Below, one piece after another: positions 1-61,556 of a DNA stretch of 61,556 nucleotides. The first letter of the stretch is position 1. Each line of letters starts with the position of its first letter. The position numbers and the translations under genes are program-made. Source of the stretch: a virus; the IMG/VR virus record IMGVR_UViG_3300025165_000001, positions 1 to 61,556 of that record. The stretch is one strand, 5' to 3'. The notes below the pieces were generated by a model. It was not told the DNA's origin. It saw only the letters and a program-made list of their open reading frames with translations, and did no database searches.

Positions 1-99
1 AATCCCCTTGCGTCTCAGAAGATCATTGGCAAACGCGCTGTGAGCAAAAAGTGGCATTTTGTCATCTTGCATGATGACCAACATCTGCTCGATGGACAA
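1..99. repeat. Left copy of 99-bp terminal direct repeat
   Basis: Bases 1-99 are identical to 61458-61556. An exact end overlap of this size usually marks a circular or circularly permuted molecule broken at an arbitrary point by the assembler. An intact reading frame runs across the join, which supports circularity rather than true physical ends. Confidence 0.95.
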
Positions 100-159
100 A
101 TCTTTGAGCAGAGCAGAACTGAACAGGAATTCTTTCCAGTTTTTGAATTCTTCAGGCAT
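1..159 (-). CDS. Junction-spanning small protein, 5' part (58 aa in full)
   Basis: The ATG is at 159-157. It overlaps the end of the upstream gene by 8 bases. The frame stays open to base 1 and continues at 61457, ending in TAG at 61440-61442, for 58 residues. The product is acidic and helical, begins MPEEFKNWKEF and ends RRKGIPYAES. Its stop overlaps the start of the next gene (ATG at 61453). I do not recognise a family. The uninterrupted frame across the ends is the best evidence that the genome is circular. Confidence 0.75.
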   Translation of the reverse strand, partial: MPEEFKNWKEFLFSSALLKDLSIEQMLVIMQDDKMPLFAHSAFANDLLRRKGI

Positions 160-403
160 CGCGTAGCACCTCTTGAATCGATTCGTCGATACTTTGCCGT
201 GGATATTGTTCCCAGCATACGGGAATGCTATCAGTCCTGTGTGTTATTTTGATCATCGGCAATCCGGTTAGAAGTTGGCGTACTTCGCCACATTTGCAGA
301 CTATCTTCGCGTGAATCGGTGCTCCCATCGGAGAGTCCGGCAATGTTGGTAAGATCTCATATGGCCGTTCCGCTATAGAGAGTCCGCACTTTTTACAGTT
401 CAT
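152..403 (-). CDS. Small zinc-ribbon-like protein (83 aa)
   Basis: The N-terminus carries a CxxC pair (Cys3, Cys6) and a second CxC pair about 30 residues later, which could bind one zinc ion. It overlaps the upstream gene by 4 bases (ATGA) and the downstream gene by 8, so it belongs to the late minus-strand operon behind the portal. No named function is recognised. Confidence 0.7.
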   Translation of the reverse strand: MNCKKCGLSIAERPYEILPTLPDSPMGAPIHAKIVCKCGEVRQLLTGLPMIKITHRTDSIPVCWEQYPRQSIDESIQEVLRDA

Positions 404-888
404 AGCCTCACATCCATTGGTTTCTCGGTCGAAGGTGATTCCTGGCGCGCCATTGGGTGCATGCCGATATCGACACGAGTTAGAATATCGACCATCAGTT
501 TCATCTGACCGTTGCGCTCAGCAAGGGGAATTTGGCTCGGCATCCCAATGAACTCCACCGGCTTAAAGTAATTTTCAATCAGATAATCGAGCACGTCTTT
601 CCCCGACTGTGTGGTAAACGCTACTGCAAAACTACGAGCCAGAACTTCTTCACAATCTACTTCGGCTATGGTTGGCTTCCATCTTTCGCGCCACACCTTC
701 AATTGAATAGGAATTATTTTTTTGAGCTTATCGACTTCTGCCAGTTGCATTTGCAATCGGAAGTTAGATTCGTGCGCGTCTCTCATTTTTTTGGCTAGAT
801 CCTCGTATCTGTGCGCCAACTCCCGGTATTCCGCGCGAGATACGGTATCAAACAGCCAAGATTTGAGTTGGGAGAGAAGAGAATTCAT
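400..888 (-). CDS. Bbp19-like small virion-region protein (162 aa)
   Basis: Residues 1-60 form a charged amphipathic helix, likely coiled coil. The second half contains a segment reading FTTQSGKDVLDYL followed by a GQM-LMVDIL helix. This resembles the Bbp19-like domain found next to portal genes in BPP-1-type podoviruses. The gene overlaps its upstream neighbour by 4 bases (ATGA). The family call is inference from motif shape; position downstream of the portal supports it. Confidence 0.6.
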   Translation of the reverse strand: MNSLLSQLKSWLFDTVSRAEYRELAHRYEDLAKKMRDAHESNFRLQMQLAEVDKLKKIIPIQLKVWRERWKPTIAEVDCEEVLARSFAVAFTTQSGKDVLDYLIENYFKPVEFIGMPSQIPLAERNGQMKLMVDILTRVDIGMHPMARQESPSTEKPMDVRL

Positions 889-1262
889 TTTTCAATATCC
901 ACCTGGACTATCCCATCGGTATTTAAGCGAACGGCCACGCCTTCCGTAGAAACCCCTAGCTTCTTGAATATATATTCTGATATCGGAAAGGCTTCGCACA
1001 GTCCCAATTTTCGCAACTCCATCTTTGTCAACTTTTCAACTACCGGATATACTCGTTCTAACATTCCGGCATTGAATTCGGTTCTGTTATTTAAAAACCA
1101 TTCCCGAAAATCGTCGGTCGCGTCGGGATGGGGTAAAACAGTAATTGTAAGTCGAATGCTGCAATCGCTCATGCCGCGTTCCGTTTCCAGTTTTTTATCT
1201 GCGAGAGGACGGCAGTCATGCCATATTAGTCCAGCTAATTCTCGGAGTCTTTTCATTCTCAT
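885..1262 (-). CDS. Hypothetical protein (125 aa)
   Basis: Mixed alpha/beta protein without a recognised motif. It overlaps the preceding gene by 47 bases; a second in-frame Met at residue 3 is an alternative start. It lies in the run of small coupled genes between the portal and the circle junction. Confidence 0.6.
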   Translation of the reverse strand: MRMKRLRELAGLIWHDCRPLADKKLETERGMSDCSIRLTITVLPHPDATDDFREWFLNNRTEFNAGMLERVYPVVEKLTKMELRKLGLCEAFPISEYIFKKLGVSTEGVAVRLNTDGIVQVDIEK

Positions 1263-1668
1263 TCAAGAAAAGCCCGCAACGATCACAAGAGCCGACCGCC
1301 GTTACCCCAGTCTTGGATTCCCAATCGAGACGTTTCAGAAACTTCACGATAGCGCCGCAATCCTTGCAATGGTAGTGGTCCGAGTACATCCACTTGCTGA
1401 CTTCCTCGCGGATTTCATCTTCGATACTCATCCCGTCCATATCAACGGCTACGACCTGCGTGTCTCCAGTTGAGCCTGTAGCAATTCGGTCCCGCAAAAT
1501 CGGGTTGTGTTTTGGGTTCGCCACCCATGTGTAAAAACATTTTTCGCAACAAAATTCGGGTTCGCCGCCAATAGCGGCAATAAAAAGATTCGCAATTTTA
1601 ATGTCCATCCTGAAGTCTTGATGGGCAATCTTTTCTTTGCCACAGCCGTCACAAATTGCTTTTCTCAT
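1216..1668 (-). CDS. Multi-zinc-ribbon protein (150 aa)
   Basis: Four CxxC pairs are visible: near residue 6 (CDGC), near 40 (CCEKC), near 100 (CKDC) and near 128 (CDRC), enough for two zinc sites. The start overlaps the portal stop (TAATG), so translation is coupled to the portal. Function unknown; a nucleic-acid-binding or structural zinc role is possible. Confidence 0.7.
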   Translation of the reverse strand: MRKAICDGCGKEKIAHQDFRMDIKIANLFIAAIGGEPEFCCEKCFYTWVANPKHNPILRDRIATGSTGDTQVVAVDMDGMSIEDEIREEVSKWMYSDHYHCKDCGAIVKFLKRLDWESKTGVTAVGSCDRCGLFLNENEKTPRISWTNMA

Positions 1669-3410
1669 TAGGCAACCGCCCCCATCTGCCCTTCCCCTTG
1701 CGGCATCATTGCCTTCACGAGAGGGGCGATTTTTCCGCCACCCTCGGCCAACGCGGACAAGTCTTGAGTCTTCTGAGCCTGTCTGGCTGCTTCGGCGCGT
1801 GAGCCGCGAATAGCGTCAATCTGTTTCTGCCCGAGCGTGGCGATCGCCGGCACACCGCGATTGCGATTGATCGTGTCGCGGTACTTGTCGAAGTCGTAGC
1901 CGTCAAGAATCCACTGGTTCGGCTGCGCTCCTGTCATCTTCCACTGATTGAGTTGCATCTGAATGATCGGCATCAAGTCCTGCATGGCCTGATTCATGGC
2001 GTCGATCTCTTCCATGCGCTGAGCGCGTGCGAGCGGAGATTCAAACCTAACTTTCGGCTGTCCGCCCTGTTGGAGAATAATATCGGGCGGGGGCGGAAAC
2101 ATTCCGGCGCGGTACAAAGTATTATGGTTGCGAGCAATGATCGGAATGCCGAATTCGAATTCCCACCGGCCGTAAGTTGGGCCAAGCATTTTCTGTACGA
2201 TGTTCTGCTTTTGCTGGAAGACGTAAACCCGCATCTCCTGCTGTCCTTCGAGCGCCATCAACTGCTGAAGCATGTCAGCGTAAAAGATCCGGCGAATCAT
2301 CGCTTGCATCTTTTCGGCGTCGATCTGGGAGAAAGAATAATTGCCAACCTGGCCGGTGATGGGCGCGATCACGTTGCCTACAGGTTCGCCGGGCGCGGTT
2401 CTCACGATCGTCTTCCCCCATGGAGTCAAATCCCTGTTGCCTATCACGGACTCGTGTCTTTGCACCAATGCTGGCTTGATTCTCAGCGTCATCGCTTCAA
2501 GATCGGCCTTCGTCGCCGCATTGAGAGTGATCAAAGTATTAAGAGCTATTTCACCGAGCCCGCGGCCGTAGGGTTCGCCGTGGCATCGCGTCCACCGCGG
2601 CACACAATCTGGAAACTCCTCGTAGCCGCTTTCGGCGACAACCTTTTTCTGATCGTAATGAACGTAGCAGGAGGCCCACGGCAACGCTTTATTGCCGTAG
2701 AGCTTCTCTCCTTGTTTGCGCGGGTAGACGCCGTGAACGAATCTGAATTCGTCGGCTCTACCGTTTTCATAAGCGGTCCTCATGTCTTCGGGAAGATTGT
2801 TCAAACCCCAGAGGTCCGCCGCAGCCTTGGCTGTCTTTCGAAGTTCCAGGTAGGTTTCGTCGACCTGGTTGAGCCCATTCTCGAAGACGACAAATCGGCC
2901 GGCCTTGTGGTGAGTGTACCGCATCCCGCGAAACCCGAACTTTTCACGGCCAACGAGCTGCGGATTCTGCTCGGCGCGCATAAGCCCGGTTCCAAACGCG
3001 ATCCAGTCCATGTCAGACTCGTAGGATTCGGGATAGAATCCGCCGTAGGTGAACTGCTTCAATCCGATGTTGCGGCACTCCTCGTACCATTCGCGGGCAT
3101 CGTCGTCTCGATTTACCATATCATTCTCGTCTTCGAGACCGTGCCAGAGTGTGCCCGGACCGTGGAGATATGATCCCATCTGGCGAACTGCGAGATCGGC
3201 CGCGCTGATTCCCTCGCTGTCGTACATGCGCGACATGAGAGCTTCGCCGGGAGCCTGACGGCTTTGGACGTTGGAGCGCGTAGGTTCGATATAGGGAGCG
3301 AGCAAGTCGATCCGCTGGCGGAAATTCGCCGCGTATTTCACGCCCTCATCGTAGCGGGCAACGACTCGCGCGCCTATGGTTTTCAGTTCTTCAGAATCGC
3401 GTTGCCGCAT
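1668..3410 (-). CDS. Portal / head-to-tail connecting protein (580 aa)
   Basis: The dodecameric connector sits at the capsid vertex, forms the DNA channel and docks the tail. Length and sequence fit the T7-type 'head to tail connecting' family (PF12236-like). Visible features are an N-terminal charged helix, a region near residue 60 (SRMYDSEG) preceding ADLAVRQMGSYLHG, an aromatic-rich WFGL-type core, the PYGRGLGEIAL segment near residue 280, and a Gln-rich C-terminal helical barrel. It follows the large terminase by five small genes, as expected for a packaging module. The 35 bp encoding PYGRGLGEIAL are repeated exactly in the short gene just upstream. Confidence 0.92.
   Translation of the reverse strand: MRQRDSEELKTIGARVVARYDEGVKYAANFRQRIDLLAPYIEPTRSNVQSRQAPGEALMSRMYDSEGISAADLAVRQMGSYLHGPGTLWHGLEDENDMVNRDDDAREWYEECRNIGLKQFTYGGFYPESYESDMDWIAFGTGLMRAEQNPQLVGREKFGFRGMRYTHHKAGRFVVFENGLNQVDETYLELRKTAKAAADLWGLNNLPEDMRTAYENGRADEFRFVHGVYPRKQGEKLYGNKALPWASCYVHYDQKKVVAESGYEEFPDCVPRWTRCHGEPYGRGLGEIALNTLITLNAATKADLEAMTLRIKPALVQRHESVIGNRDLTPWGKTIVRTAPGEPVGNVIAPITGQVGNYSFSQIDAEKMQAMIRRIFYADMLQQLMALEGQQEMRVYVFQQKQNIVQKMLGPTYGRWEFEFGIPIIARNHNTLYRAGMFPPPPDIILQQGGQPKVRFESPLARAQRMEEIDAMNQAMQDLMPIIQMQLNQWKMTGAQPNQWILDGYDFDKYRDTINRNRGVPAIATLGQKQIDAIRGSRAEAARQAQKTQDLSALAEGGGKIAPLVKAMMPQGEGQMGAVA
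2539..2573. repeat. 35-bp direct repeat, copy inside portal gene
   Basis: Identical to 3446-3480, about 0.9 kb away. Both copies are read in the same frame on the minus strand and encode PYGRGLGEIAL. Confidence 0.95.
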
Positions 3411-3594
3411 TCCTGCCTAACTCCTCTTTGAGTGCGAGACACTCCTTAAGAGCTATTTCACCGAGCCCGCGGCCGTAGGGCCGACTCATTATTAACTTTC
3501 TCTTGCGCTCGTGATAAGCCCGTGTCCAGAAGCTGCTCCCCAAACCCTGCCCGTATAGTTCGCCATTTTTACTGAGGACTCTCGACTTGCCCAT
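3391..3594 (-). CDS. Mosaic short protein carrying a portal fragment (67 aa)
   Basis: The ATG at 3594 is preceded by AAGGAG at good spacing; an upstream extension to 3654 is less likely. The protein contains LYGQGLGSSFW and later PYGRGLGEIAL, the latter encoded by a 35-bp exact copy of portal sequence. It overlaps the portal start by 20 bases. No domain recognised. It may be a real short gene built by segmental duplication or a decayed remnant. Confidence 0.5.
   Translation of the reverse strand: MGKSRVLSKNGELYGQGLGSSFWTRAYHERKRKLIMSRPYGRGLGEIALKECLALKEELGRNAATRF
3446..3480. repeat. 35-bp direct repeat, copy upstream of portal
   Basis: Exact partner of 2539-2573. It lies inside the short reading frame preceding the portal gene. 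Confidence 0.95.
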
Positions 3595-3613
3595 AGCTAG
3601 ACTCCTTCGGCGC

Positions 3614-3910
3614 TCACTCTGCGTCAGTGCCCGATTCGTAGACAACATGAACATCTAATTCCTCAATCATGGGTTCAATCTCGGATTTGATCTGTTCAGC
3701 CAACAGGCTTGCCTCGCTCCGTGTTATCTCCGGCCCGCCCGAGATATGAATGCACACACCATGCGGGCAAACTTTGCAACTAGATTTCTGGCAGGTAACG
3801 TCAATCATTACGCCGTGCAGTAAGACATGAGCACAGAGACATCCGTCGGAACCGGCAAGATTATAAAACCCTTCGCGCTGAATCAATTTTAAAAGATAAG
3901 TAGCATCCAT
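3614..3910 (-). CDS. Cys-rich hypothetical protein (98 aa)
   Basis: The ATG at 3910 overlaps the upstream stop (TGATG). Six cysteines lie between residues 25 and 53, including CLC and CKVC, followed by an acidic helical C-terminus. No family recognised. Confidence 0.6.
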   Translation of the reverse strand: MDATYLLKLIQREGFYNLAGSDGCLCAHVLLHGVMIDVTCQKSSCKVCPHGVCIHISGGPEITRSEASLLAEQIKSEIEPMIEELDVHVVYESGTDAE

Positions 3911-4113
3911 CAAACATGCGCTCCTGTTTCAACGGCTCGACGCGCCTTCTCTAAACAGAAAATAATATCATCCGGCTCAGGCCGGTCCTCAAACCACGCG
4001 ACGAAATCCCTGCCGTTCGCAAACCGCGCGGAGAGTAAATATCTAACGCCTCTTGGATTGCGACGGGCAGGAATTATCTCATGAGTGAATTCGTGAGTCT
4101 GCATAGGCTTCAC
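3910..4113 (-). CDS. Hypothetical protein (67 aa)
   Basis: Starts with GTG at 4113 overlapping the upstream stop (GTGA), or with ATG three codons later. Basic N-terminus and an FVAWFEDRP segment. Member of the terminase-to-portal string of coupled small genes. Confidence 0.6.
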   Translation of the reverse strand: MKPMQTHEFTHEIIPARRNPRGVRYLLSARFANGRDFVAWFEDRPEPDDIIFCLEKARRAVETGAHV

Positions 4114-4301
4114 GCTCCCAGCGTGGGTTTTAGGTCTTGATAGCTCGACATCATCTGCCTGAAGCCTGCGAGATCGGTCTGTTTCGTTAGTCCGCCGGCC
4201 TCACGACGTTTCAAGTCAGCAGCCTGAGCCTTGGTGCCAGCGGTGTCCTTGGGGCGCGATATAGCATCGGGGGTGTCGGGGCTTGAAAAAAAACTCGCCA
4301 T
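4110..4301 (-). CDS. Small hypothetical protein (63 aa)
   Basis: A strong ribosome site (GGAGG) precedes the ATG at 4301. The product is low-complexity and charged, resembling small phage proteins often found between terminase and portal. Overlaps the next gene by 4 bases. Confidence 0.65.
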   Translation of the reverse strand: MASFFSSPDTPDAISRPKDTAGTKAQAADLKRREAGGLTKQTDLAGFRQMMSSYQDLKPTLGA

Positions 4302-4303
4302 AA

Positions 4304-4399
4304 TTACCTCCGTTTGTCGGCGACTGCCTGTGCTCTGGCAGACAGGACTGCCGATTGTAGTTTTTGTCGAAGAACGCGAACGGCGCGGTTTGGATTCAT
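4304..4399 (-). CDS. Possible 31-aa basic peptide
   Basis: A short frame (starts MNPNRAVRVLRQKL) fills the gap between terminase and the next gene. Its stop overlaps the GGAGG ribosome site of the following gene. No clear ribosome site of its own. A 6-bp inverted repeat (GTAGGT/ACCTAC, about 4411-4426) lies just upstream. Weak call. Confidence 0.3.
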   Translation of the reverse strand: MNPNRAVRVLRQKLQSAVLSARAQAVADKRR

Positions 4400-4446
4400 T
4401 GTAGGTGGCTTATGTTTTAACCTACTACTCTCATAACTCAGAGAAA

Positions 4447-5997
4447 TCAAGCAAGTCTGGGGTCGAAACTGTCTTCTCGATCTGAAAACCGTGGGTCATC
4501 AACAAATCTCGCGTCAAATTTTGTAACCGTTTTCGAAGGCCCGGCGGCTATTTTCTCTGCCCCGGGCGCGATACGAGACAGTAGAGCAAGAAAGGCATCG
4601 CCGATGTCTTCCCAGGGATGATTGGGCTTCTTGGGGAGATCTCGCGAGACTTTCCCAAAACGATCTTTGGGGTAGAACCACCGGCCGCCCATGGCCTTGA
4701 TGAGCGGATCGCCGTCGATCGGGTCGATGAGCAGAGCATTGTGACGCTTGAGCAGACTTGTCATGGGCGCCACGCGGGGAGGCCATTTCGTCGGTATCGG
4801 TTCGACGAAACCGCCTATCCCGCCTTCGATGGCGACAACCGAATTCGTATCCGGGTTGGATTGATCTCCGGTTTCCATCGATGGATCGAATCCATGGAGT
4901 CGGCATGTCGCCGCCTGAAAGCACCATGACGCATACTTGGCGAGCCAGGGCTTGACCTGCTCCGAGATCAAATCATAGATCCCGCCCGACCGTTGCCCGA
5001 AGCCCAGCACTGCATAGACTCGTACCTGGCCCTTGAGTTCTTGCCCGATCACACAGTACGGATGATGCCAGCCGTCCCAGCCGAAGAACATCGGCCCAGC
5101 AGACTCCATCGGGTATAGACGCTCCTTGGCAACCATTTCGTCGCGTCGAAAGTCCTGAGCCACCGACTCGCCGAGCTGGACGGAACCGAATTCTCCATGA
5201 GCCAGTCGAGCTTTTACCTGTTCATCGGTTATTGCGAGTTCGTTGCGCTTGCGGATCTCCATGCTGACGTGCGGGTTATCACCGACCGGCGCTCGAAACC
5301 ACATTCTCCTGACATCGATCTGCTTTCCTTCCCACTCAACCATCTTCGCATAGTCGGGATGATATCCGTAAAAGGGCGCAGCCTGTGGGCCAAACTTCCA
5401 GCGCTGTACGACCCAGTAATCCTCATCGGGCGGGTTCATGTTGAGAAGTCCGGGGTTCGAATACGACGGAATGCGCCGAGAAGTAAGCCCGGTCTCCCAG
5501 CTTTGCTCATCAATTCCATTGGAGCCGAGCTCCTGGGAGGGCGCCGCTTCTTCGAACGCCAAGCCAACGCACTCGGCTTTTAATCTGTCACGAGCACCCT
5601 GATCTTCAACGCCGAACATTTCCAGGACTACAAGCGGAGCCCCTGTCTGGCTCAAGAAGACTCCGAGATGGCCCTCGTCGTGCAAGCGCCAAGCGTTACC
5701 CCAAAATGGGTACAACATCGAGACGTGAGTTTTGGTAATGTGTGTACGAAAAGTATCGGCAACGTACATCCACCTGGCGGGAGTGGCAAATCCCAACTCG
5801 GCGTGACGTGAACCATGGAGAGCAATGGCGATCAGCGTGTCTTGGGTTTTTGCCTCCCCTCTCGGGCCACAGATCGCGTACTCCGAGGCCAAGCCGTCCT
5901 GCACGGCACGGACAAACGCTCCGCCTACCGGGCCTAAACTTAATTTTAACGTGCTTGAGGGTTTACTCTGGGGGGTGAGTATCGAGCGGCCGGCCAT
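4447..5997 (-). CDS. Terminase large subunit (516 aa)
   Basis: Packaging motor ATPase and nuclease that cuts and pumps DNA into the procapsid. Near residue 44 GPRGEAKTQ takes the place of a Walker A (the usual GKT/GKS is degenerate). GLAFEEA near residue 146 fits Walker B with the catalytic Glu. The C-terminal half shows FFGWDGW (first nuclease acid), an HGFDPS segment, and HPWEDIGDAFLALL near the end, a typical terminase nuclease-domain motif. Length is normal for podoviral TerL. The ribosome site at 5997 is weak. Confidence 0.88.
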   Translation of the reverse strand: MAGRSILTPQSKPSSTLKLSLGPVGGAFVRAVQDGLASEYAICGPRGEAKTQDTLIAIALHGSRHAELGFATPARWMYVADTFRTHITKTHVSMLYPFWGNAWRLHDEGHLGVFLSQTGAPLVVLEMFGVEDQGARDRLKAECVGLAFEEAAPSQELGSNGIDEQSWETGLTSRRIPSYSNPGLLNMNPPDEDYWVVQRWKFGPQAAPFYGYHPDYAKMVEWEGKQIDVRRMWFRAPVGDNPHVSMEIRKRNELAITDEQVKARLAHGEFGSVQLGESVAQDFRRDEMVAKERLYPMESAGPMFFGWDGWHHPYCVIGQELKGQVRVYAVLGFGQRSGGIYDLISEQVKPWLAKYASWCFQAATCRLHGFDPSMETGDQSNPDTNSVVAIEGGIGGFVEPIPTKWPPRVAPMTSLLKRHNALLIDPIDGDPLIKAMGGRWFYPKDRFGKVSRDLPKKPNHPWEDIGDAFLALLSRIAPGAEKIAAGPSKTVTKFDARFVDDPRFSDREDSFDPRLA

Positions 5998-6011
5998 GAA
6001 CAGAGATTAGT

Positions 6012-6275
6012 TTAAACGCTGGTTCGATGCAAATCGGGCCTCACAAATCTAACTCCATGCTTGTCGGCTTGGTGCGCTTCGAGCTCGGCCATCCCCGGAA
6101 AGGACAGATCGCACGGCATGCAGTAACGCGCGCGGCCGGCGCCGCCAACGAAGCGATACTGCGCCTTCGTAGCCTTCTTACCCTTTCGCCGCGGCCTCCC
6201 CTTCGGCCAACCCCTCTTCAGGATCCGCGTAGAGATCTTCTCGTGGCCTTCGTAGCCGGCGCGCCAGCCGCTCAT
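6012..6275 (-). CDS. C2H2 zinc-finger protein (87 aa)
   Basis: Residues about 50-74 read C-x2-C-x12-H-x4-H, a single classical C2H2 finger, preceded by a strongly basic arm (KRGWPKGRPRRKGKK). Such a finger with a basic tail suggests DNA binding. It lies immediately upstream of the large terminase and overlaps the previous gene by 4 bases (ATGA), so a packaging or regulatory role is plausible but unproven. Confidence 0.75.
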   Translation of the reverse strand: MSGWRAGYEGHEKISTRILKRGWPKGRPRRKGKKATKAQYRFVGGAGRARYCMPCDLSFPGMAELEAHQADKHGVRFVRPDLHRTSV

Positions 6276-6487
6276 GACTCGATCCCAAGCGCGCGACGGG
6301 CAGCAGATAAAAGACGATGCTCAGGCGTATCGCCTAAGACCCCCTCGCAATATGCCAGGGCCGCTTCCGCCGCCCGCACGTACCGGCACGCAGCGGCCAT
6401 GTCCTCAACGAGCATTGGTCCTGTGAATCTCATCCGGTCTGCCCTGCATTTGACCAGTTCGGCCTCGATTTCGTCTAGCTTGCTCAT
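6272..6487 (-). CDS. Helical hypothetical protein (71 aa)
   Basis: Almost entirely alpha-helical, Ala/Arg/Glu-rich, coupled to both neighbours by ATGA overlaps. No family recognised. Confidence 0.6.
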   Translation of the reverse strand: MSKLDEIEAELVKCRADRMRFTGPMLVEDMAAACRYVRAAEAALAYCEGVLGDTPEHRLLSAARRALGIES

Positions 6488-6711
6488 ACTCCCTGCTTTC
6501 TCAAGAGGTCGGCCTTGGCCTTGAGTGGCGCCGGTTTATACCAGTTGGGATTATTGATCGTTCTGAAACCGTTAGCGTCCTGCATTCGCCAAATCGTAGT
6601 CAGATAATCTCGACATTGTTGAGTTGTGCCATCTGGAAATCGCGTGGCATGATGAGGATCTTCGATATCCGCCATCACCTGATCGATCTTTGATTTATTT
6701 TCCGATTCCAT
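6484..6711 (-). CDS. Hypothetical protein (75 aa)
   Basis: Good ribosome site (AAAGGAG) before the ATG at 6711, inside the end of the preceding gene. Contains a WRMQDANGF segment; no known domain. Sits between the helicase-loader-like gene and the terminase group. Confidence 0.6.
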   Translation of the reverse strand: MESENKSKIDQVMADIEDPHHATRFPDGTTQQCRDYLTTIWRMQDANGFRTINNPNWYKPAPLKAKADLLRKQGV

Positions 6712-7048
6712 ATAGTAACTCCTTTACGTTTGCGGGAATGGCCGTTCGGGGCTTTGAGATTATAGCGACCTGTTCTTGCCATGTGACTTTTCTGGGTTCT
6801 CGATAAATGTGGGGATTGTAGGGATAACTCTCTGATTGCATCGGAAGGCTCGCTTCGCCAAGCTCAGCGATCGTGGGAAAGAATTTACAACTCCCTAAAC
6901 AATGACGAACACCGGCCGCGAATTTGTCGTCGGGAATACCTTTTAGCATTTCCCAATAAACGTCCTGGGCTTCATCGGATAGCTTCTGCGCTATAGTGTA
7001 GGCGTTGACCATCGCCGTATACTGTTGGTTGAAAAATTCTCGATTCAT
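6695..7048 (-). CDS. Helicase-loader-like replication protein (117 aa)
   Basis: An N-terminal helical domain is followed by DDKFAAGVRHCLGSCKFFPTIAE, a pattern typical of phage replicative-helicase loaders (P / G39P-like: a helical bundle ending in 'FPTIAEL'). It follows the O-like initiator with an ATGA overlap, the usual O-P order. Role inferred: recruiting the host DnaB-type helicase to the phage origin. Confidence 0.6.
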   Translation of the reverse strand: MNREFFNQQYTAMVNAYTIAQKLSDEAQDVYWEMLKGIPDDKFAAGVRHCLGSCKFFPTIAELGEASLPMQSESYPYNPHIYREPRKVTWQEQVAIISKPRTAIPANVKELLYGIGK

Positions 7049-7719
7049 AATCCCCTCCGTAGCATTCGTTGTGTTCGTTCACTAAGTTCACCTTCGCGTT
7101 GTCGTCCAGGTCTATCACCGTTGCGATTGAACTTCTTAGCATTGCGGAGCCAAGTACGGAACGCAGCATCCCAGTCAATGAACTGGGAACCCCTGCTTGC
7201 ATGATAATCCCTGAAGGCATCAAACTCGGTGGCCGGATCGGGTAGGTTCTTCTCTGAGGCCCAAGACATAATCGCTTCCGAAGGTTGAAACTCGGTTGGA
7301 AGCGCGCATTTGCGCGCGCTCTTAATCTTATCTTCTCTTATCTTAATTAGGTTAGGTTTGGTTAGGTTAGGTTCGGAGGGTGCCTGTTTGGCATCCCGTC
7401 TTCTGTGATATTCCCAATACTTGACTATCTCAATGCAGTCAGGACGCACTGTTATCCATGAGTTATCTGTGAAGCGTTCTAGCATCGTTCTAGCTGCGTT
7501 CTGGGCGCGTCTGTGATACATCTGAAGGGAAACTGGAGCCAAGATCGAGGCAATTTGATCCAGACTTCCAGGCACAATCCCATCATTTCGATCAGCGATC
7601 GAGAGGCATTCTTGCCAAGCAAGAGCAGCCCAATCGCCGAAATCTCTGCGAAGGGCAATTATCTCAGGATCACGATTAAAATCGTGGCTAATTGGATGGA
7701 AGCGCCGATATTTGGCCAT
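7045..7719 (-). CDS. Replication initiator, O/DnaT-like winged-helix protein (224 aa)
   Basis: The start is set at 7719, where GAAGGAG lies 6 bases upstream; a longer frame to 7794 lacks a site. The N-terminus (YRRFHPISHDFNRDPEIIALRR...) matches the winged-helix domain of phage replisome-organiser proteins. A low-complexity linker follows, then a C-terminal helical domain (WASEKNLPDP...FIDWDAAFRTWLRNA) characteristic of lambda-O/DnaT-type replication proteins. Likely binds the phage origin and cooperates with the downstream loader-like gene and host helicase. Confidence 0.75.
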   Translation of the reverse strand: MAKYRRFHPISHDFNRDPEIIALRRDFGDWAALAWQECLSIADRNDGIVPGSLDQIASILAPVSLQMYHRRAQNAARTMLERFTDNSWITVRPDCIEIVKYWEYHRRRDAKQAPSEPNLTKPNLIKIREDKIKSARKCALPTEFQPSEAIMSWASEKNLPDPATEFDAFRDYHASRGSQFIDWDAAFRTWLRNAKKFNRNGDRPGRQREGELSERTQRMLRRGL

Positions 7720-7871
7720 AAGCTCCTTCACGAGCTGGGGGGCGGAGTGTGTGAAGCCACCCCGCCCCCGGAAGGAAAGACTCACGGTGATCAACCTGAG
7801 TCGAGAACATGAAGCAATTCCTAAACTATCCCGAAACCGATGTCAAGGGGTATCTTCAAGAGCCCACAAAA

Positions 7872-7924
7872 GGGCCGGCAGGTGTGCTGGGCACCGCGAT
7901 TCGGGGAGAACCGCTTGCCGGCCC
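7872..7924 (-). terminator. Three-way-junction hairpin in the gap before the O-like gene
   Basis: A perfect 9-bp outer stem (7872-7880 with 7916-7924) encloses two small hairpins (GTGC/GCAC and CGG/CCG). On the minus strand the outer stem is followed by TTTT, so it could be an intrinsic terminator or attenuator between the zinc-ribbon gene and the O-like gene. The rest of the 7720-7978 gap shows no supported gene. Confidence 0.55.
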
Positions 7925-7978
7925 ATTTCTGAACTCTGTTGATTTCAGGATCTCCAGCATGGATTCAGCGTGGCTACT

Positions 7979-8215
7979 TTATACCGCGTCCCTCAGTGTT
8001 CGAAAACAAAATGGACATTCGATCGGTTCGCGATTCAGCGTCTTGTCAATGGAAAACGAGATTGCCACATGACAGCGCACGCAACTCATGGAACCTATCC
8101 CGCCGACCAGATTTCTCGCTGTCAATTTCGGCGTACCGGAAAATCGCTCGTGATACGATTCGTCATCCGAAGCGCGAGTAAACGCAAGATTTGTTATTAA
8201 ATATGGTCTTGTCAT
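7979..8215 (-). CDS. Zinc-ribbon protein (78 aa)
   Basis: The ATG at 8215 follows the upstream stop as TGACATG. Two pairs, CVRC near residue 45 and CPFC near residue 68, form a probable zinc ribbon. The longer frame upstream is only a shadow of the neighbouring gene. Function unknown. Confidence 0.6.
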   Translation of the reverse strand: MTRPYLITNLAFTRASDDESYHERFSGTPKLTARNLVGGIGSMSCVRCHVAISFSIDKTLNREPIECPFCFRTLRDAV

Positions 8216-8216
8216 G

Positions 8217-8561
8217 TCAAGCTGCGCGCTTCTTCTTCCCCAGCACGGCCGCGCGCACCGCCTGGGGGTCGAGCCCGAACCGCTCACAGATCGACACAAA
8301 AGAAAATATCCAGTCCTCATCGTCCGATTCGAACCACTCGATGGCCTCCAACCGAGGCTCTTCCTTGTGCTTGTAGGAATAGGTTCCTGCGGTGACTGCA
8401 CCGTGAATGACGTCGACGGCATCTTCGAGCACTCGGAGCATCAGCCGGTCCTCTCCGGTGAGATGCCCCACCGTTGCGCGATTTGCTTGGCGATGCTCGT
8501 AGGCGATCTCCGGGACTGCCGCGGCCAGAATTTTGTCGATGAGAATGCCGTTAACGTTCAT
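8217..8561 (-). CDS. Conserved phage hypothetical protein (114 aa)
   Basis: The C-terminal half (EAIEWFESDD.DWIFSFVSICERFGLDPQAVR) resembles a short phage family with a W-SFxxICxxLGLDP-R helix-turn-helix-like ending, often near replication genes. Second gene of the minus operon. No proven function. Confidence 0.65.
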   Translation of the reverse strand: MNVNGILIDKILAAAVPEIAYEHRQANRATVGHLTGEDRLMLRVLEDAVDVIHGAVTAGTYSYKHKEEPRLEAIEWFESDDEDWIFSFVSICERFGLDPQAVRAAVLGKKKRAA

Positions 8562-8564
8562 GGG

Positions 8565-8849
8565 TTACTCCCGGATCACGATTTCAAAACCCTCGACCCA
8601 TTCTGTTACAATGAGCAGCATGTCGGCGAACATTGGCGGCATTCGCCAGGATCGCCGCTGTATCTGCTCGACGTAGCGCGGATCCCGTAGGAGTTCACGA
8701 AAGGAATCATGGTGAATCAAAAGACGCAGCGATTCGCGCGGTGGATTGGAATTGGCAATCACCCTACAGCGAGCCTGCCAAATTTCGTCGAGTAGAGTCG
8801 ACTTACCGATCCGCTTCAAGGCGGAATCGGAGATCTCACTATCGTTCAT
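8565..8849 (-). CDS. First gene of the minus-strand operon (94 aa)
   Basis: The start at 8849 has GGGAGA about 8 bases upstream; a frame extending to 9065 would run through the promoter and leader region and is rejected. The product is a helical, Arg-rich protein with no recognised domain. It is the first gene behind the minus promoter at 8879-8908. Confidence 0.65.
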   Translation of the reverse strand: MNDSEISDSALKRIGKSTLLDEIWQARCRVIANSNPPRESLRLLIHHDSFRELLRDPRYVEQIQRRSWRMPPMFADMLLIVTEWVEGFEIVIRE

Positions 8850-8878
8850 TGATTGTCTCCCAGCAACGAGATGGCCGA

Positions 8879-8908
8879 AACATATCAGAGACGCAGAGAA
8901 GGTGTCAA
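8879..8908 (-). promoter_or_regulatory. Sigma70-type promoter for the minus block
   Basis: On the minus strand a perfect TTGACA (8908-8903) is followed after 18 bases by TATGTT (8884-8879), a 4/6 match to TATAAT. The first minus gene starts 30 bases downstream. Its -35 lies back-to-back with the plus promoter. Confidence 0.7.
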
Positions 8909-8923
8909 GGAAAATATTTGCGC

Positions 8924-8952
8924 TTGACAGCAATTCGGAAAAAGAGTAGGAA
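8924..8952 (+). promoter_or_regulatory. Sigma70-type promoter for the plus block
   Basis: A perfect TTGACA at 8924-8929, a 17-base spacer and a weak -10 (TAGGAA, 8947-8952). Transcription would enter the structured leader at 8991-9133 before the methyltransferase gene at 9165. Confidence 0.6.
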
Positions 8953-8990
8953 GTGAATTGATGCTTGGTCAGGTGCCGACTTGCAAAGCT

Positions 8991-9036
8991 GAGGTCGGGG
9001 GCGCTATCACCGCCCCCACCTCCATTCCCGTGATAG
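8991..9036 (+). promoter_or_regulatory. Leader hairpin with pseudoknot potential
   Basis: GAGGT (8991-8995), one bulged C and GGGGGCG (8997-9003) pair with CGCCCCC (9011-9017) and ACCTC (9018-9022). The whole 7-base loop (CTATCAC, 9004-9010) is complementary to GTGATAG at 9030-9036. This allows a pseudoknot or two alternative folds. It lies between the plus promoter and a terminator, suggesting a regulated leader. Confidence 0.6.
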
Positions 9037-9100
9037 GGGAACGAAATGTCTTTTCTTTCACTCAAAACTAGAATTCCAGGCGGTCAACTGCAAACCACGG

Positions 9101-9133
9101 AGCCCTTCGGCCATCTAGGCCGCGGGGCTTTTT
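9101..9133 (+). terminator. Intrinsic terminator upstream of the first plus gene
   Basis: AGCCC and GGCC pair with GGCC and GGGCT around an ATCTA loop, then TTTTT. It sits about 30 bases before the first plus gene and downstream of the plus promoter, so transcription of the early block must read through it. Confidence 0.75.
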
Positions 9134-9164
9134 GCGTTTGCCCTAAACAACTGAAAGGCGCGGG

Positions 9165-10037
9165 ATGAAAACTATTGCATTGAGATCATCGAGCGCGCTC
9201 GATAAATTCAACCCAGCTAAAACTGGAATCAAGGTGGCGAAGCTCGACGCTCTAGCGGGCTTTGCCAAAGCAATTCAAGATTGGCCGCTTCTCGAAAACG
9301 CGGTGGACGTGAAGATCGAGGAGCAGGGCGAGTTTTGCAAGTGGTGGGAGGGGAAAGTAACACCGGAGCATGGGGCAGGACGTGGGAATAAAAAGGTTAC
9401 AGAACTGCAACCTTTTTCAGATGAGGACGTTGATACCTGGAAAGTCCGCGTCCACCGGTGGAAGAAATACCTCAAAGAAGTGACGACGTATCGCGCGCGC
9501 CTACTGGGCGCCGAATATAGGGCGGCATTATTGGTCGATAAGGCATTTTACGGCGATCATGAAAATGAAAACGACGAGATGTTTACCCCGGCCAAATATA
9601 TCGAAGCAGCCCGCTTAGTGATGGATGGAATAGATCTCGATCCAGCCAGTTGCGAGACTGCGCAAGCTACAATAAAAGCAGCTTCCTATTTTACAAAAAG
9701 AGACAATGCCCTAAGTAAAGAATGGCACGGCAGAGTTTGGCTCAATCCGCCCTATTCGCAACCCTTTATGACCAATTTTGTGGACGCGCTGGTCCGTCAT
9801 GTAGCGAGCGGAAAGGTCACCGATGCCATTTTATTAACCAACGCCGCTACAGATACGGCGTGGTTCCATAATGCCGAGTCCATGGCTGCCCTCATTTGCT
9901 TCACCCGCGGCCGGGTAAAGTTTGTCGATGCCGTCCAGGGGGAGAAAATGCCGACTCAGGGCCAAGCTTTTTTTTACTATGGCAAAAAGACGGATCAGTT
10001 TAAGGCAATTTTTAAAGACTTTGGATTTATCCGCTGA
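9165..10037 (+). CDS. dam: Phage DNA N6-adenine methyltransferase (290 aa)
   Basis: The C-terminal ~160 residues carry DLDPAS (SAM-binding region), LNPPYS (the NPPY catalytic motif of N6-adenine methylases) and AILLTNAATDT, in the arrangement of the phage Dam family (PF05869-like). The N-terminal ~125 residues are helical and may set specificity or bind a partner. It methylates adenine in DNA, probably protecting phage DNA from restriction or timing its processing. First gene of the plus block; its stop overlaps the next start (TGATG). No companion restriction enzyme is seen. Confidence 0.85.
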   Translation: MKTIALRSSSALDKFNPAKTGIKVAKLDALAGFAKAIQDWPLLENAVDVKIEEQGEFCKWWEGKVTPEHGAGRGNKKVTELQPFSDEDVDTWKVRVHRWKKYLKEVTTYRARLLGAEYRAALLVDKAFYGDHENENDEMFTPAKYIEAARLVMDGIDLDPASCETAQATIKAASYFTKRDNALSKEWHGRVWLNPPYSQPFMTNFVDALVRHVASGKVTDAILLTNAATDTAWFHNAESMAALICFTRGRVKFVDAVQGEKMPTQGQAFFYYGKKTDQFKAIFKDFGFIR

Positions 10038-10492
10038 TGGGTCTCTATAATAAAGAAAAGTTTGAGATGTATCCGCCGGCGGGCTACGACGGACAGTTTG
10101 TTTGGGAATATATCGTTCGCCGGCTCCCGCCTCCAATTCGTCCTATGGACATCGACGCATACGTTGAAATAGGTGGATTATACTTATTTTTTGAAACAAA
10201 GGCTGAAGGCAAAAAGGTTCCAATAGGTCAACGATTAGCACTAAGGCGACTTCTGAATCATCCGAGTGCGACTGTGTTGGCGCTCTGGGGAAAAACGGCC
10301 GCCCAGGTGCGCCGTTTGGAAATATATAATGGCCTGGGTTCGCCGACTATTATCGATCCCGCCACGGCGGCCGATGTTGAGACCGTAGTGGATAAATGGG
10401 TTAAGCACGCCGTCTGGTTGCGAGATAAAGCCAATGGGCGGGATGACGCATTGCAGAAAGTCAAGGACTGGCGATTCACGCTTTGGGAATGA
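10037..10492 (+). CDS. PD-(D/E)XK nuclease-like protein (151 aa)
   Basis: Residues 35-60 read MDIDAYVEIGG-LYLFFETKAEGK, which fits the D...ExK core of PD-(D/E)XK nucleases (Asp near 37, Glu-Thr-Lys near 53-55). The compact size resembles VRR-NUC or Holliday-junction-resolvase-type enzymes. Start coupled to the methyltransferase stop. Assignment rests on the motif alone. Confidence 0.55.
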   Translation: MGLYNKEKFEMYPPAGYDGQFVWEYIVRRLPPPIRPMDIDAYVEIGGLYLFFETKAEGKKVPIGQRLALRRLLNHPSATVLALWGKTAAQVRRLEIYNGLGSPTIIDPATAADVETVVDKWVKHAVWLRDKANGRDDALQKVKDWRFTLWE

Positions 10493-11011
10493 TAAGATGG
10501 TTCGATAAGATCGAAAGGAGATTTACTAACCCTTTGACTTAGGCTCACGGTGAGGCGCCCCCCTGAAAAGCCCTTCCGGGAACACCGCGCGCATGCTTTA
10601 AGGCTCAGCCTTCTTTCTGGAAGTGGTGAGAACGAGTAGCGCGGGTATGATCAGACCAAGCCCGGATCGCGTACGGGGCAGGGGCACTGGAAGCCAAACG
10701 GCTCAGTCTAGTAGAAAGCGAAAAGAACGCATGCTGCATGCCGGCAGCCCGAAATACCGCGAGTCTTGATTCTAGCCCGGCCACACATATGCTGGAATGT
10801 GCGCTCTCCTCGGAGTAACGGGGTTGGGGAAACTGCACCCAAAGTCTCGGAAAATTCCGACTTCCTTATGCGATAGGCCAAAGCATGTCCTTGACATGCG
10901 ACGCCGTGAGCTCACTTGAGACGTGTCAGTGAACCACTGTCTACCCGAGGTTTGAAACCGTAGTGAGAAAAATTATATGCGAGCTGTAGAAGCGTCACTG
11001 GAGGAAGTAAA
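10493..11011 (+). ncRNA. Candidate structured non-coding RNA region (~500 nt)
   Basis: No convincing gene. Many local stems are present: AAGGC/GCCTT (10600-10612), TCGGAA/TTCCGA (10847-10860), a perfect 7-bp hairpin with 3-base loop (10883-10899), GGTTT/AAACC near 10951, and CACAT/ATGTG near 10785. The density of hairpins between two tightly packed gene strings suggests a folded RNA or a replication/recombination site. It does not match an RNA family I recognise. Confidence 0.35.
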
Positions 11012-11248
11012 ATGACACTGCGAAATAAAATTGCAAACTGGCTGGACCCCCATCGACACGATTCCTGTCAAGCGAAACAGGTTGCTGCGCCCTGGATGCA
11101 GCATGCCTTGGATAACAGTCAACTGATGATCAGTCAACTTGAGTGTGAAATAAAATACTTGAAGGGACGGGTAGAAGTCAACAATTTCGCCCGTGAGTTT
11201 GCAAAGGAATTGCTGAAGGAAATCGCAGAGACGAAGACCCAGGTTTGA
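11012..11248 (+). CDS. Helical hypothetical protein (78 aa)
   Basis: A strong site (GGAGGAAG) precedes the ATG. Predicted mostly coiled coil from residue 30 on. No family recognised. Confidence 0.65.
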   Translation: MTLRNKIANWLDPHRHDSCQAKQVAAPWMQHALDNSQLMISQLECEIKYLKGRVEVNNFAREFAKELLKEIAETKTQV

Positions 11249-11268
11249 TTTTCGACTGAGAGGAAATT

Positions 11269-11382
11269 ATGGAAACCTGGCTCGATTTCATTGCTTTCAT
11301 TGCCGGGGTTGCCGCCTTCGCCGCTGGGCTCGCATGGCTCATGAGTAGGTGGTTCAAGCGAAGATACAACCAGGGAGTTTGA
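11269..11382 (+). CDS. Single-span membrane peptide (37 aa)
   Basis: AGAGGA precedes the ATG at 11269. Residues 5-26 form one hydrophobic, Ala/Gly-rich helix, followed by a basic tail (RWFKRR), giving an N-out/C-in topology by the positive-inside rule. Too short for assignment; small early membrane peptides of phages can affect host division or superinfection. Confidence 0.55.
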   Translation: METWLDFIAFIAGVAAFAAGLAWLMSRWFKRRYNQGV

Positions 11383-11788
11383 TTTGTACGTGAAACTTTC
11401 CGTAGGCAGGACTACGTAGGTTACGGGCGAGAAGCAAAGTACCCCCCCACCCCCTCGCGCGTGCTATACCAGGCGCGCGTATCTTACCCTCATAGGGCTT
11501 ACCTATCACGGACACAGTGCGCGCGAAGCAAGCCGACGCGCGGCCCCTCATGAGACGATCGACGCGACAGCTTACTGACGCACCTGGACTAGCAGCATTT
11601 GCGTATTAGCTGGCAAACCGGTGTGCTAACGCGGCTTGAAACGACGCGACTGCTGGCACCTAATTGTTTTAGGCTGCCTCTGATAATCTGCTCGAAACTA
11701 AATAACGCAATGAAATCAGCGGTAGGAACGTCCCAGAAGAAGTATTATGTAACCTCAAGCCTTGTAAGTAGTTGATCTTCGGTCTGTG
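11383..11788. other. Non-coding, hairpin-rich gap
   Basis: No supported gene. Contains GC-rich inverted repeats (CGCGCG elements at about 11455-11480 and 11520-11545) and a stem formed by GCG..TTAGC and GCTAA..CGC around 11598-11630. It separates the plus string from the convergent small-terminase gene and could hold the ends of both transcripts or an origin. Confidence 0.4.
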
Positions 11789-12286
11789 CTACTCTTTAGA
11801 ACCCGGGTTGATCTCGATTGTGTTAGCATCGCCCGCCGGAGCCGTTTGCACGATGGAAATCTCGATCTTCGCCGGCCCGACTGCGATTTGCGCCCCGTCG
11901 CGGAACTTCGGATCAACGCCCTTGAGGTACAATGCTGATAGCGCACTGTCGTAGCGTCGAATCGCCTGGCCTGTTTTCATGCCCTTGTAGGATAGTGGCT
12001 CCAACCAGCCTTTCACCGCGCGCGTTTTTATGCCCTCGGCGTTTCCAGCCTCTATGATAGCTACTATCCGTACAAAAGCAGCCTGATAGTTGGCGTAGTC
12101 TTCAAGCCATTGATAATGATATAAGTGGTGGATCTTACTCAGCCTTTGAGCACCACGGATAGTTCCGGCCTGGATGTAGCCATTTAAGAATGCTCGTTGG
12201 TCCGGTAGCAGAGCTTCAGATGGGACGATAAGCGCGGATTGATCGGTAATCTCTTGCGCCGTGGCTTCTCTGTATCCAAATGCCAT
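11789..12286 (-). CDS. Putative terminase small subunit (165 aa)
   Basis: Residues 30-75 (RAFLNGYIQAGTIRGAQRLSK...YQWLEDY..YQAAFVRIVA) fit the helix-turn-helix of phBC6A51-type small terminases, in which a 'GTIRAA...WLE' helix pair binds DNA. The following AVKGWLEP matches the usual next segment. It would recognise packaging sites and hand DNA to the large subunit at 4447-5997. It is isolated from that gene, on the minus strand amid plus genes, directly behind a parS palindrome. The family call is inference. Confidence 0.6.
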   Translation of the reverse strand: MAFGYREATAQEITDQSALIVPSEALLPDQRAFLNGYIQAGTIRGAQRLSKIHHLYHYQWLEDYANYQAAFVRIVAIIEAGNAEGIKTRAVKGWLEPLSYKGMKTGQAIRRYDSALSALYLKGVDPKFRDGAQIAVGPAKIEISIVQTAPAGDANTIEINPGSKE

Positions 12287-12302
12287 GGTTCTGCCTTACT
12301 CC

Positions 12303-12318
12303 TGTTTCACGTGAAACG
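12303..12318 (-). promoter_or_regulatory. parS: ParB-type parS centromere site
   Basis: The minus strand reads CGTTTCACGTGAAACA. This is a 15/16 match to the bacterial chromosomal parS consensus TGTTTCACGTGAAACA, with the 14-bp palindromic core (12304-12317) intact. It lies 18-32 bases upstream of the small-terminase start and abuts its ribosome site. No ParB or ParA gene is visible in the phage, so host ParB would be the natural ligand. Confidence 0.75.
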
Positions 12319-12323
12319 CAAGC

Positions 12324-12341
12324 CTGCCTGTCGGCAGACAA
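12324..12341. repeat. Short palindromic repeat, copy 1
   Basis: Matches at 17 of 18 bases the element at 55608-55625 and its reverse complement at 16351-16368. It contains two overlapping, mutually exclusive small hairpins (CTGCC/GGCAG and CTGTC/GACA). Confidence 0.7.
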
Positions 12342-12689
12342 GCCCTGAGTCTCGATCGCGTGTCGCGCAAGCATCCGATTTTCTTCGACCGACTGCTTTT
12401 TCCTTCTACGACTTGCAGGGTTTTTTCTTCATTGGACTTTAGTTGTATTTTTTTCTCATGGTGAAAATAGTTTTTGCTTGCAAGCTCCCGAATTCATTTC
12501 AATCGTATGTTTCTTCAGTCGGTCCTGTAGGTTTTTCATGGCACGAATTTCTCTTGTACATAGGGGTAGAAGCATTTTTTTTTCAGAGGCAAAAAAGTTG
12601 ATATTTTGCGAAAACGATAACATGAGGGGATTGAAGAGGTAGCAACCACAGTGACAAAGCTTCCCTTGGTCGGGAAGTAAGGAGACAGC

Positions 12690-13577
12690 ATGGACGTTTA
12701 TGAAGTCATCAATCAGCGTATTATCGGCGCATTGGAAAACGGCACGGTTCCTTGGCAATGTCCATGGAAGAAGGGCGAATATGGCATGCCGCGAAACTTC
12801 GCTTCGACTAAGCCATATCGCGGAATCAATACTTTCATGTTGTCGATGACTAGCATTGCTCTTGGCTATCAGTCACCGTTTTGGGTCAGTTTCAAGCAAG
12901 CCAAGGACCTTGGCGGGCATGTCAAGGCTGGCGAAAAGTCACCGGCATTTTCGGTTTTCTACAAGCCCATGAAGAAAGAGACTGTAGATGAGAATGGCGA
13001 TACCGAGAGCGAGAGCTACTCGGTATTGCGTTACACTCCGGTGTGGAATACCGATCAATGTGACGGGCTGAAAGTGCCGGATCTATCACCGGCGGACAGT
13101 TTCAAACATGAGATTATCCCGCAGGCGCAAGCCATTGTCGATGCCATGCCGAACAGGCCCGCAGTAAATATCCGAGCATCGAACCGCGCTTTTTATTCTC
13201 CGTCGCAAGACGCGGTAACGGTTCCCGAAATGTCGCAATTTTCCCAGGCAGAAATGTTTTACTCAACCATGTTCCATGAACTAGGGCATTCGACTGGACA
13301 TAGCTCGCGACTTGCTCGTGAATTCGGTTCTTCGTTCGGAGATCATACCTACAGTAAAGAAGAGCTAGTCGCAGAGTTTACAGCCTCTTACTTGTGTGGG
13401 ATTGCAGGGATTGAAAACAGAACAATTGAAAACTCGGCGAGCTATCTCAATTCCTGGCTGACTGTACTCAAGGACAAGGCTAACAAGAAGTGGATCACCT
13501 GGGCAGCAGGACAGGCGCAAAAAGCAGCAGATTGTATCCGAGGCATACAGCAAGCGGAGTTTAAAAAAGCGGCGTGA
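12690..13577 (+). CDS. ArdC-like antirestriction protein (295 aa)
   Basis: An N-terminal domain (residues 1-110, VYEVINQRI...NGTVPWQCPWKKG, KPYRGINTFML, FWVSFKQAK) is the ssDNA-binding ArdC-N fold. The C-terminal domain is a zincin-like metallopeptidase with HELGHSTGH near residue 195 (HExxH zinc motif) and a downstream KEELVAEF glutamate. Such proteins protect incoming ssDNA or act on host restriction. A strong site (AAGGAGA) precedes the ATG. It fits a counter-defence role with the nearby Lar-like and Dam genes. Confidence 0.85.
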   Translation: MDVYEVINQRIIGALENGTVPWQCPWKKGEYGMPRNFASTKPYRGINTFMLSMTSIALGYQSPFWVSFKQAKDLGGHVKAGEKSPAFSVFYKPMKKETVDENGDTESESYSVLRYTPVWNTDQCDGLKVPDLSPADSFKHEIIPQAQAIVDAMPNRPAVNIRASNRAFYSPSQDAVTVPEMSQFSQAEMFYSTMFHELGHSTGHSSRLAREFGSSFGDHTYSKEELVAEFTASYLCGIAGIENRTIENSASYLNSWLTVLKDKANKKWITWAAGQAQKAADCIRGIQQAEFKKAA

Positions 13578-13667
13578 TTTTCCCCGCGTATCCTACGCGG
13601 AGGGAAACGGTAGGCTAACCACCTTCGCGCCGGTTCCGTCAAGACCGGCATAACTAGGCGTGCGCAA
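13576..13667 (+). repeat. 92-bp double-hairpin element, copy 1
   Basis: Starts on the ArdC stop codon and is repeated at 16258-16349 with only two mismatches. It contains CCGCGTA-TCC-TACGCGG and GCCGGT-TCCGTCAAG-ACCGGC hairpins and ends in the TAGGCGTGCGCAA motif that precedes many small genes here. Both copies follow directly on a gene end, suggesting an RNA processing, attenuation or regulatory element. Confidence 0.8.
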
Positions 13668-13701
13668 CCAAAGCCCCGATGACACGGGGCGAGGAGGGGA
13701 A

Positions 13702-13908
13702 ATGGAACCAACCATCGAATATGAACGATACGAGGTAACGCTACCCAGCGGCGTCGTGGTACTCGGCAAGCTCTACAAAGGGGAAGTCTGCGCGTTGACA
13801 TATTCGAACCGGACTCAAGCCGAACGGTCAGCGCAACGTGAAGGCGGCGATGTAATCCGACCCCACCGAAATTTTTTGGTGCGGTTGTGGAAAAGCGAGG
13901 CGGTGTAG
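13702..13908 (+). CDS. Small hypothetical protein (68 aa)
   Basis: The GAGGAGGGG site sets the ATG at 13702. Beta-rich, with a VTLPSGVVVLGKLYKG core. Flanked on both sides by the repeated intercistronic motif. Confidence 0.6.
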   Translation: MEPTIEYERYEVTLPSGVVVLGKLYKGEVCALTYSNRTQAERSAQREGGDVIRPHRNFLVRLWKSEAV

Positions 13909-13938
13909 GCGTGCACAACCAAAGGGAGGGCGAAGGGA

Positions 13939-14208
13939 ATGGAAATGGAACAAATTAAAATCTTTGCTGAGTATCGATCGGGTTGTTTTTGCGATAGGCC
14001 AAAACTTGGCGAACAAGGTCCGTATGTCCTAACTCAATATCGCCCACGATTCACATGGCGCGAAGGTGTCCGAGAACTCGCGTCGAAACTCGGAGCTTTT
14101 GAAATCACATTTAGTAATAAGGAAAAAAAAGCAGTCGCGTTATTGCCGTTTACCTGTAGCCACCGAGATCAACAAGTTATTGGCTTTGATAGAACGTGGA
14201 CATTCTAA
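13939..14208 (+). CDS. Small hypothetical protein (89 aa)
   Basis: Follows a motif copy and an AAGGGAATGG site. Mixed alpha/beta, no known domain. Confidence 0.55.
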   Translation: MEMEQIKIFAEYRSGCFCDRPKLGEQGPYVLTQYRPRFTWREGVRELASKLGAFEITFSNKEKKAVALLPFTCSHRDQQVIGFDRTWTF

Positions 14209-14227
14209 GGCGTGCGCAACCGGAGGG

Positions 14228-14392
14228 ATGAAAATGGCATGGCCGATCTGTAAATTTTGCGCAGGCACTGGACTAAACCCGCAATGCGCAGAGGATGCCT
14301 GCCGTGAATGCGGAGGACGTGGGTTTATCTTACCTCGTAACGAAGCCCAACGCGCGGCAGACCAAGAGCAGGATAGGGAGATAGACGACTAG
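14228..14392 (+). CDS. DnaJ-type zinc-finger micro-protein (54 aa)
   Basis: CKFCAGTGLNP and CRECGGRG pairs resemble the CxxCxGxG repeats of the DnaJ zinc centre. The start at 14228 follows GGAGGG. Probably one zinc site; function unknown. Confidence 0.6.
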   Translation: MKMAWPICKFCAGTGLNPQCAEDACRECGGRGFILPRNEAQRAADQEQDREIDD

Positions 14393-14416
14393 ACTTGCGC
14401 AATCAGCAGCACTGAC

Positions 14417-14722
14417 ATGACCCTCACCGCTCTACTCCGCGAACACAACGCGCTGGCTCTCCGGGGCACGGTGATGCCCCTTCCGGCCGATTACGAGGCG
14501 GCTGAACGAGGCGACTCCATGCTCCTCGAACCCATGACTTGCCACCATCAACCCAGACTGCTCAAGGATTTTAGCCCGGGCAAGAAAAATACCTGGGCTG
14601 TGCAATGCGTTGAATGCGGCAAGACTACGCGATATTTTCAAACGGCAGGTAAGGCCATTGAGGCATGGAAGGTCAAAATGTTGCGGGATGGCTGGCGTTT
14701 GGAAAGCGAGGTGCAACCATGA
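14417..14722 (+). CDS. Lar-like restriction-alleviation protein (101 aa)
   Basis: The C-terminal half (WAVQCVECGKTTRYFQTAGKAIEAW) carries the 'CxxC...F-T--eAI--W' pattern of Lar/restriction-alleviation zinc proteins. Located four genes after ArdC, in keeping with a counter-restriction set. The assignment is by pattern only. Confidence 0.5.
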   Translation: MTLTALLREHNALALRGTVMPLPADYEAAERGDSMLLEPMTCHHQPRLLKDFSPGKKNTWAVQCVECGKTTRYFQTAGKAIEAWKVKMLRDGWRLESEVQP

Positions 14723-14877
14723 CAACACGACCACTCAGAACCGTAACGATCCGAATGCCAGCGGAAATCCTCGACGCCATAGAAGCGCTGGCCGAGCTGG
14801 GCGATAGATCCACGAACGCGCAGATAGTCCGCATGCTGCGCGGGATTATCGAGGGCGAGACGGCGGACAAGGGCTAG
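14719..14877 (+). CDS. Arc-type ribbon-helix-helix regulator (52 aa)
   Basis: The start at 14719 overlaps the previous stop (ATGA). TVTIRMPAEILDAIEALA followed by RSTNAQIVRML is a classic ribbon-helix-helix: one DNA-contacting strand and two helices. Likely a dimeric DNA-binding repressor acting on phage promoters. Confidence 0.75.
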   Translation: MTTRPLRTVTIRMPAEILDAIEALAELGDRSTNAQIVRMLRGIIEGETADKG

Positions 14878-14897
14878 GCTGGGCGCAACAAGGGGGA

Positions 14898-15122
14898 ATG
14901 AAAATGGCAACACGACAATGGACAGTTGACGAACAGGCTGAGTTGCATCGCTTGGGTCGTCTATGTGACCGTCGTAGACGCGAGACCCATGATGCGGAGT
15001 TGCGAATGCAGGACCACCACTGCAATGCGAAGACTGACGCTGCGTACTACAACGCCGTGCAAGCACTGGTCAATGCCGAGGCACAGTATTGCAGCTTCGA
15101 GGCTGGTCTTAATGTGGGCTAG
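14898..15122 (+). CDS. Small helical protein (74 aa)
   Basis: Preceded by a motif copy and GGGGGAATG. Arg/Glu-rich helices; no known domain. Confidence 0.55.
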   Translation: MKMATRQWTVDEQAELHRLGRLCDRRRRETHDAELRMQDHHCNAKTDAAYYNAVQALVNAEAQYCSFEAGLNVG

Positions 15123-15149
15123 GCGTGCGCAACGAAGAAGGGAACGAAA

Positions 15150-15359
15150 ATGGCAAAATATGAAGTCATGTACGCGGGGCTGAGTTGTAACCACCGGCAC
15201 GATAGGCCCGGTGATTGCCGGCCATGTTTACCCAAACGGCTACGCAAGGCCCGGCTGAATTACCTGCTGACCGATGGTATTATCACCAAAATACCGCCAG
15301 CGACTGCCGCCGAACGGGAAGAACAAGACGAAGAGCTCTCGGATTATAACTGGGAGTGA
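15150..15359 (+). CDS. Small His/Cys-containing protein (69 aa)
   Basis: CNHRHDRPGDCRPC in the N-terminal half may bind a metal; the C-terminus is acidic. Flanked by motif copies. Confidence 0.55.
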   Translation: MAKYEVMYAGLSCNHRHDRPGDCRPCLPKRLRKARLNYLLTDGIITKIPPATAAEREEQDEELSDYNWE

Positions 15360-15389
15360 AAACTAGGCGTGGGCAACCAGGAGGGGGGA

Positions 15390-15731
15390 ATGAATATGAA
15401 AACCGTTGAACCATTTGCACAATGCCGGCGTTGCACTAGCGTGCCGCAATACCAAGTAGAATCATGGCTATACTGCGCAATGCATGTGCCGAGCTACAGC
15501 CGAGCGGAACCCGTTGAAATCCGCAAGGACACGGCGAAAATGGAACCGCGCAAATGGAAGATCTTCAAGGTCATTGGCGCCAACAACGAACAGCCGGGCA
15601 TCCAATGGGCAAGAGCCGGCATTGCGGCCCTCGATGAGCCGGCAACCGTATTGCGGATAGAGTATTTTGATACCAAGACAAAGCGTGACTTCGCCGTCGT
15701 ATCCGGCAAGCGGCCAAGTTTCGCGGTCTAA
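15390..15731 (+). CDS. Hypothetical protein with N-terminal Cys pair (113 aa)
   Basis: AGGAGGGGGG sets the start at 15390 (or the Met two codons later). A CRRC pair with a later CAMH may bind zinc; the C-terminal region is beta-rich. No known family. Confidence 0.55.
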   Translation: MNMKTVEPFAQCRRCTSVPQYQVESWLYCAMHVPSYSRAEPVEIRKDTAKMEPRKWKIFKVIGANNEQPGIQWARAGIAALDEPATVLRIEYFDTKTKRDFAVVSGKRPSFAV

Positions 15732-15800
15732 CCCATATCCGCCGTTACGAGGCAACTAACAAACCCCGCCGTGGTTGGTGGGAGAAAGAGACAAAGGACC

Positions 15801-16253
15801 ATGAAAACTTTACCAACAGAACTCTACGAGGCAATGAATGTTTGCCACGAGTTCATGCCGGCGACCGAGTATCGAATGATGAGAGGTTTCTTGAAGGGCA
15901 AAGAGGCTGGACACTTCGCCGACAAGTTTATTGAGTTGGCCAAGCGAATAAGTGATATGCCCAAGACCTACGAGCAAGACGGCAAGGGCGACGAGGCTAT
16001 CGTTTATCTCCATTACTTTCGAGGTAATCAGGACTGGTGGATTTACGAGAAAGACGCGGAAACCCAGGACCGACTTGGACAGCATCAAGCTTTCGGCCTT
16101 GCTGATCTTGGCTACGGTGGGGAGCTTGGCTATATTTCCATCGTGGAGCTAGTCGCGGCGGGCGTGGAGCTTGACCTGTACTTCCGACCCACGCCATTGG
16201 CGGAAATCAAAGCGAAACGGACGGCGCGGCAAGAAGCTGCTTATGGGCAATGA
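15801..16253 (+). CDS. DUF2958-like protein (150 aa)
   Basis: The start at 15801 follows AAAGGACC. The core (LHYFRGNQDWWIYEKD ... ELGYISIVELVAAGVELDLYF) matches the DUF2958 pattern common on phages and plasmids. Function unknown. Followed directly by the second 92-bp hairpin element. Confidence 0.7.
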   Translation: MKTLPTELYEAMNVCHEFMPATEYRMMRGFLKGKEAGHFADKFIELAKRISDMPKTYEQDGKGDEAIVYLHYFRGNQDWWIYEKDAETQDRLGQHQAFGLADLGYGGELGYISIVELVAAGVELDLYFRPTPLAEIKAKRTARQEAAYGQ

Positions 16254-16257
16254 GTTC

Positions 16258-16349
16258 GATTTTCCCCGCGTATCCTACGCGGCGGGAAACGGTAGGCTAA
16301 CCACCTTCACGCCGGTTCCGTCAAGACCGGCATAACTAGGCGTGCGCAA
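16258..16349 (+). repeat. 92-bp double-hairpin element, copy 2
   Basis: 90 of 92 bases identical to 13576-13667. Both hairpin stems are kept; the two changes lie outside the core paired positions. Begins 5 bases after the DUF2958-like stop. Confidence 0.8.
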
Positions 16350-16350
16350 A

Positions 16351-16368
16351 CTGTCTGCCGACAGGCAG
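16351..16368. repeat. Short palindromic repeat, copy 2 (inverted)
   Basis: Reverse complement of the element at 55608-55625. Directly follows the 92-bp element. Confidence 0.7.
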
Positions 16369-16402
16369 GCCTGGGTGAGAGATCGAGGCAAGGAGAACGG
16401 AC

Positions 16403-16690
16403 ATGAAACTCAACGGCAGTCATCACAAAGCGCTCGGCATTGCCCGAGCGCTCTTCGAGCAGGACGGATATCACACCCGCTACCTGGACGAGATCGAGCG
16501 GGAGATGATTGACCATGTTCCCGCGCCTATCCCAGCTACCGGCCCCTACACCATCGAACCCTGCGGCTGGCGGTCGACGTACCGTGTCCATGATGCGGCA
16601 GGAGAGCTAGTCTGCATCACTCTATACAAAAAGGGCGCCGTCGAAGTGGCGCGAAGACTGAACAAGGCGACTCCATGCTCCTCGCAGTAG
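16403..16690 (+). CDS. Hypothetical protein (95 aa)
   Basis: AGGAGAACGG precedes the ATG. The C-terminal half (GPYTIEPCGWRSTYRVHDAAGELVC) looks like a small beta domain. No known function. Confidence 0.55.
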   Translation: MKLNGSHHKALGIARALFEQDGYHTRYLDEIEREMIDHVPAPIPATGPYTIEPCGWRSTYRVHDAAGELVCITLYKKGAVEVARRLNKATPCSSQ

Positions 16691-16863
16691 TAAACGGCGT
16701 AGTCATCAACGGTGCAGAGCCTCTACTTGACAGCGCAGTGCGCCAGATGGTAGAGCGGCACAGCCCGAAGGAACCCGGCGAGTGGGTGGCGTGTTACTTG
16801 GTGGCGCTTGAGACTGTGGATCGGGCCGTGGGCCGGCGAGTGGTCGTGACGATATTGAACTGA
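16675..16863 (+). CDS. Small hypothetical protein (62 aa)
   Basis: Overlaps the previous gene by 16 bases. Beta-rich ends (LLAVVNGVVING and RRVVVTILN) around a helical centre. Confidence 0.5.
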   Translation: MLLAVVNGVVINGAEPLLDSAVRQMVERHSPKEPGEWVACYLVALETVDRAVGRRVVVTILN

Positions 16864-16875
16864 AGGAGGACTGAC

Positions 16876-17262
16876 ATGCACCTAATAACCCCATACGCTC
16901 CACCGTCTTTTTTGAAGCCGGTGATTTTAGTCTCCACGCTGTTCAACTCCGCTACCAAGGAGACGGCAATCGAATTCGTGGACGCGCTTCACATTTGGCA
17001 CGCCCTAGATGTGGCGAACTGCCATGAAAGGAATTGCCGGGACATTATGGAGTCAGATGCGAAACACCAGGGCAGACATTCCGGCTGGCTTGTGATTGAG
17101 ACACATGCAAGCCTAGGCGCCGCGTTGGAATTCCATCTTGAGCTGACGAAGGACTTTATAAACGGCGGCACGGAGGAAGAATGGCAACAGGGATGGGGGC
17201 CGTACCTAGAACTCAGAGCGAGATTTGAGGCGGAACAAAAGAAGGAGGACTCCGATGGCTAA
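16876..17262 (+). CDS. Hypothetical protein (128 aa)
   Basis: AAGGAGG precedes the ATG. Helical, acidic C-terminus. Overlaps the next gene by 8 bases. No family recognised. Confidence 0.6.
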   Translation: MHLITPYAPPSFLKPVILVSTLFNSATKETAIEFVDALHIWHALDVANCHERNCRDIMESDAKHQGRHSGWLVIETHASLGAALEFHLELTKDFINGGTEEEWQQGWGPYLELRARFEAEQKKEDSDG

Positions 17263-17506
17263 ATTCATAATCATCGAGGAGCGTATTGACACGTATTCCG
17301 CAACGATAGAGGCGGATAGCGTTGAGCACGCGCAAAAACTGTACGACGAGGACAGTCAAGAAGTCTTCGGTAACAAGTGGGACCAGGAAGAAACTCAAAG
17401 CGTCGAGTTACGCCAAATCTACGAGCTAAACGACAAGGGAGAAAACAAAACCGCGTACATTTTCGAGAACGGCGTGATAATGGACACCGTGGACCTGGAA
17501 AAGTAA
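17255..17506 (+). CDS. Small acidic protein (83 aa)
   Basis: AGGAGG before the ATG at 17255. The N-terminus (KFIIIEERIDTYSATIEADSVEHA) resembles DpnD/PcfM-like small proteins of mobile elements: a beta strand followed by an 'A...A..L' helix. Tentative. Confidence 0.55.
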   Translation: MAKFIIIEERIDTYSATIEADSVEHAQKLYDEDSQEVFGNKWDQEETQSVELRQIYELNDKGENKTAYIFENGVIMDTVDLEK

Positions 17507-17515
17507 GGAGAAGCC

Positions 17516-17878
17516 ATGAAAAACAAACACACACCGACACCTGGGCCCTGGACTGCTGGTACAGTAATCTCGAATGAGACTCGATACACGCAGCCCATTT
17601 GGGCAAACGGGATGTGCATCGCCGTGGTATACGGCGGCGTTGAACACAGATGGACGGATGAACACCGCGCAAATGTCGCAGCGATTACATCCGCGCCGAC
17701 CCTCTTGGAGCGGGTGAAGGTGCTGGAAGAAAGCGTCAAGAAGCATATCAAGGGGCAACTCTATTTGAAGGAGCGGGTGAAGGTGTTGGAAGAGGCGCTA
17801 CGGCGTATTGGAGATATGCGCCCCGAAAATCGCAACGCTCCAACCATAGCCCGCGCCGCCCTGAAGGAGAAGCCATGA
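17516..17878 (+). CDS. TPGPW-type phage protein (120 aa)
   Basis: Carries TPGPWTAG at the start and ANVAAITSAPTLLERVKVLEE near residue 55, the signature of a common phage family ('TPGPW...AAPeLLeaLe') of unknown role, followed by a duplicated ERVKVLEE coiled-coil segment. Confidence 0.65.
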   Translation: MKNKHTPTPGPWTAGTVISNETRYTQPIWANGMCIAVVYGGVEHRWTDEHRANVAAITSAPTLLERVKVLEESVKKHIKGQLYLKERVKVLEEALRRIGDMRPENRNAPTIARAALKEKP

Positions 17879-18054
17879 GCCAGGAAGACCAGATTCAATT
17901 CGTTCTTGACGTGACAGCTCGGGCGGCGCGCGAAGTGATCGAGCATCTTAAAGATAGGCGCATCTGTGGGCCTATCACGCGACGCAAGCTACGAGACTGG
18001 GTTATCGCCGCTTGCATGGATCATGGGATAGAGGCAGGGGATAAAGAAGACTAA
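17875..18054 (+). CDS. Small helical protein (59 aa)
   Basis: ATGA overlap with the previous gene and AAGGAG upstream. Helical with an Arg-rich middle. Followed by a perfect 7-bp hairpin with 4-base loop at 18066-18083. Confidence 0.6.
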   Translation: MSQEDQIQFVLDVTARAAREVIEHLKDRRICGPITRRKLRDWVIAACMDHGIEAGDKED

Positions 18055-18065
18055 CTCACGGCGTC

Positions 18066-18083
18066 GTAAATCATTCGATTTAC
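18066..18083 (+). other. Intergenic hairpin
   Basis: GTAAATC-ATTC-GATTTAC, a perfect 7-bp stem. No clear T-tract, so a terminator is doubtful; it may stabilise or partition mRNA. Confidence 0.45.
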
Positions 18084-18130
18084 TTTGGCCTATCGCTCGG
18101 AAGAGGAAATCAAGAGGCGGGAGGCGACAA

Positions 18131-18334
18131 ATGGCGATATCGTGCCGTTCTAAGCCCGAACCAACGCTCTTCGAGACCGAGATCCCCTTCGCCCTGACCC
18201 CTCCGCCAAGCGACAGGCGAAGCTACGACAAGGTGACGCGGCTCTGCCCGCGGTGCGGACGGGAGTTGACGGACAAGGCGTATTTCAAGTCGAACTGTTT
18301 TCGGGGAACGTGCGGGAAGAACAAAAAGCCGTAG
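18131..18334 (+). CDS. Zinc-ribbon micro-protein (67 aa)
   Basis: CPRCGREL and a later C-x5-C pair in the C-terminal half form a likely zinc ribbon. Unknown role. Confidence 0.55.
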   Translation: MAISCRSKPEPTLFETEIPFALTPPPSDRRSYDKVTRLCPRCGRELTDKAYFKSNCFRGTCGKNKKP

Positions 18335-18364
18335 GCGAAAGCCGAATAATGAGGGGAGGGATAA

Positions 18365-18652
18365 ATGCTCATTGATTTGGTTGCGGCCGAAGAGGCCGTC
18401 AAGAAGCTCAAGCTCGATTTAGGGCTGAGTCATCGGGCGTCGTGCATCGACGTGGAGCTGTGGAATCATTCGACGGGCACTAGAGAGCTACGGGTCAAGA
18501 TCCACGTATTCGATAAAGACGATATCTGCCGAGCGGGCCGCGAGTTGACTTGGGAATTGGCGCTTGAGGCCGTCAAGCTCGCCGTGTTGGGCACGTCGGC
18601 TGATCCCGGCACTCAACCGATAACCGTGAAGGTGAACGCCGGCGAGGGCTAG
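18365..18652 (+). CDS. Hypothetical protein (95 aa)
   Basis: GGGAGGG precedes the ATG. Alpha/beta fold expected; no motif recognised. Confidence 0.6.
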   Translation: MLIDLVAAEEAVKKLKLDLGLSHRASCIDVELWNHSTGTRELRVKIHVFDKDDICRAGRELTWELALEAVKLAVLGTSADPGTQPITVKVNAGEG

Positions 18653-18656
18653 TCAA

Positions 18657-18896
18657 ATGAAAGAAAGACTCTGCCGTTGGCACTGTGGGCGTAGAACCTC
18701 GAACCATTCGGGCATATGTGACGCATGCTGGGTCTTATCAAAGCCGCTACGATCGTTTGACGCTGCCGGTCATGCCGCCTGGACGGTCAAAAAGCGAGCA
18801 AAGATGGCAAGGGGGAAGTCACCAGCAAGGGTAAAGGCAGGCCAGACCCTTGCCGCGCGCTTAAAAGCCCGTGCCATGGCTCCTGTGCTCAAATAA
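18657..18896 (+). CDS. Basic zinc-binding-like protein (79 aa)
   Basis: CRWHCGRRTSNHSGICDAC at the N-terminus offers four Cys/His ligands; the C-terminus is strongly basic, consistent with nucleic-acid binding. Confidence 0.55.
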   Translation: MKERLCRWHCGRRTSNHSGICDACWVLSKPLRSFDAAGHAAWTVKKRAKMARGKSPARVKAGQTLAARLKARAMAPVLK

Positions 18897-18919
18897 CAGA
18901 GGAAAAAGAGGTTGGTGCC

Positions 18920-19231
18920 ATGATGATCAAACAAACCGCTCCGTTAGTTCGCCCAACATGCCCAGATGGGCGTAGGGAATACCGGTGCGCCAGATGCGGG
19001 TCATCTGCCGCCTGGGAGGAGTGCTATAACTGCAATGAGGGCTACAGCAGCCATGACTGCGGCGATGATACCTGCTGCTGCCCTGATCCCGAAGACAACG
19101 TGCGCTGCGACATCTGCCGAGGGCATGGCGGGTGGTATCAGTGCCTATCAACGCCGGAGTGGTGCGAGGCGAATCCGCTACCCGGTCGGGACTTTAAACG
19201 GGGTCAGATTGAATGGTTCAAGACGGAATAA
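18920..19231 (+). CDS. Cys-rich DnaJ-like zinc protein (103 aa)
   Basis: About 14 cysteines, with CARCGSS, CYNCNEG, CCCPDP and CDICRGHGGW pairs, resembling DnaJ-type zinc centres. Several phages carry such small proteins; function unknown. Followed by an 80-base gap with CCCGGG/CCCGGG and GCCCCTT/AAGAGGGGC stems. Confidence 0.6.
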   Translation: MMIKQTAPLVRPTCPDGRREYRCARCGSSAAWEECYNCNEGYSSHDCGDDTCCCPDPEDNVRCDICRGHGGWYQCLSTPEWCEANPLPGRDFKRGQIEWFKTE

Positions 19232-19313
19232 TTTTACCCCATTCCCGGGTCTCCTTCTCCCCGGGAGTCGCTGCGAGCTCAAGCCCCTTGCGTGAAGAGG
19301 GGCACTGCAAATT

Positions 19314-19553
19314 ATGAATGAGCCAATCTGTAAACGCTGCTACGGCTACGACCGCGAAGGCAAACCGCGCGATGGCCGGGTTATCGCGTATGTATGCTCG
19401 ACGCTTGCTGACGGCAGCACGCTTAAACAGAGGGCGTGCCTAGATTGCGCTAATGACGCGCGCGCGCAGATGCTGCACAGCAAGCGTGGGGTGCCGGGAG
19501 AGTTTCATATTGAAATAATCAAAATAGGGCTTGCAAACGATTCGGCGTTGTAG
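19314..19553 (+). CDS. Zinc-ribbon-like protein (79 aa)
   Basis: CKRC at residues 5-8 and CLDC near residue 42 suggest one zinc site. No ribosome site better than the GGGGCA upstream. Confidence 0.5.
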   Translation: MNEPICKRCYGYDREGKPRDGRVIAYVCSTLADGSTLKQRACLDCANDARAQMLHSKRGVPGEFHIEIIKIGLANDSAL

Positions 19554-19567
19554 TAATAGTAGTTTCC

Positions 19568-19705
19568 ATGAAAACAAAACACAAGAAGGCCCGTTGTCGA
19601 GAATGTGGATGGGTCTGGAAGCGGCGAGTCGTCAATCCGATAAAGTGTCCCAACCCCAAGTGCCAGGCATTTTTTCCGCTCATGCCGAAGGAGAACGACA
19701 AATGA
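19568..19705 (+). CDS. Zinc-ribbon micro-protein (45 aa)
   Basis: CRECGW and CPNPKCQ form a rubredoxin-like knuckle pair. The stop overlaps the start of the next gene (ATGA at 19702). Confidence 0.6.
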   Translation: MKTKHKKARCRECGWVWKRRVVNPIKCPNPKCQAFFPLMPKENDK

Positions 19706-19971
19706 AATTCAAGCTGTCCACCGGCGAAGAGATCGAAGTTGAATTTCAGCATTTCAATGACCGCGCGGGCGTTCTTGTGAAGCGAACAAGGGCTATAGTG
19801 AAGCGCCACGGCGCGACATACGGCGGCGCAAGCCGGGTACATCCACGCGATCAGTACAACAAGATCATTGGTAGAAAGATCGCGCTTAAAAACGCGTTGC
19901 GGTTTGTCGAGCGGCCACTCCGAATTGAAATATGGAAGGCGCTGATCGAGAAAGGAATGAGGGTGGCGTGA
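19702..19971 (+). CDS. Basic hypothetical protein (89 aa)
   Basis: AAGGAG before the ATG at 19702. Strand-rich N-terminus, very basic middle (KRTRAIVKRHG). Unknown. Confidence 0.6.
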   Translation: MKFKLSTGEEIEVEFQHFNDRAGVLVKRTRAIVKRHGATYGGASRVHPRDQYNKIIGRKIALKNALRFVERPLRIEIWKALIEKGMRVA

Positions 19972-20008
19972 AAGCTCGACTCAAAGTGATGCACGAAAAG
20001 GAGGGGTT

Positions 20009-20269
20009 ATGATCACGGTACGATTTCCGAACGGGCAGGCGATCGCTTACAACACGGCAAATTACGTGTATCCAGAGAAGGAATACACCGACCTGTACCG
20101 AGGCGACAAAAATAAACGCGGGATATGGTTAGTTCAAGTTCCCAATTCTTGCTTGATTGAGGGAACTACTCCTTGCCGTGTTTCCAACGCACCACAGGAA
20201 CAATCGCTCGAATCTCTGACCAAGGAAGTCCGCGCGCTAAGGCGGAATATGGAGAAGAAAAAGAGATGA
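20009..20269 (+). CDS. Hypothetical protein (86 aa)
   Basis: GGAGGGG before the ATG. Beta-rich N-terminal domain (ITVRFPNGQAIAYNTANYV) and a C-terminal coiled coil ending RRNMEKKKR. Resembles short phage proteins that begin 'ixvrFPnGqavqYN'. Confidence 0.6.
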   Translation: MITVRFPNGQAIAYNTANYVYPEKEYTDLYRGDKNKRGIWLVQVPNSCLIEGTTPCRVSNAPQEQSLESLTKEVRALRRNMEKKKR

Positions 20270-20526
20270 GCCTAGATGAACCAACAAAAAAAGAAGTCAG
20301 AAAAATACTCGGCGCATTGCGGCGTGCGGTGACGTTGCTAAAAATATCTGGGCGTCAACGACGCTTAACGTGGTCTGAAGGCCAACTAATCCATGTAACC
20401 CTGGACCAATGTTGCGCTTTGGAGAAACGCCTAGGCGCAGGCCCAAATGTTCTCGATCCGATCCATAAACAAAATGGCCAAGAGTGGCCCGACACCTTGG
20501 TAGAAGTATGGGAAGCCAGAAAATGA
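20266..20526 (+). CDS. Helical hypothetical protein (86 aa)
   Basis: ATGA overlap with the previous gene. Basic N-terminal helices; no known family. Confidence 0.55.
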   Translation: MSLDEPTKKEVRKILGALRRAVTLLKISGRQRRLTWSEGQLIHVTLDQCCALEKRLGAGPNVLDPIHKQNGQEWPDTLVEVWEARK

Positions 20527-20717
20527 CCTGGCTACGCCCGTCGCCTGGAAGCGCGGAGGCCACGACGGATCGGCTTTGCGAGGAACATGAGCGGGGGGAG
20601 CACGACGACAGCAATCATGAGGGCTGCCCACGTTGCGAAGAACGAACATGCCAAGGTTGCGGGCATCCATTAGCGGAGTACGAGACAACAAAGACCTGCT
20701 GGAATTGTGCGAGGTAG
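20523..20717 (+). CDS. Zinc-ribbon protein (64 aa)
   Basis: ATGA overlap start at 20523. CPRC, CQGCGHP and CWNC pairs predict a zinc ribbon. Unknown role. Confidence 0.55.
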   Translation: MTWLRPSPGSAEATTDRLCEEHERGEHDDSNHEGCPRCEERTCQGCGHPLAEYETTKTCWNCAR

Positions 20718-20719
20718 AA

Positions 20720-20914
20720 ATGATTTCTATTATTTTAAATACGGGGGATTTTCGTGGTGATCATGCGGCAGATGTGCGCGTGGCCTACGAGTTGATAGAA
20801 AGTGAAACGGTTGTCGAGTTAGTCGCGCGACTGATAGGTAGGGACCGCTCTGGCGTATCGGCTGAGACTGAAAGCATCGAACTGCGTTTAGTCAAGAAAG
20901 CGGGGAAAAAATAA
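20720..20914 (+). CDS. Small hypothetical protein (64 aa)
   Basis: The start at 20720 lies two bases after the previous stop. Strand-helix-strand pattern, no recognised motif. Confidence 0.5.
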   Translation: MISIILNTGDFRGDHAADVRVAYELIESETVVELVARLIGRDRSGVSAETESIELRLVKKAGKK

Positions 20915-20915
20915 C

Positions 20916-21125
20916 GTGGACTATTTCAAAATCGCTACTGACATCAGTCGCGCTTACGCGCAGAGCGTAGGATACCGCCATTGCATCGGCTGCGATAGCC
21001 GGTTTATTCCAACACCGGATGAGCCGTTGCGATTTCGAGACTTCTGTCCGACTTGCTGCCGGGTGATCAACGTTTATCTCGGCATGGAGGCGCGGCGGGA
21101 AGAGGAATTGAAACGGAAAGATTAA
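20916..21125 (+). CDS. Zinc-ribbon protein, GTG start (69 aa)
   Basis: GTG start one base after the previous stop. CIGC and CPTCC pairs, helical acidic/basic C-terminus. Lies just before the recombinase gene. Confidence 0.5.
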   Translation: MDYFKIATDISRAYAQSVGYRHCIGCDSRFIPTPDEPLRFRDFCPTCCRVINVYLGMEARREEELKRKD

Positions 21126-21148
21126 CTCGGGAATAGGAGGATTTACAG

Positions 21149-22108
21149 ATGGCAGAAGAAAAAGAAGTGGCAGTAAGACGAGAACCGAGACAGTTGGCGC
21201 AAGCTGGTTTCGCGTTTCTTCCTAAGACGTGGGAGGAGCTTTACGCATACGCTAAGGAGATTGCACAAACGGACTTCGTGCCGAATGATTTACGCGGCAA
21301 GCCGGGCGCCGTACTGGCCTGCTGGCAGTTCGGCCAGGAGGTCGGTCTAGCGCCAATGGCGGCGCTACAGAGCATCGCCGTAATTAACGGGCGCCCGTCC
21401 CTATGGGGCGATGGCGCGTTGGCGGTCGTGCGAGCAAATCCGCTATGCGAATACGTCCGAGAACTCCGTCCAGACGAAGCGCTCAAAGCCGGATACGGCG
21501 AATGCACCGTCAAACGTCGAGACGACGATGTACCTATAATGCGCCGCTTCACGAAAGAGGAAGCGGAAGTTGCGGGCTTGTGGGGCGGAAAATCCACGGA
21601 CGCGGCAAAAGCAAAACTTGAGCCGTGGAGCAAATACCCTGGTCGCATGTTGCAGATGAGAGCGCGAGCCTGGGCGATGCGGGATGCAATTCCAGAAGCC
21701 TTACGAGGTATCTCTATACGCGAAGAAGTCGAAGACATGGAACCCCGCGACGTTACGCCCGAACCACTCAAGATTCCACAGCCGCTACGAGAGGTAAAAG
21801 ATGAGCCACAAAAAACGGGACTGGATGCTGCTCATGAAATGGCATCTGAGCAAGATCAACAGGAAGATCAATCAACTGACGCAGGAGCGCAAAGCGCTGA
21901 TAGCGGAGACGAGGCGGGAGAAAAACAGGATAATCCACCGCAAAAAAAGAGCATCGAAGAAATCGCGCTCGCCGAGATCGCAGGGTACAGCAAGGACACA
22001 TTTCCGAACGCGAAAGACCTAAACAAATACCTCAAGGGCCAGAGCGGGAAGGTGCAGGCGCGGATCTGCCAGGCTTTCAACGACCGACGAAAGGAATTGG
22101 GATTGTAG
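21149..22108 (+). CDS. RecT/Bet-like single-strand annealing recombinase (319 aa)
   Basis: Core residues about 35-200 show VPNDLRGKPGAVLACWQFGQEVGLAPMAALQSIAVINGRPSLWGD, a pattern of RecT-family annealing proteins (elGl-PmaaLq-i-vinGrPsl), then WSKYPGRMLQMRARAWAMRDAIPEAL. The C-terminal third is acidic and Gln-rich. Anneals ssDNA during phage recombination, with the nuclease encoded immediately downstream. A strong AGGAGG lies upstream; its stop overlaps the next GTG start. Confidence 0.75.
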   Translation: MAEEKEVAVRREPRQLAQAGFAFLPKTWEELYAYAKEIAQTDFVPNDLRGKPGAVLACWQFGQEVGLAPMAALQSIAVINGRPSLWGDGALAVVRANPLCEYVRELRPDEALKAGYGECTVKRRDDDVPIMRRFTKEEAEVAGLWGGKSTDAAKAKLEPWSKYPGRMLQMRARAWAMRDAIPEALRGISIREEVEDMEPRDVTPEPLKIPQPLREVKDEPQKTGLDAAHEMASEQDQQEDQSTDAGAQSADSGDEAGEKQDNPPQKKSIEEIALAEIAGYSKDTFPNAKDLNKYLKGQSGKVQARICQAFNDRRKELGL

Positions 22109-22722
22109 TGGAGAAATTCCGCTACCTCGACGAATCGCACCAGTATTTCCTCGGCGCATGCGAGATGCCGGGCGTGACTCGTATACTCGATGGGGTGGGA
22201 TTGATATCTCCATTTGTGAAACAGAATCCGGGCCGGACGCAGGAAGGAAAGCTCGCTCACCATGCGCTCGCGCTTTTCGGTGCCGACAACCTAGATTTTG
22301 CCACGGTGGATCAGCGAATCATGGGCTGGGTTCTGAGCGGAGTGAAATTTTATGAAGCACTCAAATTTAAACCAGTTGTTTTGGAGAGCCCCAGCTTCCA
22401 TCCCGACTATCTGTACGGATATACTTTCGACGCCATCGGCAAAAGTACGCTCGGCGATGTACTTCTTGATTTTAAAACCGGAAAGGCGGGTAAGACGGGC
22501 AGACTCCAGCTTGCCGCCTATCTCGATCCGGTGCAAAAAAAATGGGGCGGGAAGTGGAAGCGGGTAGCGGTGGAGCTCGACGAACACGGCGGAGAGCCGA
22601 ATCTAGTCTGGTATTCGGTTGTCGATCAACGGACGGACTTTGCCGACTTTTTAGCGTGCCGAAGGGTGTTTGATTTATTAGGATGGGATAATGCAAGAGA
22701 AAACCATAAAGAGCGTGCTTAG
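22108..22722 (+). CDS. Cas4/RecB-like PD-(D/E)XK exonuclease (204 aa)
   Basis: GYTFDAIG (Asp), VLLDFKTGK (D-x-K) and RLQLAAYL (QxxxY) form the RecB/Cas4-type nuclease core near residues 110-150. The N-terminus (YLDESHQYF...MPGVTRIL) is typical for phage exonucleases paired with RecT/Erf. Likely resects dsDNA ends to feed the annealing protein. GTG start overlapping the recombinase stop. Confidence 0.75.
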   Translation: MEKFRYLDESHQYFLGACEMPGVTRILDGVGLISPFVKQNPGRTQEGKLAHHALALFGADNLDFATVDQRIMGWVLSGVKFYEALKFKPVVLESPSFHPDYLYGYTFDAIGKSTLGDVLLDFKTGKAGKTGRLQLAAYLDPVQKKWGGKWKRVAVELDEHGGEPNLVWYSVVDQRTDFADFLACRRVFDLLGWDNARENHKERA

Positions 22723-22777
22723 AAAGAAGATCGACGATGCCTATCTGGTGCAGGTCGTCGATAAGATTTTCGGGTAA
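22691..22777 (+). CDS. Possible 28-aa peptide
   Basis: Overlaps the end of the exonuclease gene. Helical, basic (KSVLRKKIDDAYL). No ribosome site beyond GGATGGG. Weak call. Confidence 0.3.
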   Translation: MQEKTIKSVLRKKIDDAYLVQVVDKIFG

Positions 22778-22788
22778 GGAGGAACGAA

Positions 22789-22935
22789 ATGGATCTATGC
22801 GATGATGGCCACGATCAGGTATGTTATGAAACTCGCAAATGCCCAGCTTGTGCGATTATCGAGAAGCGCGAAGAGCTGCAAAATAGACTGGATGACGCGC
22901 TTGAGGAAATTAAAGAATTAGAAAGGAATTTGTAA
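22789..22935 (+). CDS. Acidic coiled-coil micro-protein (48 aa)
   Basis: AAGGAGGAACGA precedes the ATG. Cys/His-containing first half (CDDGHDQVC, CPAC) and a coiled-coil C-terminus (NRLDDALEEIKELE). Overlaps the next gene by one base (TAATG). Confidence 0.6.
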   Translation: MDLCDDGHDQVCYETRKCPACAIIEKREELQNRLDDALEEIKELERNL

Positions 22936-23633
22936 TGGAAACCGAACTCGTAGTTGAATCTCAATCCCTGAAACTTCCGGTCACAGCGGAAATCCAAAAA
23001 GCGGCGCAAGTGTATCTTGCCGCGGCGAATGCCGTCACCATCACAAGCAACGACGATCTGCTGAACGCGGCGGCCATCCGGGACGCGGGCTCCGACCGCT
23101 ATAAGGTTCTGTGGGCCTTGCTAAATCCGCCGTGCGAAGAGGCGCACTCGTTTCACGGCAAGCTCGTCAAGAATCGGGATGCGTCATGCAATCCCTACAA
23201 GAACGGGTCCGCCGCAGTCAAACAAAAAATGATCCAGTGGACCCAAGAGCAGGAACGCAAGCGCCAACTCGAACAAGCCCGACTCGATGCGATAGCCAGG
23301 AAAAAGGCTAAGGATGACGCCCTCGAATTAGCGGCAACGCTAGAAGCTGGCGGCGCAACGGATGCAGCCGCCGAAGTCCTCAATGAGCCTATCCAACCTC
23401 CGGCAACCGTGCTGCCCAGGGCGACCCCGAAAATTGCGGGGTTCAGTAGCCGGCGAATCTACAACGCCGACGTAATCGACCGCAAAGCCTTTTTAGCCGG
23501 TCTCGTTTCGGGTGCGATACCCGATGAAGCCTGGGAACCGAATGGGCAATTTCTAAGATCCCAGGCGGGTGATTACAAGGAAGCCCTCGAAACCAAATGG
23601 CCCGGCGTGAAAGTAACCTGGAAGGATGTCTAG
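22935..23633 (+). CDS. Recombination-region hypothetical protein (232 aa)
   Basis: An N-terminal helical domain, a long charged coiled coil (about residues 85-140, EQERKRQLEQARLDAIARKKA), then a C-terminal globular part ending PGVKVTWKDV. Proteins of this layout occur beside RecT in other phages but have no defined activity. Confidence 0.6.
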   Translation: METELVVESQSLKLPVTAEIQKAAQVYLAAANAVTITSNDDLLNAAAIRDAGSDRYKVLWALLNPPCEEAHSFHGKLVKNRDASCNPYKNGSAAVKQKMIQWTQEQERKRQLEQARLDAIARKKAKDDALELAATLEAGGATDAAAEVLNEPIQPPATVLPRATPKIAGFSSRRIYNADVIDRKAFLAGLVSGAIPDEAWEPNGQFLRSQAGDYKEALETKWPGVKVTWKDV

Positions 23634-23676
23634 GATTACGAAAACTCAGGTCAGTAAAGGAGAAAGGGGAAATAAG

Positions 23677-23928
23677 ATGGCAAGAAAGAAAAGTGCGCTG
23701 GTGGAACTTAATCGAGACAGGCGATCATGGTCGTTGCGCGTAAGCTCGACTGATGAGGTACTCTTGAAGGACATCGCGAATGCTATCGGCCAAGCAAGAA
23801 GCCGCGGAATCGACATCCTCAACACGGTGGACCCGTTGGCCGGTATCGATGCCAAACCCCGCAAGGTGAACGCGAAGAAGCCGGCGACGCCGGCAGAAGG
23901 GAAACCTCATGAAACAAATAGAGATTGA
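23677..23928 (+). CDS. Small basic protein (83 aa)
   Basis: The start at 23677 follows GGAGAAAGGGG. Lys/Ala/Pro-rich tail. No family recognised. Confidence 0.5.
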   Translation: MARKKSALVELNRDRRSWSLRVSSTDEVLLKDIANAIGQARSRGIDILNTVDPLAGIDAKPRKVNAKKPATPAEGKPHETNRD

Positions 23929-24127
23929 AACTTCAACCTACTGGCAGCAAGTCTATCTCAACGCGCGGTGTAATTCCGGTGAGTATCACGGCGACAAACT
24001 GCCGGTGATGAATTGGGACTGGCCCAAAAATGGATTTCTCACACGGCGGCGCGCCGAGTTGGCGGTACAGGAGGCGCAAGATGAAATTCGAAATCAAAAA
24101 TCAATATTCCGGCTTTGTGATTTTTAG
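23909..24127 (+). CDS. Hypothetical protein (72 aa)
   Basis: Overlaps both neighbours (20 and 47 bases). GAAGGGAA upstream. Contains NWDWPKNGF; unknown. Confidence 0.5.
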   Translation: MKQIEIETSTYWQQVYLNARCNSGEYHGDKLPVMNWDWPKNGFLTRRRAELAVQEAQDEIRNQKSIFRLCDF

Positions 24128-24863
24128 TCTCGAAACTGACAGCTTGAAGCTGTGCGTTGAGGTGGCGATTAAATCCGGGTCCGACTTGAGCGGGGCCTAC
24201 TTGAGCTGGGCCGACTTGAGCGGGTCCGACTTGAGCGGGGCCGACTTGAGCAAGGCCAACTTGAGCAAGGCCAACTTGAGCTGGGCCGACTTGAGCGGGT
24301 CCGACTTGAGCGGGGCCTACTTGAGCTGGGCCGACTTGAGCGGGTCCGACTTGAGCAAGGCCAACTTGAGCGGGTCCGACTTGAGCGGGGCCGACTTGAG
24401 CGGGTCCGACTTGAGCGGGGCCGACTTGAGCAAGGCCAACTTGAGCGGGTCCGACTTGAGCGGGGCCAAAAATTTTAATAAGCATTTAACGACACCGCTA
24501 CGGATTCTCTATGATCAACCTGGCCCTATTCGAGCCTACAAGCTCGTCAACGAACGAGGCGAAGGTCCATATGCAGTCACTAACGGTTATGCGGCGATCA
24601 ATTATTTTGAGGCCGAAGAATTCAGCGTGCAAACGATTGATGAGGACGAAAATAAGCAATGCGGCGCAGGTATCAACTTGGCCTCGCTGGATTGGTGCAT
24701 GAAGGAGTGGAAACCGAACTCTCGGATTCTGATTATGGAGTTTTTCGCCAATGAACCGAAAGGCAATCTTTGCGTGCCTACAGCTACAGATGGGAAATTC
24801 CGGGTCAAGCATTGCCGTAAAGTCGGAGAAAAAGATTTGAAAGAAATCGGCTTGCTAAAGTGA
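24081..24863 (+). CDS. Pentapeptide-repeat protein (260 aa)
   Basis: AGGAGGCGC sets the start at 24081. Residues about 33-130 are some 19 perfect A(D/N)LS(G/K/W)-type pentapeptides, predicting a right-handed quadrilateral beta-helix as in Qnr/MfpA DNA mimics. The C-terminal ~125 residues form a separate globular domain (TTPLRILYDQPGPIRAYKLV...), like phage pentapeptide proteins with DUF5758-type tails. The DNA is a near-perfect 15-bp tandem repeat built from four unit types, so the array is young and probably variable in length. Confidence 0.8.
   Translation: MKFEIKNQYSGFVIFSLETDSLKLCVEVAIKSGSDLSGAYLSWADLSGSDLSGADLSKANLSKANLSWADLSGSDLSGAYLSWADLSGSDLSKANLSGSDLSGADLSGSDLSGADLSKANLSGSDLSGAKNFNKHLTTPLRILYDQPGPIRAYKLVNERGEGPYAVTNGYAAINYFEAEEFSVQTIDEDENKQCGAGINLASLDWCMKEWKPNSRILIMEFFANEPKGNLCVPTATDGKFRVKHCRKVGEKDLKEIGLLK
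24177..24468 (+). repeat. 15-bp coding tandem repeat
   Basis: About 19-20 units ending in GACTTGAGC, TACTTGAGC or AACTTGAGC with leading GGGTCC, GGGGCC, AAGGCC or TGGGCC. Synonymous positions do not vary, which points to recent slippage or unequal recombination. Confidence 0.9.
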
Positions 24864-24881
24864 AAAAGGAGGAGGCGCAAG

Positions 24882-25028
24882 ATGCAAAACAGACGGTTTG
24901 AACCGGAGCCCGAGCCGGAAGTTGTGCCCTGGTGGTTCGCGGTCGCAATGATTCTCCTCGTCGTGGCGATCCTCTACCTCGGTATCGATATCTGGGTTAT
25001 CGCGAGGGAGATAAAGGAGTGGAAATGA
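24882..25028 (+). CDS. Single-span membrane micro-protein (48 aa)
   Basis: AGGAGG precedes the ATG. An EPEPEPE acidic N-terminus, then one hydrophobic helix (residues 17-40) and a charged C-terminus. The stop overlaps the next start (ATGA). Confidence 0.65.
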   Translation: MQNRRFEPEPEPEVVPWWFAVAMILLVVAILYLGIDIWVIAREIKEWK

Positions 25029-25351
25029 AGCGGCAACCGGAGATAACCACAAAATCCGTCATCGTTCACGCCTTGCGCCTCCTCTGGCTTCATTCTCGTG
25101 AGCGACGCGCTGCGCTGAAACGCGACGGTTATAGCTGCATTTCGTGCCATCGGAAGCAAAGCGTCGCAAAAGGAAAAGAATTCAAAGTCCAAGTTCACCA
25201 TGTTGAGGGAACCTTGAATTGGGAGTTGATGATCCAATATATTCACAATCATCTTTTAGTTGACCCGCGATTTTTGGAAACGCTTTGCAAGGAATGCCAT
25301 AAAAAGGAGACCGATGCCAACAGGAATCTATCCACGAATACCAGCGATTGA
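25025..25351 (+). CDS. HNH-type nuclease (108 aa)
   Basis: The start at 25025 follows AAAGGAGTGG. RDGYSCISCH, then VQVHHVEG and LCKECHKKE give the C-x2-C...H-H...C-x2-C scaffold of an HNH (McrA-like) endonuclease. Overlaps the next HNH gene by 38 bases. Could cut or nick DNA; a homing or packaging role is possible. Confidence 0.65.
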   Translation: MKRQPEITTKSVIVHALRLLWLHSRERRAALKRDGYSCISCHRKQSVAKGKEFKVQVHHVEGTLNWELMIQYIHNHLLVDPRFLETLCKECHKKETDANRNLSTNTSD

Positions 25352-25829
25352 GCGATTTGAGAAAGGCTACATTCCCGAACCGAATACCGGCTGTTGGATT
25401 TGGCTTGGCGGAATATCTACCGCAGGCTACGGCTTGCTTTCATTCGGCGCTGCACACCATGGTTACGCACACCGATTTTCTTATTTGACATTTAAGGGCA
25501 ACATACCTGAAGGATTGGAAATAGATCATCTTTGTCGAATTCGATCGTGTTGCAATCCTCAACATCTTGAGGCTGTTGATCGCAGAACTAATATCATGCG
25601 AGGGATTGGCCCGGAAACTCTGGCCGAAAAACAACGCAATCTAAAAATATGCAAACAAGGTCATTCACTCGCTGATGCATATTTGAGCACGGCTTTTATC
25701 CGTGGAAAGATACGAACTTGGCGACGCTGCAAAAGGTGTAGCGCGATCAGTTGTCGAAAGTATCGGCATAGCAAGATCTGTAAGGACGACCACGAGGAGC
25801 GAACGGAGCGAAGACGTAGGATCGGATAA
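25314..25829 (+). CDS. HNH homing endonuclease (171 aa)
   Basis: The start at 25314 (MPTGIYP) sits within the previous gene. FEKGYIPEPNTGCWIW at the N-terminus, then EIDHLCRIRSCCNPQHLEAV (HNH_3 catalytic His/Asn) and a Cys/Arg-rich tail. The first ~20 residues closely match those of the HNH gene at 58409-58873, showing that both belong to one homing family. Confidence 0.75.
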   Translation: MPTGIYPRIPAIERFEKGYIPEPNTGCWIWLGGISTAGYGLLSFGAAHHGYAHRFSYLTFKGNIPEGLEIDHLCRIRSCCNPQHLEAVDRRTNIMRGIGPETLAEKQRNLKICKQGHSLADAYLSTAFIRGKIRTWRRCKRCSAISCRKYRHSKICKDDHEERTERRRRIG

Positions 25830-25933
25830 CCGCCCGAGGGGGCATGGTCGTAAGATAACACTTGATAGAGGCAGATCACGTGAGCCTCGGTGCAACAATC
25901 GGCCATGCCTCTTTCGCAAGAAAGGAAAAAGAT

Positions 25934-26143
25934 ATGGAAGACAAAGAAGTCGGTGAGATGCTACGGCGTGTTAATACCGATGAGTTATGGACGAGTGACC
26001 ACAAGTATATTCGATACGATTATCGTCGCTTGATTCACAAAATCGTCGAGGAACGAGCAGCGCGAAGTAAGGTAACTGAAGAAACCGCGTTGGACGACTT
26101 TGGCATTTTTCGTTGGGAATGGAAAATGGAACTGAAGCCATGA
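25934..26143 (+). CDS. Hypothetical protein (69 aa)
   Basis: AAAGGAAAAAG precedes the start. Charged, helical; no known motif. The 100-base gap before it has an AGGC/GCCT stem but no gene. Confidence 0.5.
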   Translation: MEDKEVGEMLRRVNTDELWTSDHKYIRYDYRRLIHKIVEERAARSKVTEETALDDFGIFRWEWKMELKP

Positions 26144-26379
26144 CCAACCCCATCCCCATAGAAACCCGGCGGCTTTATGTGGAGTTGCGGACGTTCCCAA
26201 TTAAATATGGGCCGATCATCGCTGCCCTCTGCGACGCGCTAGTAGATGCGTGGGCAAAGGCGTTGGAGGCGGATTGGCATCGAAACAATAAACATGCTGG
26301 TGACGGGTGCCATTGTGCTACCGCTGATCGGCGCGCGGAAGCGGATCGGCTGCTGAGAGACTTGGAGGTAGGAAAATGA
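26140..26379 (+). CDS. Hypothetical protein (79 aa)
   Basis: ATGA overlap with the upstream gene. Helical, with one CHC pair. Unknown. Confidence 0.5.
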   Translation: MTNPIPIETRRLYVELRTFPIKYGPIIAALCDALVDAWAKALEADWHRNNKHAGDGCHCATADRRAEADRLLRDLEVGK

Positions 26380-26415
26380 AACCCACTATAAGAAACGACG
26401 GCCGGCGGCGGCGGG

Positions 26416-26814
26416 ATGCGTTGCGATGACTGTCGCGATGAATGCGCTATGATCGGCCCGGAACTGGACGCCAGAATCGCCGAGGAGGTGATGGGGTGGA
26501 GACGTGCTGTAATGCTCAGTGGCCAACCGCTTTATCCGCCGGGAATGGCCAGAGAAGCAAATGTTTTTGGGCATACTGTGCCTGAGTATTCCACCTCCAT
26601 TGCAGCAGCTTGGGAAGTGGTGGAGAAACTACGCAACTGGCCAGGTGGTCATTGGTGGTTGCATCTTTGGCAAGTTGCCGGCGTTAGGGAAGAATGGCGC
26701 GCGAGTTTTACGTTTGGCGGTATGGCGGCCGTACATCCAAAACTCGAAGCTACGGCCAACACCGCGCCTCTTGCTATCTGCTTGGCTGCGCTGAAGGCCA
26801 TGGGAAAGCCATGA
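26416..26814 (+). CDS. Phage ABA-sandwich domain protein (132 aa)
   Basis: DARIAEEVMGW, then PEYSTSIAAAWEVVEKL and NTAPLAICLAALKAMG match the 'phage ABA sandwich' domain widespread in phages. A start at 26449 is an alternative. Role unknown. Confidence 0.75.
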   Translation: MRCDDCRDECAMIGPELDARIAEEVMGWRRAVMLSGQPLYPPGMAREANVFGHTVPEYSTSIAAAWEVVEKLRNWPGGHWWLHLWQVAGVREEWRASFTFGGMAAVHPKLEATANTAPLAICLAALKAMGKP

Positions 26815-27170
26815 GCAAACTCGAGGAACTGAGAAGCTGGCTACTATCAGAAGAAAGGGCGTCACTCCGCGCCCAGCTTGCCGAGCAAACGAAAGCCGCA
26901 AATCATTGGATGGAAGAGGCGAATAAAGAGCACAACGACAATGAGCGGCTACGACGGGTTAAAGGATGCCAGTGTATCTGCCACGATTTCCCGGCTCACG
27001 GCAAGCTCCAGGACGCCCTAGAGGCAAATCGGTTTCACGCGGAAAAGGTCGCTGACCTTGAGCGGCAGCTTGCCGCCCAGGTAGTTGTAAGCCAGAAGTT
27101 GTGGGCAGAATTGACACCAGAGAAACGTCACGAAATCAACCGCGCCGAGGCCACGACTGAGGTGAAATGA
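26811..27170 (+). CDS. Coiled-coil protein (119 aa)
   Basis: ATGA overlap start. Heptad-rich helix with a CQCICH cluster in the middle. Unknown. Confidence 0.55.
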   Translation: MSKLEELRSWLLSEERASLRAQLAEQTKAANHWMEEANKEHNDNERLRRVKGCQCICHDFPAHGKLQDALEANRFHAEKVADLERQLAAQVVVSQKLWAELTPEKRHEINRAEATTEVK

Positions 27171-27565
27171 TGGATCGATTTGACGAGAAGGCAAAAACAA
27201 TATTCGGCTGCTTGTGCGGGTTTGACTTTTATGAAGGCGATGGGATGCACGAATCATGGTGTCCAGCTAGATTTCGCGCGGTACATGCCGCCGGCCTGCG
27301 CGACCTCGATGCTGCCAAACAACGAGAAATCGACGAATTACAGCAGCCGATGGAATGCGGTCACTATGGCGCGAACCTGCAACCGGACGATGCGAACGCC
27401 GATGTTTGCGTGGTCTGTGCGGAGATATTCGACGCTAAGGCCAACGCGAGGCGGGAGACGTGGGAGAAGGCGATTGAGCTAATACCCAAAAACTTATCGC
27501 CAAACGCTGCTCATTGGCTGCAATGCATCTTCCGCGCTGAAGCGGAGAAGAAGGTTAAGCCGTGA
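27170..27565 (+). CDS. Zinc-binding-like hypothetical protein (131 aa)
   Basis: The start overlaps the previous stop (TGATG). CLCG, CGHYG and CVVC suggest metal binding. No family recognised. Confidence 0.55.
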   Translation: MDRFDEKAKTIFGCLCGFDFYEGDGMHESWCPARFRAVHAAGLRDLDAAKQREIDELQQPMECGHYGANLQPDDANADVCVVCAEIFDAKANARRETWEKAIELIPKNLSPNAAHWLQCIFRAEAEKKVKP

Positions 27566-27699
27566 AAACGAAGCCATTCCGGTGCAAATTCTGCGGCGCG
27601 ATACTCAAGCGGGATGCAGACGGCCAGTATTGTCCGACGCGGGGGTGTCAGTGGAGTCTGACGGGAACGGGGGTGAAATGGTGGAAAGTAAAGGCATGA
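27562..27699 (+). CDS. Zinc-ribbon micro-protein, GTG start (45 aa)
   Basis: GTGA overlap with the previous gene. CKFCG and CPTRGC knuckles. The stop overlaps the next start (ATGA). Confidence 0.6.
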   Translation: MKTKPFRCKFCGAILKRDADGQYCPTRGCQWSLTGTGVKWWKVKA

Positions 27700-27833
27700 A
27701 GAAATCAATTCCAATATTGGCATCCGCAGCCGGTCTCTGTTTCAATATCGCTGGGCTCCTGTTGTTCGATGTACAACTGGCGCAATTGGCGGTTCTGTGC
27801 TATATCCTTGCTGCGCTGGAGGCCAAACCGTGA
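27696..27833 (+). CDS. Two-span membrane micro-protein (45 aa)
   Basis: Almost entirely hydrophobic after the first four residues, with two short helices split near residue 25. Coupled to neighbours on both sides. Holin-like in size, but it lies in the early block. Confidence 0.55.
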   Translation: MKKSIPILASAAGLCFNIAGLLLFDVQLAQLAVLCYILAALEAKP

Positions 27834-27979
27834 AACTTCTATTTCTAAGTTTAGCGGCGGGGTTCCTCTTGGGCAGTATTATCAACGCAGTTGGCACAGG
27901 AAACCCAGGCCCAGAGGTTGCTACAATCACCCTATGGGCTATTGCTGCTGCTCTTATAGGAATTGGGATCAGGCCGTGA
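27830..27979 (+). CDS. Membrane micro-protein, GTG start (49 aa)
   Basis: GTGA overlap. A helix at residues 2-20, a Gly/Pro turn and a second helix at 32-47. Last gene of the plus block; the 27980-28069 gap to the convergent lysozyme gene shows no clear terminator. Confidence 0.55.
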   Translation: MKLLFLSLAAGFLLGSIINAVGTGNPGPEVATITLWAIAAALIGIGIRP

Positions 27980-28069
27980 AACGGATAAAATAGGTGTCGC
28001 GAATTGGATGAGTACGACGAGGATATGTTAAGTGAGCGGTGAGTCCTGAATCGCCTTCATCTTGGCGAG

Positions 28070-28498
28070 CTAATCCCAGACCCCGTACTCAATCGCGCCC
28101 GTGATATCGTCTACCCGTGTTTTTTGCACTTGTCTAGCCCATTGGGAATTCCATAGCTCGAAGGCCGCCTTCTTCCAGTCCTGGGCGACCATAGCGGCAA
28201 TAAACAGGGGAAACCCCTTTAAACCCTCAGTACCCAAGTTGAAAGCAAGATTTACAATGGCATCTTTGCGGGTCTCGTCGAGATCGTCGAACCAATCGAA
28301 CGCGGCCCGACACTCGGCGGTTTTGACGGCGATGTCGTCGACCAGCAGCAGGCGAGAGATCCGCTGAGGGATAGAGCCGCCCTTGCGCTTGTCGATCAGA
28401 TGTCCGACTCCGATCGTCCACCAACCGAGACTGTCCTGGTAAGCGTGGAGCACCTCGTCCTCATGCTCTATCAGCTTCGCTTGGCCTTCGGGGGTCAC
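28070..28498 (-). CDS. T4-type lysozyme / endolysin, GH24 (142 aa)
   Basis: Cleaves peptidoglycan at lysis. The catalytic triad is visible as Glu13, Asp22 and Thr28 in the E-x8-D-x5-T spacing of T4 lysozyme (EDEVLHAYQDSLGWWTIGVGH), and TRKDAIVNLAFNLG near residue 80 is the second conserved block. No signal peptide, so export relies on a holin. Last gene of the late operon. Confidence 0.9.
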   Translation of the reverse strand: MTPEGQAKLIEHEDEVLHAYQDSLGWWTIGVGHLIDKRKGGSIPQRISRLLLVDDIAVKTAECRAAFDWFDDLDETRKDAIVNLAFNLGTEGLKGFPLFIAAMVAQDWKKAAFELWNSQWARQVQKTRVDDITGAIEYGVWD

Positions 28499-28719
28499 TT
28501 CGCCCTCTCCATCTCCATTAATGGGCTTTCATATCCTACAATCGCCTTGCACCCCCAGCAAATCACCGCACAGTAGTCCTGCTTCGAGCCGATTAACCAC
28601 TTACGTTTGCAACGTTGAATCTGACCACGCAGAAATTGACGAAACGGGTCAGCACCGCACTTCGGGCATATTTCAAGACTCATCGGATAATCTTTGAGTA
28701 AATCGTATTCAATTGGCAT
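28495..28719 (-). CDS. Zinc-ribbon protein (74 aa)
   Basis: The start at 28719 follows the upstream stop (TGACATG). CPKCGAD and CWGCKA pairs. ATGA-type overlap with the lysozyme gene. Unknown. Confidence 0.55.
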   Translation of the reverse strand: MPIEYDLLKDYPMSLEICPKCGADPFRQFLRGQIQRCKRKWLIGSKQDYCAVICWGCKAIVGYESPLMEMERAK

Positions 28720-28720
28720 G

Positions 28721-28906
28721 TCAGTGCACCGGCACCTTTTCAAATACTTCTCGCCGATCCAAACTGTTATGAACAATTACGCACGGTTCATCTTCGTCGC
28801 GTTGCGGACGACACCAGCAAATCAGATCCGCCCGATGCTCACGTAGGTCGTTGAGGGGGATTACATGGCGGTCGTGGCCATAAGAGGCTTTCAGTGCATC
28901 GGTCAC
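28721..28906 (-). CDS. Small hypothetical protein, GTG start (61 aa)
   Basis: AGAAGGGG precedes GTG at 28906. No motif recognised; sits between the Acb2-like gene and the zinc-ribbon gene. Confidence 0.5.
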   Translation of the reverse strand: MTDALKASYGHDRHVIPLNDLREHRADLICWCRPQRDEDEPCVIVHNSLDRREVFEKVPVH

Positions 28907-28942
28907 GGCATCCCCTTCTGCTCCGTTAGAGGCATCAACTCC

Positions 28943-29278
28943 TCAACTCCTGTGCTCCTGCATTGTGCCCTCAATACCTTGGGTCTGGCGCTTTCTGGTA
29001 CGCTCAAGCAACCACAGTTTCGCGTCTTCGAGCTTCCTAATTGCCCATGCGTTCTCGCAACAGCGAAAATTCCCCTTCTGGAATCCTTCGAGACGGGCAA
29101 CAAGAACGTCGATCACGTCCTCAATCGAACAACCGTTGACGCCTTCGGGGAGCGGACCCGCTTGAAACTTGATTCGGATATAAGTCTGTCCTGGGTCTTG
29201 CGGATGGTCTGCGAATTTATTTGAGCCATTCACTTCGACTAAGGCCGGACTACCATCCATCGTTTCTTGTTCTGACAT
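28943..29278 (-). CDS. acb2: Acb2-like cyclic-nucleotide sponge (111 aa)
   Basis: The C-terminal half reads DVLVARLEGFQKGNFRCCEN, then AIRKLEDAKLWLLERTRKRQTQGIEGT. This matches the Acb2 helical-hairpin signature (RLe-FQ-G-F-C-eNa-A--hL--A---L--RT--R---G-EGT). Acb2 hexamers bind cyclic di- and trinucleotides and block CBASS and related Thoeris signalling. Here the motif has a 55-residue N-terminal extension. AAAGGAGG precedes the ATG. It lies in the lysis end of the late operon. Confidence 0.75.
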   Translation of the reverse strand: MSEQETMDGSPALVEVNGSNKFADHPQDPGQTYIRIKFQAGPLPEGVNGCSIEDVIDVLVARLEGFQKGNFRCCENAWAIRKLEDAKLWLLERTRKRQTQGIEGTMQEHRS

Positions 29279-29349
29279 AAAGCCTCCTTTGCTTTTCAGG
29301 AGTTAATAATACCTACTCATCCCGCTCCAACGGATTCAAACGTGTCCTC

Positions 29350-29721
29350 CTATGGCCTAAACTTCATCGCCAACTTGCCGATCTGGACTAGAATTTCAGC
29401 CGCCAACCCGCCGCAGTCTTGGAGGGCCTGCTGCTTGAGGGTTTGGGTTATCCGGTTGGATACGATTGCCCGGTAGGCAAAAGCCACCAATCCGCCCGAA
29501 TCGTCAGCCGTCAGCGCTTCCAGCTTTGACCAGTTGCCGGCCAGGGTTTGCGCGCAGGCTTGGTCATTGGCTGTGCCGTAGGTTTTCGCATTCGCCAAGA
29601 AAGCGTTGAGGTCGTCCTTAAGCACCGGGCCGAAAAAGCTACAGCCAGTCACCGCGAGTAAGGCGGCAACCGATCCAATGGTGGCAAGCCAACCGCTGCG
29701 CGATTTGCGTTCATATTGCAT
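29350..29721 (-). CDS. Lipoprotein (123 aa)
   Basis: AAAGGAGT before the ATG at 29721. Basic N-terminus, hydrophobic stretch and lipobox LAVTGC near residue 27, predicting lipidation. The remainder is helical with two Cys. Possible outer-membrane spanin partner, given its place in the lysis region. Confidence 0.65.
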   Translation of the reverse strand: MQYERKSRSGWLATIGSVAALLAVTGCSFFGPVLKDDLNAFLANAKTYGTANDQACAQTLAGNWSKLEALTADDSGGLVAFAYRAIVSNRITQTLKQQALQDCGGLAAEILVQIGKLAMKFRP

Positions 29722-30029
29722 AAACGACTCCTTTCATCCGACGGATCGAACACTGCCATGCTTAATGTACAGGCGTGCTCTCCAAAATAAGAGTACCTAA
29801 GCGTTCCTGTCGAGCCAATGTCGGGGTTTGTGACAGCCGATTCTCTCAATGGCATCGGGATAGAACGTATAGCTACGCCCGTGCTGTTATCCATGACGGC
29901 GATATCGTCGGTTGTTATCGTATCTGTTGCTTTTCTTGTTGCACACCCGTTCAGTGACAGCAACAGCGCCAGAGCGATGGCGAGCCATCCCCAGAGGCTC
30001 GATAAATATCGGAATGTGCACGTTGTCAT
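29649..30029 (-). CDS. Lipoprotein overlapping its neighbour (126 aa)
   Basis: The start is taken at the internal ATG near 30029 (MTTCTFRYLSS), overlapping the previous stop. One hydrophobic helix, then the lipobox LNGC. Its 3' end overlaps the next lipoprotein by 73 bases in another frame, reminiscent of Rz/Rz1-type embedded lysis genes. Confidence 0.55.
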   Translation of the reverse strand: MTTCTFRYLSSLWGWLAIALALLLSLNGCATRKATDTITTDDIAVMDNSTGVAIRSIPMPLRESAVTNPDIGSTGTLRYSYFGEHACTLSMAVFDPSDERSRLCNMNANRAAVGLPPLDRLPPYSR

Positions 30030-30214
30030 GGCGTCACTCCTTGCTCCATCTTCTTTTGATAGAATTCTATCCAGGTCTGCGGATCGGCGCAAGAGATGAC
30101 CGCTACCCCCGACGTTTGCGGTTCAATGAGGCACGATACGTCAATACGCGGCGGGCTGTTATTGCCAGGGACAGCGCAACCGACTAGCAGCAAAAGTGCA
30201 GCTATCTTTTTCAT
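30026..30214 (-). CDS. Small lipoprotein (62 aa)
   Basis: Signal sequence MKKIAALLLLVGC with a lipobox at LLVGC, then about 50 residues including two Cys. ATGA overlap with the upstream holin-like gene. Likely o-spanin-like or another lysis accessory. Confidence 0.6.
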   Translation of the reverse strand: MKKIAALLLLVGCAVPGNNSPPRIDVSCLIEPQTSGVAVISCADPQTWIEFYQKKMEQGVTP

Positions 30215-30381
30215 GGTTTCTTCTCCGTTTCCCGGCTATCAAACCATGATTTGATGATCAAAGTTGCCAATCCGATGAACGCCTCCGCCGAGACCACTTT
30301 GATGATCGTCAGATATAAAAAGCCACCGGCGAAGAGAAAAGTCAAGATTGGGCGGACGCTACCACGCAGGTTTTCGAGCAT
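30211..30381 (-). CDS. Holin-like membrane protein (56 aa)
   Basis: VRPILTFLFAGGFLYLTI is one transmembrane helix, then SAEAFIGLATLIIKSWFDSRE a second. This resembles the small holin family with the 'VRP-lty--ag---l...saeaf-g---mvi-fWFg-R' pattern. Would form lesions that release the lysozyme. Not covered by long frames. Confidence 0.6.
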   Translation of the reverse strand: MLENLRGSVRPILTFLFAGGFLYLTIIKVVSAEAFIGLATLIIKSWFDSRETEKKP

Positions 30382-30389
30382 AAAACCTC

Positions 30390-30632
30390 CTATCGATCCT
30401 TCAATCTCTCAACGGCATCCCAGAGCTTGTCGATGTTTTCATGTGCGCGATTGTCTTCTCTGATGTGAATTTCCTTCCATTCTTCGACTTTCCCCAGGCG
30501 GCCATTGATTTCTCTTACTCGGTTTAAAGTTTCCTTGCCATCGTTTCTGATTTCCTTTACGACCCAGCCAACGAGGACTACAATGATGCCAGTCAAACCC
30601 TGAATGATGAGTAGTGCGTATGCGGTGTCCAT
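30390..30632 (-). CDS. Membrane-anchored coiled-coil protein (80 aa)
   Basis: One N-terminal transmembrane helix (residues 5-26) and a charged coiled coil to the end. Topology matches an inner-membrane spanin or XhlA-type lysis accessory. Starts at the stop of the upstream adhesin. Confidence 0.6.
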   Translation of the reverse strand: MDTAYALLIIQGLTGIIVVLVGWVVKEIRNDGKETLNRVREINGRLGKVEEWKEIHIREDNRAHENIDKLWDAVERLKDR

Positions 30633-32833
30633 TATCTACCTGCTCTCGTTCCGCCCATCGCCATCATGCCACCACGACTCGATGATGACGGAGCGTCGGC
30701 GGCCATCTCGGTGGCGGTCAGCGCACGGTCATCTAGTCGCAGGTCCCAAATTTTACAACCATCGCAAAATTCAGGATCGGCCCAAGCTGTCGATCTCCCG
30801 ATTGAAACACCCGAACTTGTGGAGTCGTCAATTTGTGCCCCGGACGTGATTCGAGCGTATTCCCGTCCATTAACATACAGTATAAGAGCATCGCCGTTAT
30901 AGGTTACGCCTAATCGAGTCGCTACCGTGGTACTCAAAATTGGGCCACAAACGCGCCAGTAGATCGTACTGCTCGCGGAAGTAAATCCTGCCTGTACTCT
31001 ACCGTCGCAACCCGACGTTGCCGCTGTGCCGGTGCTTGAGTACAGCCAAAAGATATAATTACTGACGATAATAGCCTGCCAGCCGGTTGTCGTAGCAGGA
31101 AGCGCCCAAGCACGTAAGGTAAATGCGTTTGTGAGATGAACACTCAAGCCCGCCGACGCTGCTACGGAGCCTGTATGGGTAGTGTCATAGACGGGCGTAT
31201 TGACGCCTTTGTATGTGCCCCAGGTCGTTCCAGCGGTGAGCGTGCCATCATGCGTGCCACCGGGCGAAGTATCGTTTAGATTAGTCCCGCTCCCCTCACC
31301 CGACGTGAGTGTCAGCACGTTACCGGTCGGGGTCGAGTAGTTGGCCGTTTGAGTCTTATCGCTGGCCATCGTGAAGACGCAAACATTAGGCCCCGGTCCG
31401 CTATTGCAGGTGCCCGTCCAACTTGTAAAATCATTTCCTCCCGCCGTTGCTGCTGCTGTCAACGTGACGAACGTTCCATCGTTGAAGGTACAATTGGGTG
31501 ATGAGATAGGTGTGTTACCTGAGCAGTCGCCATCGTTAGAATTCGGCGAGACAGTTATTGCGGCCCCACTGGCCGGGTTTATCGAATTAACGACTAGTTC
31601 CCATGTTGCTGCCGCCGCAATATATTCGTAAGCACCAATCGCATACGTAGCCCCTTGAGGCCGCGCCACGCCGTCTTTGTCAACATTAAACGGCGCTCCG
31701 AGAGTGGTTCCGCCCGTCTTTGCCGTCGAGGTTACTTGCAGGTGGTAGTCAGTACCACCGACGAAGGTTGGATCAGTCGTGAAGTTGGTGGCCTCAACTG
31801 TACCCGTTCCGCCGTTTAGGATTGTTCCGGTTGTGTTGTTGTAGAGAATGGTATTCTTGATCTGTGTGCCGTCGATACTATAACCCGAATAGATTACGAT
31901 GCCGTATCTGTCGTTTCCAGTAATCGTGTTTCCATAAATCAAATTGTTGTCGTTCGTGCCAGCGCCGCAACAAACTGAGACCCCATCGTAGCCATTGTTT
32001 GCAATGATCGAATTGTAAAGTTGGTTTGAACCACCAGACCCCAGCAGAATCCCGGCGCCAGCCCAGGTAGCGCACGTGGCCGCATCTGTGCATGTGTCAT
32101 GAATGTAAAGAGAGCGATAAGTATTTCCAGCGGGAAGAGGCGCCGTAGTGTCATAGTTATGCACTCCATAGCTAGGTGCGTTGTAAATTTCACCGTTCTC
32201 GAAAGTGTGATTGCTACCGCGATTGTAGATCGGATACGTATAAGGGTTGCCGCCAGTGCCAACATTGGCAAACGCGCCATCGTGGACGGAAAAATTTTGG
32301 AATAGGATTGGTTGCCCCTTTGCAATCAGTATCCCGTTCATCCTCGCGACGTTGCGAACCTCGAAATTTGTGAATTTGATCCCTGCCCCGCTCTGGACAT
32401 AAACCACGCCGTACGCTTCGGTTGGGCCTATATTTGTGCCGTCGAAAATCAGACCGTCGATCGTGATGTAGCCTTTATTGAATCCCTGGTTTAAGGTCGC
32501 AGGTCTGCCAGTCGCAGGCATGATTACCACGCTGTCGCTACCATTAATAGTAACCGTAAACTGTGCGCTGGATGTTCCAGTAGGAATTTGTAAATAGCTG
32601 ATCGACTCGGCGTAAGTGCCTGCATAAATCTTCACCGTATGTCCTGCACCGGCACCATTCGTGGTCCCGATAACAGCAAACCCCCTTGCGATGGTCAGAC
32701 AAATATCGGTAGTGTCGTTCGTGCATCCGTGGGCGTCCGAAGCTCCGCCGACGTTTTTACCCACGTAATACGTCGTAGCGTCGACCGATGACGCCCAGGC
32801 GAAAAAGACTAAAGTGAAAAGGAGTTTTTTCAT
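30632..32833 (-). CDS. Secreted beta-helix / InlB-B / LamG adhesin (733 aa)
   Basis: Begins with a Sec signal peptide (KKLLFTLVFFAWASSVDA). Residues ~25-400 form a right-handed parallel beta-helix. ~430-505 resemble a divergent InlB B-repeat (FTSWTGTC...CVFTMASDKTQTANY). ~540-715 form a LamG/concanavalin-like lectin domain (ALILYVNGREYARI...). Gly/Met-rich tail. ATGA overlap with the upstream gene. Likely a host- or surface-binding protein. The modular layout resembles bacterial secreted proteins more than a normal tail fibre. Confidence 0.7.
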   Translation of the reverse strand: MKKLLFTLVFFAWASSVDATTYYVGKNVGGASDAHGCTNDTTDICLTIARGFAVIGTTNGAGAGHTVKIYAGTYAESISYLQIPTGTSSAQFTVTINGSDSVVIMPATGRPATLNQGFNKGYITIDGLIFDGTNIGPTEAYGVVYVQSGAGIKFTNFEVRNVARMNGILIAKGQPILFQNFSVHDGAFANVGTGGNPYTYPIYNRGSNHTFENGEIYNAPSYGVHNYDTTAPLPAGNTYRSLYIHDTCTDAATCATWAGAGILLGSGGSNQLYNSIIANNGYDGVSVCCGAGTNDNNLIYGNTITGNDRYGIVIYSGYSIDGTQIKNTILYNNTTGTILNGGTGTVEATNFTTDPTFVGGTDYHLQVTSTAKTGGTTLGAPFNVDKDGVARPQGATYAIGAYEYIAAAATWELVVNSINPASGAAITVSPNSNDGDCSGNTPISSPNCTFNDGTFVTLTAAATAGGNDFTSWTGTCNSGPGPNVCVFTMASDKTQTANYSTPTGNVLTLTSGEGSGTNLNDTSPGGTHDGTLTAGTTWGTYKGVNTPVYDTTHTGSVAASAGLSVHLTNAFTLRAWALPATTTGWQAIIVSNYIFWLYSSTGTAATSGCDGRVQAGFTSASSTIYWRVCGPILSTTVATRLGVTYNGDALILYVNGREYARITSGAQIDDSTSSGVSIGRSTAWADPEFCDGCKIWDLRLDDRALTATEMAADAPSSSSRGGMMAMGGTRAGR

Positions 32834-33561
32834 GGTTGGAAAAAGATCGTTGCGGACACACGACTTCGCGGACTAGCAGCATAAATCGCTGCCATGTCTA
32901 CGTCGCTGTTAAATACCCGCAGCTCGTCCATTTGGCCGAGGAAGAGATTCGTCGCATCGACTGCCCAACTGCCAAATCTAAAAACTACGGTATCTCCGGT
33001 ATAGTCCATCGTCGCGCTCGACAAGGTGGCGGAGCCATCCTGCGCACCGTTGATCCACGTCGTGAGTGCAGTGCCTACTTTTTTGCACCCGACATGCGTC
33101 CACACGTTGCCCGTTTCATCGACGCTGGCAGTGCTCGTCGCCGTTTCGCCGGAGTCTGTGCCAACAATGGCCTGACATTGGAGCTTGTCCGTGTTCGTGA
33201 CGTACATCTGCATGCCGCTCTTGGCGGGGGCGTCGTCATCGCCATTAGTAACAATAGGTCTGTACGCTGCCGAACCTTCGAGTTTTATCCAAGCAGCAAA
33301 GGCCCAATCTGTTGTAGAAACGATATGGCTCGTTCCACAACCCAAGTAGTCTACCGTACCCGCATCGAAGTCGATACCGTAACCGAACTTTCCAGTCGTC
33401 CATGTCGGCGAGTTAACGAAGGAGCAGGTAGTCGCACCGACATTCGGCGCGACCGTCGTGCCTGTGTTCTGATTCAGGTCGGAGTACCAAACAATATCCG
33501 CGAAGGCAGGATACGCTAGAGCGAAAAGCGCAAACAGCGTGAGGGATAGAATGCGTTTCAT
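32830..33561 (-). CDS. Secreted LamG-like lectin protein (243 aa)
   Basis: The start is placed at 33561 (MKRILSLTLFALFALAYPAFA, a clear signal peptide); a 28-residue extension is unlikely. The rest is one concanavalin/LamG fold (WAFAAWIKLEG...TWINGAQDGSATL...GQMDELRVFN). Overlaps the next gene by 4 bases. Probable carbohydrate-binding virion or surface protein. Confidence 0.7.
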   Translation of the reverse strand: MKRILSLTLFALFALAYPAFADIVWYSDLNQNTGTTVAPNVGATTCSFVNSPTWTTGKFGYGIDFDAGTVDYLGCGTSHIVSTTDWAFAAWIKLEGSAAYRPIVTNGDDDAPAKSGMQMYVTNTDKLQCQAIVGTDSGETATSTASVDETGNVWTHVGCKKVGTALTTWINGAQDGSATLSSATMDYTGDTVVFRFGSWAVDATNLFLGQMDELRVFNSDVDMAAIYAASPRSRVSATIFFQP

Positions 33562-33563
33562 GT

Positions 33564-36269
33564 TTACCACGTTAGATAAGCCGCCGCCTTGACGCGAAAA
33601 TCTGCGATCTGCGCGCCGCCAGTCGTCGCACCATCCATTTCGCACGATGCCTTTATCTCCCCCCCGGCTGCAATCGTGCCGTTAATCGTGATGGGCGCGC
33701 TGGTAGCCGCGACCGGGCGGTATTGGACTGCCGGCGTCAAGACGACAGCGACTTCTCCCGTGACATCATGCGCGGTGTAAGTGTCCGTGCCCGGCCGATA
33801 TGCTTTGATTGAACAGGTAAAGTCGAAGTGATTTGCCGGTGCAGCATTCTTGCTGACACCGACGAGGCGCACAGTCATTGTCGTGATGCCAATCATTGAG
33901 GCCACTACCGGCAAACTAAAATCTAGTGCATCAGTAGTCGCGGTCGTTACCGTGGCCCAATATTCCTTTTCCATGTCTGTCACGATCGCTTCAAGCGCAA
34001 TCGTGGCGGCTCCACGCTCGGTAAGCGGGACATAGGCCGACGGGGCGACGATGCTTTCCGTGACAATCGGTGGTGATCCTCCATCGCTTGTCCAATAGTA
34101 TGTTCCCGTCGCAGCGGCCCCGGGCCTGACTCGTTTATATGACGTTACGCCTGTAGGGGCATAGGCTCTAATCGTGTTCGCGGCTAGGGTCGCTGACTGG
34201 GCAGTACCCTGTGTCCATTCGTCGCAGCCCGCTGTGCCCGCCGTGCACCCGCCCGTCACGCCGCCACTGGAAAAGCCGTCTGCCCCAACCGTCCCGGCAA
34301 AAATCGCATTGCCAGAGGCGTCCAGGGTAGAGGTAGCAGAGGGGGTCTGTAGTGCCGTAGTACCGCCGCCCGTGGTAAAGGCCGTGCTCGTGAGCGCTGC
34401 TGCGTTGCGGGTGATCGTCGTCGTGTCGCTGAGGTCGGTGGAGGCCAGGGCTACGCTGTTGATCGTGAAGCCCGTCGTGGCGTTGATGGTGGATGATTTC
34501 ATCCCCGCCGTGCCGCCCACGGTCACAACATCATCAGTGCCCTTAACGAGTCCCGGCACGTCGCCATCATCAGCGTTGTTGCGGAATGCGACGGCTGTTT
34601 CAGCGCTGCCGACATTGAGGATACCAGTACCGGCGACACTTGAAGCAGTAGAGACGATCTTGCTTGCAGGCACGTAATTCTTGAGCTTGACCATTGCCCC
34701 ACCGACACCGCCGAGATCACCAAGGCTTGTGACGTTGAACGCCATGTTCGGGTAGGTTGTCCAATATAAAGCACCGGCGGCACTGTATAGCGGAATGTAG
34801 CCGGCAGGTGCTCGCTTATAGAAGTTGCCGTGTGAAAATAGTGTATTTGCGTCGTTAAAGTAAAAATCCGGTGCAACATTGATACGAGGAAAGGTCGCTC
34901 CGGTGCGATCATTGAAAAACGTGTTGCCGTCTAGAGAGATATTACCCGTGTAGTCGATGATTACGTCGGTTGCGCCCGCGCTTCCCTGCCAGGTGAAACC
35001 GTTTGACACGACCGACCCTGGATTCGATCCGGTAGTGCCAGTCAGAAATTTGCAGCCGACACATTCTGACTCGCCACCTGTTATTACAAGGTTTCCAGTG
35101 CCGGCTGTAAAATCGGCAACTCTTGAATTGCCAATTATCGCCCCTGTCACGGTAAAAGTCCCGGACCCAGATGCCCAATTGATTGCACGATCAAACCCGT
35201 TGATCGTTCCTCCGGTGAACGTGAAATTTTTAGTGTTGCCTTCGGATAGGGTTAGAATCCCAGAGACGGCGGTAGCCTCGCCGCGGATGACCATGTTGGT
35301 CATATTGACTTCAGACACCTGCGGCGTACCACCCGCCGTTGCGTTACCTAGAGCAATTGCGGCTGAATCTGTGCCCGCGATTCCCATCACGGTGACTCGA
35401 TTTAAAGTATTGTTAGAGCTGCCAGTGGTGTCGCCGATAACCGCAGTACTATTGTGAGCTTTAACGAAATATGCCGTGAATGTCGTGGCGTCCGCGGCAG
35501 TGACGTAGACGTATTCAAGATCGCTGCCGGTGTCCACGTTTACGACCGTGCCGACAGTTATTTGCCCCATGCTGCTGGGTGTCACGACCTGCGATGAGCC
35601 GGCTGTCACGGTAGTGCCCAGCGTCCCGGACAGAAAACTGCTCTGTATAGCGGTTAAGTGGATTCCATATTTGGTCAAGCTACGAGAGTTGAATTCAACG
35701 TTGTCGATACTGCTGCCGTTAGCACCAGCCATGATGAGCATCGCGCCGTTGAACGCACTACCGTACCAATCGATGCGACAGCCGCTCGGACCGAAAGTCC
35801 CACCGACTGCGCCTTCGATATGAATTCCGTTAGCTGTGTTTCCGCCATAGATCAGTGGTGATGTAATCCTGTACGTGCCAACTGGACAAAACAATTTGCC
35901 CGAACCCGTCGCGGTCACGCCGTCAGTAAATCGATTGAGCGCCGCTTGAATCGCGGCAGTGTCGTCGGTCAGGTTATCGCCTTTGGCGTTGAATGGAGGG
36001 CATTTCCAGTTGATGACACCCGTAGCGAGATAATCAGGACATTGCGCATCCGTCCCATCCCCTATTGTGATAGCGCCGATAGCCCCCCCATCCGTAACCC
36101 GCGCCACTGAGCCGGCAGCGGTGGGAAGTGAGGCTGTGGCTTTGTTGGGGATGATGAGGGGGTCGAAGAAGCCGCCGCCAGTGGTGCTACTGGGCTGAGT
36201 AATAAATCCCGCCTGAGCACTCGTAGCCCAGAGCAGGATTGCAAAAAGGATAGATAAGAGTTTTGTCAT
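33564..36269 (-). CDS. Tailspike with pectate-lyase fold and signal peptide (901 aa)
   Basis: Residues 1-20 are a Sec signal peptide (LLSILFAILLWATSAQA). Near residue 92, FNAKGDNLTDDTAAIQAALN is the classic start of a phage tailspike beta-helix (Pectate_lyase_3 type), followed by beta-helix to ~500, Thr/Ala-rich repeats, and a C-terminal jelly-roll-like region. Likely binds or degrades a surface polysaccharide. A cleavable signal peptide on a tailspike is not expected, because virions assemble in the cytoplasm. Confidence 0.75.
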   Translation of the reverse strand: MTKLLSILFAILLWATSAQAGFITQPSSTTGGGFFDPLIIPNKATASLPTAAGSVARVTDGGAIGAITIGDGTDAQCPDYLATGVINWKCPPFNAKGDNLTDDTAAIQAALNRFTDGVTATGSGKLFCPVGTYRITSPLIYGGNTANGIHIEGAVGGTFGPSGCRIDWYGSAFNGAMLIMAGANGSSIDNVEFNSRSLTKYGIHLTAIQSSFLSGTLGTTVTAGSSQVVTPSSMGQITVGTVVNVDTGSDLEYVYVTAADATTFTAYFVKAHNSTAVIGDTTGSSNNTLNRVTVMGIAGTDSAAIALGNATAGGTPQVSEVNMTNMVIRGEATAVSGILTLSEGNTKNFTFTGGTINGFDRAINWASGSGTFTVTGAIIGNSRVADFTAGTGNLVITGGESECVGCKFLTGTTGSNPGSVVSNGFTWQGSAGATDVIIDYTGNISLDGNTFFNDRTGATFPRINVAPDFYFNDANTLFSHGNFYKRAPAGYIPLYSAAGALYWTTYPNMAFNVTSLGDLGGVGGAMVKLKNYVPASKIVSTASSVAGTGILNVGSAETAVAFRNNADDGDVPGLVKGTDDVVTVGGTAGMKSSTINATTGFTINSVALASTDLSDTTTITRNAAALTSTAFTTGGGTTALQTPSATSTLDASGNAIFAGTVGADGFSSGGVTGGCTAGTAGCDEWTQGTAQSATLAANTIRAYAPTGVTSYKRVRPGAAATGTYYWTSDGGSPPIVTESIVAPSAYVPLTERGAATIALEAIVTDMEKEYWATVTTATTDALDFSLPVVASMIGITTMTVRLVGVSKNAAPANHFDFTCSIKAYRPGTDTYTAHDVTGEVAVVLTPAVQYRPVAATSAPITINGTIAAGGEIKASCEMDGATTGGAQIADFRVKAAAYLTW

Positions 36270-36278
36270 GGGGTAGCC

Positions 36279-39200
36279 TCAATATTGATCTAGTCCTTGA
36301 ATCACCTGGTTGTCTCTCTGCGCGCCCGAGTCATCGGGTGCTTGCCAGCGCATGAGATTGTCTCGCGCTTCTGGTGCCATAGAGTCTAATAAATCGAGCG
36401 CCAGTCCGACTTGTCCTTGCGCTTTTTGTCGATCGGCTTCTTTGAGCATTGGCAAGACTTGACTGGCATCCGCTTTGAGAGCTTTCTTGGCTAAGTCGGT
36501 ATCTTCAGCCAATAACTGGTTTTTGGCGTCCTCTCGTGCCCGCGCTAATGCGCCCTGGAACAACTCGCGCTGCGCCGCTTCTGTTTCGCCTTTCCACTCC
36601 GGCGTATTAAGTAACTGAGCCTCAATGCCATTGTCGGGGTGCCGCAGGTTACTACGGTAAATCACTTGCCAGCGGTCGCGCTGCTGCGGAGTCAATTCTA
36701 CCGGCAACTTATCGCCGGGCAACGCCGTACTTACATCGAAAGAGTCTTGAACCTTGCCACCAAGAGACCAAGGAAATCGTGGCAGTTTAACCTGAAGTCG
36801 CGCGCCTTCATCTTTAATTCTGTCTGGCTGCTGTTTCACTTCGGTAATCGGACTCACCAAATTGAGTGCCGCGCCGGCCCAGGTGCCTATGTTCCTGTTG
36901 AGCCAGTCTGCCCCTATCGCTTGTGGGATTAAAACAGGATCGCCGTAACCATCGCGCATGTACGGCATTTTATCTGAGTACCCAAACACCGGGCCAAACG
37001 CGCCGTTTCTTGCCTGATCGACCCAAGTTTTTGCTTCGCGTTGAACGGGGTCCATGCTCCGCACAATACGGCTTCCTAACGGCCCGCCTGTAGCGACGGC
37101 AGTAATCGGCCCCATAGCAAGCTTCGCAGCCTTATCACTGATGCTTTCCTGGCTTTTTATCGTTCCCACTACGTCCGCAATCTGACCAAAGGTGCGCCAC
37201 CAAGTATTGTCAAGTAAGACGCGCGAAGCCACTAAGCCCAAGGTCGTTAAACCCTGCTCCGCCGTTGGGTCGTCAAGCTGATTGTGAATCTCGGCAAAGT
37301 CGTTGATTGCCTCGAAGACTAGAGAAACCGGATCAGCTACGTTCTTTAACGGTATCCATTCGCCTTTACCGGACATGATAGAATACGAGGGCTTATTCCA
37401 TGATCTTCGTAGCGTCGTGTCGGTAGGCCCTCCCGCAGTCGAGAGTCCCGCTTGGTGCAGCCCATATAGGAACTGTGCGGCCAGTCCGCCCATTGTGAGG
37501 CGCGCTACGGCCATATCGGCGCGTTCGCCGCCCGCTAGGATGTCATCGTAGAGCGATTTTCCTAAAAGATTTACTCCCGGGGTCCTTTTTGCCGTCCATT
37601 TAACCAGGTTCATTCCGCTTTTTACGAATGGAAAAAAGAAATACAACGGTCCTTGCTGTATGAACTGTTGTGCAGATTTTCCCCACTTGCCTAGTTCGGA
37701 TTGAAACGAATCGTTAAGGGCAACAGTAACGGCGTGTGCTCTCATGTCCTCGGTGGGCAGGTTCGCCCGCCGCTCTGCGTAATCAGCAACGAAATGCCAA
37801 TAGGGTTTACCTTCGGCGAGTGTTCCGGCTTCAACCATTTTGTCTGCTCGCTCTACGCCCTTTCTGAATGCAAGCGCGCGATAGTCGCCGCGGGTTGCGA
37901 GAGTTTTCCAAAGATTATCGATGCCAGCTACGAACCCCGTAGGGATATTCACGATCCTGCCGATAACACCAGGGATGGCGCGATGGATCTGCTCGTCGAA
38001 TCGCCCTACGGGCTGATTGGCGAAACCATCCGCGAACGCCTTAAGCGATTCTCCGATTGCCCCCATCTTGCCGTAAAAATTGGCCATTGCTTCGCCTTTT
38101 TTTACGCCGTTGATATCGTCAATTGAAAACCTTCCTGCCAATCCACGCTCAGCAACATCCGTCGCCGAAGCCAGGAGGTTGCCGTTAAACACTCGCGCCC
38201 AGGTAATAGGCGTGGCAAGTAAGAGGTTGCGAAAAACTTCTTTCGTTTGCGCCCACCAGCCTGCACCTTTCAATCCTGCTTGATCCGCTTGATCCGCTGC
38301 GACTATTAGGGCTTTAAGCTTGCCGTCCTTTTGCGCCTGCAAAACATCCTCGGCCATTGTCATGGTCGCCGCGTTAAAATCTAGTTTCGCCATACTCTCG
38401 GGGTCCCAGCCTTCGAGCATAGACGACACGGATTTTGCGGCCGGCGATTCTTTGAGGATTTCCACGGTACGGCCTGCGGTCTTTTCCTGTTGGCGAAAGT
38501 TCGGCAGATAACCGAAAATCTCCTGTGACTTTTTGTTAAATAAGGGAATTGCATCGGGTACACCATCAACGACTTGTTTTGCAAGTCCGGCCCATTCATC
38601 CAGTGGGCCTTCCATCGTTTTCAAGTAGGCGAGAATTTGCGACTCGTTCAATCCCGCTTTTCCGCCGAGTTGTTTTAGATCGTCAAGCAAGATGCCGAGT
38701 TTGTCGGCCTCGGCTTGCGTTGCGGCATGGGCCTTACGCTCGCTCATCTTGGCCATCTGGTTTTGGAAGGCGCGAAGAGATTTGAAGAATTCGTCTTGGG
38801 GAGTGAGTCGCTGAATAATTTGCGGCGCCTCGCCTTCGGCTGCTATCAAAGGAATTTTTACCCCGTCATTTTTCAACCCCTGCTCAATCGCATCATCCAC
38901 AATCTTTTCAGATGCCACTTTAGCACTCGGCGCCCACCCGCCTTCGACGCCAGCTATCGACTTCGCCCCAGTTACACCCGCCGCCGGATCGCTAAACGCA
39001 CCTTTGAATTTGCTTACTCCCGTCGCTAATTCCGGCACATTCTCTTGAATCGCCTTGGCGAATAACTGCGCGGTCTTGCCTATCGGGACAAAGTTGCTCC
39101 CGGTCTCAACCGCCGTTGCGATTACAGCCGCGAGCCCTGGCGATGCTCCGTTATGCAAGGCTACGCGCAACGCCACCGCTCCGTTCACTTCGCTGAACGC

Positions 39201-39515
39201 CACCAACGGCGCAGTCAATATCCCGACCTGATCCCACATGGCCTGCCCGATTGTCTTTATGTTGCCCCATGAAGATTCCGTTGGATCGTGGGTCTGTGCA
39301 ATCTTTACAAAATCATCCCAATTCTCCTGGACGTGCTTCAATGTTTGTTTCCAGTAGGCGTTGAATATCTGCCCATCAGCTACAAGGTCGTCAAGATTGT
39401 CATGGGCAAGCCTGCGCATCTTCTCGTTGCGCTCTGCCGCAGTCATGTACCCATCCCGGTAAGCCGCGTTGAGCTGCTCAGGGGTCGGACGTTCTTTTTT
39501 TTGCAGTTGAGGCAT
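36279..39515 (-). CDS. Large internal virion protein, T7 gp16-like (1078 aa)
   Basis: Very long, largely helical protein in the T7 gp16 position, after the gp15-like gene. N-terminal charged helices, a central Ala/Gly-rich hydrophobic stretch (YRALAFRKG..., QQFIQQGPLYFFFPFVKSGMNLV) and a Gln-rich C-terminus. No transglycosylase motif recognised at the N-terminus. Expected to be ejected with the DNA and help span the envelope. Confidence 0.7.
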   Translation of the reverse strand: MPQLQKKERPTPEQLNAAYRDGYMTAAERNEKMRRLAHDNLDDLVADGQIFNAYWKQTLKHVQENWDDFVKIAQTHDPTESSWGNIKTIGQAMWDQVGILTAPLVAFSEVNGAVALRVALHNGASPGLAAVIATAVETGSNFVPIGKTAQLFAKAIQENVPELATGVSKFKGAFSDPAAGVTGAKSIAGVEGGWAPSAKVASEKIVDDAIEQGLKNDGVKIPLIAAEGEAPQIIQRLTPQDEFFKSLRAFQNQMAKMSERKAHAATQAEADKLGILLDDLKQLGGKAGLNESQILAYLKTMEGPLDEWAGLAKQVVDGVPDAIPLFNKKSQEIFGYLPNFRQQEKTAGRTVEILKESPAAKSVSSMLEGWDPESMAKLDFNAATMTMAEDVLQAQKDGKLKALIVAADQADQAGLKGAGWWAQTKEVFRNLLLATPITWARVFNGNLLASATDVAERGLAGRFSIDDINGVKKGEAMANFYGKMGAIGESLKAFADGFANQPVGRFDEQIHRAIPGVIGRIVNIPTGFVAGIDNLWKTLATRGDYRALAFRKGVERADKMVEAGTLAEGKPYWHFVADYAERRANLPTEDMRAHAVTVALNDSFQSELGKWGKSAQQFIQQGPLYFFFPFVKSGMNLVKWTAKRTPGVNLLGKSLYDDILAGGERADMAVARLTMGGLAAQFLYGLHQAGLSTAGGPTDTTLRRSWNKPSYSIMSGKGEWIPLKNVADPVSLVFEAINDFAEIHNQLDDPTAEQGLTTLGLVASRVLLDNTWWRTFGQIADVVGTIKSQESISDKAAKLAMGPITAVATGGPLGSRIVRSMDPVQREAKTWVDQARNGAFGPVFGYSDKMPYMRDGYGDPVLIPQAIGADWLNRNIGTWAGAALNLVSPITEVKQQPDRIKDEGARLQVKLPRFPWSLGGKVQDSFDVSTALPGDKLPVELTPQQRDRWQVIYRSNLRHPDNGIEAQLLNTPEWKGETEAAQRELFQGALARAREDAKNQLLAEDTDLAKKALKADASQVLPMLKEADRQKAQGQVGLALDLLDSMAPEARDNLMRWQAPDDSGAQRDNQVIQGLDQY

Positions 39516-39516
39516 G

Positions 39517-40872
39517 TTAATAACTTAGGGCTGCACCGTGCTTTTGCTCGATAGCTTTAAGTTTTGGATCTGTCTGTTTTATCAGCGTGTCGAGCAACGC
39601 CTTCGCCGCCTCCGGCCCTTCTTTACGATAAGTATCCTCAATGCGCGCCTTGTCGCGCTGCTGCATACTGCCGAATCTCTTTTTGAGAAATGGGTTTTCA
39701 TCAACATATGCCTCGTAGGTAGTTTTCAACTGAGAAATGGCGCGGTTCTCCTTGGCAATCGCATTTGCATCTCGCGAAATGCCTTGATTCTCCATCGCAG
39801 TCTGATCGCTCTGCAATTCGTTCGCCGCCTTGCTGATAAGCGGATTTGCCCGGTCGCTTTGACCCTGTAGATGTTGGAGCTTCGCGCGCGTTGCTCTGAT
39901 TCGCGGCAAATTGCGCTCTCCAAGGTAGTATTCACTCATGATCGCCTGGACGCTATCGCCGCCCGCGCCGCTCGGCGGATTGTCGTTGACGGTTTTCAAT
40001 GCCCTCGCTTCAGCCGGCGTAATTCCTGGAATCTCGTCACTGAGGGCCGCCTGTAACCATGCCTCAGATAATTTTCCGTTGTTCGCCTGTCCGCCCGCAA
40101 TTCTTAGCACAATTTTCTTAACTTGATCCCTTACTCTGTCTTGTGCCTTTTCGTCATCCTCCATCTTTTTTCGTGCGGTTTCACGCCGTTTCAAAAGTTC
40201 CTCGGCACCAAGGCCCTTAAAATCTCCCGCATCGGCAGCATTCAAAAAGCCCGGTGCATTGGTTAAAATCATGGTATCAGCGCGGTTCGTAAGAACCTTT
40301 TTGTCAAAGTTTCTCAGTTCGCCTTGCGGGTCTTTGAGAAATCCTCTTGCAGCCATAGTGCCGGTGAGATCCCCAAACATTCTGGCAACGCCCGCCTGGT
40401 TTTCATTACTGTCAGCGATCGTCGCGGCGGTGATAAGTTGATCCGTTGCCGCCTTGTAGTCGTCAATTGCCCTGTCTTTGGTCTTGACTCGTCCCAGATG
40501 TTCGATCTTGCCGGTCAGGGCGATCGCCACGTTCGAAAGTCTATTCTTGATTCTAGTCTTGGAGACGTCGCTGCGCGCGGTATCGTACTTGGCGTCGAAG
40601 ATTTCCTGCTGTGCCTGCTTGCTCTGTGCCTCGAATTCTTTAGGGTCCGTAACGGTATCGTTCAACTCGGAGAGTTTGGCATCCCAGGACGCCTTGATAT
40701 CGCTCGCGATCTTTACAGAATCCGCCTCGTCCGCACCATCCTCCAGCTTCCAAAGCGTTTTCCCGAAATCCCGTACCGCCTGACCCGCATACTGCAAGGC
40801 GTTCGGCCCGACGCGCGGTGCGCTGGTGTCGACCTGGGGAACCTGTGGGGCTATTCTTAAAAGTTGTGCCAT
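39517..40872 (-). CDS. Internal virion protein, T7 gp15-like (451 aa)
   Basis: Helical, charged protein between the fibre gene and the gp16-like gene. Opens with IAPQVPQVDTSAPRV, typical for podoviral internal proteins, with long coiled coils (KKMEDDEKAQDRVRDQVKK). Likely an internal core/ejection protein. Confidence 0.65.
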   Translation of the reverse strand: MAQLLRIAPQVPQVDTSAPRVGPNALQYAGQAVRDFGKTLWKLEDGADEADSVKIASDIKASWDAKLSELNDTVTDPKEFEAQSKQAQQEIFDAKYDTARSDVSKTRIKNRLSNVAIALTGKIEHLGRVKTKDRAIDDYKAATDQLITAATIADSNENQAGVARMFGDLTGTMAARGFLKDPQGELRNFDKKVLTNRADTMILTNAPGFLNAADAGDFKGLGAEELLKRRETARKKMEDDEKAQDRVRDQVKKIVLRIAGGQANNGKLSEAWLQAALSDEIPGITPAEARALKTVNDNPPSGAGGDSVQAIMSEYYLGERNLPRIRATRAKLQHLQGQSDRANPLISKAANELQSDQTAMENQGISRDANAIAKENRAISQLKTTYEAYVDENPFLKKRFGSMQQRDKARIEDTYRKEGPEAAKALLDTLIKQTDPKLKAIEQKHGAALSY

Positions 40873-40873
40873 T

Positions 40874-42370
40874 TCAGTTCAGCAAAGTGCATCGCAGTAC
40901 GGAACCTGCGAGAAACTTGTTATCACTCGCGTTAGCCGCGTTCTGCGCCCATTGGAGTTGAATATCGCCCGCGGCGGCATCGGTCGAAGCTAATCCCCAA
41001 AGCGTTACGCCCCCAGTGACAGCGGCGGACCCAAACGCATAGGTTCCACCAGCCGTCAATAGAGCGGTAGGGGATGATCCGGCAGCCGATGGTCCAAAAT
41101 ATCTGGCCGTATTAGTAGTCCCGGTCATAGTCGCCTGCGGCCCCCATACCATCGTCGTCGCGGCAGGCACGGTCCACCCTACCTTGAAGCGCGATGTGGT
41201 ATTTTCCGCGCTCACGGCAGCAATAACCTCGACTAAATATCGCTTGTTGGCCACGACCGCGCAAAGCAACTCATCGTCGTCCTGAAGTGCGGCTGAGGTA
41301 TTGACAGTTTCATCTGCGGTTTTGACCACAAGGACAGTCTGGGCAACATCCGGTGTGCCGCAGTCCCACCCACTCGCCTGAGCCGAATCGGCAACCAGGC
41401 TGACACCATCGGCGCATACCGGAAGCCGTATCGAATTTGTTCCGTCATGGGTCAGGATATCGCCCTTGGTAGTCAGTGGGTCCAGGGCGTTGAACGTGGC
41501 TACTACGCTGGCTCCGGGAATGTTCAATGATGTAGCCTCGATATCGCCAGCACCTACCACGCCTAGGTGGCCGAAATTGGACACCTGCACGCCATCGCTT
41601 GTGCCTTGCGCAGTGACCCTAAGCGGATTGATATTTGAGCCCGCCGCAGTATCGAGCTGAAGCAAAGGGCCGGTTCCCGTGTTGCCCGCCGCGCTGGATA
41701 GCCGGAAAGCTGGGTTCGCGCCGGTATTCGCGCTCCAGCTAAAGGTCGAACGGTTGGCGCCCATGGCCAATGATGCGTTCCCCGCCGGTGCTGTGATTTG
41801 ATCCCATTGATTTGCGGTAGCCGCTGCCGTATTCAAGTCCGTACCGCAGGAAATCGCGCCCGTAACATCGAATCCGATCATCTTTTCTGTTGCTTCACAT
41901 TCGTTGGGCAATGCCGTCAGGCTGTAGCCCTCCACCATCTTATAGGCTCTGGTGATTTGCTCCTGGAGCTGCTGGGCAAGCGCCGTGAGACGATCGAGGT
42001 TCGCCATGACCGCGGTGGCGCTATATGCCGAGTTCGCGGCGTAGTTTGTGCTCTGAGCGAGCGGGCCATTGCGCAAGAGTACGACCTTGGTGGCGTCAGC
42101 CGGAGCCGTAAGAAAAGTTACTGTGCCCCCAGTGCTATTCCCGACACCGCTGATCGTATAGTGCGTGCCGAGCGTTTTTGTCACGCCGTCAACGAGCACC
42201 TTGATATGAGCCTGGTCGAGGAGTTTCCAATTGTACGTGAACGCAGTCGTCGAGGCATCGCCAGTGTAGGAATCCAGGGCGTCATCCGCTGGCATCGTCG
42301 CGAAGGTTTCATTGGGAACCGTCGAGACCGACGCAAGGGCAAGAAATAAGATCAGAAGTAATTTTTTCAT
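40874..42370 (-). CDS. T7-type tail fibre with signal peptide (498 aa)
   Basis: A Sec signal peptide (LLLILFLALASVSTV...TFA, cut near residue 25) precedes a T7 gp17 N-terminal adaptor-like domain (DALDSYTGDASTTAFTYNWKLLDQAHIKVLVDG...TFLTAPADATKVVLLRN). A coiled coil (LDRLTALAQQLQEQITRAYKM) and a distal domain ending LQWAQNAANASDNKFLAGSVLRC follow, as in other fibre tips. Receptor binding is the expected role. The signal peptide is anomalous. Confidence 0.75.
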   Translation of the reverse strand: MKKLLLILFLALASVSTVPNETFATMPADDALDSYTGDASTTAFTYNWKLLDQAHIKVLVDGVTKTLGTHYTISGVGNSTGGTVTFLTAPADATKVVLLRNGPLAQSTNYAANSAYSATAVMANLDRLTALAQQLQEQITRAYKMVEGYSLTALPNECEATEKMIGFDVTGAISCGTDLNTAAATANQWDQITAPAGNASLAMGANRSTFSWSANTGANPAFRLSSAAGNTGTGPLLQLDTAAGSNINPLRVTAQGTSDGVQVSNFGHLGVVGAGDIEATSLNIPGASVVATFNALDPLTTKGDILTHDGTNSIRLPVCADGVSLVADSAQASGWDCGTPDVAQTVLVVKTADETVNTSAALQDDDELLCAVVANKRYLVEVIAAVSAENTTSRFKVGWTVPAATTMVWGPQATMTGTTNTARYFGPSAAGSSPTALLTAGGTYAFGSAAVTGGVTLWGLASTDAAAGDIQLQWAQNAANASDNKFLAGSVLRCTLLN

Positions 42371-42377
42371 GTGTACC

Positions 42378-42584
42378 TCAATTCAACGTACCGATCTGCC
42401 CCGATCCATACCACCGCCGCAGTGTTGACTCCCGATCCCAGGCAGTCTGGGGGTTGAGGCTCAACTCGCTCGCGATCGCGCCACGGTTCTTCGCAGGAGC
42501 ATTCATGACCGTGATCGCATCAAGTGGCCCACGGGTTGTCGGGATAATCCCCATACCTATCAGCGGTGCGGCTATATTTTTCAT
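42378..42584 (-). CDS. Small hypothetical virion-region protein (68 aa)
   Basis: The start at 42584 (MKNIAAPLIGMG) has GGAG about 10 bases upstream. Hydrophobic N-terminus, then polar. Lies between the gp14-like and fibre genes. Confidence 0.5.
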   Translation of the reverse strand: MKNIAAPLIGMGIIPTTRGPLDAITVMNAPAKNRGAIASELSLNPQTAWDRESTLRRWYGSGQIGTLN

Positions 42585-42609
42585 GATCCGTATCCACTCC
42601 AACTCACGT

Positions 42610-43047
42610 CTAGGGAGTTTGCGACGCCTTGTACCACTTACCCCCGATGGACGCGAAATCGCCTATGCCTTCCCATAACGCAGCCCCCGCTTTGCTTCGA
42701 GCGTTAATTCCGCCCCATTGGGCTTGACGCTTCTGTAAATCGTAGGCATATCGATTCCATGCGCGATTTTCGCCGGAGGTGTAGGCGTTTAGAAGTTCAA
42801 ACTCTAATGGAGAGCCAGACCCAGATGCTACGCCACCAGCTTCCGTTCTGGCCTGATTTTTAGCTAACGCCCAAATCTCCTGTTTTTCGGCCGCGGCATC
42901 TGCGGCCCGCTTCTGCGCCTGGATTGCGGCAACCTCATCTTTAGATTGCTGCTGGGCTTGACTTGCCTGAGCGACACCGCCAGCCATTGACGCAATCGTC
43001 CCAACGGCTTGGATGATCATCGGAATGAAAGGTACTATTTGAGCCAT
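42610..43047 (-). CDS. Internal virion protein, T7 gp14-like (145 aa)
   Basis: The N-terminal hydrophobic segment (IPMIIQAVGTIASMAGG), a Gln/Ala-rich coiled coil and YTSGENRAWNRYAYDLQ are typical of podoviral gp14-like internal or membrane-interacting proteins. Position after the gp13-like gene agrees. Confidence 0.7.
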   Translation of the reverse strand: MAQIVPFIPMIIQAVGTIASMAGGVAQASQAQQQSKDEVAAIQAQKRAADAAAEKQEIWALAKNQARTEAGGVASGSGSPLEFELLNAYTSGENRAWNRYAYDLQKRQAQWGGINARSKAGAALWEGIGDFASIGGKWYKASQTP

Positions 43048-43458
43048 TTATTTCACCCAAGCGAACCGAAAGTAGTCTTCTCCGCCCCTGTACTTGCACA
43101 TCTTTCCCTCGGCCACAAAACCTAGGCGCGACAACCAGGTGCAGAATCTTGGTTGCGCCAAAGTCTCGGCCTCCAGCCTGACGAGCCCCATGGCATCACG
43201 CACGGCGGGAATAAGTGTCGTGACGTGCTTTTGTATCCGGCGCATGATCAGCGGGCTCGCCCGCGCGCCCTCTGTGTGCAGCGTCCAAGCCTTGCCGACG
43301 TTATCCCACAGGCGCACGATACCACCGGCGGCTACCGGCTCGCCGTCGGCAAGCAGGCAGAAGCTTGGCCCAGACACGCGCATACTGTTTTGCATCGCGT
43401 TAGTCTCCCCCATCTGGTGAAGGTGGATGAGCTTGAGGGTTACGAGTTCGATTTTCAT
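43048..43458 (-). CDS. GNAT-fold DUF2833-like protein, T7 gp13-like (136 aa)
   Basis: CLLADGEPVAAGGIVRLWDNVGKAWTLHTEGARASPLIMRRIQ followed by RLEAETLAQPRFCTWLSRLGFVAEG is the acetyltransferase-like fold of the DUF2833/T7 gp13 group. In T7 it is needed for virion assembly. Catalysis is uncertain. Written in pieces here: the motifs lie at residues 33-75 and 93-118. Confidence 0.75.
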   Translation of the reverse strand: MKIELVTLKLIHLHQMGETNAMQNSMRVSGPSFCLLADGEPVAAGGIVRLWDNVGKAWTLHTEGARASPLIMRRIQKHVTTLIPAVRDAMGLVRLEAETLAQPRFCTWLSRLGFVAEGKMCKYRGGEDYFRFAWVK

Positions 43459-43492
43459 TGCTAAGTTGATCCGTCTATAGTAATTATGGCCT

Positions 43493-44107
43493 ATGAAACA
43501 AATAAACCTCTCTGGGAGAATTTTCGGTGCCTGGACCGTAGTTGCCTTTGATCGCCGAACGAAACACCATTATCGCTGGACTTGCCGCTGCCAATGTGGA
43601 GCAACTAAATCTATACGTCGCAGCACGCTGACTAGCGGCGAAACTCAAAGCTGCGGCTGTCAGCGGGCGGAGAAGGCTTTCCGTCACGGACTGTCGCAAA
43701 CGCGCACCTATCATACATGGGCCAGCATGAAAGCCCGTTGCTATAATCCAAGGAATGGAAAGTATCCGCTCTATGGTGGAAGAGATATTCGAGTATGCCA
43801 GCCGTGGATAGAGGATTTTAGAAATTTCGTAAAGGACATGGGCGAGGCGCCCAAGGGAAAAACGATTGATAGATTTCCGAATAACAACGGCAACTACGAG
43901 CCTGGAAACTGCCGATGGGCTACGCCAAAAGAACAAAACCGCAATAGGCGAGACAATCGGTTGATTACTTATGACGGAACGACGTTGCCTCTGGCCGAAT
44001 GGGCAGAAAGGGTCGGCCTGAAACCCCACTGTCTTCGTAAGCGTTTGTATGTTCATAAATGGCCCGTCGCGACTGCTCTTTTTAGGAAATCTCATCTCCA
44101 AAGCTAA
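43493..44107 (+). CDS. HNH-like homing endonuclease, antisense insert (204 aa)
   Basis: N-terminal zinc knuckle (WTCRCQCGATKSI...SGETQSCGC), then HTWASMKARCYNP, YPLYGGRDIRVCQPW and GNCRWATPKEQNRNRR, the arrangement of freestanding phage HNH homing proteins with a C-terminal DNA-binding helix. It is the only plus-strand gene within the late minus operon and overlaps the nozzle gene by 26 bases, as expected for an invading element. Confidence 0.7.
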   Translation: MKQINLSGRIFGAWTVVAFDRRTKHHYRWTCRCQCGATKSIRRSTLTSGETQSCGCQRAEKAFRHGLSQTRTYHTWASMKARCYNPRNGKYPLYGGRDIRVCQPWIEDFRNFVKDMGEAPKGKTIDRFPNNNGNYEPGNCRWATPKEQNRNRRDNRLITYDGTTLPLAEWAERVGLKPHCLRKRLYVHKWPVATALFRKSHLQS

Positions 44108-46547
44108 CGCGCCCCGAAATCCCCAGTATCTGCATAGGGTAGGGCTGTGTTTGTTGAATAGTAAGAGCACCGTCGAAGTCGTCGTCGGTTCTCACATTCT
44201 CCATGCTCGCCAGCCCCGTAAAGGGTCGGGTCGTTCCAGTTGGTTTCAGGGGCTTACCGTTCAGGGTGCCGCCAATCGTATTTTTTAACCGGACTCGAAC
44301 TATATCCCACGCACGTTTCAATGGCTCTGTGACTTCGTTCGGTATCGCAGGTCTGAGCGTGGTCAGCGTCGAGGTGAAATGAAGTCCAACCTCGTACACC
44401 GTGTCGTTCTCCGGTGCCTCATCAGCATCAAGCGTGACGACACCGCCAGTTACCACCTTTTGCGCGATGGCATTACTACCGATAATCACATCGACCGTCT
44501 CGCCTTCGAGATGATCAAGCCCTGAGATCGTAGTTGCGGCAGCGGCGATCGTGCCCACCTTGGCGCAATCCGTTTGTAGGTCGGAAAAGGCGCGCGCTGA
44601 CATCGTAGATGAGTCATCCTCGAAGTATTCCCAGAAACGTTTGGTCTCGCCGTTAATGGTGCGTTTGACGATGCAAAGCATGGTTTGCCGCTTGCCGCCC
44701 TCGTGAGGAAGAACAATGACGCTTTCAATATCGCCATCAGTCACGGTGCGCGCCCAGGCAAGAATCTCCTGCCGCGGCTTGAAAGTAAGTCCCGCTAAAT
44801 GGCCATTGTCCAACGGGTAGAAGATTATCGAATTAGGTTTCTGCCAATACGCCGGAGCATGTTTTGCAAATCCCATATCGCTGATCTGGCGCGCGAACAG
44901 AGTGGGCTCACTCGGCACGAAACTACTGGCGTCCGGTGAGTCCTGAAGCGAATAGGCTAACTGCACTATGTCACGACCGTAGCGTTGTATAATCAGGATG
45001 GCATTATCAACAACGATAGGTTGAGCGTGCATCGATCCTGCTTTACTGATCTTGGAAACAAAAGGCGTCTCGTCGCCGCCGAGAGGCGCATCCGCGCCTT
45101 GCCCCCTGGCTGCGTATTCTTGTTTAGCATTACCGATATAGAGGGATCCCAGAGAAACAAGCCATTGGAGCGGGTCCAGCCCGCCGTCGTTAAACGTGTA
45201 TTCGTAAGCGTCCGTTGGGAGTGCCCCGGTGGCAAAATTATAGATATCGTTGTAGCTCGGCCCCCAGAGCGTCTTGGGCTGAGTCGGCGTGCCTGCAAAT
45301 ACCAAGCGGCCCTGATGAATCGTAACCGTTTGCGGTCTCCCGCGCGTTGCCGACCAACTCGATTCTTGCAAACGCCATGCGCCAGCGGCTACGGCATCCG
45401 GGTTGGCGCCAGATGCGTCCGTAAGAATGGATTTGATTACGCCCTTCCCACCAGTCGGACTCGTAACCTCGGTGATTTCTATGGTGCCGCCCAACAACTT
45501 AACGAACTTGCCCGCATAGGCGGTGCGCAGAGCCGCTACGCCGCTAGTTGTAAAAGTCACTACGCGACCCACGGGTTCCTTTTTGTTCACGTCGAAAGCG
45601 ACCTGCGGAGCAAGGCGCAATAACCATCCACTTGCGGCGAACCCGCTGATCAAATCCCAAGTCACACCGGCTTGTCCAGCCGAAAAAGCCGCGTCGATCT
45701 CGAATGTGTCCGGTGTAGGTACGGCTGTAATCATGCGGATCTCGCCCGCCTGTGCTCCGCTCGTGAGTAGGACGGCATTCCCGACTTCGGCAACATGCCC
45801 AACAACCGTAACGGTAGTTCCGGCACTGGAAAGTGCTACCGGATCTGCGGTGATGGTCTGCGCGAAATCATCGAGCATGTCCACGGTCGCTTGACGGGCG
45901 TTATCGATCGCTGTAATCACGGCGCGACCAGTGCCCGCAATGAGTTGCCGCCCCTCATCGCCAGCCAGGAGCACATCGGACACCGTGCGAAACTTGATAT
46001 CCATGCCGGTATTAGCCCCGAGAGCGCCGGCTACGGCTAAATCCTCATCGGCATCGAATGAGGGTGGAGGATCGGCGTTGAAATTCGCCAACGTCCAGTT
46101 CGCGTCGGTGATTCGGGCAAGTTTCTGGATATCGTATGCTGGATTCGGATTGCACATGAAGATAAAGTCCGCACTCTGCTGGTAGTGAATGTCGCGCAAG
46201 TCTGCTTCTTGATACGGGCTGGTCAAAATCTCAAAAGGAACAACACCGTCAAGAACTGGTGCGCGATTTTTCAAAAAACGAAAATAACCCTCGCCCGCCT
46301 CTATCCCAAAGGCGTCGGTAACATCGTGCTCAAACGGTATAGCCATCGTGAACTTACTCGAATCCTTGACCTCGCAAATATACTGCAAGCCCGGCCTGCG
46401 GATAGAGCCGCCTTCAGGAAGAACCCAGAAGTTCTCCATGACGCGCACGCCGTTGTATCTTTTCGCGACGTCCGTGCGCGCTTCGATCTCTTCGGAGACT
46501 TCTCCTTGAGCAAGGCTGACCTGAACGAGTTTTGCTTTTTGTGCCAA
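44082..46547 (-). CDS. Tail tubular protein B / nozzle (821 aa)
   Basis: The N-terminus (LAQGEVSEEIEARTDVAKRYNGVRVMENFWVLPEGG) is the standard opening of podoviral nozzle/stabilisation proteins (T7 gp12 / P22 gp10 type), followed by a long beta-rich body. PLGGDETPFVSKISKAGSMHAQPIVVDNAILIIQRYGRDI near residue 490 is also typical. Forms the tail tip channel. Preceded by the tube A gene. Confidence 0.85.
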   Translation of the reverse strand: MAQKAKLVQVSLAQGEVSEEIEARTDVAKRYNGVRVMENFWVLPEGGSIRRPGLQYICEVKDSSKFTMAIPFEHDVTDAFGIEAGEGYFRFLKNRAPVLDGVVPFEILTSPYQEADLRDIHYQQSADFIFMCNPNPAYDIQKLARITDANWTLANFNADPPPSFDADEDLAVAGALGANTGMDIKFRTVSDVLLAGDEGRQLIAGTGRAVITAIDNARQATVDMLDDFAQTITADPVALSSAGTTVTVVGHVAEVGNAVLLTSGAQAGEIRMITAVPTPDTFEIDAAFSAGQAGVTWDLISGFAASGWLLRLAPQVAFDVNKKEPVGRVVTFTTSGVAALRTAYAGKFVKLLGGTIEITEVTSPTGGKGVIKSILTDASGANPDAVAAGAWRLQESSWSATRGRPQTVTIHQGRLVFAGTPTQPKTLWGPSYNDIYNFATGALPTDAYEYTFNDGGLDPLQWLVSLGSLYIGNAKQEYAARGQGADAPLGGDETPFVSKISKAGSMHAQPIVVDNAILIIQRYGRDIVQLAYSLQDSPDASSFVPSEPTLFARQISDMGFAKHAPAYWQKPNSIIFYPLDNGHLAGLTFKPRQEILAWARTVTDGDIESVIVLPHEGGKRQTMLCIVKRTINGETKRFWEYFEDDSSTMSARAFSDLQTDCAKVGTIAAAATTISGLDHLEGETVDVIIGSNAIAQKVVTGGVVTLDADEAPENDTVYEVGLHFTSTLTTLRPAIPNEVTEPLKRAWDIVRVRLKNTIGGTLNGKPLKPTGTTRPFTGLASMENVRTDDDFDGALTIQQTQPYPMQILGISGRVSFGDEIS

Positions 46548-46548
46548 A

Positions 46549-47178
46549 TTATTCTCTGATATCGTCAGTCAAAAAACTACACGTCATTTGTTCAGTCGGA
46601 TTTTCCTGGCCATCAACTGCTTTCGCGTCGAGCAATTGCATCTGGTAGAGCTTAAAAAGATCGCTCGCCTTTTCTTTGTCCGTATTAAGCGCCGGTGCGA
46701 GCCTTACGGCAAGAAACGTTACGAAGGCTTGATGAAACATTCCATCCCAGATGTTCGGATCGTCCACCCATTTGATGTATTCAATAATAACCGTGGACTC
46801 ATCGGTGAGAAGATTGCGCCCTTCTATTTCCCATTTGGGATAGCGAAACGTCGGCCAGACCGGCGGCCCGCTTTGCACCGAGGTCGAACGCGAATCGTTG
46901 TTGACTTGCAAGACGCGAAAACAATCCGCCGGCAAGGCGTAGGCGTAAGTCCAGTCGGAAATTGGCGCTGTGGCGTTCTGCGCCAATTGAACGCGGTCCT
47001 TGGCGAAGTTCCATGGATGGTCCCGAAGCATCGCGCGAAGCAACGAAACAAAATACTGCTTGCACTGGACGGCTACCGGATCATCGGTATCGTCAAGATC
47101 GGTGATCGGTGCCCGGCCGAGTTGGCCCAATGCCTCACTAGCCACAGCGGCGGGGCTTGTTTCGAAGATTACGCTCAT
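46549..47178 (-). CDS. Tail tubular protein A (209 aa)
   Basis: The start is at 47178, in an ATGA overlap with the glycosyltransferase stop. ASEALGQLGRAPITDLDDTDDPVAVQCKQYF..LRAMLRDHPWNFAKDRVQL and FTYAYALPADCFRVLQV-like segments are hallmarks of T7 gp11-type proteins. Forms the adaptor ring under the portal. Confidence 0.85.
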   Translation of the reverse strand: MSVIFETSPAAVASEALGQLGRAPITDLDDTDDPVAVQCKQYFVSLLRAMLRDHPWNFAKDRVQLAQNATAPISDWTYAYALPADCFRVLQVNNDSRSTSVQSGPPVWPTFRYPKWEIEGRNLLTDESTVIIEYIKWVDDPNIWDGMFHQAFVTFLAVRLAPALNTDKEKASDLFKLYQMQLLDAKAVDGQENPTEQMTCSFLTDDIRE

Positions 47179-47879
47179 ACGGCACGCTCCCATTCGAACC
47201 GTAGCGGGTTTTCCGGCCTGTACGGTACACGTTTGGCGCGCAGCGCGGGGTTCGTAGTCCAGTCATATCCCGAACCTCGGCGCCCCCATTCCCGCGTTGA
47301 AGCATCGGGGATATCGTTTCTTCCGTAGTGAGTGAGATATACGTCAGACAGGTCGACGTGCTTCGCGACGCGGCTTAAATTCGCCCTGAACGCCCCTTCT
47401 CCGGCGCCCCACCAACCGCTGAAATCCTCGTCCGTGCCACCAACCAACCAATAGAGGCTGCGTTGCAAGACGTAGCTGTTGTGATGCGGAGGCAGGCCGC
47501 GACCGTCGGCCCATTCACGAGCCAACCAGTAGAAAGTTCCAGGCTTCAGGCTCGGGAGAACAGCGATCAGCTTTTCGGCATCGTCTTTTTGGAGCAGGTG
47601 ATCGATATCCGTCAGCAGACACCATCCGTCCGGGGCGACGTGCATGCCGAGATTGCGGGCTCCGGGTATATTCCAGACTAGATTTTCCTTGATCCGATAG
47701 CACTCCACGGGAAAACCGACATCGTAAATATGCCCTGCGGCGGGATCGTTCTGGCTGCCGTCGTCAACGATTATGGCGCGAAGATGGGCTTTCACGGCCG
47801 GGGTGTAGCTGGCCCATTCCATCATGTGGCGGTCCAACATGCCCCCGTTCTCGTAGTATGATAAAACGATTGTGATCAT
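47175..47879 (-). CDS. GT-A glycosyltransferase, family-2-like (234 aa)
   Basis: The start at 47879 overlaps the membrane gene stop (ATGA). ITIVLSYYENGGML, IIVDDGSQNDPA, GARNLGMHVA and LLTDIDHLL (DxD metal site) give the canonical GT2 nucleotide-sugar fold. GWWGAGEGAFRAN near residue 150 fits the acceptor loop. Its stop overlaps the tail-tube A start, so sugar transfer is coupled to tail synthesis. Target unknown: virion protein, host glycan or DNA. Confidence 0.8.
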   Translation of the reverse strand: MITIVLSYYENGGMLDRHMMEWASYTPAVKAHLRAIIVDDGSQNDPAAGHIYDVGFPVECYRIKENLVWNIPGARNLGMHVAPDGWCLLTDIDHLLQKDDAEKLIAVLPSLKPGTFYWLAREWADGRGLPPHHNSYVLQRSLYWLVGGTDEDFSGWWGAGEGAFRANLSRVAKHVDLSDVYLTHYGRNDIPDASTREWGRRGSGYDWTTNPALRAKRVPYRPENPLRFEWERAV

Positions 47880-48070
47880 CGTTTCTTGCATCTCTCAATC
47901 ACGTCAATCATCTGCGTGCACAATACTAATCCTAAAAAGATCGGCACCATCCAGGAGAACGGGTGATAACCGAACAAGCGCTCAGGAAGCGTCGGGTCAA
48001 CGATGGCGACGACGAATCCCGACAGTAGAAAACTCGCCAAGGCACAATCCATGATTGAGCTGATCTTCAT
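47876..48070 (-). CDS. Two-helix membrane protein (64 aa)
   Basis: GGAGGTATTCT precedes the ATG. Two hydrophobic helices (residues 9-25 and 38-56) and a basic end (ERCKKR). Lies inside the glycosylation cassette; might anchor or flip a sugar carrier, but this is speculation. Confidence 0.55.
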   Translation of the reverse strand: MKISSIMDCALASFLLSGFVVAIVDPTLPERLFGYHPFSWMVPIFLGLVLCTQMIDVIERCKKR

Positions 48071-48087
48071 AGAATACCTCCCCAGTT

Positions 48088-48693
48088 TTATCCCAAGTAC
48101 CTAAACGCTGCCGCCGTAGTGCCGCCCATGCGGTCGGCAAACAATTCGAACTCTTCTCCGTGTTCTGCCATGTACTTCTTCTGGGCGCCGTATTGCTCAC
48201 CGCCCTTTTCGTCAAAATGAAAATCCTGCAAAACCAAAATAGCCCCCGGTACGAAGTGCGGGCGAAAGATTGTCATCGCGTGCTGCCAGATCGGTTCGAT
48301 CTTTGTGGCGTCGTCTACGTAAAGTCCTATCGGATATCCGGGCCACTTAGCCTCTCTGATATCGCCACGGTGATAATTGATTTCCACATCGAAGGGACTC
48401 AGGGCCGTTTGAACGCGCGCCAGCGTGTTTTCACCGAGCGCAAGATGAATGCCGTAAGCCGCAGCCTTTTCTGTCTCAGCCGCTGTAGCCATCCAGCGGT
48501 CATAGACATGAATCGGTGCGCCACTCTCCATGGCGCCCAACGCAAGTTGCGCAGTACCGGCCCCAAGCCAGCAGCCAACCTCGACAATAGCTGCCCCTTT
48601 GACAACAGCAGCCGCGTAAGCTTCGAGCCATTCACCGATCTCGACGCCCCCTTGGCTTGCAAATGTTTTGGCATATGCTCTCAGATCCTTCAT
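48088..48693 (-). CDS. Class I SAM methyltransferase (201 aa)
   Basis: The start at 48693 overlaps the previous stop (ATGA); the longer frame is an artefact. AAIVEVGCWLGAGTAQLA is motif I (GxGxG-like), HVYDRWMA the acidic strand-2 end, and IGLYVDDATKIEPIWQHAMTIFRPHFVPGAILVLQDFH motifs IV-V with a TylF-like layout. Probably methylates a sugar. Paralogue of the gene at 49421-49981. Confidence 0.7.
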   Translation of the reverse strand: MKDLRAYAKTFASQGGVEIGEWLEAYAAAVVKGAAIVEVGCWLGAGTAQLALGAMESGAPIHVYDRWMATAAETEKAAAYGIHLALGENTLARVQTALSPFDVEINYHRGDIREAKWPGYPIGLYVDDATKIEPIWQHAMTIFRPHFVPGAILVLQDFHFDEKGGEQYGAQKKYMAEHGEEFELFADRMGGTTAAAFRYLG

Positions 48694-49451
48694 TGGTAAT
48701 TCGCTTTGAGCCAATCCAGTAGATCCCACGGTTTTTCTTGTCCTTGGAAAAAGATGATCTTCGCATTGCCGGGCAACTTTGCCGTCATACGGTTGGCCCG
48801 CAGCCACGGCCAAAAATAAACCCCGTCTTTCATTCCCCAGCCGGCCTCGGTCCTGCCCAGCGCGTAAAGCATCCAGCCCTGGTCGGTGCTTAAAAACCGC
48901 CTGGCGTCTTCGGGCTTGCATTTCCCCCTGATGGCATCAAAGCTCTGCTCGCCGCGAAATTTACTCCATACAGCTTCCCGTGCCCCCGAATTCATCATCC
49001 ACATTGACGACTGATAGCGGGATTTGCGGTCATCGTATTTAATCGGCGCTCGGTAACAGATTAAAAAATCTTCGCTGCGACCGAGTATCGAATCCAAGCT
49101 ACCGGTCACCACGCAGTCCAGATCAACGGAAACAAACCGCTCACCAAATACCGCGCGAGATGCTGCGCTAAACGCCTTGAGCCTCACATAGCACTGTGGG
49201 AACTCTGGCAACCATTCCGGCGAGCGCAGGTCGTGCCAGTCATCCCAAAGCGGAATCGGGGTAATGAGCGGGTCGAATTCTGCATCAATCTGGTCGGTCA
49301 TCACAACAAACCTATGCGCCAGTGTCAGGTTCCGGTGAATCATACGCGCGCATGTATTCACGTGTTCCGGCGTGTACTGAGTCCAACATCGTGCATCGCG
49401 CCATAGCCAAAATACAATCGTTAGAGGGGCTTCCTGAATTCCCACTGACAC
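48690..49451 (-). CDS. GT-A-like glycosyltransferase, paralogue 2 (253 aa)
   Basis: LTIVFWLWRDARCW, MIHRNLTLAHRFVVMTDQ, FVSVDLDCVV (DxD site), SSMWMMNSGAREAVWSKFRG and AKIIFFQGQEKPWD match the paralogue at 49983-50726 block by block. The fold resembles capsular/LPS glycosyltransferases with nucleotide-sugar and metal sites. GTG start overlapping the upstream methyltransferase. Confidence 0.7.
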   Translation of the reverse strand: MSVGIQEAPLTIVFWLWRDARCWTQYTPEHVNTCARMIHRNLTLAHRFVVMTDQIDAEFDPLITPIPLWDDWHDLRSPEWLPEFPQCYVRLKAFSAASRAVFGERFVSVDLDCVVTGSLDSILGRSEDFLICYRAPIKYDDRKSRYQSSMWMMNSGAREAVWSKFRGEQSFDAIRGKCKPEDARRFLSTDQGWMLYALGRTEAGWGMKDGVYFWPWLRANRMTAKLPGNAKIIFFQGQEKPWDLLDWLKANYQ

Positions 49452-49981
49452 CCCTTTCCAGTGCCGGGTAAATGCCTGGCCTTATCGTTGAAAAATTCCC
49501 GTACCGCCCGGTCTACGCCCTTACCCTGCGCATCGTCGCCCGCGATTAAGCCGCCGGACTTTACCTTTGGCCACCAGGCTGTGATATCGGCGGCAATGCA
49601 GGCGTAGGCGTGGTCGGCATCGATAAAGACAAAATCGAGCGAGTTGTCTTGATAATCCTTGGCCGCCTCCACGGACGGCAGACGAACAACGTTGATCAAA
49701 TGACTTACGGGCGCCGTGTTGGCTAGAAACTCGTCGAACAGTGTGCCCTCAACGATTTCCTTGTGATCCTGCATGTCGGATGATCCCAGCCAAGTATCGA
49801 CGCAATCGAACGTGATCTTCTTACCGCTGTTGGCGATCTCGACGGCCATGAAACACGCCGATCGGCCTTTCCAGCAACCGATCTCGACGAAATAGGCCGG
49901 ATCCGGGGCTTCCTTGACGACTCGCTGGTAGACCAAGCTGAAAGAAAACCAGCCTTTTACGTGTTCAAAGAAATGTTCCAT
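49421..49981 (-). CDS. Class I SAM methyltransferase, paralogue 1 (186 aa)
   Basis: The start at 49981 lies just after the upstream stop. AYFVEIGCWKGRSACFMAVEI (motif I), TFDCVDTWLGS (strand 2), LDFVFIDADHAYACIAADITAWWPKVKSGGLIAGDD (motifs IV-V). This 'HxY...GG-iaGDD' set is typical of sugar or small-molecule O-methyltransferases of the Methyltransf_24 type. Alternates with the glycosyltransferase genes. Confidence 0.75.
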   Translation of the reverse strand: MEHFFEHVKGWFSFSLVYQRVVKEAPDPAYFVEIGCWKGRSACFMAVEIANSGKKITFDCVDTWLGSSDMQDHKEIVEGTLFDEFLANTAPVSHLINVVRLPSVEAAKDYQDNSLDFVFIDADHAYACIAADITAWWPKVKSGGLIAGDDAQGKGVDRAVREFFNDKARHLPGTGKGCQWEFRKPL

Positions 49982-49982
49982 G

Positions 49983-50726
49983 CTACTGATACGCCTCCGC
50001 CACCCAGTTAAATTGTGGTCTCTTCTCGAATCCATCCCAAGCCTTTTCACAGCCCTGAAAAAATATGATCCTGGCATCCGCTGGCGGCCGGTCGGCATAG
50101 AGCGCCGGATCAGCCCTGACGTGTGCTGCCCAGCTATACACGCCGTCCTGTGTGCCCCAAATAGCCTCGCCGGGACCTAGTTTACGGCAAATCCAGGCCT
50201 GGTCGGACCCTACAAAGCCCGCGGCGGCGGCCTCTAACGCGCTTTCCTCGCCTCTAAAATCGTCCCAAACCTGGCGCCTAGCGCCGGCTGTCATCATCCA
50301 CATCGAGCCTTGATAGGGATTCGAATGGCGCATCGAGGGATGTTTGTAGATCACGAATTCTTCCGGTCTGTCAAATAGAGGATCAAGTTGGCCGAGCACA
50401 AGACAGTCCAGGTCGATCGATACGAACCGGTCTCCGATAATCTCCTTGGCCTCAGTGCCGAAAGCTTTCAGCCTCACCCAGCAATGCGGCTTTTTAGCCG
50501 GCCAGGTCGGAATTTTCATGTCGCGGCAGTCCTGCCATAGCTGGACGGGCTTGATAATCGGATCAAACTCGTTCCAGGTTGAGACTGGCTTGTCGGTTAG
50601 GACAACAAAACGATGGGGCATATCCAGATGGCGATGAATCATTTTTGCCCATAGGTTAGCGTGACTGATCCGATACTTGGCCAGACAGGTTTCGCTTTGC
50701 CAAAGCCAACCGAGAACGGTCAGCAT
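49983..50726 (-). CDS. GT-A-like glycosyltransferase, paralogue 1 (247 aa)
   Basis: MIHRHLDMPHRFVVLTDK, FVSIDLDCLVLGQLDPLF (DxD), GSMWMMTAGARRQVWDDFRG and ARIIFFQGCEKAWDGF align with paralogue 2. First enzyme of the cassette in the transcription direction. No signal peptide, so it acts in the cytoplasm. Confidence 0.7.
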   Translation of the reverse strand: MLTVLGWLWQSETCLAKYRISHANLWAKMIHRHLDMPHRFVVLTDKPVSTWNEFDPIIKPVQLWQDCRDMKIPTWPAKKPHCWVRLKAFGTEAKEIIGDRFVSIDLDCLVLGQLDPLFDRPEEFVIYKHPSMRHSNPYQGSMWMMTAGARRQVWDDFRGEESALEAAAAGFVGSDQAWICRKLGPGEAIWGTQDGVYSWAAHVRADPALYADRPPADARIIFFQGCEKAWDGFEKRPQFNWVAEAYQ

Positions 50727-51088
50727 TATCCACCTTCGACGAAAGAGATGACTTTGTTGCCAGTGCTGTTATGGATGCAACTGAATTGGCCGAGCGGTAT
50801 GACGCTATCGAGTAACATCAGACCGCCGGATTGCCCCGCGGCAGGCTGCGGATTGAAAACGTAACCCTCGCCTACCACGGCAGTACGACCTCCGAATTTA
50901 CAGTAGATCGTTGTATCTGAGAGATTGAAGAGCGCTAGATATCGCCTGCTCTCGCGTTTGGACACCACCGTAGTTGACGCAGCGACATTGACATTCGTTT
51001 CTGTCGAATTGGTATCCGCGGCCAACCCGAGAGATTCGGAAATCCCAAGCAAGAGAATCGCAACCGCTATTAAGAAACCTTTCCTCAT
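50726..51088 (-). CDS. Secreted beta-rich protein (120 aa)
   Basis: The start at 51088 follows AAAGGAG. A signal peptide (FLIAVAILLLGISESLGLAA) is followed by a ~95-residue beta domain (RRYLALFNLSDTTIYCKFGGR...SCIHNSTGNKVISFVEG). It resembles small phage structural proteins of this kind apart from the signal. May be exported. Confidence 0.6.
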   Translation of the reverse strand: MRKGFLIAVAILLLGISESLGLAADTNSTETNVNVAASTTVVSKRESRRYLALFNLSDTTIYCKFGGRTAVVGEGYVFNPQPAAGQSGGLMLLDSVIPLGQFSCIHNSTGNKVISFVEGG

Positions 51089-51099
51089 ATCGATCTCCT

Positions 51100-51300
51100 T
51101 TACCGTCGTCTGCGTCTGCGAAGCCAGGCCGACATTCCACCGACGCCGCCACCGATTATGCCGATCAACCCGCTGTAGCTCCACCCGGCCTGTCGCCGCC
51201 ACGCTTCATCCTTGCTTGCGTTCGGCGTGACGCCGGGACCGAGTAGAAAAAACGGCACACCCACGGCTGCTCGACGTTTCTCTGCTGAATCAATGGCCAT
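51100..51300 (-). CDS. Small protein with Gly-rich helix and Arg tail (66 aa)
   Basis: The first 45 residues (AIDSAEKRRAAVGVPFFLLGPGVTPNASKDEAWRRQAGWSYSG, in two parts) resemble short proteins common in phage structural regions. It ends in GLIGIIGGGVGG and six arginines, shaped like bacterial C-terminal sorting signals (for example WGxxGxxG-CTERM). No N-terminal signal peptide. Confidence 0.6.
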   Translation of the reverse strand: MAIDSAEKRRAAVGVPFFLLGPGVTPNASKDEAWRRQAGWSYSGLIGIIGGGVGGMSAWLRRRRRR

Positions 51301-51917
51301 CAGGGAGCATTCCCTTTTGTCTCAGTATAGGTCGTCCCGTTATCGCTCACGTCTTTTTCCCATAATGCCGCTTCCGCATCGTCCTTAAACTTTTTCTTTG
51401 TTGCGGTCACGTCAACGCCGTTTCGCAAGGCTTGATACATTCGATTTATCTTAGCCGCCAGTGTGGCCGTTGCTGCCGGAACCCCCGTCGGCTCGGCATA
51501 GGTGTCAGTCGCCAAGGCATCCACCACCTCGGCGTTCACCTCGGCTGCTGACAGCGGCGTCTCTTCGTTCACATCCACGATAACATCCGGCGTAGTCGTG
51601 TCGCCGGCTAATCCGATCACATACGCTTTCAACACGTCCGTGGCGTTGAGGCTCACCGCCATCGAGGCAAAGGCTATCGCCGTATCTCCGCTGAGCGCGT
51701 TGAAAGCTGTTCTGGCGAGCACATAGGCCGATCCCGCGCCCGCTCGTTGAACTGTCAGGTAGGCGTAATAAACGCCGTTACCTGCAATCTGATCGAGGAA
51801 AATATTGACGTAGAGCTTTCTGATCCTTGTCGTGTTGGTAAATGTGCTCACCAGCAAAGCCGTGGCAATGTTCTGGTTACTGAGAGTCTCGGTGTCGACC
51901 TGTGTCAGAAAAGCCAT
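51300..51917 (-). CDS. Conserved phage structural-region protein (205 aa)
   Basis: Beta-rich N-terminal half and a C-terminal helix ending in ALWEKDVSDNGTTYTETKGNAP-like sequence, which recurs in short phage proteins of the virion region. Starts three bases after the adhesin stop. Probably a virion component. Confidence 0.6.
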   Translation of the reverse strand: MAFLTQVDTETLSNQNIATALLVSTFTNTTRIRKLYVNIFLDQIAGNGVYYAYLTVQRAGAGSAYVLARTAFNALSGDTAIAFASMAVSLNATDVLKAYVIGLAGDTTTPDVIVDVNEETPLSAAEVNAEVVDALATDTYAEPTGVPAATATLAAKINRMYQALRNGVDVTATKKKFKDDAEAALWEKDVSDNGTTYTETKGNAP

Positions 51918-51919
51918 TG

Positions 51920-54307
51920 TTAGAACCCTCCGCCGAATGGACTATCAAACGGACCCTCGAAAGGCCCGCCTGGAATCAAGAGTTGATAAGCACCGATATC
52001 GGGAACAACCGGCACAGTGTTGCCTGCGAAGTCGCGAAGTAGGCCGACGTACACTCCCGCTGCGCGAGCTGGCGAAGTGGCCTGGAGATGGAAGTCCGGC
52101 GTGACGGTGGAGACGAAGAGGGGGTCGGCGTTGATTCCGTTGAGTTCTTGACCGTATGTACCTTGCAGAGTCGCGAAACTAGATACGGCATTGTTTTCCC
52201 ACTTGACCAGTGAATCGGCTGGAAGGTTCGGGCCATAATGAAGATTGTAATTCAGTACCGGCGCAGTATCGTGGGTCGCGGACGAGTAGTATGTTTGTCC
52301 GCTGGCTGAGGAATTGCCTGTATAAAAGATGTTGTTTTTTATAATAGCGCCTTCGAGTTTACGATCTGCATCGGTCTCTCGGATGTGATTCACATTGTCC
52401 CGATTGACGTTTCCGATATACATGACGTTGTTTTCGATCAGTGTTCCAGTGGGAACACTTCCCGGCGCTACGTTGCCTATGTAAATAGAGAATCCCGAAC
52501 TGCCCCTAACCCCTGGGTTTGAGAAAATGTTGTAATAAACTTCCGTTCCCGTGCTGGCGTCAGACAGGAAGAAATTGTTGTTCCAATCGTCGTAGACGTA
52601 ATTAAATCGAGCAATATTTCCCGTTTGAGGGGTTGCGCCGCCCGTGTAAAAGCCTATCCCCGAGCCGTAGGACTGATGCGAGGTGCCACTCCCTGAAGCT
52701 GTGTTGTGCTCGATTACTACGTCGGTCGTGACTCCGTACAGAGCTATGTTATATGTGCCGCTGTTGGAGACGGTATTTTCTGAAATTAGCCCCCCAACAA
52801 CAGTGTCATACAGTATCCCGTTGCCCTGCTGGGTCAGACTAAATCCGTTGTCATGAATCGTGTTGTTAAGCACGCTAACATTGGATGAATTACCGATACG
52901 AATGCCATCGAGGGCGTTCCAATTCATCGCGGAATTTTGTATTATGACATTTGCCGCGCCTGTCGATGTAAAAATCCCGTAGTCGTTTGTCTTCGTAATC
53001 TCCAGGGAGTCAAAGATTAGATTGGTCTTTTCGGCGGAGTTTATGCCTCGCCGCTGCGTGTACTCAACACCAGGGCTAGTATAGGCGGTCGCGGGATTAG
53101 AAGTCGCGTAAACATAGAGATTAGACCCGCTCCAAATCCAATCCCCCTGAGAAGCAAGATCGCCAAGTATTGTTTTTTTCGCACCTATAACATCGTCAAT
53201 GGAAACCAGTTGTGATTCCGTCGAGACAGCGGCGTGCCATACATTAGTAACCCCCGCCGCCGAGTATGCGCCTATGGCCGATGTGTCAACCTTGATATCA
53301 TCGAAATACAGCTTAGCCGCATTAGCTAAAACTCCCGCATTGGTACGGATTCCCGTTTGACCTACCCGAAAACTGGAGGCTCTATATGTGGCAGTGTTCA
53401 GAGCAAAATTGCTATTTTGTAGCGACCCATCTACCCACCAGGCCCAGCCCCCTGTGCTGGCGTTGTCGCCTCTGTATTCCAGCTCGACATAGTGCCACGC
53501 ATTTGTACTTAGGGACGCATTTGTGCCGCCGTTGAAGGGCCGTTGATTTTGTGCGCCAATTTGGTCAACAGCCGATGCACCAGCAGTTTGATACAAATAA
53601 ATATTTGCGAGTAGTGTTGTGCTGTAATAAATTTGCAGTATATCGACACCTCGCGCAGTGCCGGTTGTACCTAGAGAAGTTCCAGCGGGTACATAGACGT
53701 AGCATCTAATATAAACATCATAGGGCGAACCAAGGGTGAATGTTTTTATGCCGTAGCCATCCGTTACGACGCCGTTTCCGGTGACGGTGAATCCATAAGC
53801 ACCGTTGTTTTTAGACTCCGTGGTTGCTGCTATGGTGCCACCAGTCTCCACGGTACTGATAAATTGCGTTTCGTCACCAGTCTCAGCATTAACGATTGCC
53901 AACCCCCCAGTCTCAACAACGTCGGCAGTCCAATCTCCCTCACTTGTCTTGTCGATATTAGCGCCGTTGATAATCGGCAGCGCCCCGCTCCCATACGCCC
54001 CGAACGTGACATGATTCCCCGCGCTCCCGCTGGATGGCACGGTGAGCTGCTCGCGCCAAGTATCGCCTTTTTTGAACAAGATTGAGTCGCCAGCGGAGAA
54101 TAATGCAGCGTTGATGTCGGCGATGGTTTTGAAGACGCAATCGCTCCCGGTGGAAGTAGAGAACGTCGTTGGATTGTAGGTGGTAAAATCGCAGGTGGCC
54201 GAGCCGACGTTGGTGTCGGTGACTGCGCTGTCCACATAGTAAGTTGTGGCAAAGGCGGGGGTCAGCCAGAAGAGGATGATGGCGAGAATTAGGGAAAGGC
54301 GTTTCAT
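51920..54307 (-). CDS. Secreted parallel beta-helix adhesin/depolymerase-like protein (795 aa)
   Basis: Signal peptide LSLILAIILFWLTPAFA, then TTYYVDSAVTDTNVG..., GDSILFKKGDTWREQL, a lectin-like insert near residues 150-320, and right-handed parallel beta-helix repeats (NVIIQNSAMNWNALDG, VSVLNNTIHDNGFS, VVIEHNTASGSG) to ~760. Similar in design to the 733-aa adhesin. Overlaps the coiled-coil gene stop (TAATG). Confidence 0.7.
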   Translation of the reverse strand: MKRLSLILAIILFWLTPAFATTYYVDSAVTDTNVGSATCDFTTYNPTTFSTSTGSDCVFKTIADINAALFSAGDSILFKKGDTWREQLTVPSSGSAGNHVTFGAYGSGALPIINGANIDKTSEGDWTADVVETGGLAIVNAETGDETQFISTVETGGTIAATTESKNNGAYGFTVTGNGVVTDGYGIKTFTLGSPYDVYIRCYVYVPAGTSLGTTGTARGVDILQIYYSTTLLANIYLYQTAGASAVDQIGAQNQRPFNGGTNASLSTNAWHYVELEYRGDNASTGGWAWWVDGSLQNSNFALNTATYRASSFRVGQTGIRTNAGVLANAAKLYFDDIKVDTSAIGAYSAAGVTNVWHAAVSTESQLVSIDDVIGAKKTILGDLASQGDWIWSGSNLYVYATSNPATAYTSPGVEYTQRRGINSAEKTNLIFDSLEITKTNDYGIFTSTGAANVIIQNSAMNWNALDGIRIGNSSNVSVLNNTIHDNGFSLTQQGNGILYDTVVGGLISENTVSNSGTYNIALYGVTTDVVIEHNTASGSGTSHQSYGSGIGFYTGGATPQTGNIARFNYVYDDWNNNFFLSDASTGTEVYYNIFSNPGVRGSSGFSIYIGNVAPGSVPTGTLIENNVMYIGNVNRDNVNHIRETDADRKLEGAIIKNNIFYTGNSSASGQTYYSSATHDTAPVLNYNLHYGPNLPADSLVKWENNAVSSFATLQGTYGQELNGINADPLFVSTVTPDFHLQATSPARAAGVYVGLLRDFAGNTVPVVPDIGAYQLLIPGGPFEGPFDSPFGGGF

Positions 54308-54852
54308 TATTTCAGCTTGTGCGTTTCCAAGAAGGCGTCAAAACTCGACTTGACTCTATCGAACTCAGCCTGCTTTGCCGCAATACTCTCGTCGATTTTC
54401 TTTAGCGTGCCGGCAAGGCGGCTTTGGGCGTCGGCAATCGCCTTATCGGCATCCGATACCCGCCTTTTGGAATCTTCCTCGGCAGTCTTGGCGGATTTCT
54501 CCGCCGTCTCGCTGCGCGCGCTCGCTTTGGCGATCGCGGATTTGAGTCCCGTAATCTGCTCGCCGTGCTCACGTTCGATCTCTGATCGCTTTTGCTTGAA
54601 CTCGGCTTCGAGTTTCGCGACTTTAGCGACATGCTCACTCTCGGCTTTTGCCTGAGCTTCTTTCGCTTTCGCGGTAGCCGCAACCGTCGCCGCCTTATCG
54701 CCTTCCATTCTCGATATCTCTCGCCGCATCCGTATGTGGCGCTGTGCAACATCCCCCAGGGAGGCGAAGGCGCGAAATACCTTCGCGAAGCGATCGGCTT
54801 CCCGAAGTGCGTTCTCGACTTCGGCCTCGGTCAATAGCGTTTGCTCTGCCAT
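54307..54852 (-). CDS. Coiled-coil protein (181 aa)
   Basis: Nearly all coiled coil with Ala/Lys/Glu heptads from residue 45 on. GGAGG before the ATG. A structural or chaperone-like role for the adjacent adhesin is possible. Confidence 0.6.
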   Translation of the reverse strand: MAEQTLLTEAEVENALREADRFAKVFRAFASLGDVAQRHIRMRREISRMEGDKAATVAATAKAKEAQAKAESEHVAKVAKLEAEFKQKRSEIEREHGEQITGLKSAIAKASARSETAEKSAKTAEEDSKRRVSDADKAIADAQSRLAGTLKKIDESIAAKQAEFDRVKSSFDAFLETHKLK

Positions 54853-54853
54853 G

Positions 54854-55183
54854 TCAATTCCTCCTGATTAGCATCGAGACGTTGGCCACGCCGGGGCCGA
54901 TCTTTTTCGGCTTGATGCTCTGAAAGGTATCGTTGCAGGATTTAATGCCGGACGACGAAAAAGTTAAAGGAAGCGTGTCCGAATCGTTGAGAAGAAAGAA
55001 ATCCTTGCCGGAGATCGAGCCAAGGATTTCAACTCCATCGGCATCCCCCGTCACTTCGACTGTCGCAAACGTTCCGATCTTATCCCAGGCGGGCGCCTCG
55101 TCGCCGGCTTTGAGACCCTCCCATGAGGCCAGCCACAGATCGACGTTGCCACCGACGTATAACTGTTTGCATTTATAGTTCAT
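54854..55183 (-). CDS. Virion-region hypothetical protein (109 aa)
   Basis: Beta-rich, with VEILGSISGKDFFLLNDSDTLPLTF. Likely a minor head or decoration component because it lies between the capsid group and the adhesin. No family recognised. Confidence 0.55.
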   Translation of the reverse strand: MNYKCKQLYVGGNVDLWLASWEGLKAGDEAPAWDKIGTFATVEVTGDADGVEILGSISGKDFFLLNDSDTLPLTFSSSGIKSCNDTFQSIKPKKIGPGVANVSMLIRRN

Positions 55184-55185
55184 GA

Positions 55186-55539
55186 TTATTCCATCACAAG
55201 CGCGACATAGATATCGGCGTCGGTTCCCCCGACAACGACCGGGCGCAGATATCCCACGTTGTCGCGAACGCTATTAACGTCCGCCACGGTAAAGCTCAGA
55301 TCGGCACCATCGAAATCCTTGAGAGTCGCTAGACTGGCGCCAGCCTCGACGTTCCCGCCCTTTATCGTCACAGTCGCACCGCCAAGATCGCCGTAGACGT
55401 GAATGCACTTGTCGTTGAAACCGAGGGCGTTGAGGATATCGCCGCTCTCGCCGTCGGTGAGATGCCAGACGGCTAAGATGGGGGTTTTTGCCGGAGCGAA
55501 ACGCGAAGCGATGTTTGTTTTTGTTACCGTAGTTGCCAT
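55186..55539 (-). CDS. Virion-region hypothetical protein (117 aa)
   Basis: The start at 55539 (MATTVTKTN) is preferred over the TTG extension. Beta-rich protein ending GTDADIYVALVME; resembles small head-associated proteins. Unknown. Confidence 0.6.
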   Translation of the reverse strand: MATTVTKTNIASRFAPAKTPILAVWHLTDGESGDILNALGFNDKCIHVYGDLGGATVTIKGGNVEAGASLATLKDFDGADLSFTVADVNSVRDNVGYLRPVVVGGTDADIYVALVME

Positions 55540-55607
55540 GACCGATTGCACCCTCCCCAAATGGCGGGGCCACTTCCGACCCCGCCACTATTTTTGAGAA
55601 CGCCGCC

Positions 55608-55625
55608 CTGCCTGTCGGCAGACAG
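55608..55625. repeat. Short palindromic repeat, copy 3
   Basis: CTGCCTGTCGGCAGACAG just after the stop of the 204-aa structural protein; same element as at 12324-12341 and (inverted) 16351-16368. Confidence 0.7.
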
Positions 55626-55628
55626 GTA

Positions 55629-56243
55629 TCAGTCGCGGACAACGAGCATCCAGCCCGACACACGGCCAGCCGTCGCAAAGACCTCCACGCTGTTCGTGAG
55701 AGCCAAGAGTAGATCTGCGGTTGCCACATGGAGCGGACCTGTACCTACTCCTTGAGGAGACGCCTGGAGTGAAGCCAGGGCATTTTCGCCTGCGACATCC
55801 AGGTCTGTAGCGGTCAAGTACCGGTCGACGTCATCCACGGCCAATGGTGTCAATCCATCAGCCTGTATCGTGTACGTGCCGTAGCTCCCCGTGCTCGCCG
55901 CCGTATCTGCGGACAAGGCAGAATGGAACTCCCGGCCCATGACTATCATGTCGCCCTGACGGATCTTCCCGCAAACCAAGATGTCCCCGAGCGCCCCCGC
56001 GGCGAGACTTGCGAAATCCCACTTGAGGACTCTGGCCTTCCCGCCATAGATGTAGGGTGCTACGTGCCTGCCTGCCCTGATTTTCGTCCATTCGTCAGAA
56101 TAGACATTGTTGACGCCGAAATGCCGAGGAGCTCTTAACCAAGCCAAGACGTACTCTACGGGTGTCATCGGTGGTAGCCCGTGCCGCTCAAAACAGTCCG
56201 AATAGATCGCACGTCCGCAGTTTGTTTCAATGATCTTTTTCAT
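55629..56243 (-). CDS. Duplicated virion protein, copy B (204 aa)
   Basis: About 60% identical by eye to the gene just upstream: shared APRHFGV-NVYSDEWTK, KWDFASLAA, VMGREFHSAL, GSYGTYT-Q-DGLTPLAV-DVDRYL and a C-terminal GWMLVVRD. Probably a head surface or decoration protein, given its place after the capsid gene. Confidence 0.7.
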   Translation of the reverse strand: MKKIIETNCGRAIYSDCFERHGLPPMTPVEYVLAWLRAPRHFGVNNVYSDEWTKIRAGRHVAPYIYGGKARVLKWDFASLAAGALGDILVCGKIRQGDMIVMGREFHSALSADTAASTGSYGTYTIQADGLTPLAVDDVDRYLTATDLDVAGENALASLQASPQGVGTGPLHVATADLLLALTNSVEVFATAGRVSGWMLVVRD

Positions 56244-56270
56244 TTTGCTTTCCTCCTTTCCGCAAACACG

Positions 56271-56897
56271 CTAGTCGCGGACAACGAGCATCCAGCCGCT
56301 AAGTCGCCCCGCGGTGGCAAAGGCTTCACCGGAGTTGACGCACATGAGCAGCAGGTCTGCCGTGGCTACGTGCAAAGGCCCGGTGCCTACGCCTTGGGTA
56401 GACCCTTGCAATGTCGCCAGATCGTTCTGGCCAGCCGATTCGTGGCTTGTCGCTGCGAGATAGCGGTCCACGTCGTTCACGGCGAGGGGGGTTAGCCCAT
56501 CGCTCTGAACGGTGTACGTGCCGTAACTACCCGATGCTGTTCCACCGGCAGAGGTCAACGCGCTGTGAAACTCTCTCCCCATGATCACCATGTCGTCCTT
56601 GTAAATCTTCCCAAGAACGAAAATGTCGGCCACGGTGTTTGCGGCGAGACTTGCGAAATCCCACTTGATAATTCGGGGCTTACCTCCGAACACATACGGA
56701 GCGACCCGGCGCCCCGCGCGAACCTTGGTCCACTCGTCGGAGTAGACGTTGGCTACGCCGAAATGTCGAGGAGCAGCCAGCCACTCAAGGACCGATTGGA
56801 TCGGCCCCATCGGTCGCAAACCGTCTTTCGTGAAAATGTCGGAGTAGTGAATGCCGTGCTTCCGACGTTCCTCATACCATTGTTTATTGAAGTTCAT
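56271..56897 (-). CDS. Duplicated virion protein, copy A (208 aa)
   Basis: Tandem paralogue of the downstream 204-aa gene. N-terminus differs (FNKQWYEERRKHGIHYSD), the core and C-terminus are conserved. Both retain full-length frames, so both copies are likely in use. Confidence 0.7.
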   Translation of the reverse strand: MNFNKQWYEERRKHGIHYSDIFTKDGLRPMGPIQSVLEWLAAPRHFGVANVYSDEWTKVRAGRRVAPYVFGGKPRIIKWDFASLAANTVADIFVLGKIYKDDMVIMGREFHSALTSAGGTASGSYGTYTVQSDGLTPLAVNDVDRYLAATSHESAGQNDLATLQGSTQGVGTGPLHVATADLLLMCVNSGEAFATAGRLSGWMLVVRD

Positions 56898-56959
56898 TTT
56901 TTGCCTCTTTCCGGCCCCTGCGCCGCAGGAATGGCCTTTTGAATTGATTTTAGTTGCGA

Positions 56960-57187
56960 TCAGGTAACACGCTTTATCGAAATCTCGTATTCCTGATCAT
57001 CGGCAACGGCACCGTACATGTTTTCCGGTCTTGCGCTAAAAGTAAGCACGACCTCTGTTGCCGCGAGATGGCTCGGTTTCGCTTCTGCCCAAGCACCGGT
57101 TGTCGGAACTAAAGTGACCGAGGTCGCGTCTACGGCGCTCTTCTTGAAGCGTTGAATTACTAGACCCTCACTGCCCGTTACTGCCAT
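56960..57187 (-). CDS. Small head-region protein (75 aa)
   Basis: GGAGGTGATC before the ATG, a strong site. Beta-rich, short; follows the capsid gene, so possibly a decoration or cement protein. Confidence 0.6.
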   Translation of the reverse strand: MAVTGSEGLVIQRFKKSAVDATSVTLVPTTGAWAEAKPSHLAATEVVLTFSARPENMYGAVADDQEYEISIKRVT

Positions 57188-57230
57188 TTGAAGATCACCT
57201 CCTTAGATTATCCTCTCTAAGTACCTGAAA

Positions 57231-58241
57231 TCAAACACTCTCGTCGATATTAACTTGGATCACGCAGGTATCGTCACAGCGTACCGAGCCGCCGCTCAGC
57301 TTGACCATGGCAAACGGGTTGTTCCAGCGGTTCGGATCTCGACCCAGCTCCACTCCCTTAAACATTCCCATTGCCAAGCCCATGCCCATCCTTTGAATGC
57401 GCAGGCAGGAACGGATGTTGCCCGTCTTGTAGAGCTTCACCGATTCACGCCACTTGGCACCGTACCAGAGGGCATCTTTCGGAAAGCTGCCGGCGGTAAG
57501 AGCGTTGATGGTCGTGAAGTCGGAACTGGTCGCGGTAGGATCGGTCAGTAACTGCTCGATGCCTTTCGGAGAATGGAAAAAATACTGATCCTCCGGGAGC
57601 ACTGAGTTATCCGCCATATTGGTTCGCGACGTGCGGATCTTCGCCATTGTAAGGCCCGATCCGCCATCGGCGACCTGATACAGTGCGGTATCGAACGATG
57701 TCGCGGCCGATGTCCCTGCGCCTTCGTCCACCGTCTCGGCTGTACCCAGCGCACCGCCGGCTTGCGCCGTGCTCTGAGCCAACACGAGATCGTCTTTCTT
57801 CCGCTCCATGGAGAAGGCCAAGATTTGCGAAAGCTCGGACTGTGGATCGGTGAGCGTTCTGAGTTCGTCAAACTCATCGATGGTTACTGCGAGCGCGAAA
57901 TCGTAAAGAGTCGCCCGCCTTTTGGACTGCGCCGGGTTGGCATAAGTGGTCGTGCCGTCTCGGGCCAAGACTTGCTGCATGTCCTGCGATCCGATCCGGT
58001 TGAACGGTTCTGTTTTCCCTTTGACACCGGTTTTCAGACGCACGGCACCGTCAACCTGTGACGTTCGCTGCTGGGAGAGTTGCAGGACTGTCGCACTGAC
58101 TCCATGATGAAACCAACTTTCATTCTCAAGCGCTCCGCGTTGACCGAGTTTGATAAGAGGTTCTGCGAGAAACCAGATATTTGCGGCGATTGCCGCCAGC
58201 CAGACGTAGATATTCCGTGAGAGATTTTTTATGAGATTCAT
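57231..58241 (-). CDS. Major capsid protein, Phage_capsid_2-like (336 aa)
   Basis: Residues ~50-150 (LSQQRTSQVDGAVRLKTGVK.., FNRIGSQDMQQVLARDGTTTY, RRATLYDFALAVTIDEFDELRTL, MERKKDDLVLAQSTA) match the Phage_capsid_2 pattern: 'R-sr-r--v', 'FN-IG', 'R-T--D-e-A--vD--D-r-l', 'aRkkDd-i--A'. HK97-type fold expected. Residues 1-32 form an unusual hydrophobic helix (IYVWLAAIAANIWFLAEPLI). AAAGGA supports this start, and no later in-frame Met precedes the core. Confidence 0.8.
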   Translation of the reverse strand: MNLIKNLSRNIYVWLAAIAANIWFLAEPLIKLGQRGALENESWFHHGVSATVLQLSQQRTSQVDGAVRLKTGVKGKTEPFNRIGSQDMQQVLARDGTTTYANPAQSKRRATLYDFALAVTIDEFDELRTLTDPQSELSQILAFSMERKKDDLVLAQSTAQAGGALGTAETVDEGAGTSAATSFDTALYQVADGGSGLTMAKIRTSRTNMADNSVLPEDQYFFHSPKGIEQLLTDPTATSSDFTTINALTAGSFPKDALWYGAKWRESVKLYKTGNIRSCLRIQRMGMGLAMGMFKGVELGRDPNRWNNPFAMVKLSGGSVRCDDTCVIQVNIDESV

Positions 58242-58269
58242 TTCGGGTTCCTTTCTAATGTTTAACTTA

Positions 58270-58401
58270 CCCAGTGATTTTTGGCAGGACTGGGAAGCTG
58301 CCCGCGGTAAGTGCCCCGCTTATGCGGACTCACCTGGTCTTTATGGGACCAGCAGCACGGCTTTCCGTGCAGTCACCCGGACTCCGAAAGGAGTGCCCCG
58401 G
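58270..58401 (-). promoter_or_regulatory. Structured 5' leader of the capsid gene
   Basis: Five hairpins in a row: CCCAGT/ACTGGG (58270-58294), CCGC/GCGG with GTG/CAC (58311-58333), CTGGTC/GACCAG (58334-58352), GCACGG/CCGTGC (58355-58370) and CCGG-ACTCC/GGAGT-CCGG (58377-58401). It fills the gap between the HNH gene and the capsid start. Could control capsid translation or process the mRNA. Confidence 0.55.
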
Positions 58402-58408
58402 AATCTTC

Positions 58409-58873
58409 TTAATTAGTTAAATCAAGAAGGTGTTTCCAGCTTTTACCGACGCGGATGGCCCGGATAGTTCCCCGGTCCACTCCAAGGCGTCGAGCTAAGT
58501 TGGAATTACTTTCTTGACTCGCTTTAACGAACAACACTGATTCATTATTTAATTTCGCCGCCATACTATGTTCGCCCAAACCGATCTGAGTAAGCCGCCC
58601 TTTGTCGAAAGCGTCGCGGCTATTGTCGGATTTTGTACCCAGAAAGAGATGCTCGGGATTTACGCACGGCGGATTATCGCATCGATGAAGAACGAATAAT
58701 CCGTCTTCGATCGGCCCCTTGAATAGGCTCCATGACGCTCGACTGGCGGTGACAATTTTCCCGTCAACCCAAATTAGGCCGCAATCGGTACGGAGCGCAC
58801 CCATCCACAACCAGCAACCCGTGTTTGGTTCTGGGATGTATTTTTCTTCAAATCTTTCCAATAGCGTCTTCAT
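58409..58873 (-). CDS. HNH homing endonuclease (154 aa)
   Basis: ERFEEKYIPEPNTGCWLW, then LFVLHRCDNPPCVNPEHLFLGT is the HNH_3 core (His, Asn, His), and the C-terminus (SNLARRLGVDRGTIRAIRVGKSWKHL) is a helix-turn-helix DNA-binding end. Its first 20 residues match the HNH gene at 25314-25829. Sits between the tRNA and the capsid gene. Confidence 0.85.
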   Translation of the reverse strand: MKTLLERFEEKYIPEPNTGCWLWMGALRTDCGLIWVDGKIVTASRASWSLFKGPIEDGLFVLHRCDNPPCVNPEHLFLGTKSDNSRDAFDKGRLTQIGLGEHSMAAKLNNESVLFVKASQESNSNLARRLGVDRGTIRAIRVGKSWKHLLDLTN

Positions 58874-58904
58874 CTTCTGACCCGGATGGAGAGGAACTCT
58901 CCGG

Positions 58905-58973
58905 TAGCGGAGCTTGGAATCGAACCAAGGGGAACCGGCTTATGAGACCGGCCTGAAACCATTTCTCCCCGCT
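58905..58973 (-). tRNA. tRNA-Met (CAT anticodon)
   Basis: Acceptor AGCGGGG/CTCCGCT (one G-T pair), anticodon arm CCGGT-CTCATAA-GCCGG with CAT, T-arm CTTGG-TTCGATT-CCAAG and discriminator A. The D-arm region is only 15 bases, shorter than normal, so the D-loop is reduced. CCA is not encoded. Could serve Met or, after modification, Ile AUA codons. Confidence 0.8.
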
Positions 58974-59032
58974 AACGCAAAGTTCTATCTTAACTTACCC
59001 CAATACTCCCGTTTGAGAACAAATGCAAATCG

Positions 59033-59170
59033 TTAGCGATGAACCCCTTTAATTTTTTTCGCGTTCGCGCTCGCGTAAAAAACTTCTTCGGCCTTCTTCT
59101 TGCCGCCCTTGTTCCTATATGTCTCCATCATCGCGCGCATGATGGACTTGCCTTTGTGAGTAAGCGGCAT
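59033..59170 (-). CDS. Conserved small phage protein (45 aa)
   Basis: MPLTHKGKSIMRAMME...KKAEEVFYASANAKKIKGV follows a pattern seen in many phages near head genes. The ATG is 4 bases after the upstream stop; GGAGTGA serves as ribosome site. Confidence 0.65.
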   Translation of the reverse strand: MPLTHKGKSIMRAMMETYRNKGGKKKAEEVFYASANAKKIKGVHR

Positions 59171-59173
59171 GGC

Positions 59174-59341
59174 TCACTCCTCTGGTTTTTTGGGCTTGAA
59201 CGTCTCTTTGTCGTCATAGAGCAGGATCACCCACATAGGGGACCAATCAATGATTCTGGTCTGATTCAAGCGAAGGCCGAGTTCATTGTGCTTGTCTGCT
59301 ATCCGAGTGCCGTCTTTGGTAATTTTTTCTTGGACGATCAT
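59174..59341 (-). CDS. Small hypothetical protein (55 aa)
   Basis: ATGA overlap with the scaffold stop; AGGAGAAG upstream. Contains MWVILLYDDKETF. Unknown. Confidence 0.55.
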   Translation of the reverse strand: MIVQEKITKDGTRIADKHNELGLRLNQTRIIDWSPMWVILLYDDKETFKPKKPEE

Positions 59342-60384
59342 CTGACTTCTCCTGTGCCGTATTTCTTTTTGAATGCAGCGTCACGTTTTGCCATCAAGGC
59401 AATTCTCTTCGGATCTTCCGGCGATCCGTGCAGCCACAACTGATAATCGGGATGCTTCGGGTCGGTCGTCATTTTCAGCATTTCATCGAACTCCGCGTCT
59501 GCCGGAGGATCGCCAGTCCCGCTGATCTCACTGATCTCTTCCCCGGTGTCCATTCCAGCCTGAGCGACAAGCCGCAGCAGCACGGGATCATCGGCTGCGG
59601 TTATGAAACCGCCATTTCCGTTCGGTATTTTGATAGACTCTAAATGCTGCATCTGCGCTTCGGTAAAATTCTTAGTAAGCCAAGCCCCGCCATAAGCCTG
59701 AAGCGCCTTTGATTCTTTCCCCGTGGAAGCCGCCCATGTATCAAATTCCGCTTGCGCTTTTTGGCGATCAGCCACAAGCACTGGGGCAATTTCTTCGGTA
59801 TAGCGCTTCCCTTCAAGTGCCATCAGTTCGCCGATCGCCGCATTGCTCACATTGTTCTTGTGCGCCCATTCCCTAACTGCTTTGACCGTAGATTCAGACC
59901 GCAATCCTTCAGGGATCGCATCCACGTTTATTTCGTATTTGTCGGGTGATTCGGGCGGGGCGTCCTGCGCTTTGACCAACGCTAGGCCATGGCCCTTCAC
60001 TTTCTCGCCAAGATCCTTGCTCCAGGCAGTTACCTCTTCGGGCTTTGCGTCCTTTCCCGGTAGTGAGATGGCGCCGCCAAGCCGCTTCTCCAAGCCCACG
60101 GCATGCTTGACGAACGTGGGAAAGTCCTTGTGGTTGCCTGATTGCACGCCTTTCTCGAACGACGTCCAGACGTCGGGGTCGCTGGTCTTGAGCGTTTCGG
60201 CGGGAGCGTACCAGGTTGGAGTGGCGCTAGGGGCCGGGGCCGCGGGAGGAGCCGCAGAAGGATCACCGCCGCCGGAATTCGGATCGCCTTCGGCTGTGAG
60301 TAAAAACCTTGTACCGGGAACTCGAATTCCGCTGCTCCCTGGTTCTATCACAAAATTCTCAAGCGTTTTTATGCCATCAAACAT
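59338..60384 (-). CDS. Scaffolding-like head assembly protein (348 aa)
   Basis: Pro/Ala-rich N-terminal region (TAEGDPNSGGGDPSAAPPAAP), then a helical, acidic body with KRLGGAISLPGKDAKPEEV and WGEKVKGHGLALVKAQ-like segments, as in scaffold proteins upstream of podoviral capsids. The charged C-terminus (RIALMAKRDAAFKKKYG) could bind the capsid. Position supports the call. Confidence 0.7.
   Translation of the reverse strand: MFDGIKTLENFVIEPGSSGIRVPGTRFLLTAEGDPNSGGGDPSAAPPAAPAPSATPTWYAPAETLKTSDPDVWTSFEKGVQSGNHKDFPTFVKHAVGLEKRLGGAISLPGKDAKPEEVTAWSKDLGEKVKGHGLALVKAQDAPPESPDKYEINVDAIPEGLRSESTVKAVREWAHKNNVSNAAIGELMALEGKRYTEEIAPVLVADRQKAQAEFDTWAASTGKESKALQAYGGAWLTKNFTEAQMQHLESIKIPNGNGGFITAADDPVLLRLVAQAGMDTGEEISEISGTGDPPADAEFDEMLKMTTDPKHPDYQLWLHGSPEDPKRIALMAKRDAAFKKKYGTGEVR
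60277..60297. repeat. 21-bp repeat, scaffold copy
   Basis: Exact match to 60961-60981. Both copies are read in the same frame and encode TAEGDPN. Confidence 0.85.
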
Positions 60385-60907
60385 CGATCTCTCCTAATTG
60401 ATTCGTCCTTTTTTCTACGTGCTTCTTTCGTTGGCAATTGATCTCGTGAACGAGGAACCTATCGGGATTATTGACTGTCTTCTTGCAACAGTTGCAGCCA
60501 TTATCAGTAAACATTGCCACAGGGTTATACTTATCGCTGTAAGTAAATCCCCTATCGGAACGCAAAAACGCCCAAAGCACGTCGCTACTCATTAAAAGCG
60601 GCTTCTCCGGGCTGCTCTTGTAATGCCCAGGGATTAACCCAGCCGCCGCATCCTTGCTCAAACTCTGGCACGAGAGAGAGCCGTAACCGTTTTTCCATGC
60701 TATTTCACGGGTCGCTTCCATCGTCGTTAGTAGATTAGTTGAATTCTTAGCAGCTCTCACCTTATCGGAATTTAATTTCCTACAGATTGCGCTACAGAAC
60801 ACCCGACGCTTGTACGAACTGAGAATCAAATCTCCGCATTCGGCACAGGTGTGGATACGCGAAAAATCATCACCCTCCAACATCTCCGAAAGTCTATCAA
60901 TCAGCAT
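60377..60907 (-). CDS. Zinc-finger protein upstream of scaffold (176 aa)
   Basis: CAECGDL and CSAICRK (CGNR-like knuckles) near the N-terminus, CNCCKKT near residue 138 and a basic tail. Overlaps the scaffold start by 8 bases, with the scaffold ribosome site inside its last codons. Unknown function. Confidence 0.6.
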   Translation of the reverse strand: MLIDRLSEMLEGDDFSRIHTCAECGDLILSSYKRRVFCSAICRKLNSDKVRAAKNSTNLLTTMEATREIAWKNGYGSLSCQSLSKDAAAGLIPGHYKSSPEKPLLMSSDVLWAFLRSDRGFTYSDKYNPVAMFTDNGCNCCKKTVNNPDRFLVHEINCQRKKHVEKRTNQLGEIDV

Positions 60908-61002
60908 GACTTATTGCCCTCCCCGTACTTCCCCATCTGCTCAGACATCAAAGAACCGGGATTCGGATCGCCTTCGGCTGTTAAGAGAAGTCGTTTCAGC
61001 AT
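60901..61002 (-). CDS. Mosaic 33-aa peptide carrying a scaffold fragment
   Basis: The ATG at 61002 overlaps the previous stop (TGATG) behind GGAGGACAC. LLLTAEGDPNPGS is copied from the scaffold N-terminus (FLLTAEGDPNSGG), and the start region is copied from the gene junction at 61179-61195. Overlaps the next start. May be a small real gene or a by-product of duplication. Confidence 0.45.
   Translation of the reverse strand: MLKRLLLTAEGDPNPGSLMSEQMGKYGEGNKSC
60961..60981. repeat. 21-bp repeat, copy in the 33-aa frame
   Basis: Partner of 60277-60297; with one mismatch the match extends about 5 bases to the left. Confidence 0.85.
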
Positions 61003-61013
61003 CAGTGTCCTCC
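60997..61013. repeat. 17-bp start-cassette repeat, copy 1
   Basis: On the minus strand GGAGGACACTGATGCTG: ribosome site, end of one gene and start of the next in a single module. Repeated at 61179-61195. Confidence 0.85.
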
Positions 61014-61184
61014 CTCAAAATGATAGTCCGACTTTCCCAATCGCTTGAATGGCTTTGCCCTTCGGTCGTAAATTACTCTTCCCAGCAGTCGCAACCGGCA
61101 AGAGTTAAGATGCTTTTGCCCGCGAACAATCTCCGTTCGCGCCCAACGGTATATTTGCGGCGTGGCGATGTTAACATCCAGCAT
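61002..61184 (-). CDS. Small basic protein (60 aa)
   Basis: The start overlaps the previous stop (TGATG) behind GGAGGACAC. Basic Arg-rich centre; ends FEGGH, like its upstream neighbour's NGGH. Unknown. Confidence 0.55.
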   Translation of the reverse strand: MLDVNIATPQIYRWARTEIVRGQKHLNSCRLRLLGRVIYDRRAKPFKRLGKSDYHFEGGH

Positions 61185-61195
61185 CAGTGTCCTCC
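61179..61195. repeat. 17-bp start-cassette repeat, copy 2
   Basis: Identical to 60997-61013. Both copies give proteins ending in GGH followed by one starting ML. Confidence 0.85.
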
Positions 61196-61453
61196 GTTTT
61201 CGGGCCAGTCGTATTCAGGTTTCCAGTGTGCATTGACAAGTAGATGCCGTTTGTGAATTTCTTCCACGCTCAAGTAACCGTTGCCGAGTAGAATACGTTC
61301 GATCTCGTCTATCCAGCGGTAGTCTTTTTCCAGGGCGTCGCCGAGAATGAGGCCGTGTTGCATTCCCCTCAAGTAGCGGTCATGCACGCGAGCCAGGCCG
61401 GCCATAGTGATTCGAAGATCGATTGTATGTTTGGCCTTACTAGGATTCGGCAT
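61184..61453 (-). CDS. Helical hypothetical protein (89 aa)
   Basis: The start at 61453 overlaps the junction-spanning gene. Predominantly helical (TMAGLARVHDRYLRGMQHGLI, in the first half). Unknown; conserved position among the small genes behind the portal. Confidence 0.6.
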   Translation of the reverse strand: MPNPSKAKHTIDLRITMAGLARVHDRYLRGMQHGLILGDALEKDYRWIDEIERILLGNGYLSVEEIHKRHLLVNAHWKPEYDWPENGGH

Positions 61454-61556
61454 ACGGAATCCCCTTGCGTCTCAGAAGATCATTGGCAAACGCGCTGTGA
61501 GCAAAAAGTGGCATTTTGTCATCTTGCATGATGACCAACATCTGCTCGATGGACAA
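61440..61556 (-). CDS. Junction-spanning small protein, 3' part
   Basis: Continuation of the frame that starts at 159 on the other side of the join; ends in TAG at 61440-61442 after GIPYAES. Only the last 18 bases are unique, the rest repeats bases 1-99. Confidence 0.75.
   Translation of the reverse strand: MSIEQMLVIMQDDKMPLFAHSAFANDLLRRKGIPYAES
61458..61556. repeat. Right copy of 99-bp terminal direct repeat
   Basis: Exact partner of bases 1-99; marks the closure point of the circular assembly. Confidence 0.95.

Follow-up and report, generated by a model that had tools for sequence, protein, structure and literature searches.

Gene content and layout

The sugar-modifying genes described here lie on the minus strand of the window, by which we mean the whole 61,556-nt stretch of IMGVR_UViG_3300025165_000001, and run, with the starts corrected, in the order: GTa, MTa, GTb, MTb, a gene for a two-helix membrane protein, GT2 and the gene for tail tube protein A (Table 1). 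This order and the coordinates had been given correctly in a preliminary description of the DNA. Diverged homologues were found elsewhere for every protein of the cassette but the small membrane protein, and the reading frames are therefore considered real genes. For MTa and MTb the conserved starts were used; the longer ones returned by the ORF finder (50098 and 48921, respectively) overlap the neighbouring genes and were discarded as artefacts. The start codon of GTb is a GTG at either 49445 or 49451.

Table 1. Genes of the cassette and its immediate flanks, in order of transcription
Feature	Position	Strand	Basis
120-aa protein, signal-peptide-like start, immediately upstream of GTa	50726..51088	-	sequence
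GTa, GT8-like GT-A glycosyltransferase, 247 aa	49983..50726	-	phrog_1962, E 2.2e-11
MTa, SAM-dependent O-methyltransferase (Methyltransf_24), 186 aa	49421..49981	-	PF13578, E 2.5e-20
GTb, second GT8-like glycosyltransferase, 251 aa	48690..49445	-	phrog_1962, E 3.8e-11
MTb, SAM-dependent O-methyltransferase, other clade than MTa, 201 aa	48088..48693	-	AlphaFold and Foldseek
Small protein with two hydrophobic stretches, 64 aa	47876..48070	-	hydropathy
GT2, family-2 GT-A glycosyltransferase, 234 aa	47175..47879	-	PF00535, at cut-off
Tail tube protein A / head-tail adaptor, 209 aa	46549..47178	-	phrog_394, E 1.7e-47
Tail tube protein B, 821 aa	44082..46547	-	phrog_376, E 5e-129

The junctions are tight: the gene of the 120-aa protein shares one base with GTa (TAATG), GTa and MTa are separated by 1 nt, MTa and GTb overlap by about 25 nt, ATGA overlaps join GTb to MTb, the membrane protein gene to GT2 and GT2 to tail tube A, and 17 nt separate MTb from the membrane protein gene. 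That most junctions overlap, as noted before, is a fair statement, but the remainder of the virion operon is packed similarly, with many intergenic distances of -8 to +11 nt, and overlap is therefore not peculiar to the cassette. An exact AAGGAG box occurs at the start of the 120-aa protein.

Glycosyltransferases

GTa and GTb have a GT-A fold with a metal-binding DxD motif, as seen in a structure model for GTa and by homology for GTb. The AlphaFold model of GTa (pLDDT 94) retrieved with Foldseek LgtC (5.7e-9) and glycogenin (4.9e-8), and profile searches matched Skp1 alpha-galactosyltransferase (2.2e-4) and again glycogenin (2e-3). The DxD motif (DLD, residues 105-107 of GTa) is invariant in 51 relatives; further motifs of GTa are SDQAW and FFQGxxKAW, and the DQ and KPW motifs of glycogenin align with the family. 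GTa did not match the Pfam GT8 model, which gave a weak match in only 4 of the 51 relatives, and we therefore use the label GT8-like. The GT-A fold and DxD motif are shared with LgtC and glycogenin (CAZy GT8) and with GT6 enzymes, but at about 15% identity, TM-scores of 0.5-0.6 and weak sequence E-values, and relative to these enzymes the GTa family is a separate phage family. When 84,980 genomes of bacteria and archaea were searched with one narrow pattern for the family, only two loci emerged, in Bradyrhizobium and Sphingobium; in 249 genomes from the Bradyrhizobium family a profile gave two strong and several weak matches.

The third transferase belongs to a family of which 26 of 28 members match PF00535; its DD and DxD residues (D39, D40, D91, D93) are invariant and its profile matches in the PDB are chondroitin synthase and other GT2 enzymes (1.7e-8). 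The cassette enzymes have no membrane segments. The 64-aa membrane protein falls in no recognised Pfam family, had no relative outside one identical contig and is absent from the corresponding place in other cassettes; it is probably not part of the core.

Methyltransferases

MTa exceeds the PF13578 cut-off and has profile matches to 4cdz/5i10 (SpnH) and 6g7d (MeT1) of 3e-8 to 5e-8. MTb stays under that cut-off (0.0015), and a profile of MTb-only relatives found no match among PDB sequences; its fold came from the AlphaFold model (pLDDT 94), for which Foldseek ranked MeT1 best (7.3e-11), followed by SpnH (1e-9), MycF (1e-8) and NovP (3e-8). The best solved-structure matches of this model are all sugar O-methyltransferases, with TM-scores up to 0.77, although MeT1, SpnH, MycF and NovP show identities of only 14-18%. 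The SAM-methyltransferase fold is accompanied by an ExGxxxG motif, and E38, G40, G44, D65, D128 and D157 are invariant in 26 sequences. Structure prediction and Foldseek searches of GTa and MTb thus returned the GT-A and SAM-methyltransferase folds that had been predicted, and the nearest structures suggest that the substrate of the cassette methyltransferases is a sugar.

The first four genes had been described as two paralogous pairs that arose by duplication of a pair. A paralogous relationship is clear for GTa and GTb (43% identity, E 4e-69), but MTa and MTb share one short motif match (E ~1e-3) and a remote profile-profile relationship only (E 1.7e-6, probability 90). A single clade of MTa and MTb was rejected (p-AU 0.0005, on a tree that warns of long branches), and the GTb of the window groups with those of five other cassettes (support 100/99), apart from the GTa-position genes. 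Duplication of a whole pair is not supported by these trees, on which the split between GTa and GTb predates the divergence of the phages that carry both.

Both methyltransferases also match phrog_2675, labelled DNA methyltransferase, and phage transferases that glycosylate DNA are known (literature cited in PMC12619734). We nevertheless regard glycosylation of modified bases in the phage DNA as very improbable: the structural relatives of MTb methylate sugars and not DNA, a late position in the virion operon is ill-suited to protecting replicating DNA, and the Pfam matches of the 48 other window proteins include no DNA-hypermodification enzyme (base hydroxymethylase, TET-like or thymidylate-synthase homologue), so that none of the base-modifying companions of T4-type DNA glycosylation is among them. 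Slightly less credible still is the idea that the enzymes glycosylate and methylate a small molecule with no connection to virion or cell surface. SpnH, MycF, NovP and CalS11 do work on natural products or their sugars, but there are no biosynthetic genes nearby and the link to virion genes, described below, is conserved in many phages.

Recurrence in other phages

The module GTa-MTa-GTb-MTb-GT2 recurs in five further phage lineages. The full five-gene order is present in L022, L023 and L032/L033, whereas L021 has no MTa (GTa-GTb-MTb-GT2) and L024 reaches the contig end after MTb. These cassettes lie between the terminase and portal genes or between the major capsid gene and a neck gene. The entire cassette is also present on contig L004, but this contig matches the window at 100% identity over 13,148 nt, may be the same virus and was not counted as an independent case.

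Genes labelled as virion or packaging genes lie at most four genes from the GTa-family member in 60 of 64 dereplicated groups and in 25 of the 28 contigs longer than 25 kb. In the other three long contigs the transferase adjoins terminase, portal and capsid, or major tail and tape-measure genes, and the gene thus stands beside structural genes in all 28. Relatives, then, keep the family among virion genes, in agreement with the preliminary description. A link specific to the tail-tube gene, which had also been proposed, did not survive the comparison, because other phages carry this cassette behind the capsid gene or in the interval from terminase to portal; in addition, the stretches examined of L009-L019, which have a related tail tube A, carry none of the sugar genes adjoining it. 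In L070, which is related to the window and of podovirus type (portal and tail tube A at 27% each), the transferase lies two genes upstream of tail tube A. The arrangement in the window is one instance of a wider association with virion genes, and the cassette has probably travelled as a unit among unrelated phages while staying within the virion operon.

Comparison with known systems

The closest known arrangement is that of the Corndog cluster (O) of mycobacteriophages (Corndog gp35-gp38, Catdawg gp33-gp36; we compared Catdawg and Firecracker), with the order portal-OMT-GT-GT-GT-protease (PMC4351075). Its enzymes have been reported to glycosylate the capsid and tail tube (Freeman et al. 2023, as cited in PMC11600133, PMC12363180 and PMC12619734). 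Like the window, it has an O-methyltransferase and several transferases in overlapping, contiguous genes inside the virion operon. Catdawg gp35 is homologous to the GT2 of the window (E 3.7e-10) and the methyltransferase belongs to Pfam families (TylF/Methyltransf_24) common to those of the window, but hhalign aligns Catdawg gp33 with MTa only weakly (probability 3). The differences are: one methyltransferase instead of two, a slot between portal and protease, actinobacterial hosts, and other transferases (one GT25-like) not detectably related to GTa or GTb, Catdawg gp34 and gp36 having no detectable homology to GTa. In the papers searched, the recurring GTa-MTa-GTb-MTb-GT2 module is not described.

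In Tetraselmis viridis virus S20 a GTa-family gene lies immediately upstream of Hc1, the head closure gene. Between its head and tail genes this virus also has GT2, GT-D, FkbM and further sugar genes, a different enzyme set that does not include the GTb/MTb pair.

Proposed function

Given the enzyme folds, the MTb matches and the virion-gene link, the best reading is that of the preliminary description: a dedicated pathway for a methylated glycan whose genes are expressed along with those of the virion. The position in the operon sets the timing of expression and not the acceptor, for which virion and host surface had both been put forward; of the two, the virion is the likelier. The lack of membrane segments in the cassette enzymes is in line with this, as is the absence of nucleotide-sugar and DNA-hypermodification enzymes among the Pfam matches of the 48 other window proteins.

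The main rival is modification of the host surface, in which soluble enzymes at the inner face of the membrane would work, late in infection, on precursors of the capsule or of the lipopolysaccharide core. The receptor would be changed in this way, and debris and the dying cell would no longer bind phages that have been released, or their competitors. LgtC, the top Foldseek match of GTa, is a galactosyltransferase that builds lipo-oligosaccharide, which makes such an acceptor possible; the authors who described pelagimyophage GT8 enzymes interpreted them in this way (PMC7029224), and there is a small membrane protein within the cassette. That protein is not conserved with the cassette, however, and the polytopic glycosyltransferase, flippase and polyprenyl-phosphate transferase of gtrABC-type O-antigen conversion are all absent from it. 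With the steady siting among head, connector and tail genes also against it, we judge host-surface modification unlikely, though it deserves more weight than the DNA and small-molecule readings.

Since the same gene set and order recur in virion operons of quite different phages, it is probably the phage's own shell or tail that is decorated. We consider it probable that the late-expressed cassette attaches an O-methylated oligosaccharide to a virion protein, by analogy with the Corndog cassette but with a different principal transferase. As a self-contained late module, co-expressed with the virion genes and with its acceptor nearby, it would glycosylate the phage's own particle: one transferase would place the first sugar, from a host nucleotide-sugar, on a co-synthesised structural protein (the major capsid, tail tube or another exposed surface protein are candidates), the remaining transferases would lengthen the glycan, and MTa and MTb would O-methylate its sugars, giving a short methylated oligosaccharide. 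Shielding of the particle and altered adsorption or stability are candidate benefits. Most environmental phages do not meet antibodies, so the purpose of such a glycan becomes a question.

A more specific proposal, to which we give even chances, is that of a mobile five-gene module for virion glycosylation. It would pass as one piece between structural lineages of podovirus type and siphovirus type; its core would be a GT8-like family almost confined to virion operons, and its two different methyltransferases would O-methylate an oligosaccharide on virion proteins in phages outside the Actinobacteria. In the literature surveyed, mycobacteriophages are the only tailed phages for which virion glycosylation has been demonstrated. 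The presence in unrelated phages of a cassette that is conserved and transferable would, if confirmed, make virion glycosylation a general phage strategy and one that can be tested outside mycobacteria, relatives of the main transferase being present in Bradyrhizobium and Sphingobium genomes.

Organization of the cassette

The virion operon of this 61,556-base virus record runs on the minus strand from the major head protein gene, through the gene of a 795-aa protein and several small genes, to the cassette and on to tail tubes A and B. Once the gene ends had been corrected, the cassette gene order and coordinates of the preliminary description stood. Several cassette junctions are start-stop overlaps (TAATG, ATGA); because the genes elsewhere in the operon are packed about as tightly, the overlaps alone are informative only on co-expression and probably indicate just joint transcription and translation with the virion genes.

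Features of the virion operon and its surroundings (gene ends corrected for GTa to tail tube A)
Feature	Position	Strand	Remark
tRNA-Met	58903-58973		adjoins HNH gene
HNH endonuclease	58409-58873		phrog_59, E 6e-27
Major head protein	57231-58241	-	phrog_3437
795-aa protein	51920-54307	-	between major head protein and cassette
120-aa protein	50726-51088		upstream of cassette
GTa	50726-49983	-	
MTa	49981-49421	-	
GTb	49445-48690	-	
MTb	48693-48088	-	
Membrane protein	48070-47876	-	
GT2	47879-47175	-	
Tail tube A	47178-46549	-	phrog_394
Tail tube B	3' of tail tube A	-	phrog_376
204-aa ORF	43493-44107	+	between tail tube B and internal virion protein gene

The 795-aa and 120-aa proteins upstream of the cassette have secreted-protein-like starts, unusual inside a virion operon; a beta-helix family was matched by 2 of the 48 scanned window proteins, a match not tied to particular genes. 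The 204-aa ORF, which by motifs judged by eye only resembles a homing-type endonuclease, breaks the otherwise one-strand operon, and the major head protein gene is immediately preceded by the tRNA-Met/HNH pair. Pfam matches outside the cassette include an ArdC-type anti-restriction protein with a zincin-like domain, a Dam methyltransferase, RecT and pentapeptide repeats.

Identity of the enzymes

GTa and GTb matched no Pfam model; both matched phrog_1962 ('glycosyltransferase', E about 1e-11). The profile of 51 relatives has invariant D105 and D107 (DLD), G148, D175, Q176 and W178, and from the solved sequences it recovered Skp1 alpha-galactosyltransferase as well as glycogenin, the DxD, DQ and KPW motifs of glycogenin lining up. 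The predicted GTa model (pLDDT 94, pTM 0.92) has structural matches in LgtC, glycogenin and GT6 enzymes, with E-values of 6e-9 to about 1e-7 and TM-scores of about 0.5-0.6. GT2 lies just at the Pfam cut-off for PF00535, which 26 of 28 relatives match, and its profile found chondroitin synthase and other family-2 enzymes.

MTa passes Methyltransf_24 (E 2.5e-20) and MTb falls below the Pfam cut-off for that model. The predicted MTb structure (pLDDT 94) matches SpnH, MycF and CalS11, sugar O-methyltransferases by their PDB titles, and MeT1 and NovP, which are likewise sugar O-methyltransferases. An ExGxxxG motif and the acidic residues are kept across the methyltransferase family.

Recurrence and history of the cassette

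When GTa, MTb, GT2 and the GT profile were searched against 2.9 million viral contigs, the order terminase-GTa-MTa-GTb-MTb-GT2-(small membrane protein)-portal was recovered on contig L023, with overlaps at most junctions. The same order occurs with inserted genes on L022 and L032/L033, and from terminase to the contig end on L024, while L021 has GTa-GTb-MTb-GT2 between the major capsid and a neck gene. L004, a 100% identical contig, was discounted as an independent case. The cassette appears, from these comparisons, to have moved between phages as a block, because the terminase, portal and capsid families of its carriers gave no match to those of the window.

The proposed duplication of a GT-MT pair was not supported. 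Identity is 43% between GTa and GTb and under 20% between MTa and MTb. In the GT tree a single clade (100/99) unites the genes found at the GTb position in six cassettes, and the window GTa sits among solitary transferases of other phages, closer to those than to GTb. MTa groups with other MTa genes and MTb with a different set; a forced joint clade was rejected (p-AU 0.0005, to be read with caution given long branches). The two trees thus support one old transferase duplication, predating the spread of the cassette, and no duplication of a pair.

Association with virion genes

The 80 loci with the GTa/GTb family form 64 groups at 95% identity, of which 60 have a gene labelled terminase, portal, protease, capsid, decoration, connector or tail within four genes. 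Because virus contigs may have been picked for carrying these genes, the count was redone on the 28 contigs over 25 kb, and 25 had one; if half of a genome is assumed to count as 'near', at least 25 of 28 has a probability of 1e-5. In the PHROGs scan of the remaining three (L048 and the near-copies L077/L078), the transferase has terminase, portal and capsid genes around it, or lies upstream of the genes for major tail and tape-measure proteins.

A podovirus-type relative of the window (L070) has a single transferase, separated from tail tube A by one gene; the other related podoviruses had none of the cassette genes beside tail tube A. The family is rare in cellular genomes: a narrow pattern run on 84,980 species gave two loci, in Bradyrhizobium and Sphingobium, and one other Bradyrhizobium-family genome has capsid, GT and portal in a row.

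Putative function

The functional reading of the preliminary description was strengthened and widened, as the enzyme folds match and the module recurs in virion operons: we infer a transferable glycan cassette of virion operons, whose glycan would decorate either the virion or the host surface. The recognised families included no nucleotide-sugar, flippase, polyprenyl or base-modifying enzymes, which, with co-expressed soluble enzymes, fits transfer onto a co-made protein: the transferases and sugar O-methyltransferases would pass host nucleotide-sugars to a protein made simultaneously. Location and mycobacteriophage precedent point to a virion protein as the putative acceptor. Cluster O mycobacteriophages carry an O-methyltransferase and three transferases between portal and protease (PMC4351075), and these enzymes are reported to glycosylate capsid and tail tube (Freeman et al. 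2023, as relayed in PMC11600133, PMC12363180 and PMC12619734). Homology is partial: GT2 is homologous to Catdawg gp35, whereas the methyltransferases are linked by shared Pfam families only and no homology of the cluster O transferases to GTa/GTb is detectable.

Other sugar genes near virion genes

Three siphovirus-type contigs (L005, L030, L042) have two sugar clusters each, one before portal with GT2 and GT-D (PF08759; in L005 also FkbM), the other a lone GTa-family gene that immediately follows the one for the major capsid protein. A c17-c22-MT-GT block recurs between capsid and portal (L055, L057, L072, L073, L075, L084, L088, L092, L093, L097, L098) and is possibly a further glycan cassette, built from new parts; the proteins c17 and c22 are conserved, with lengths of about 193 and 154 aa, and c17 had no PHROG match. 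Tetraselmis viridis virus S20 (L003, NC_020840.1) has an alga as recorded host, yet carries tailed-phage virion genes, with a large glycan cluster separating those of the head from those of the tail; a bacterium is probably its true host. The GT gene at 2837-3694 of L007 contains about 40 extra residues, inserted in frame, which resemble a translated intergenic repeat.
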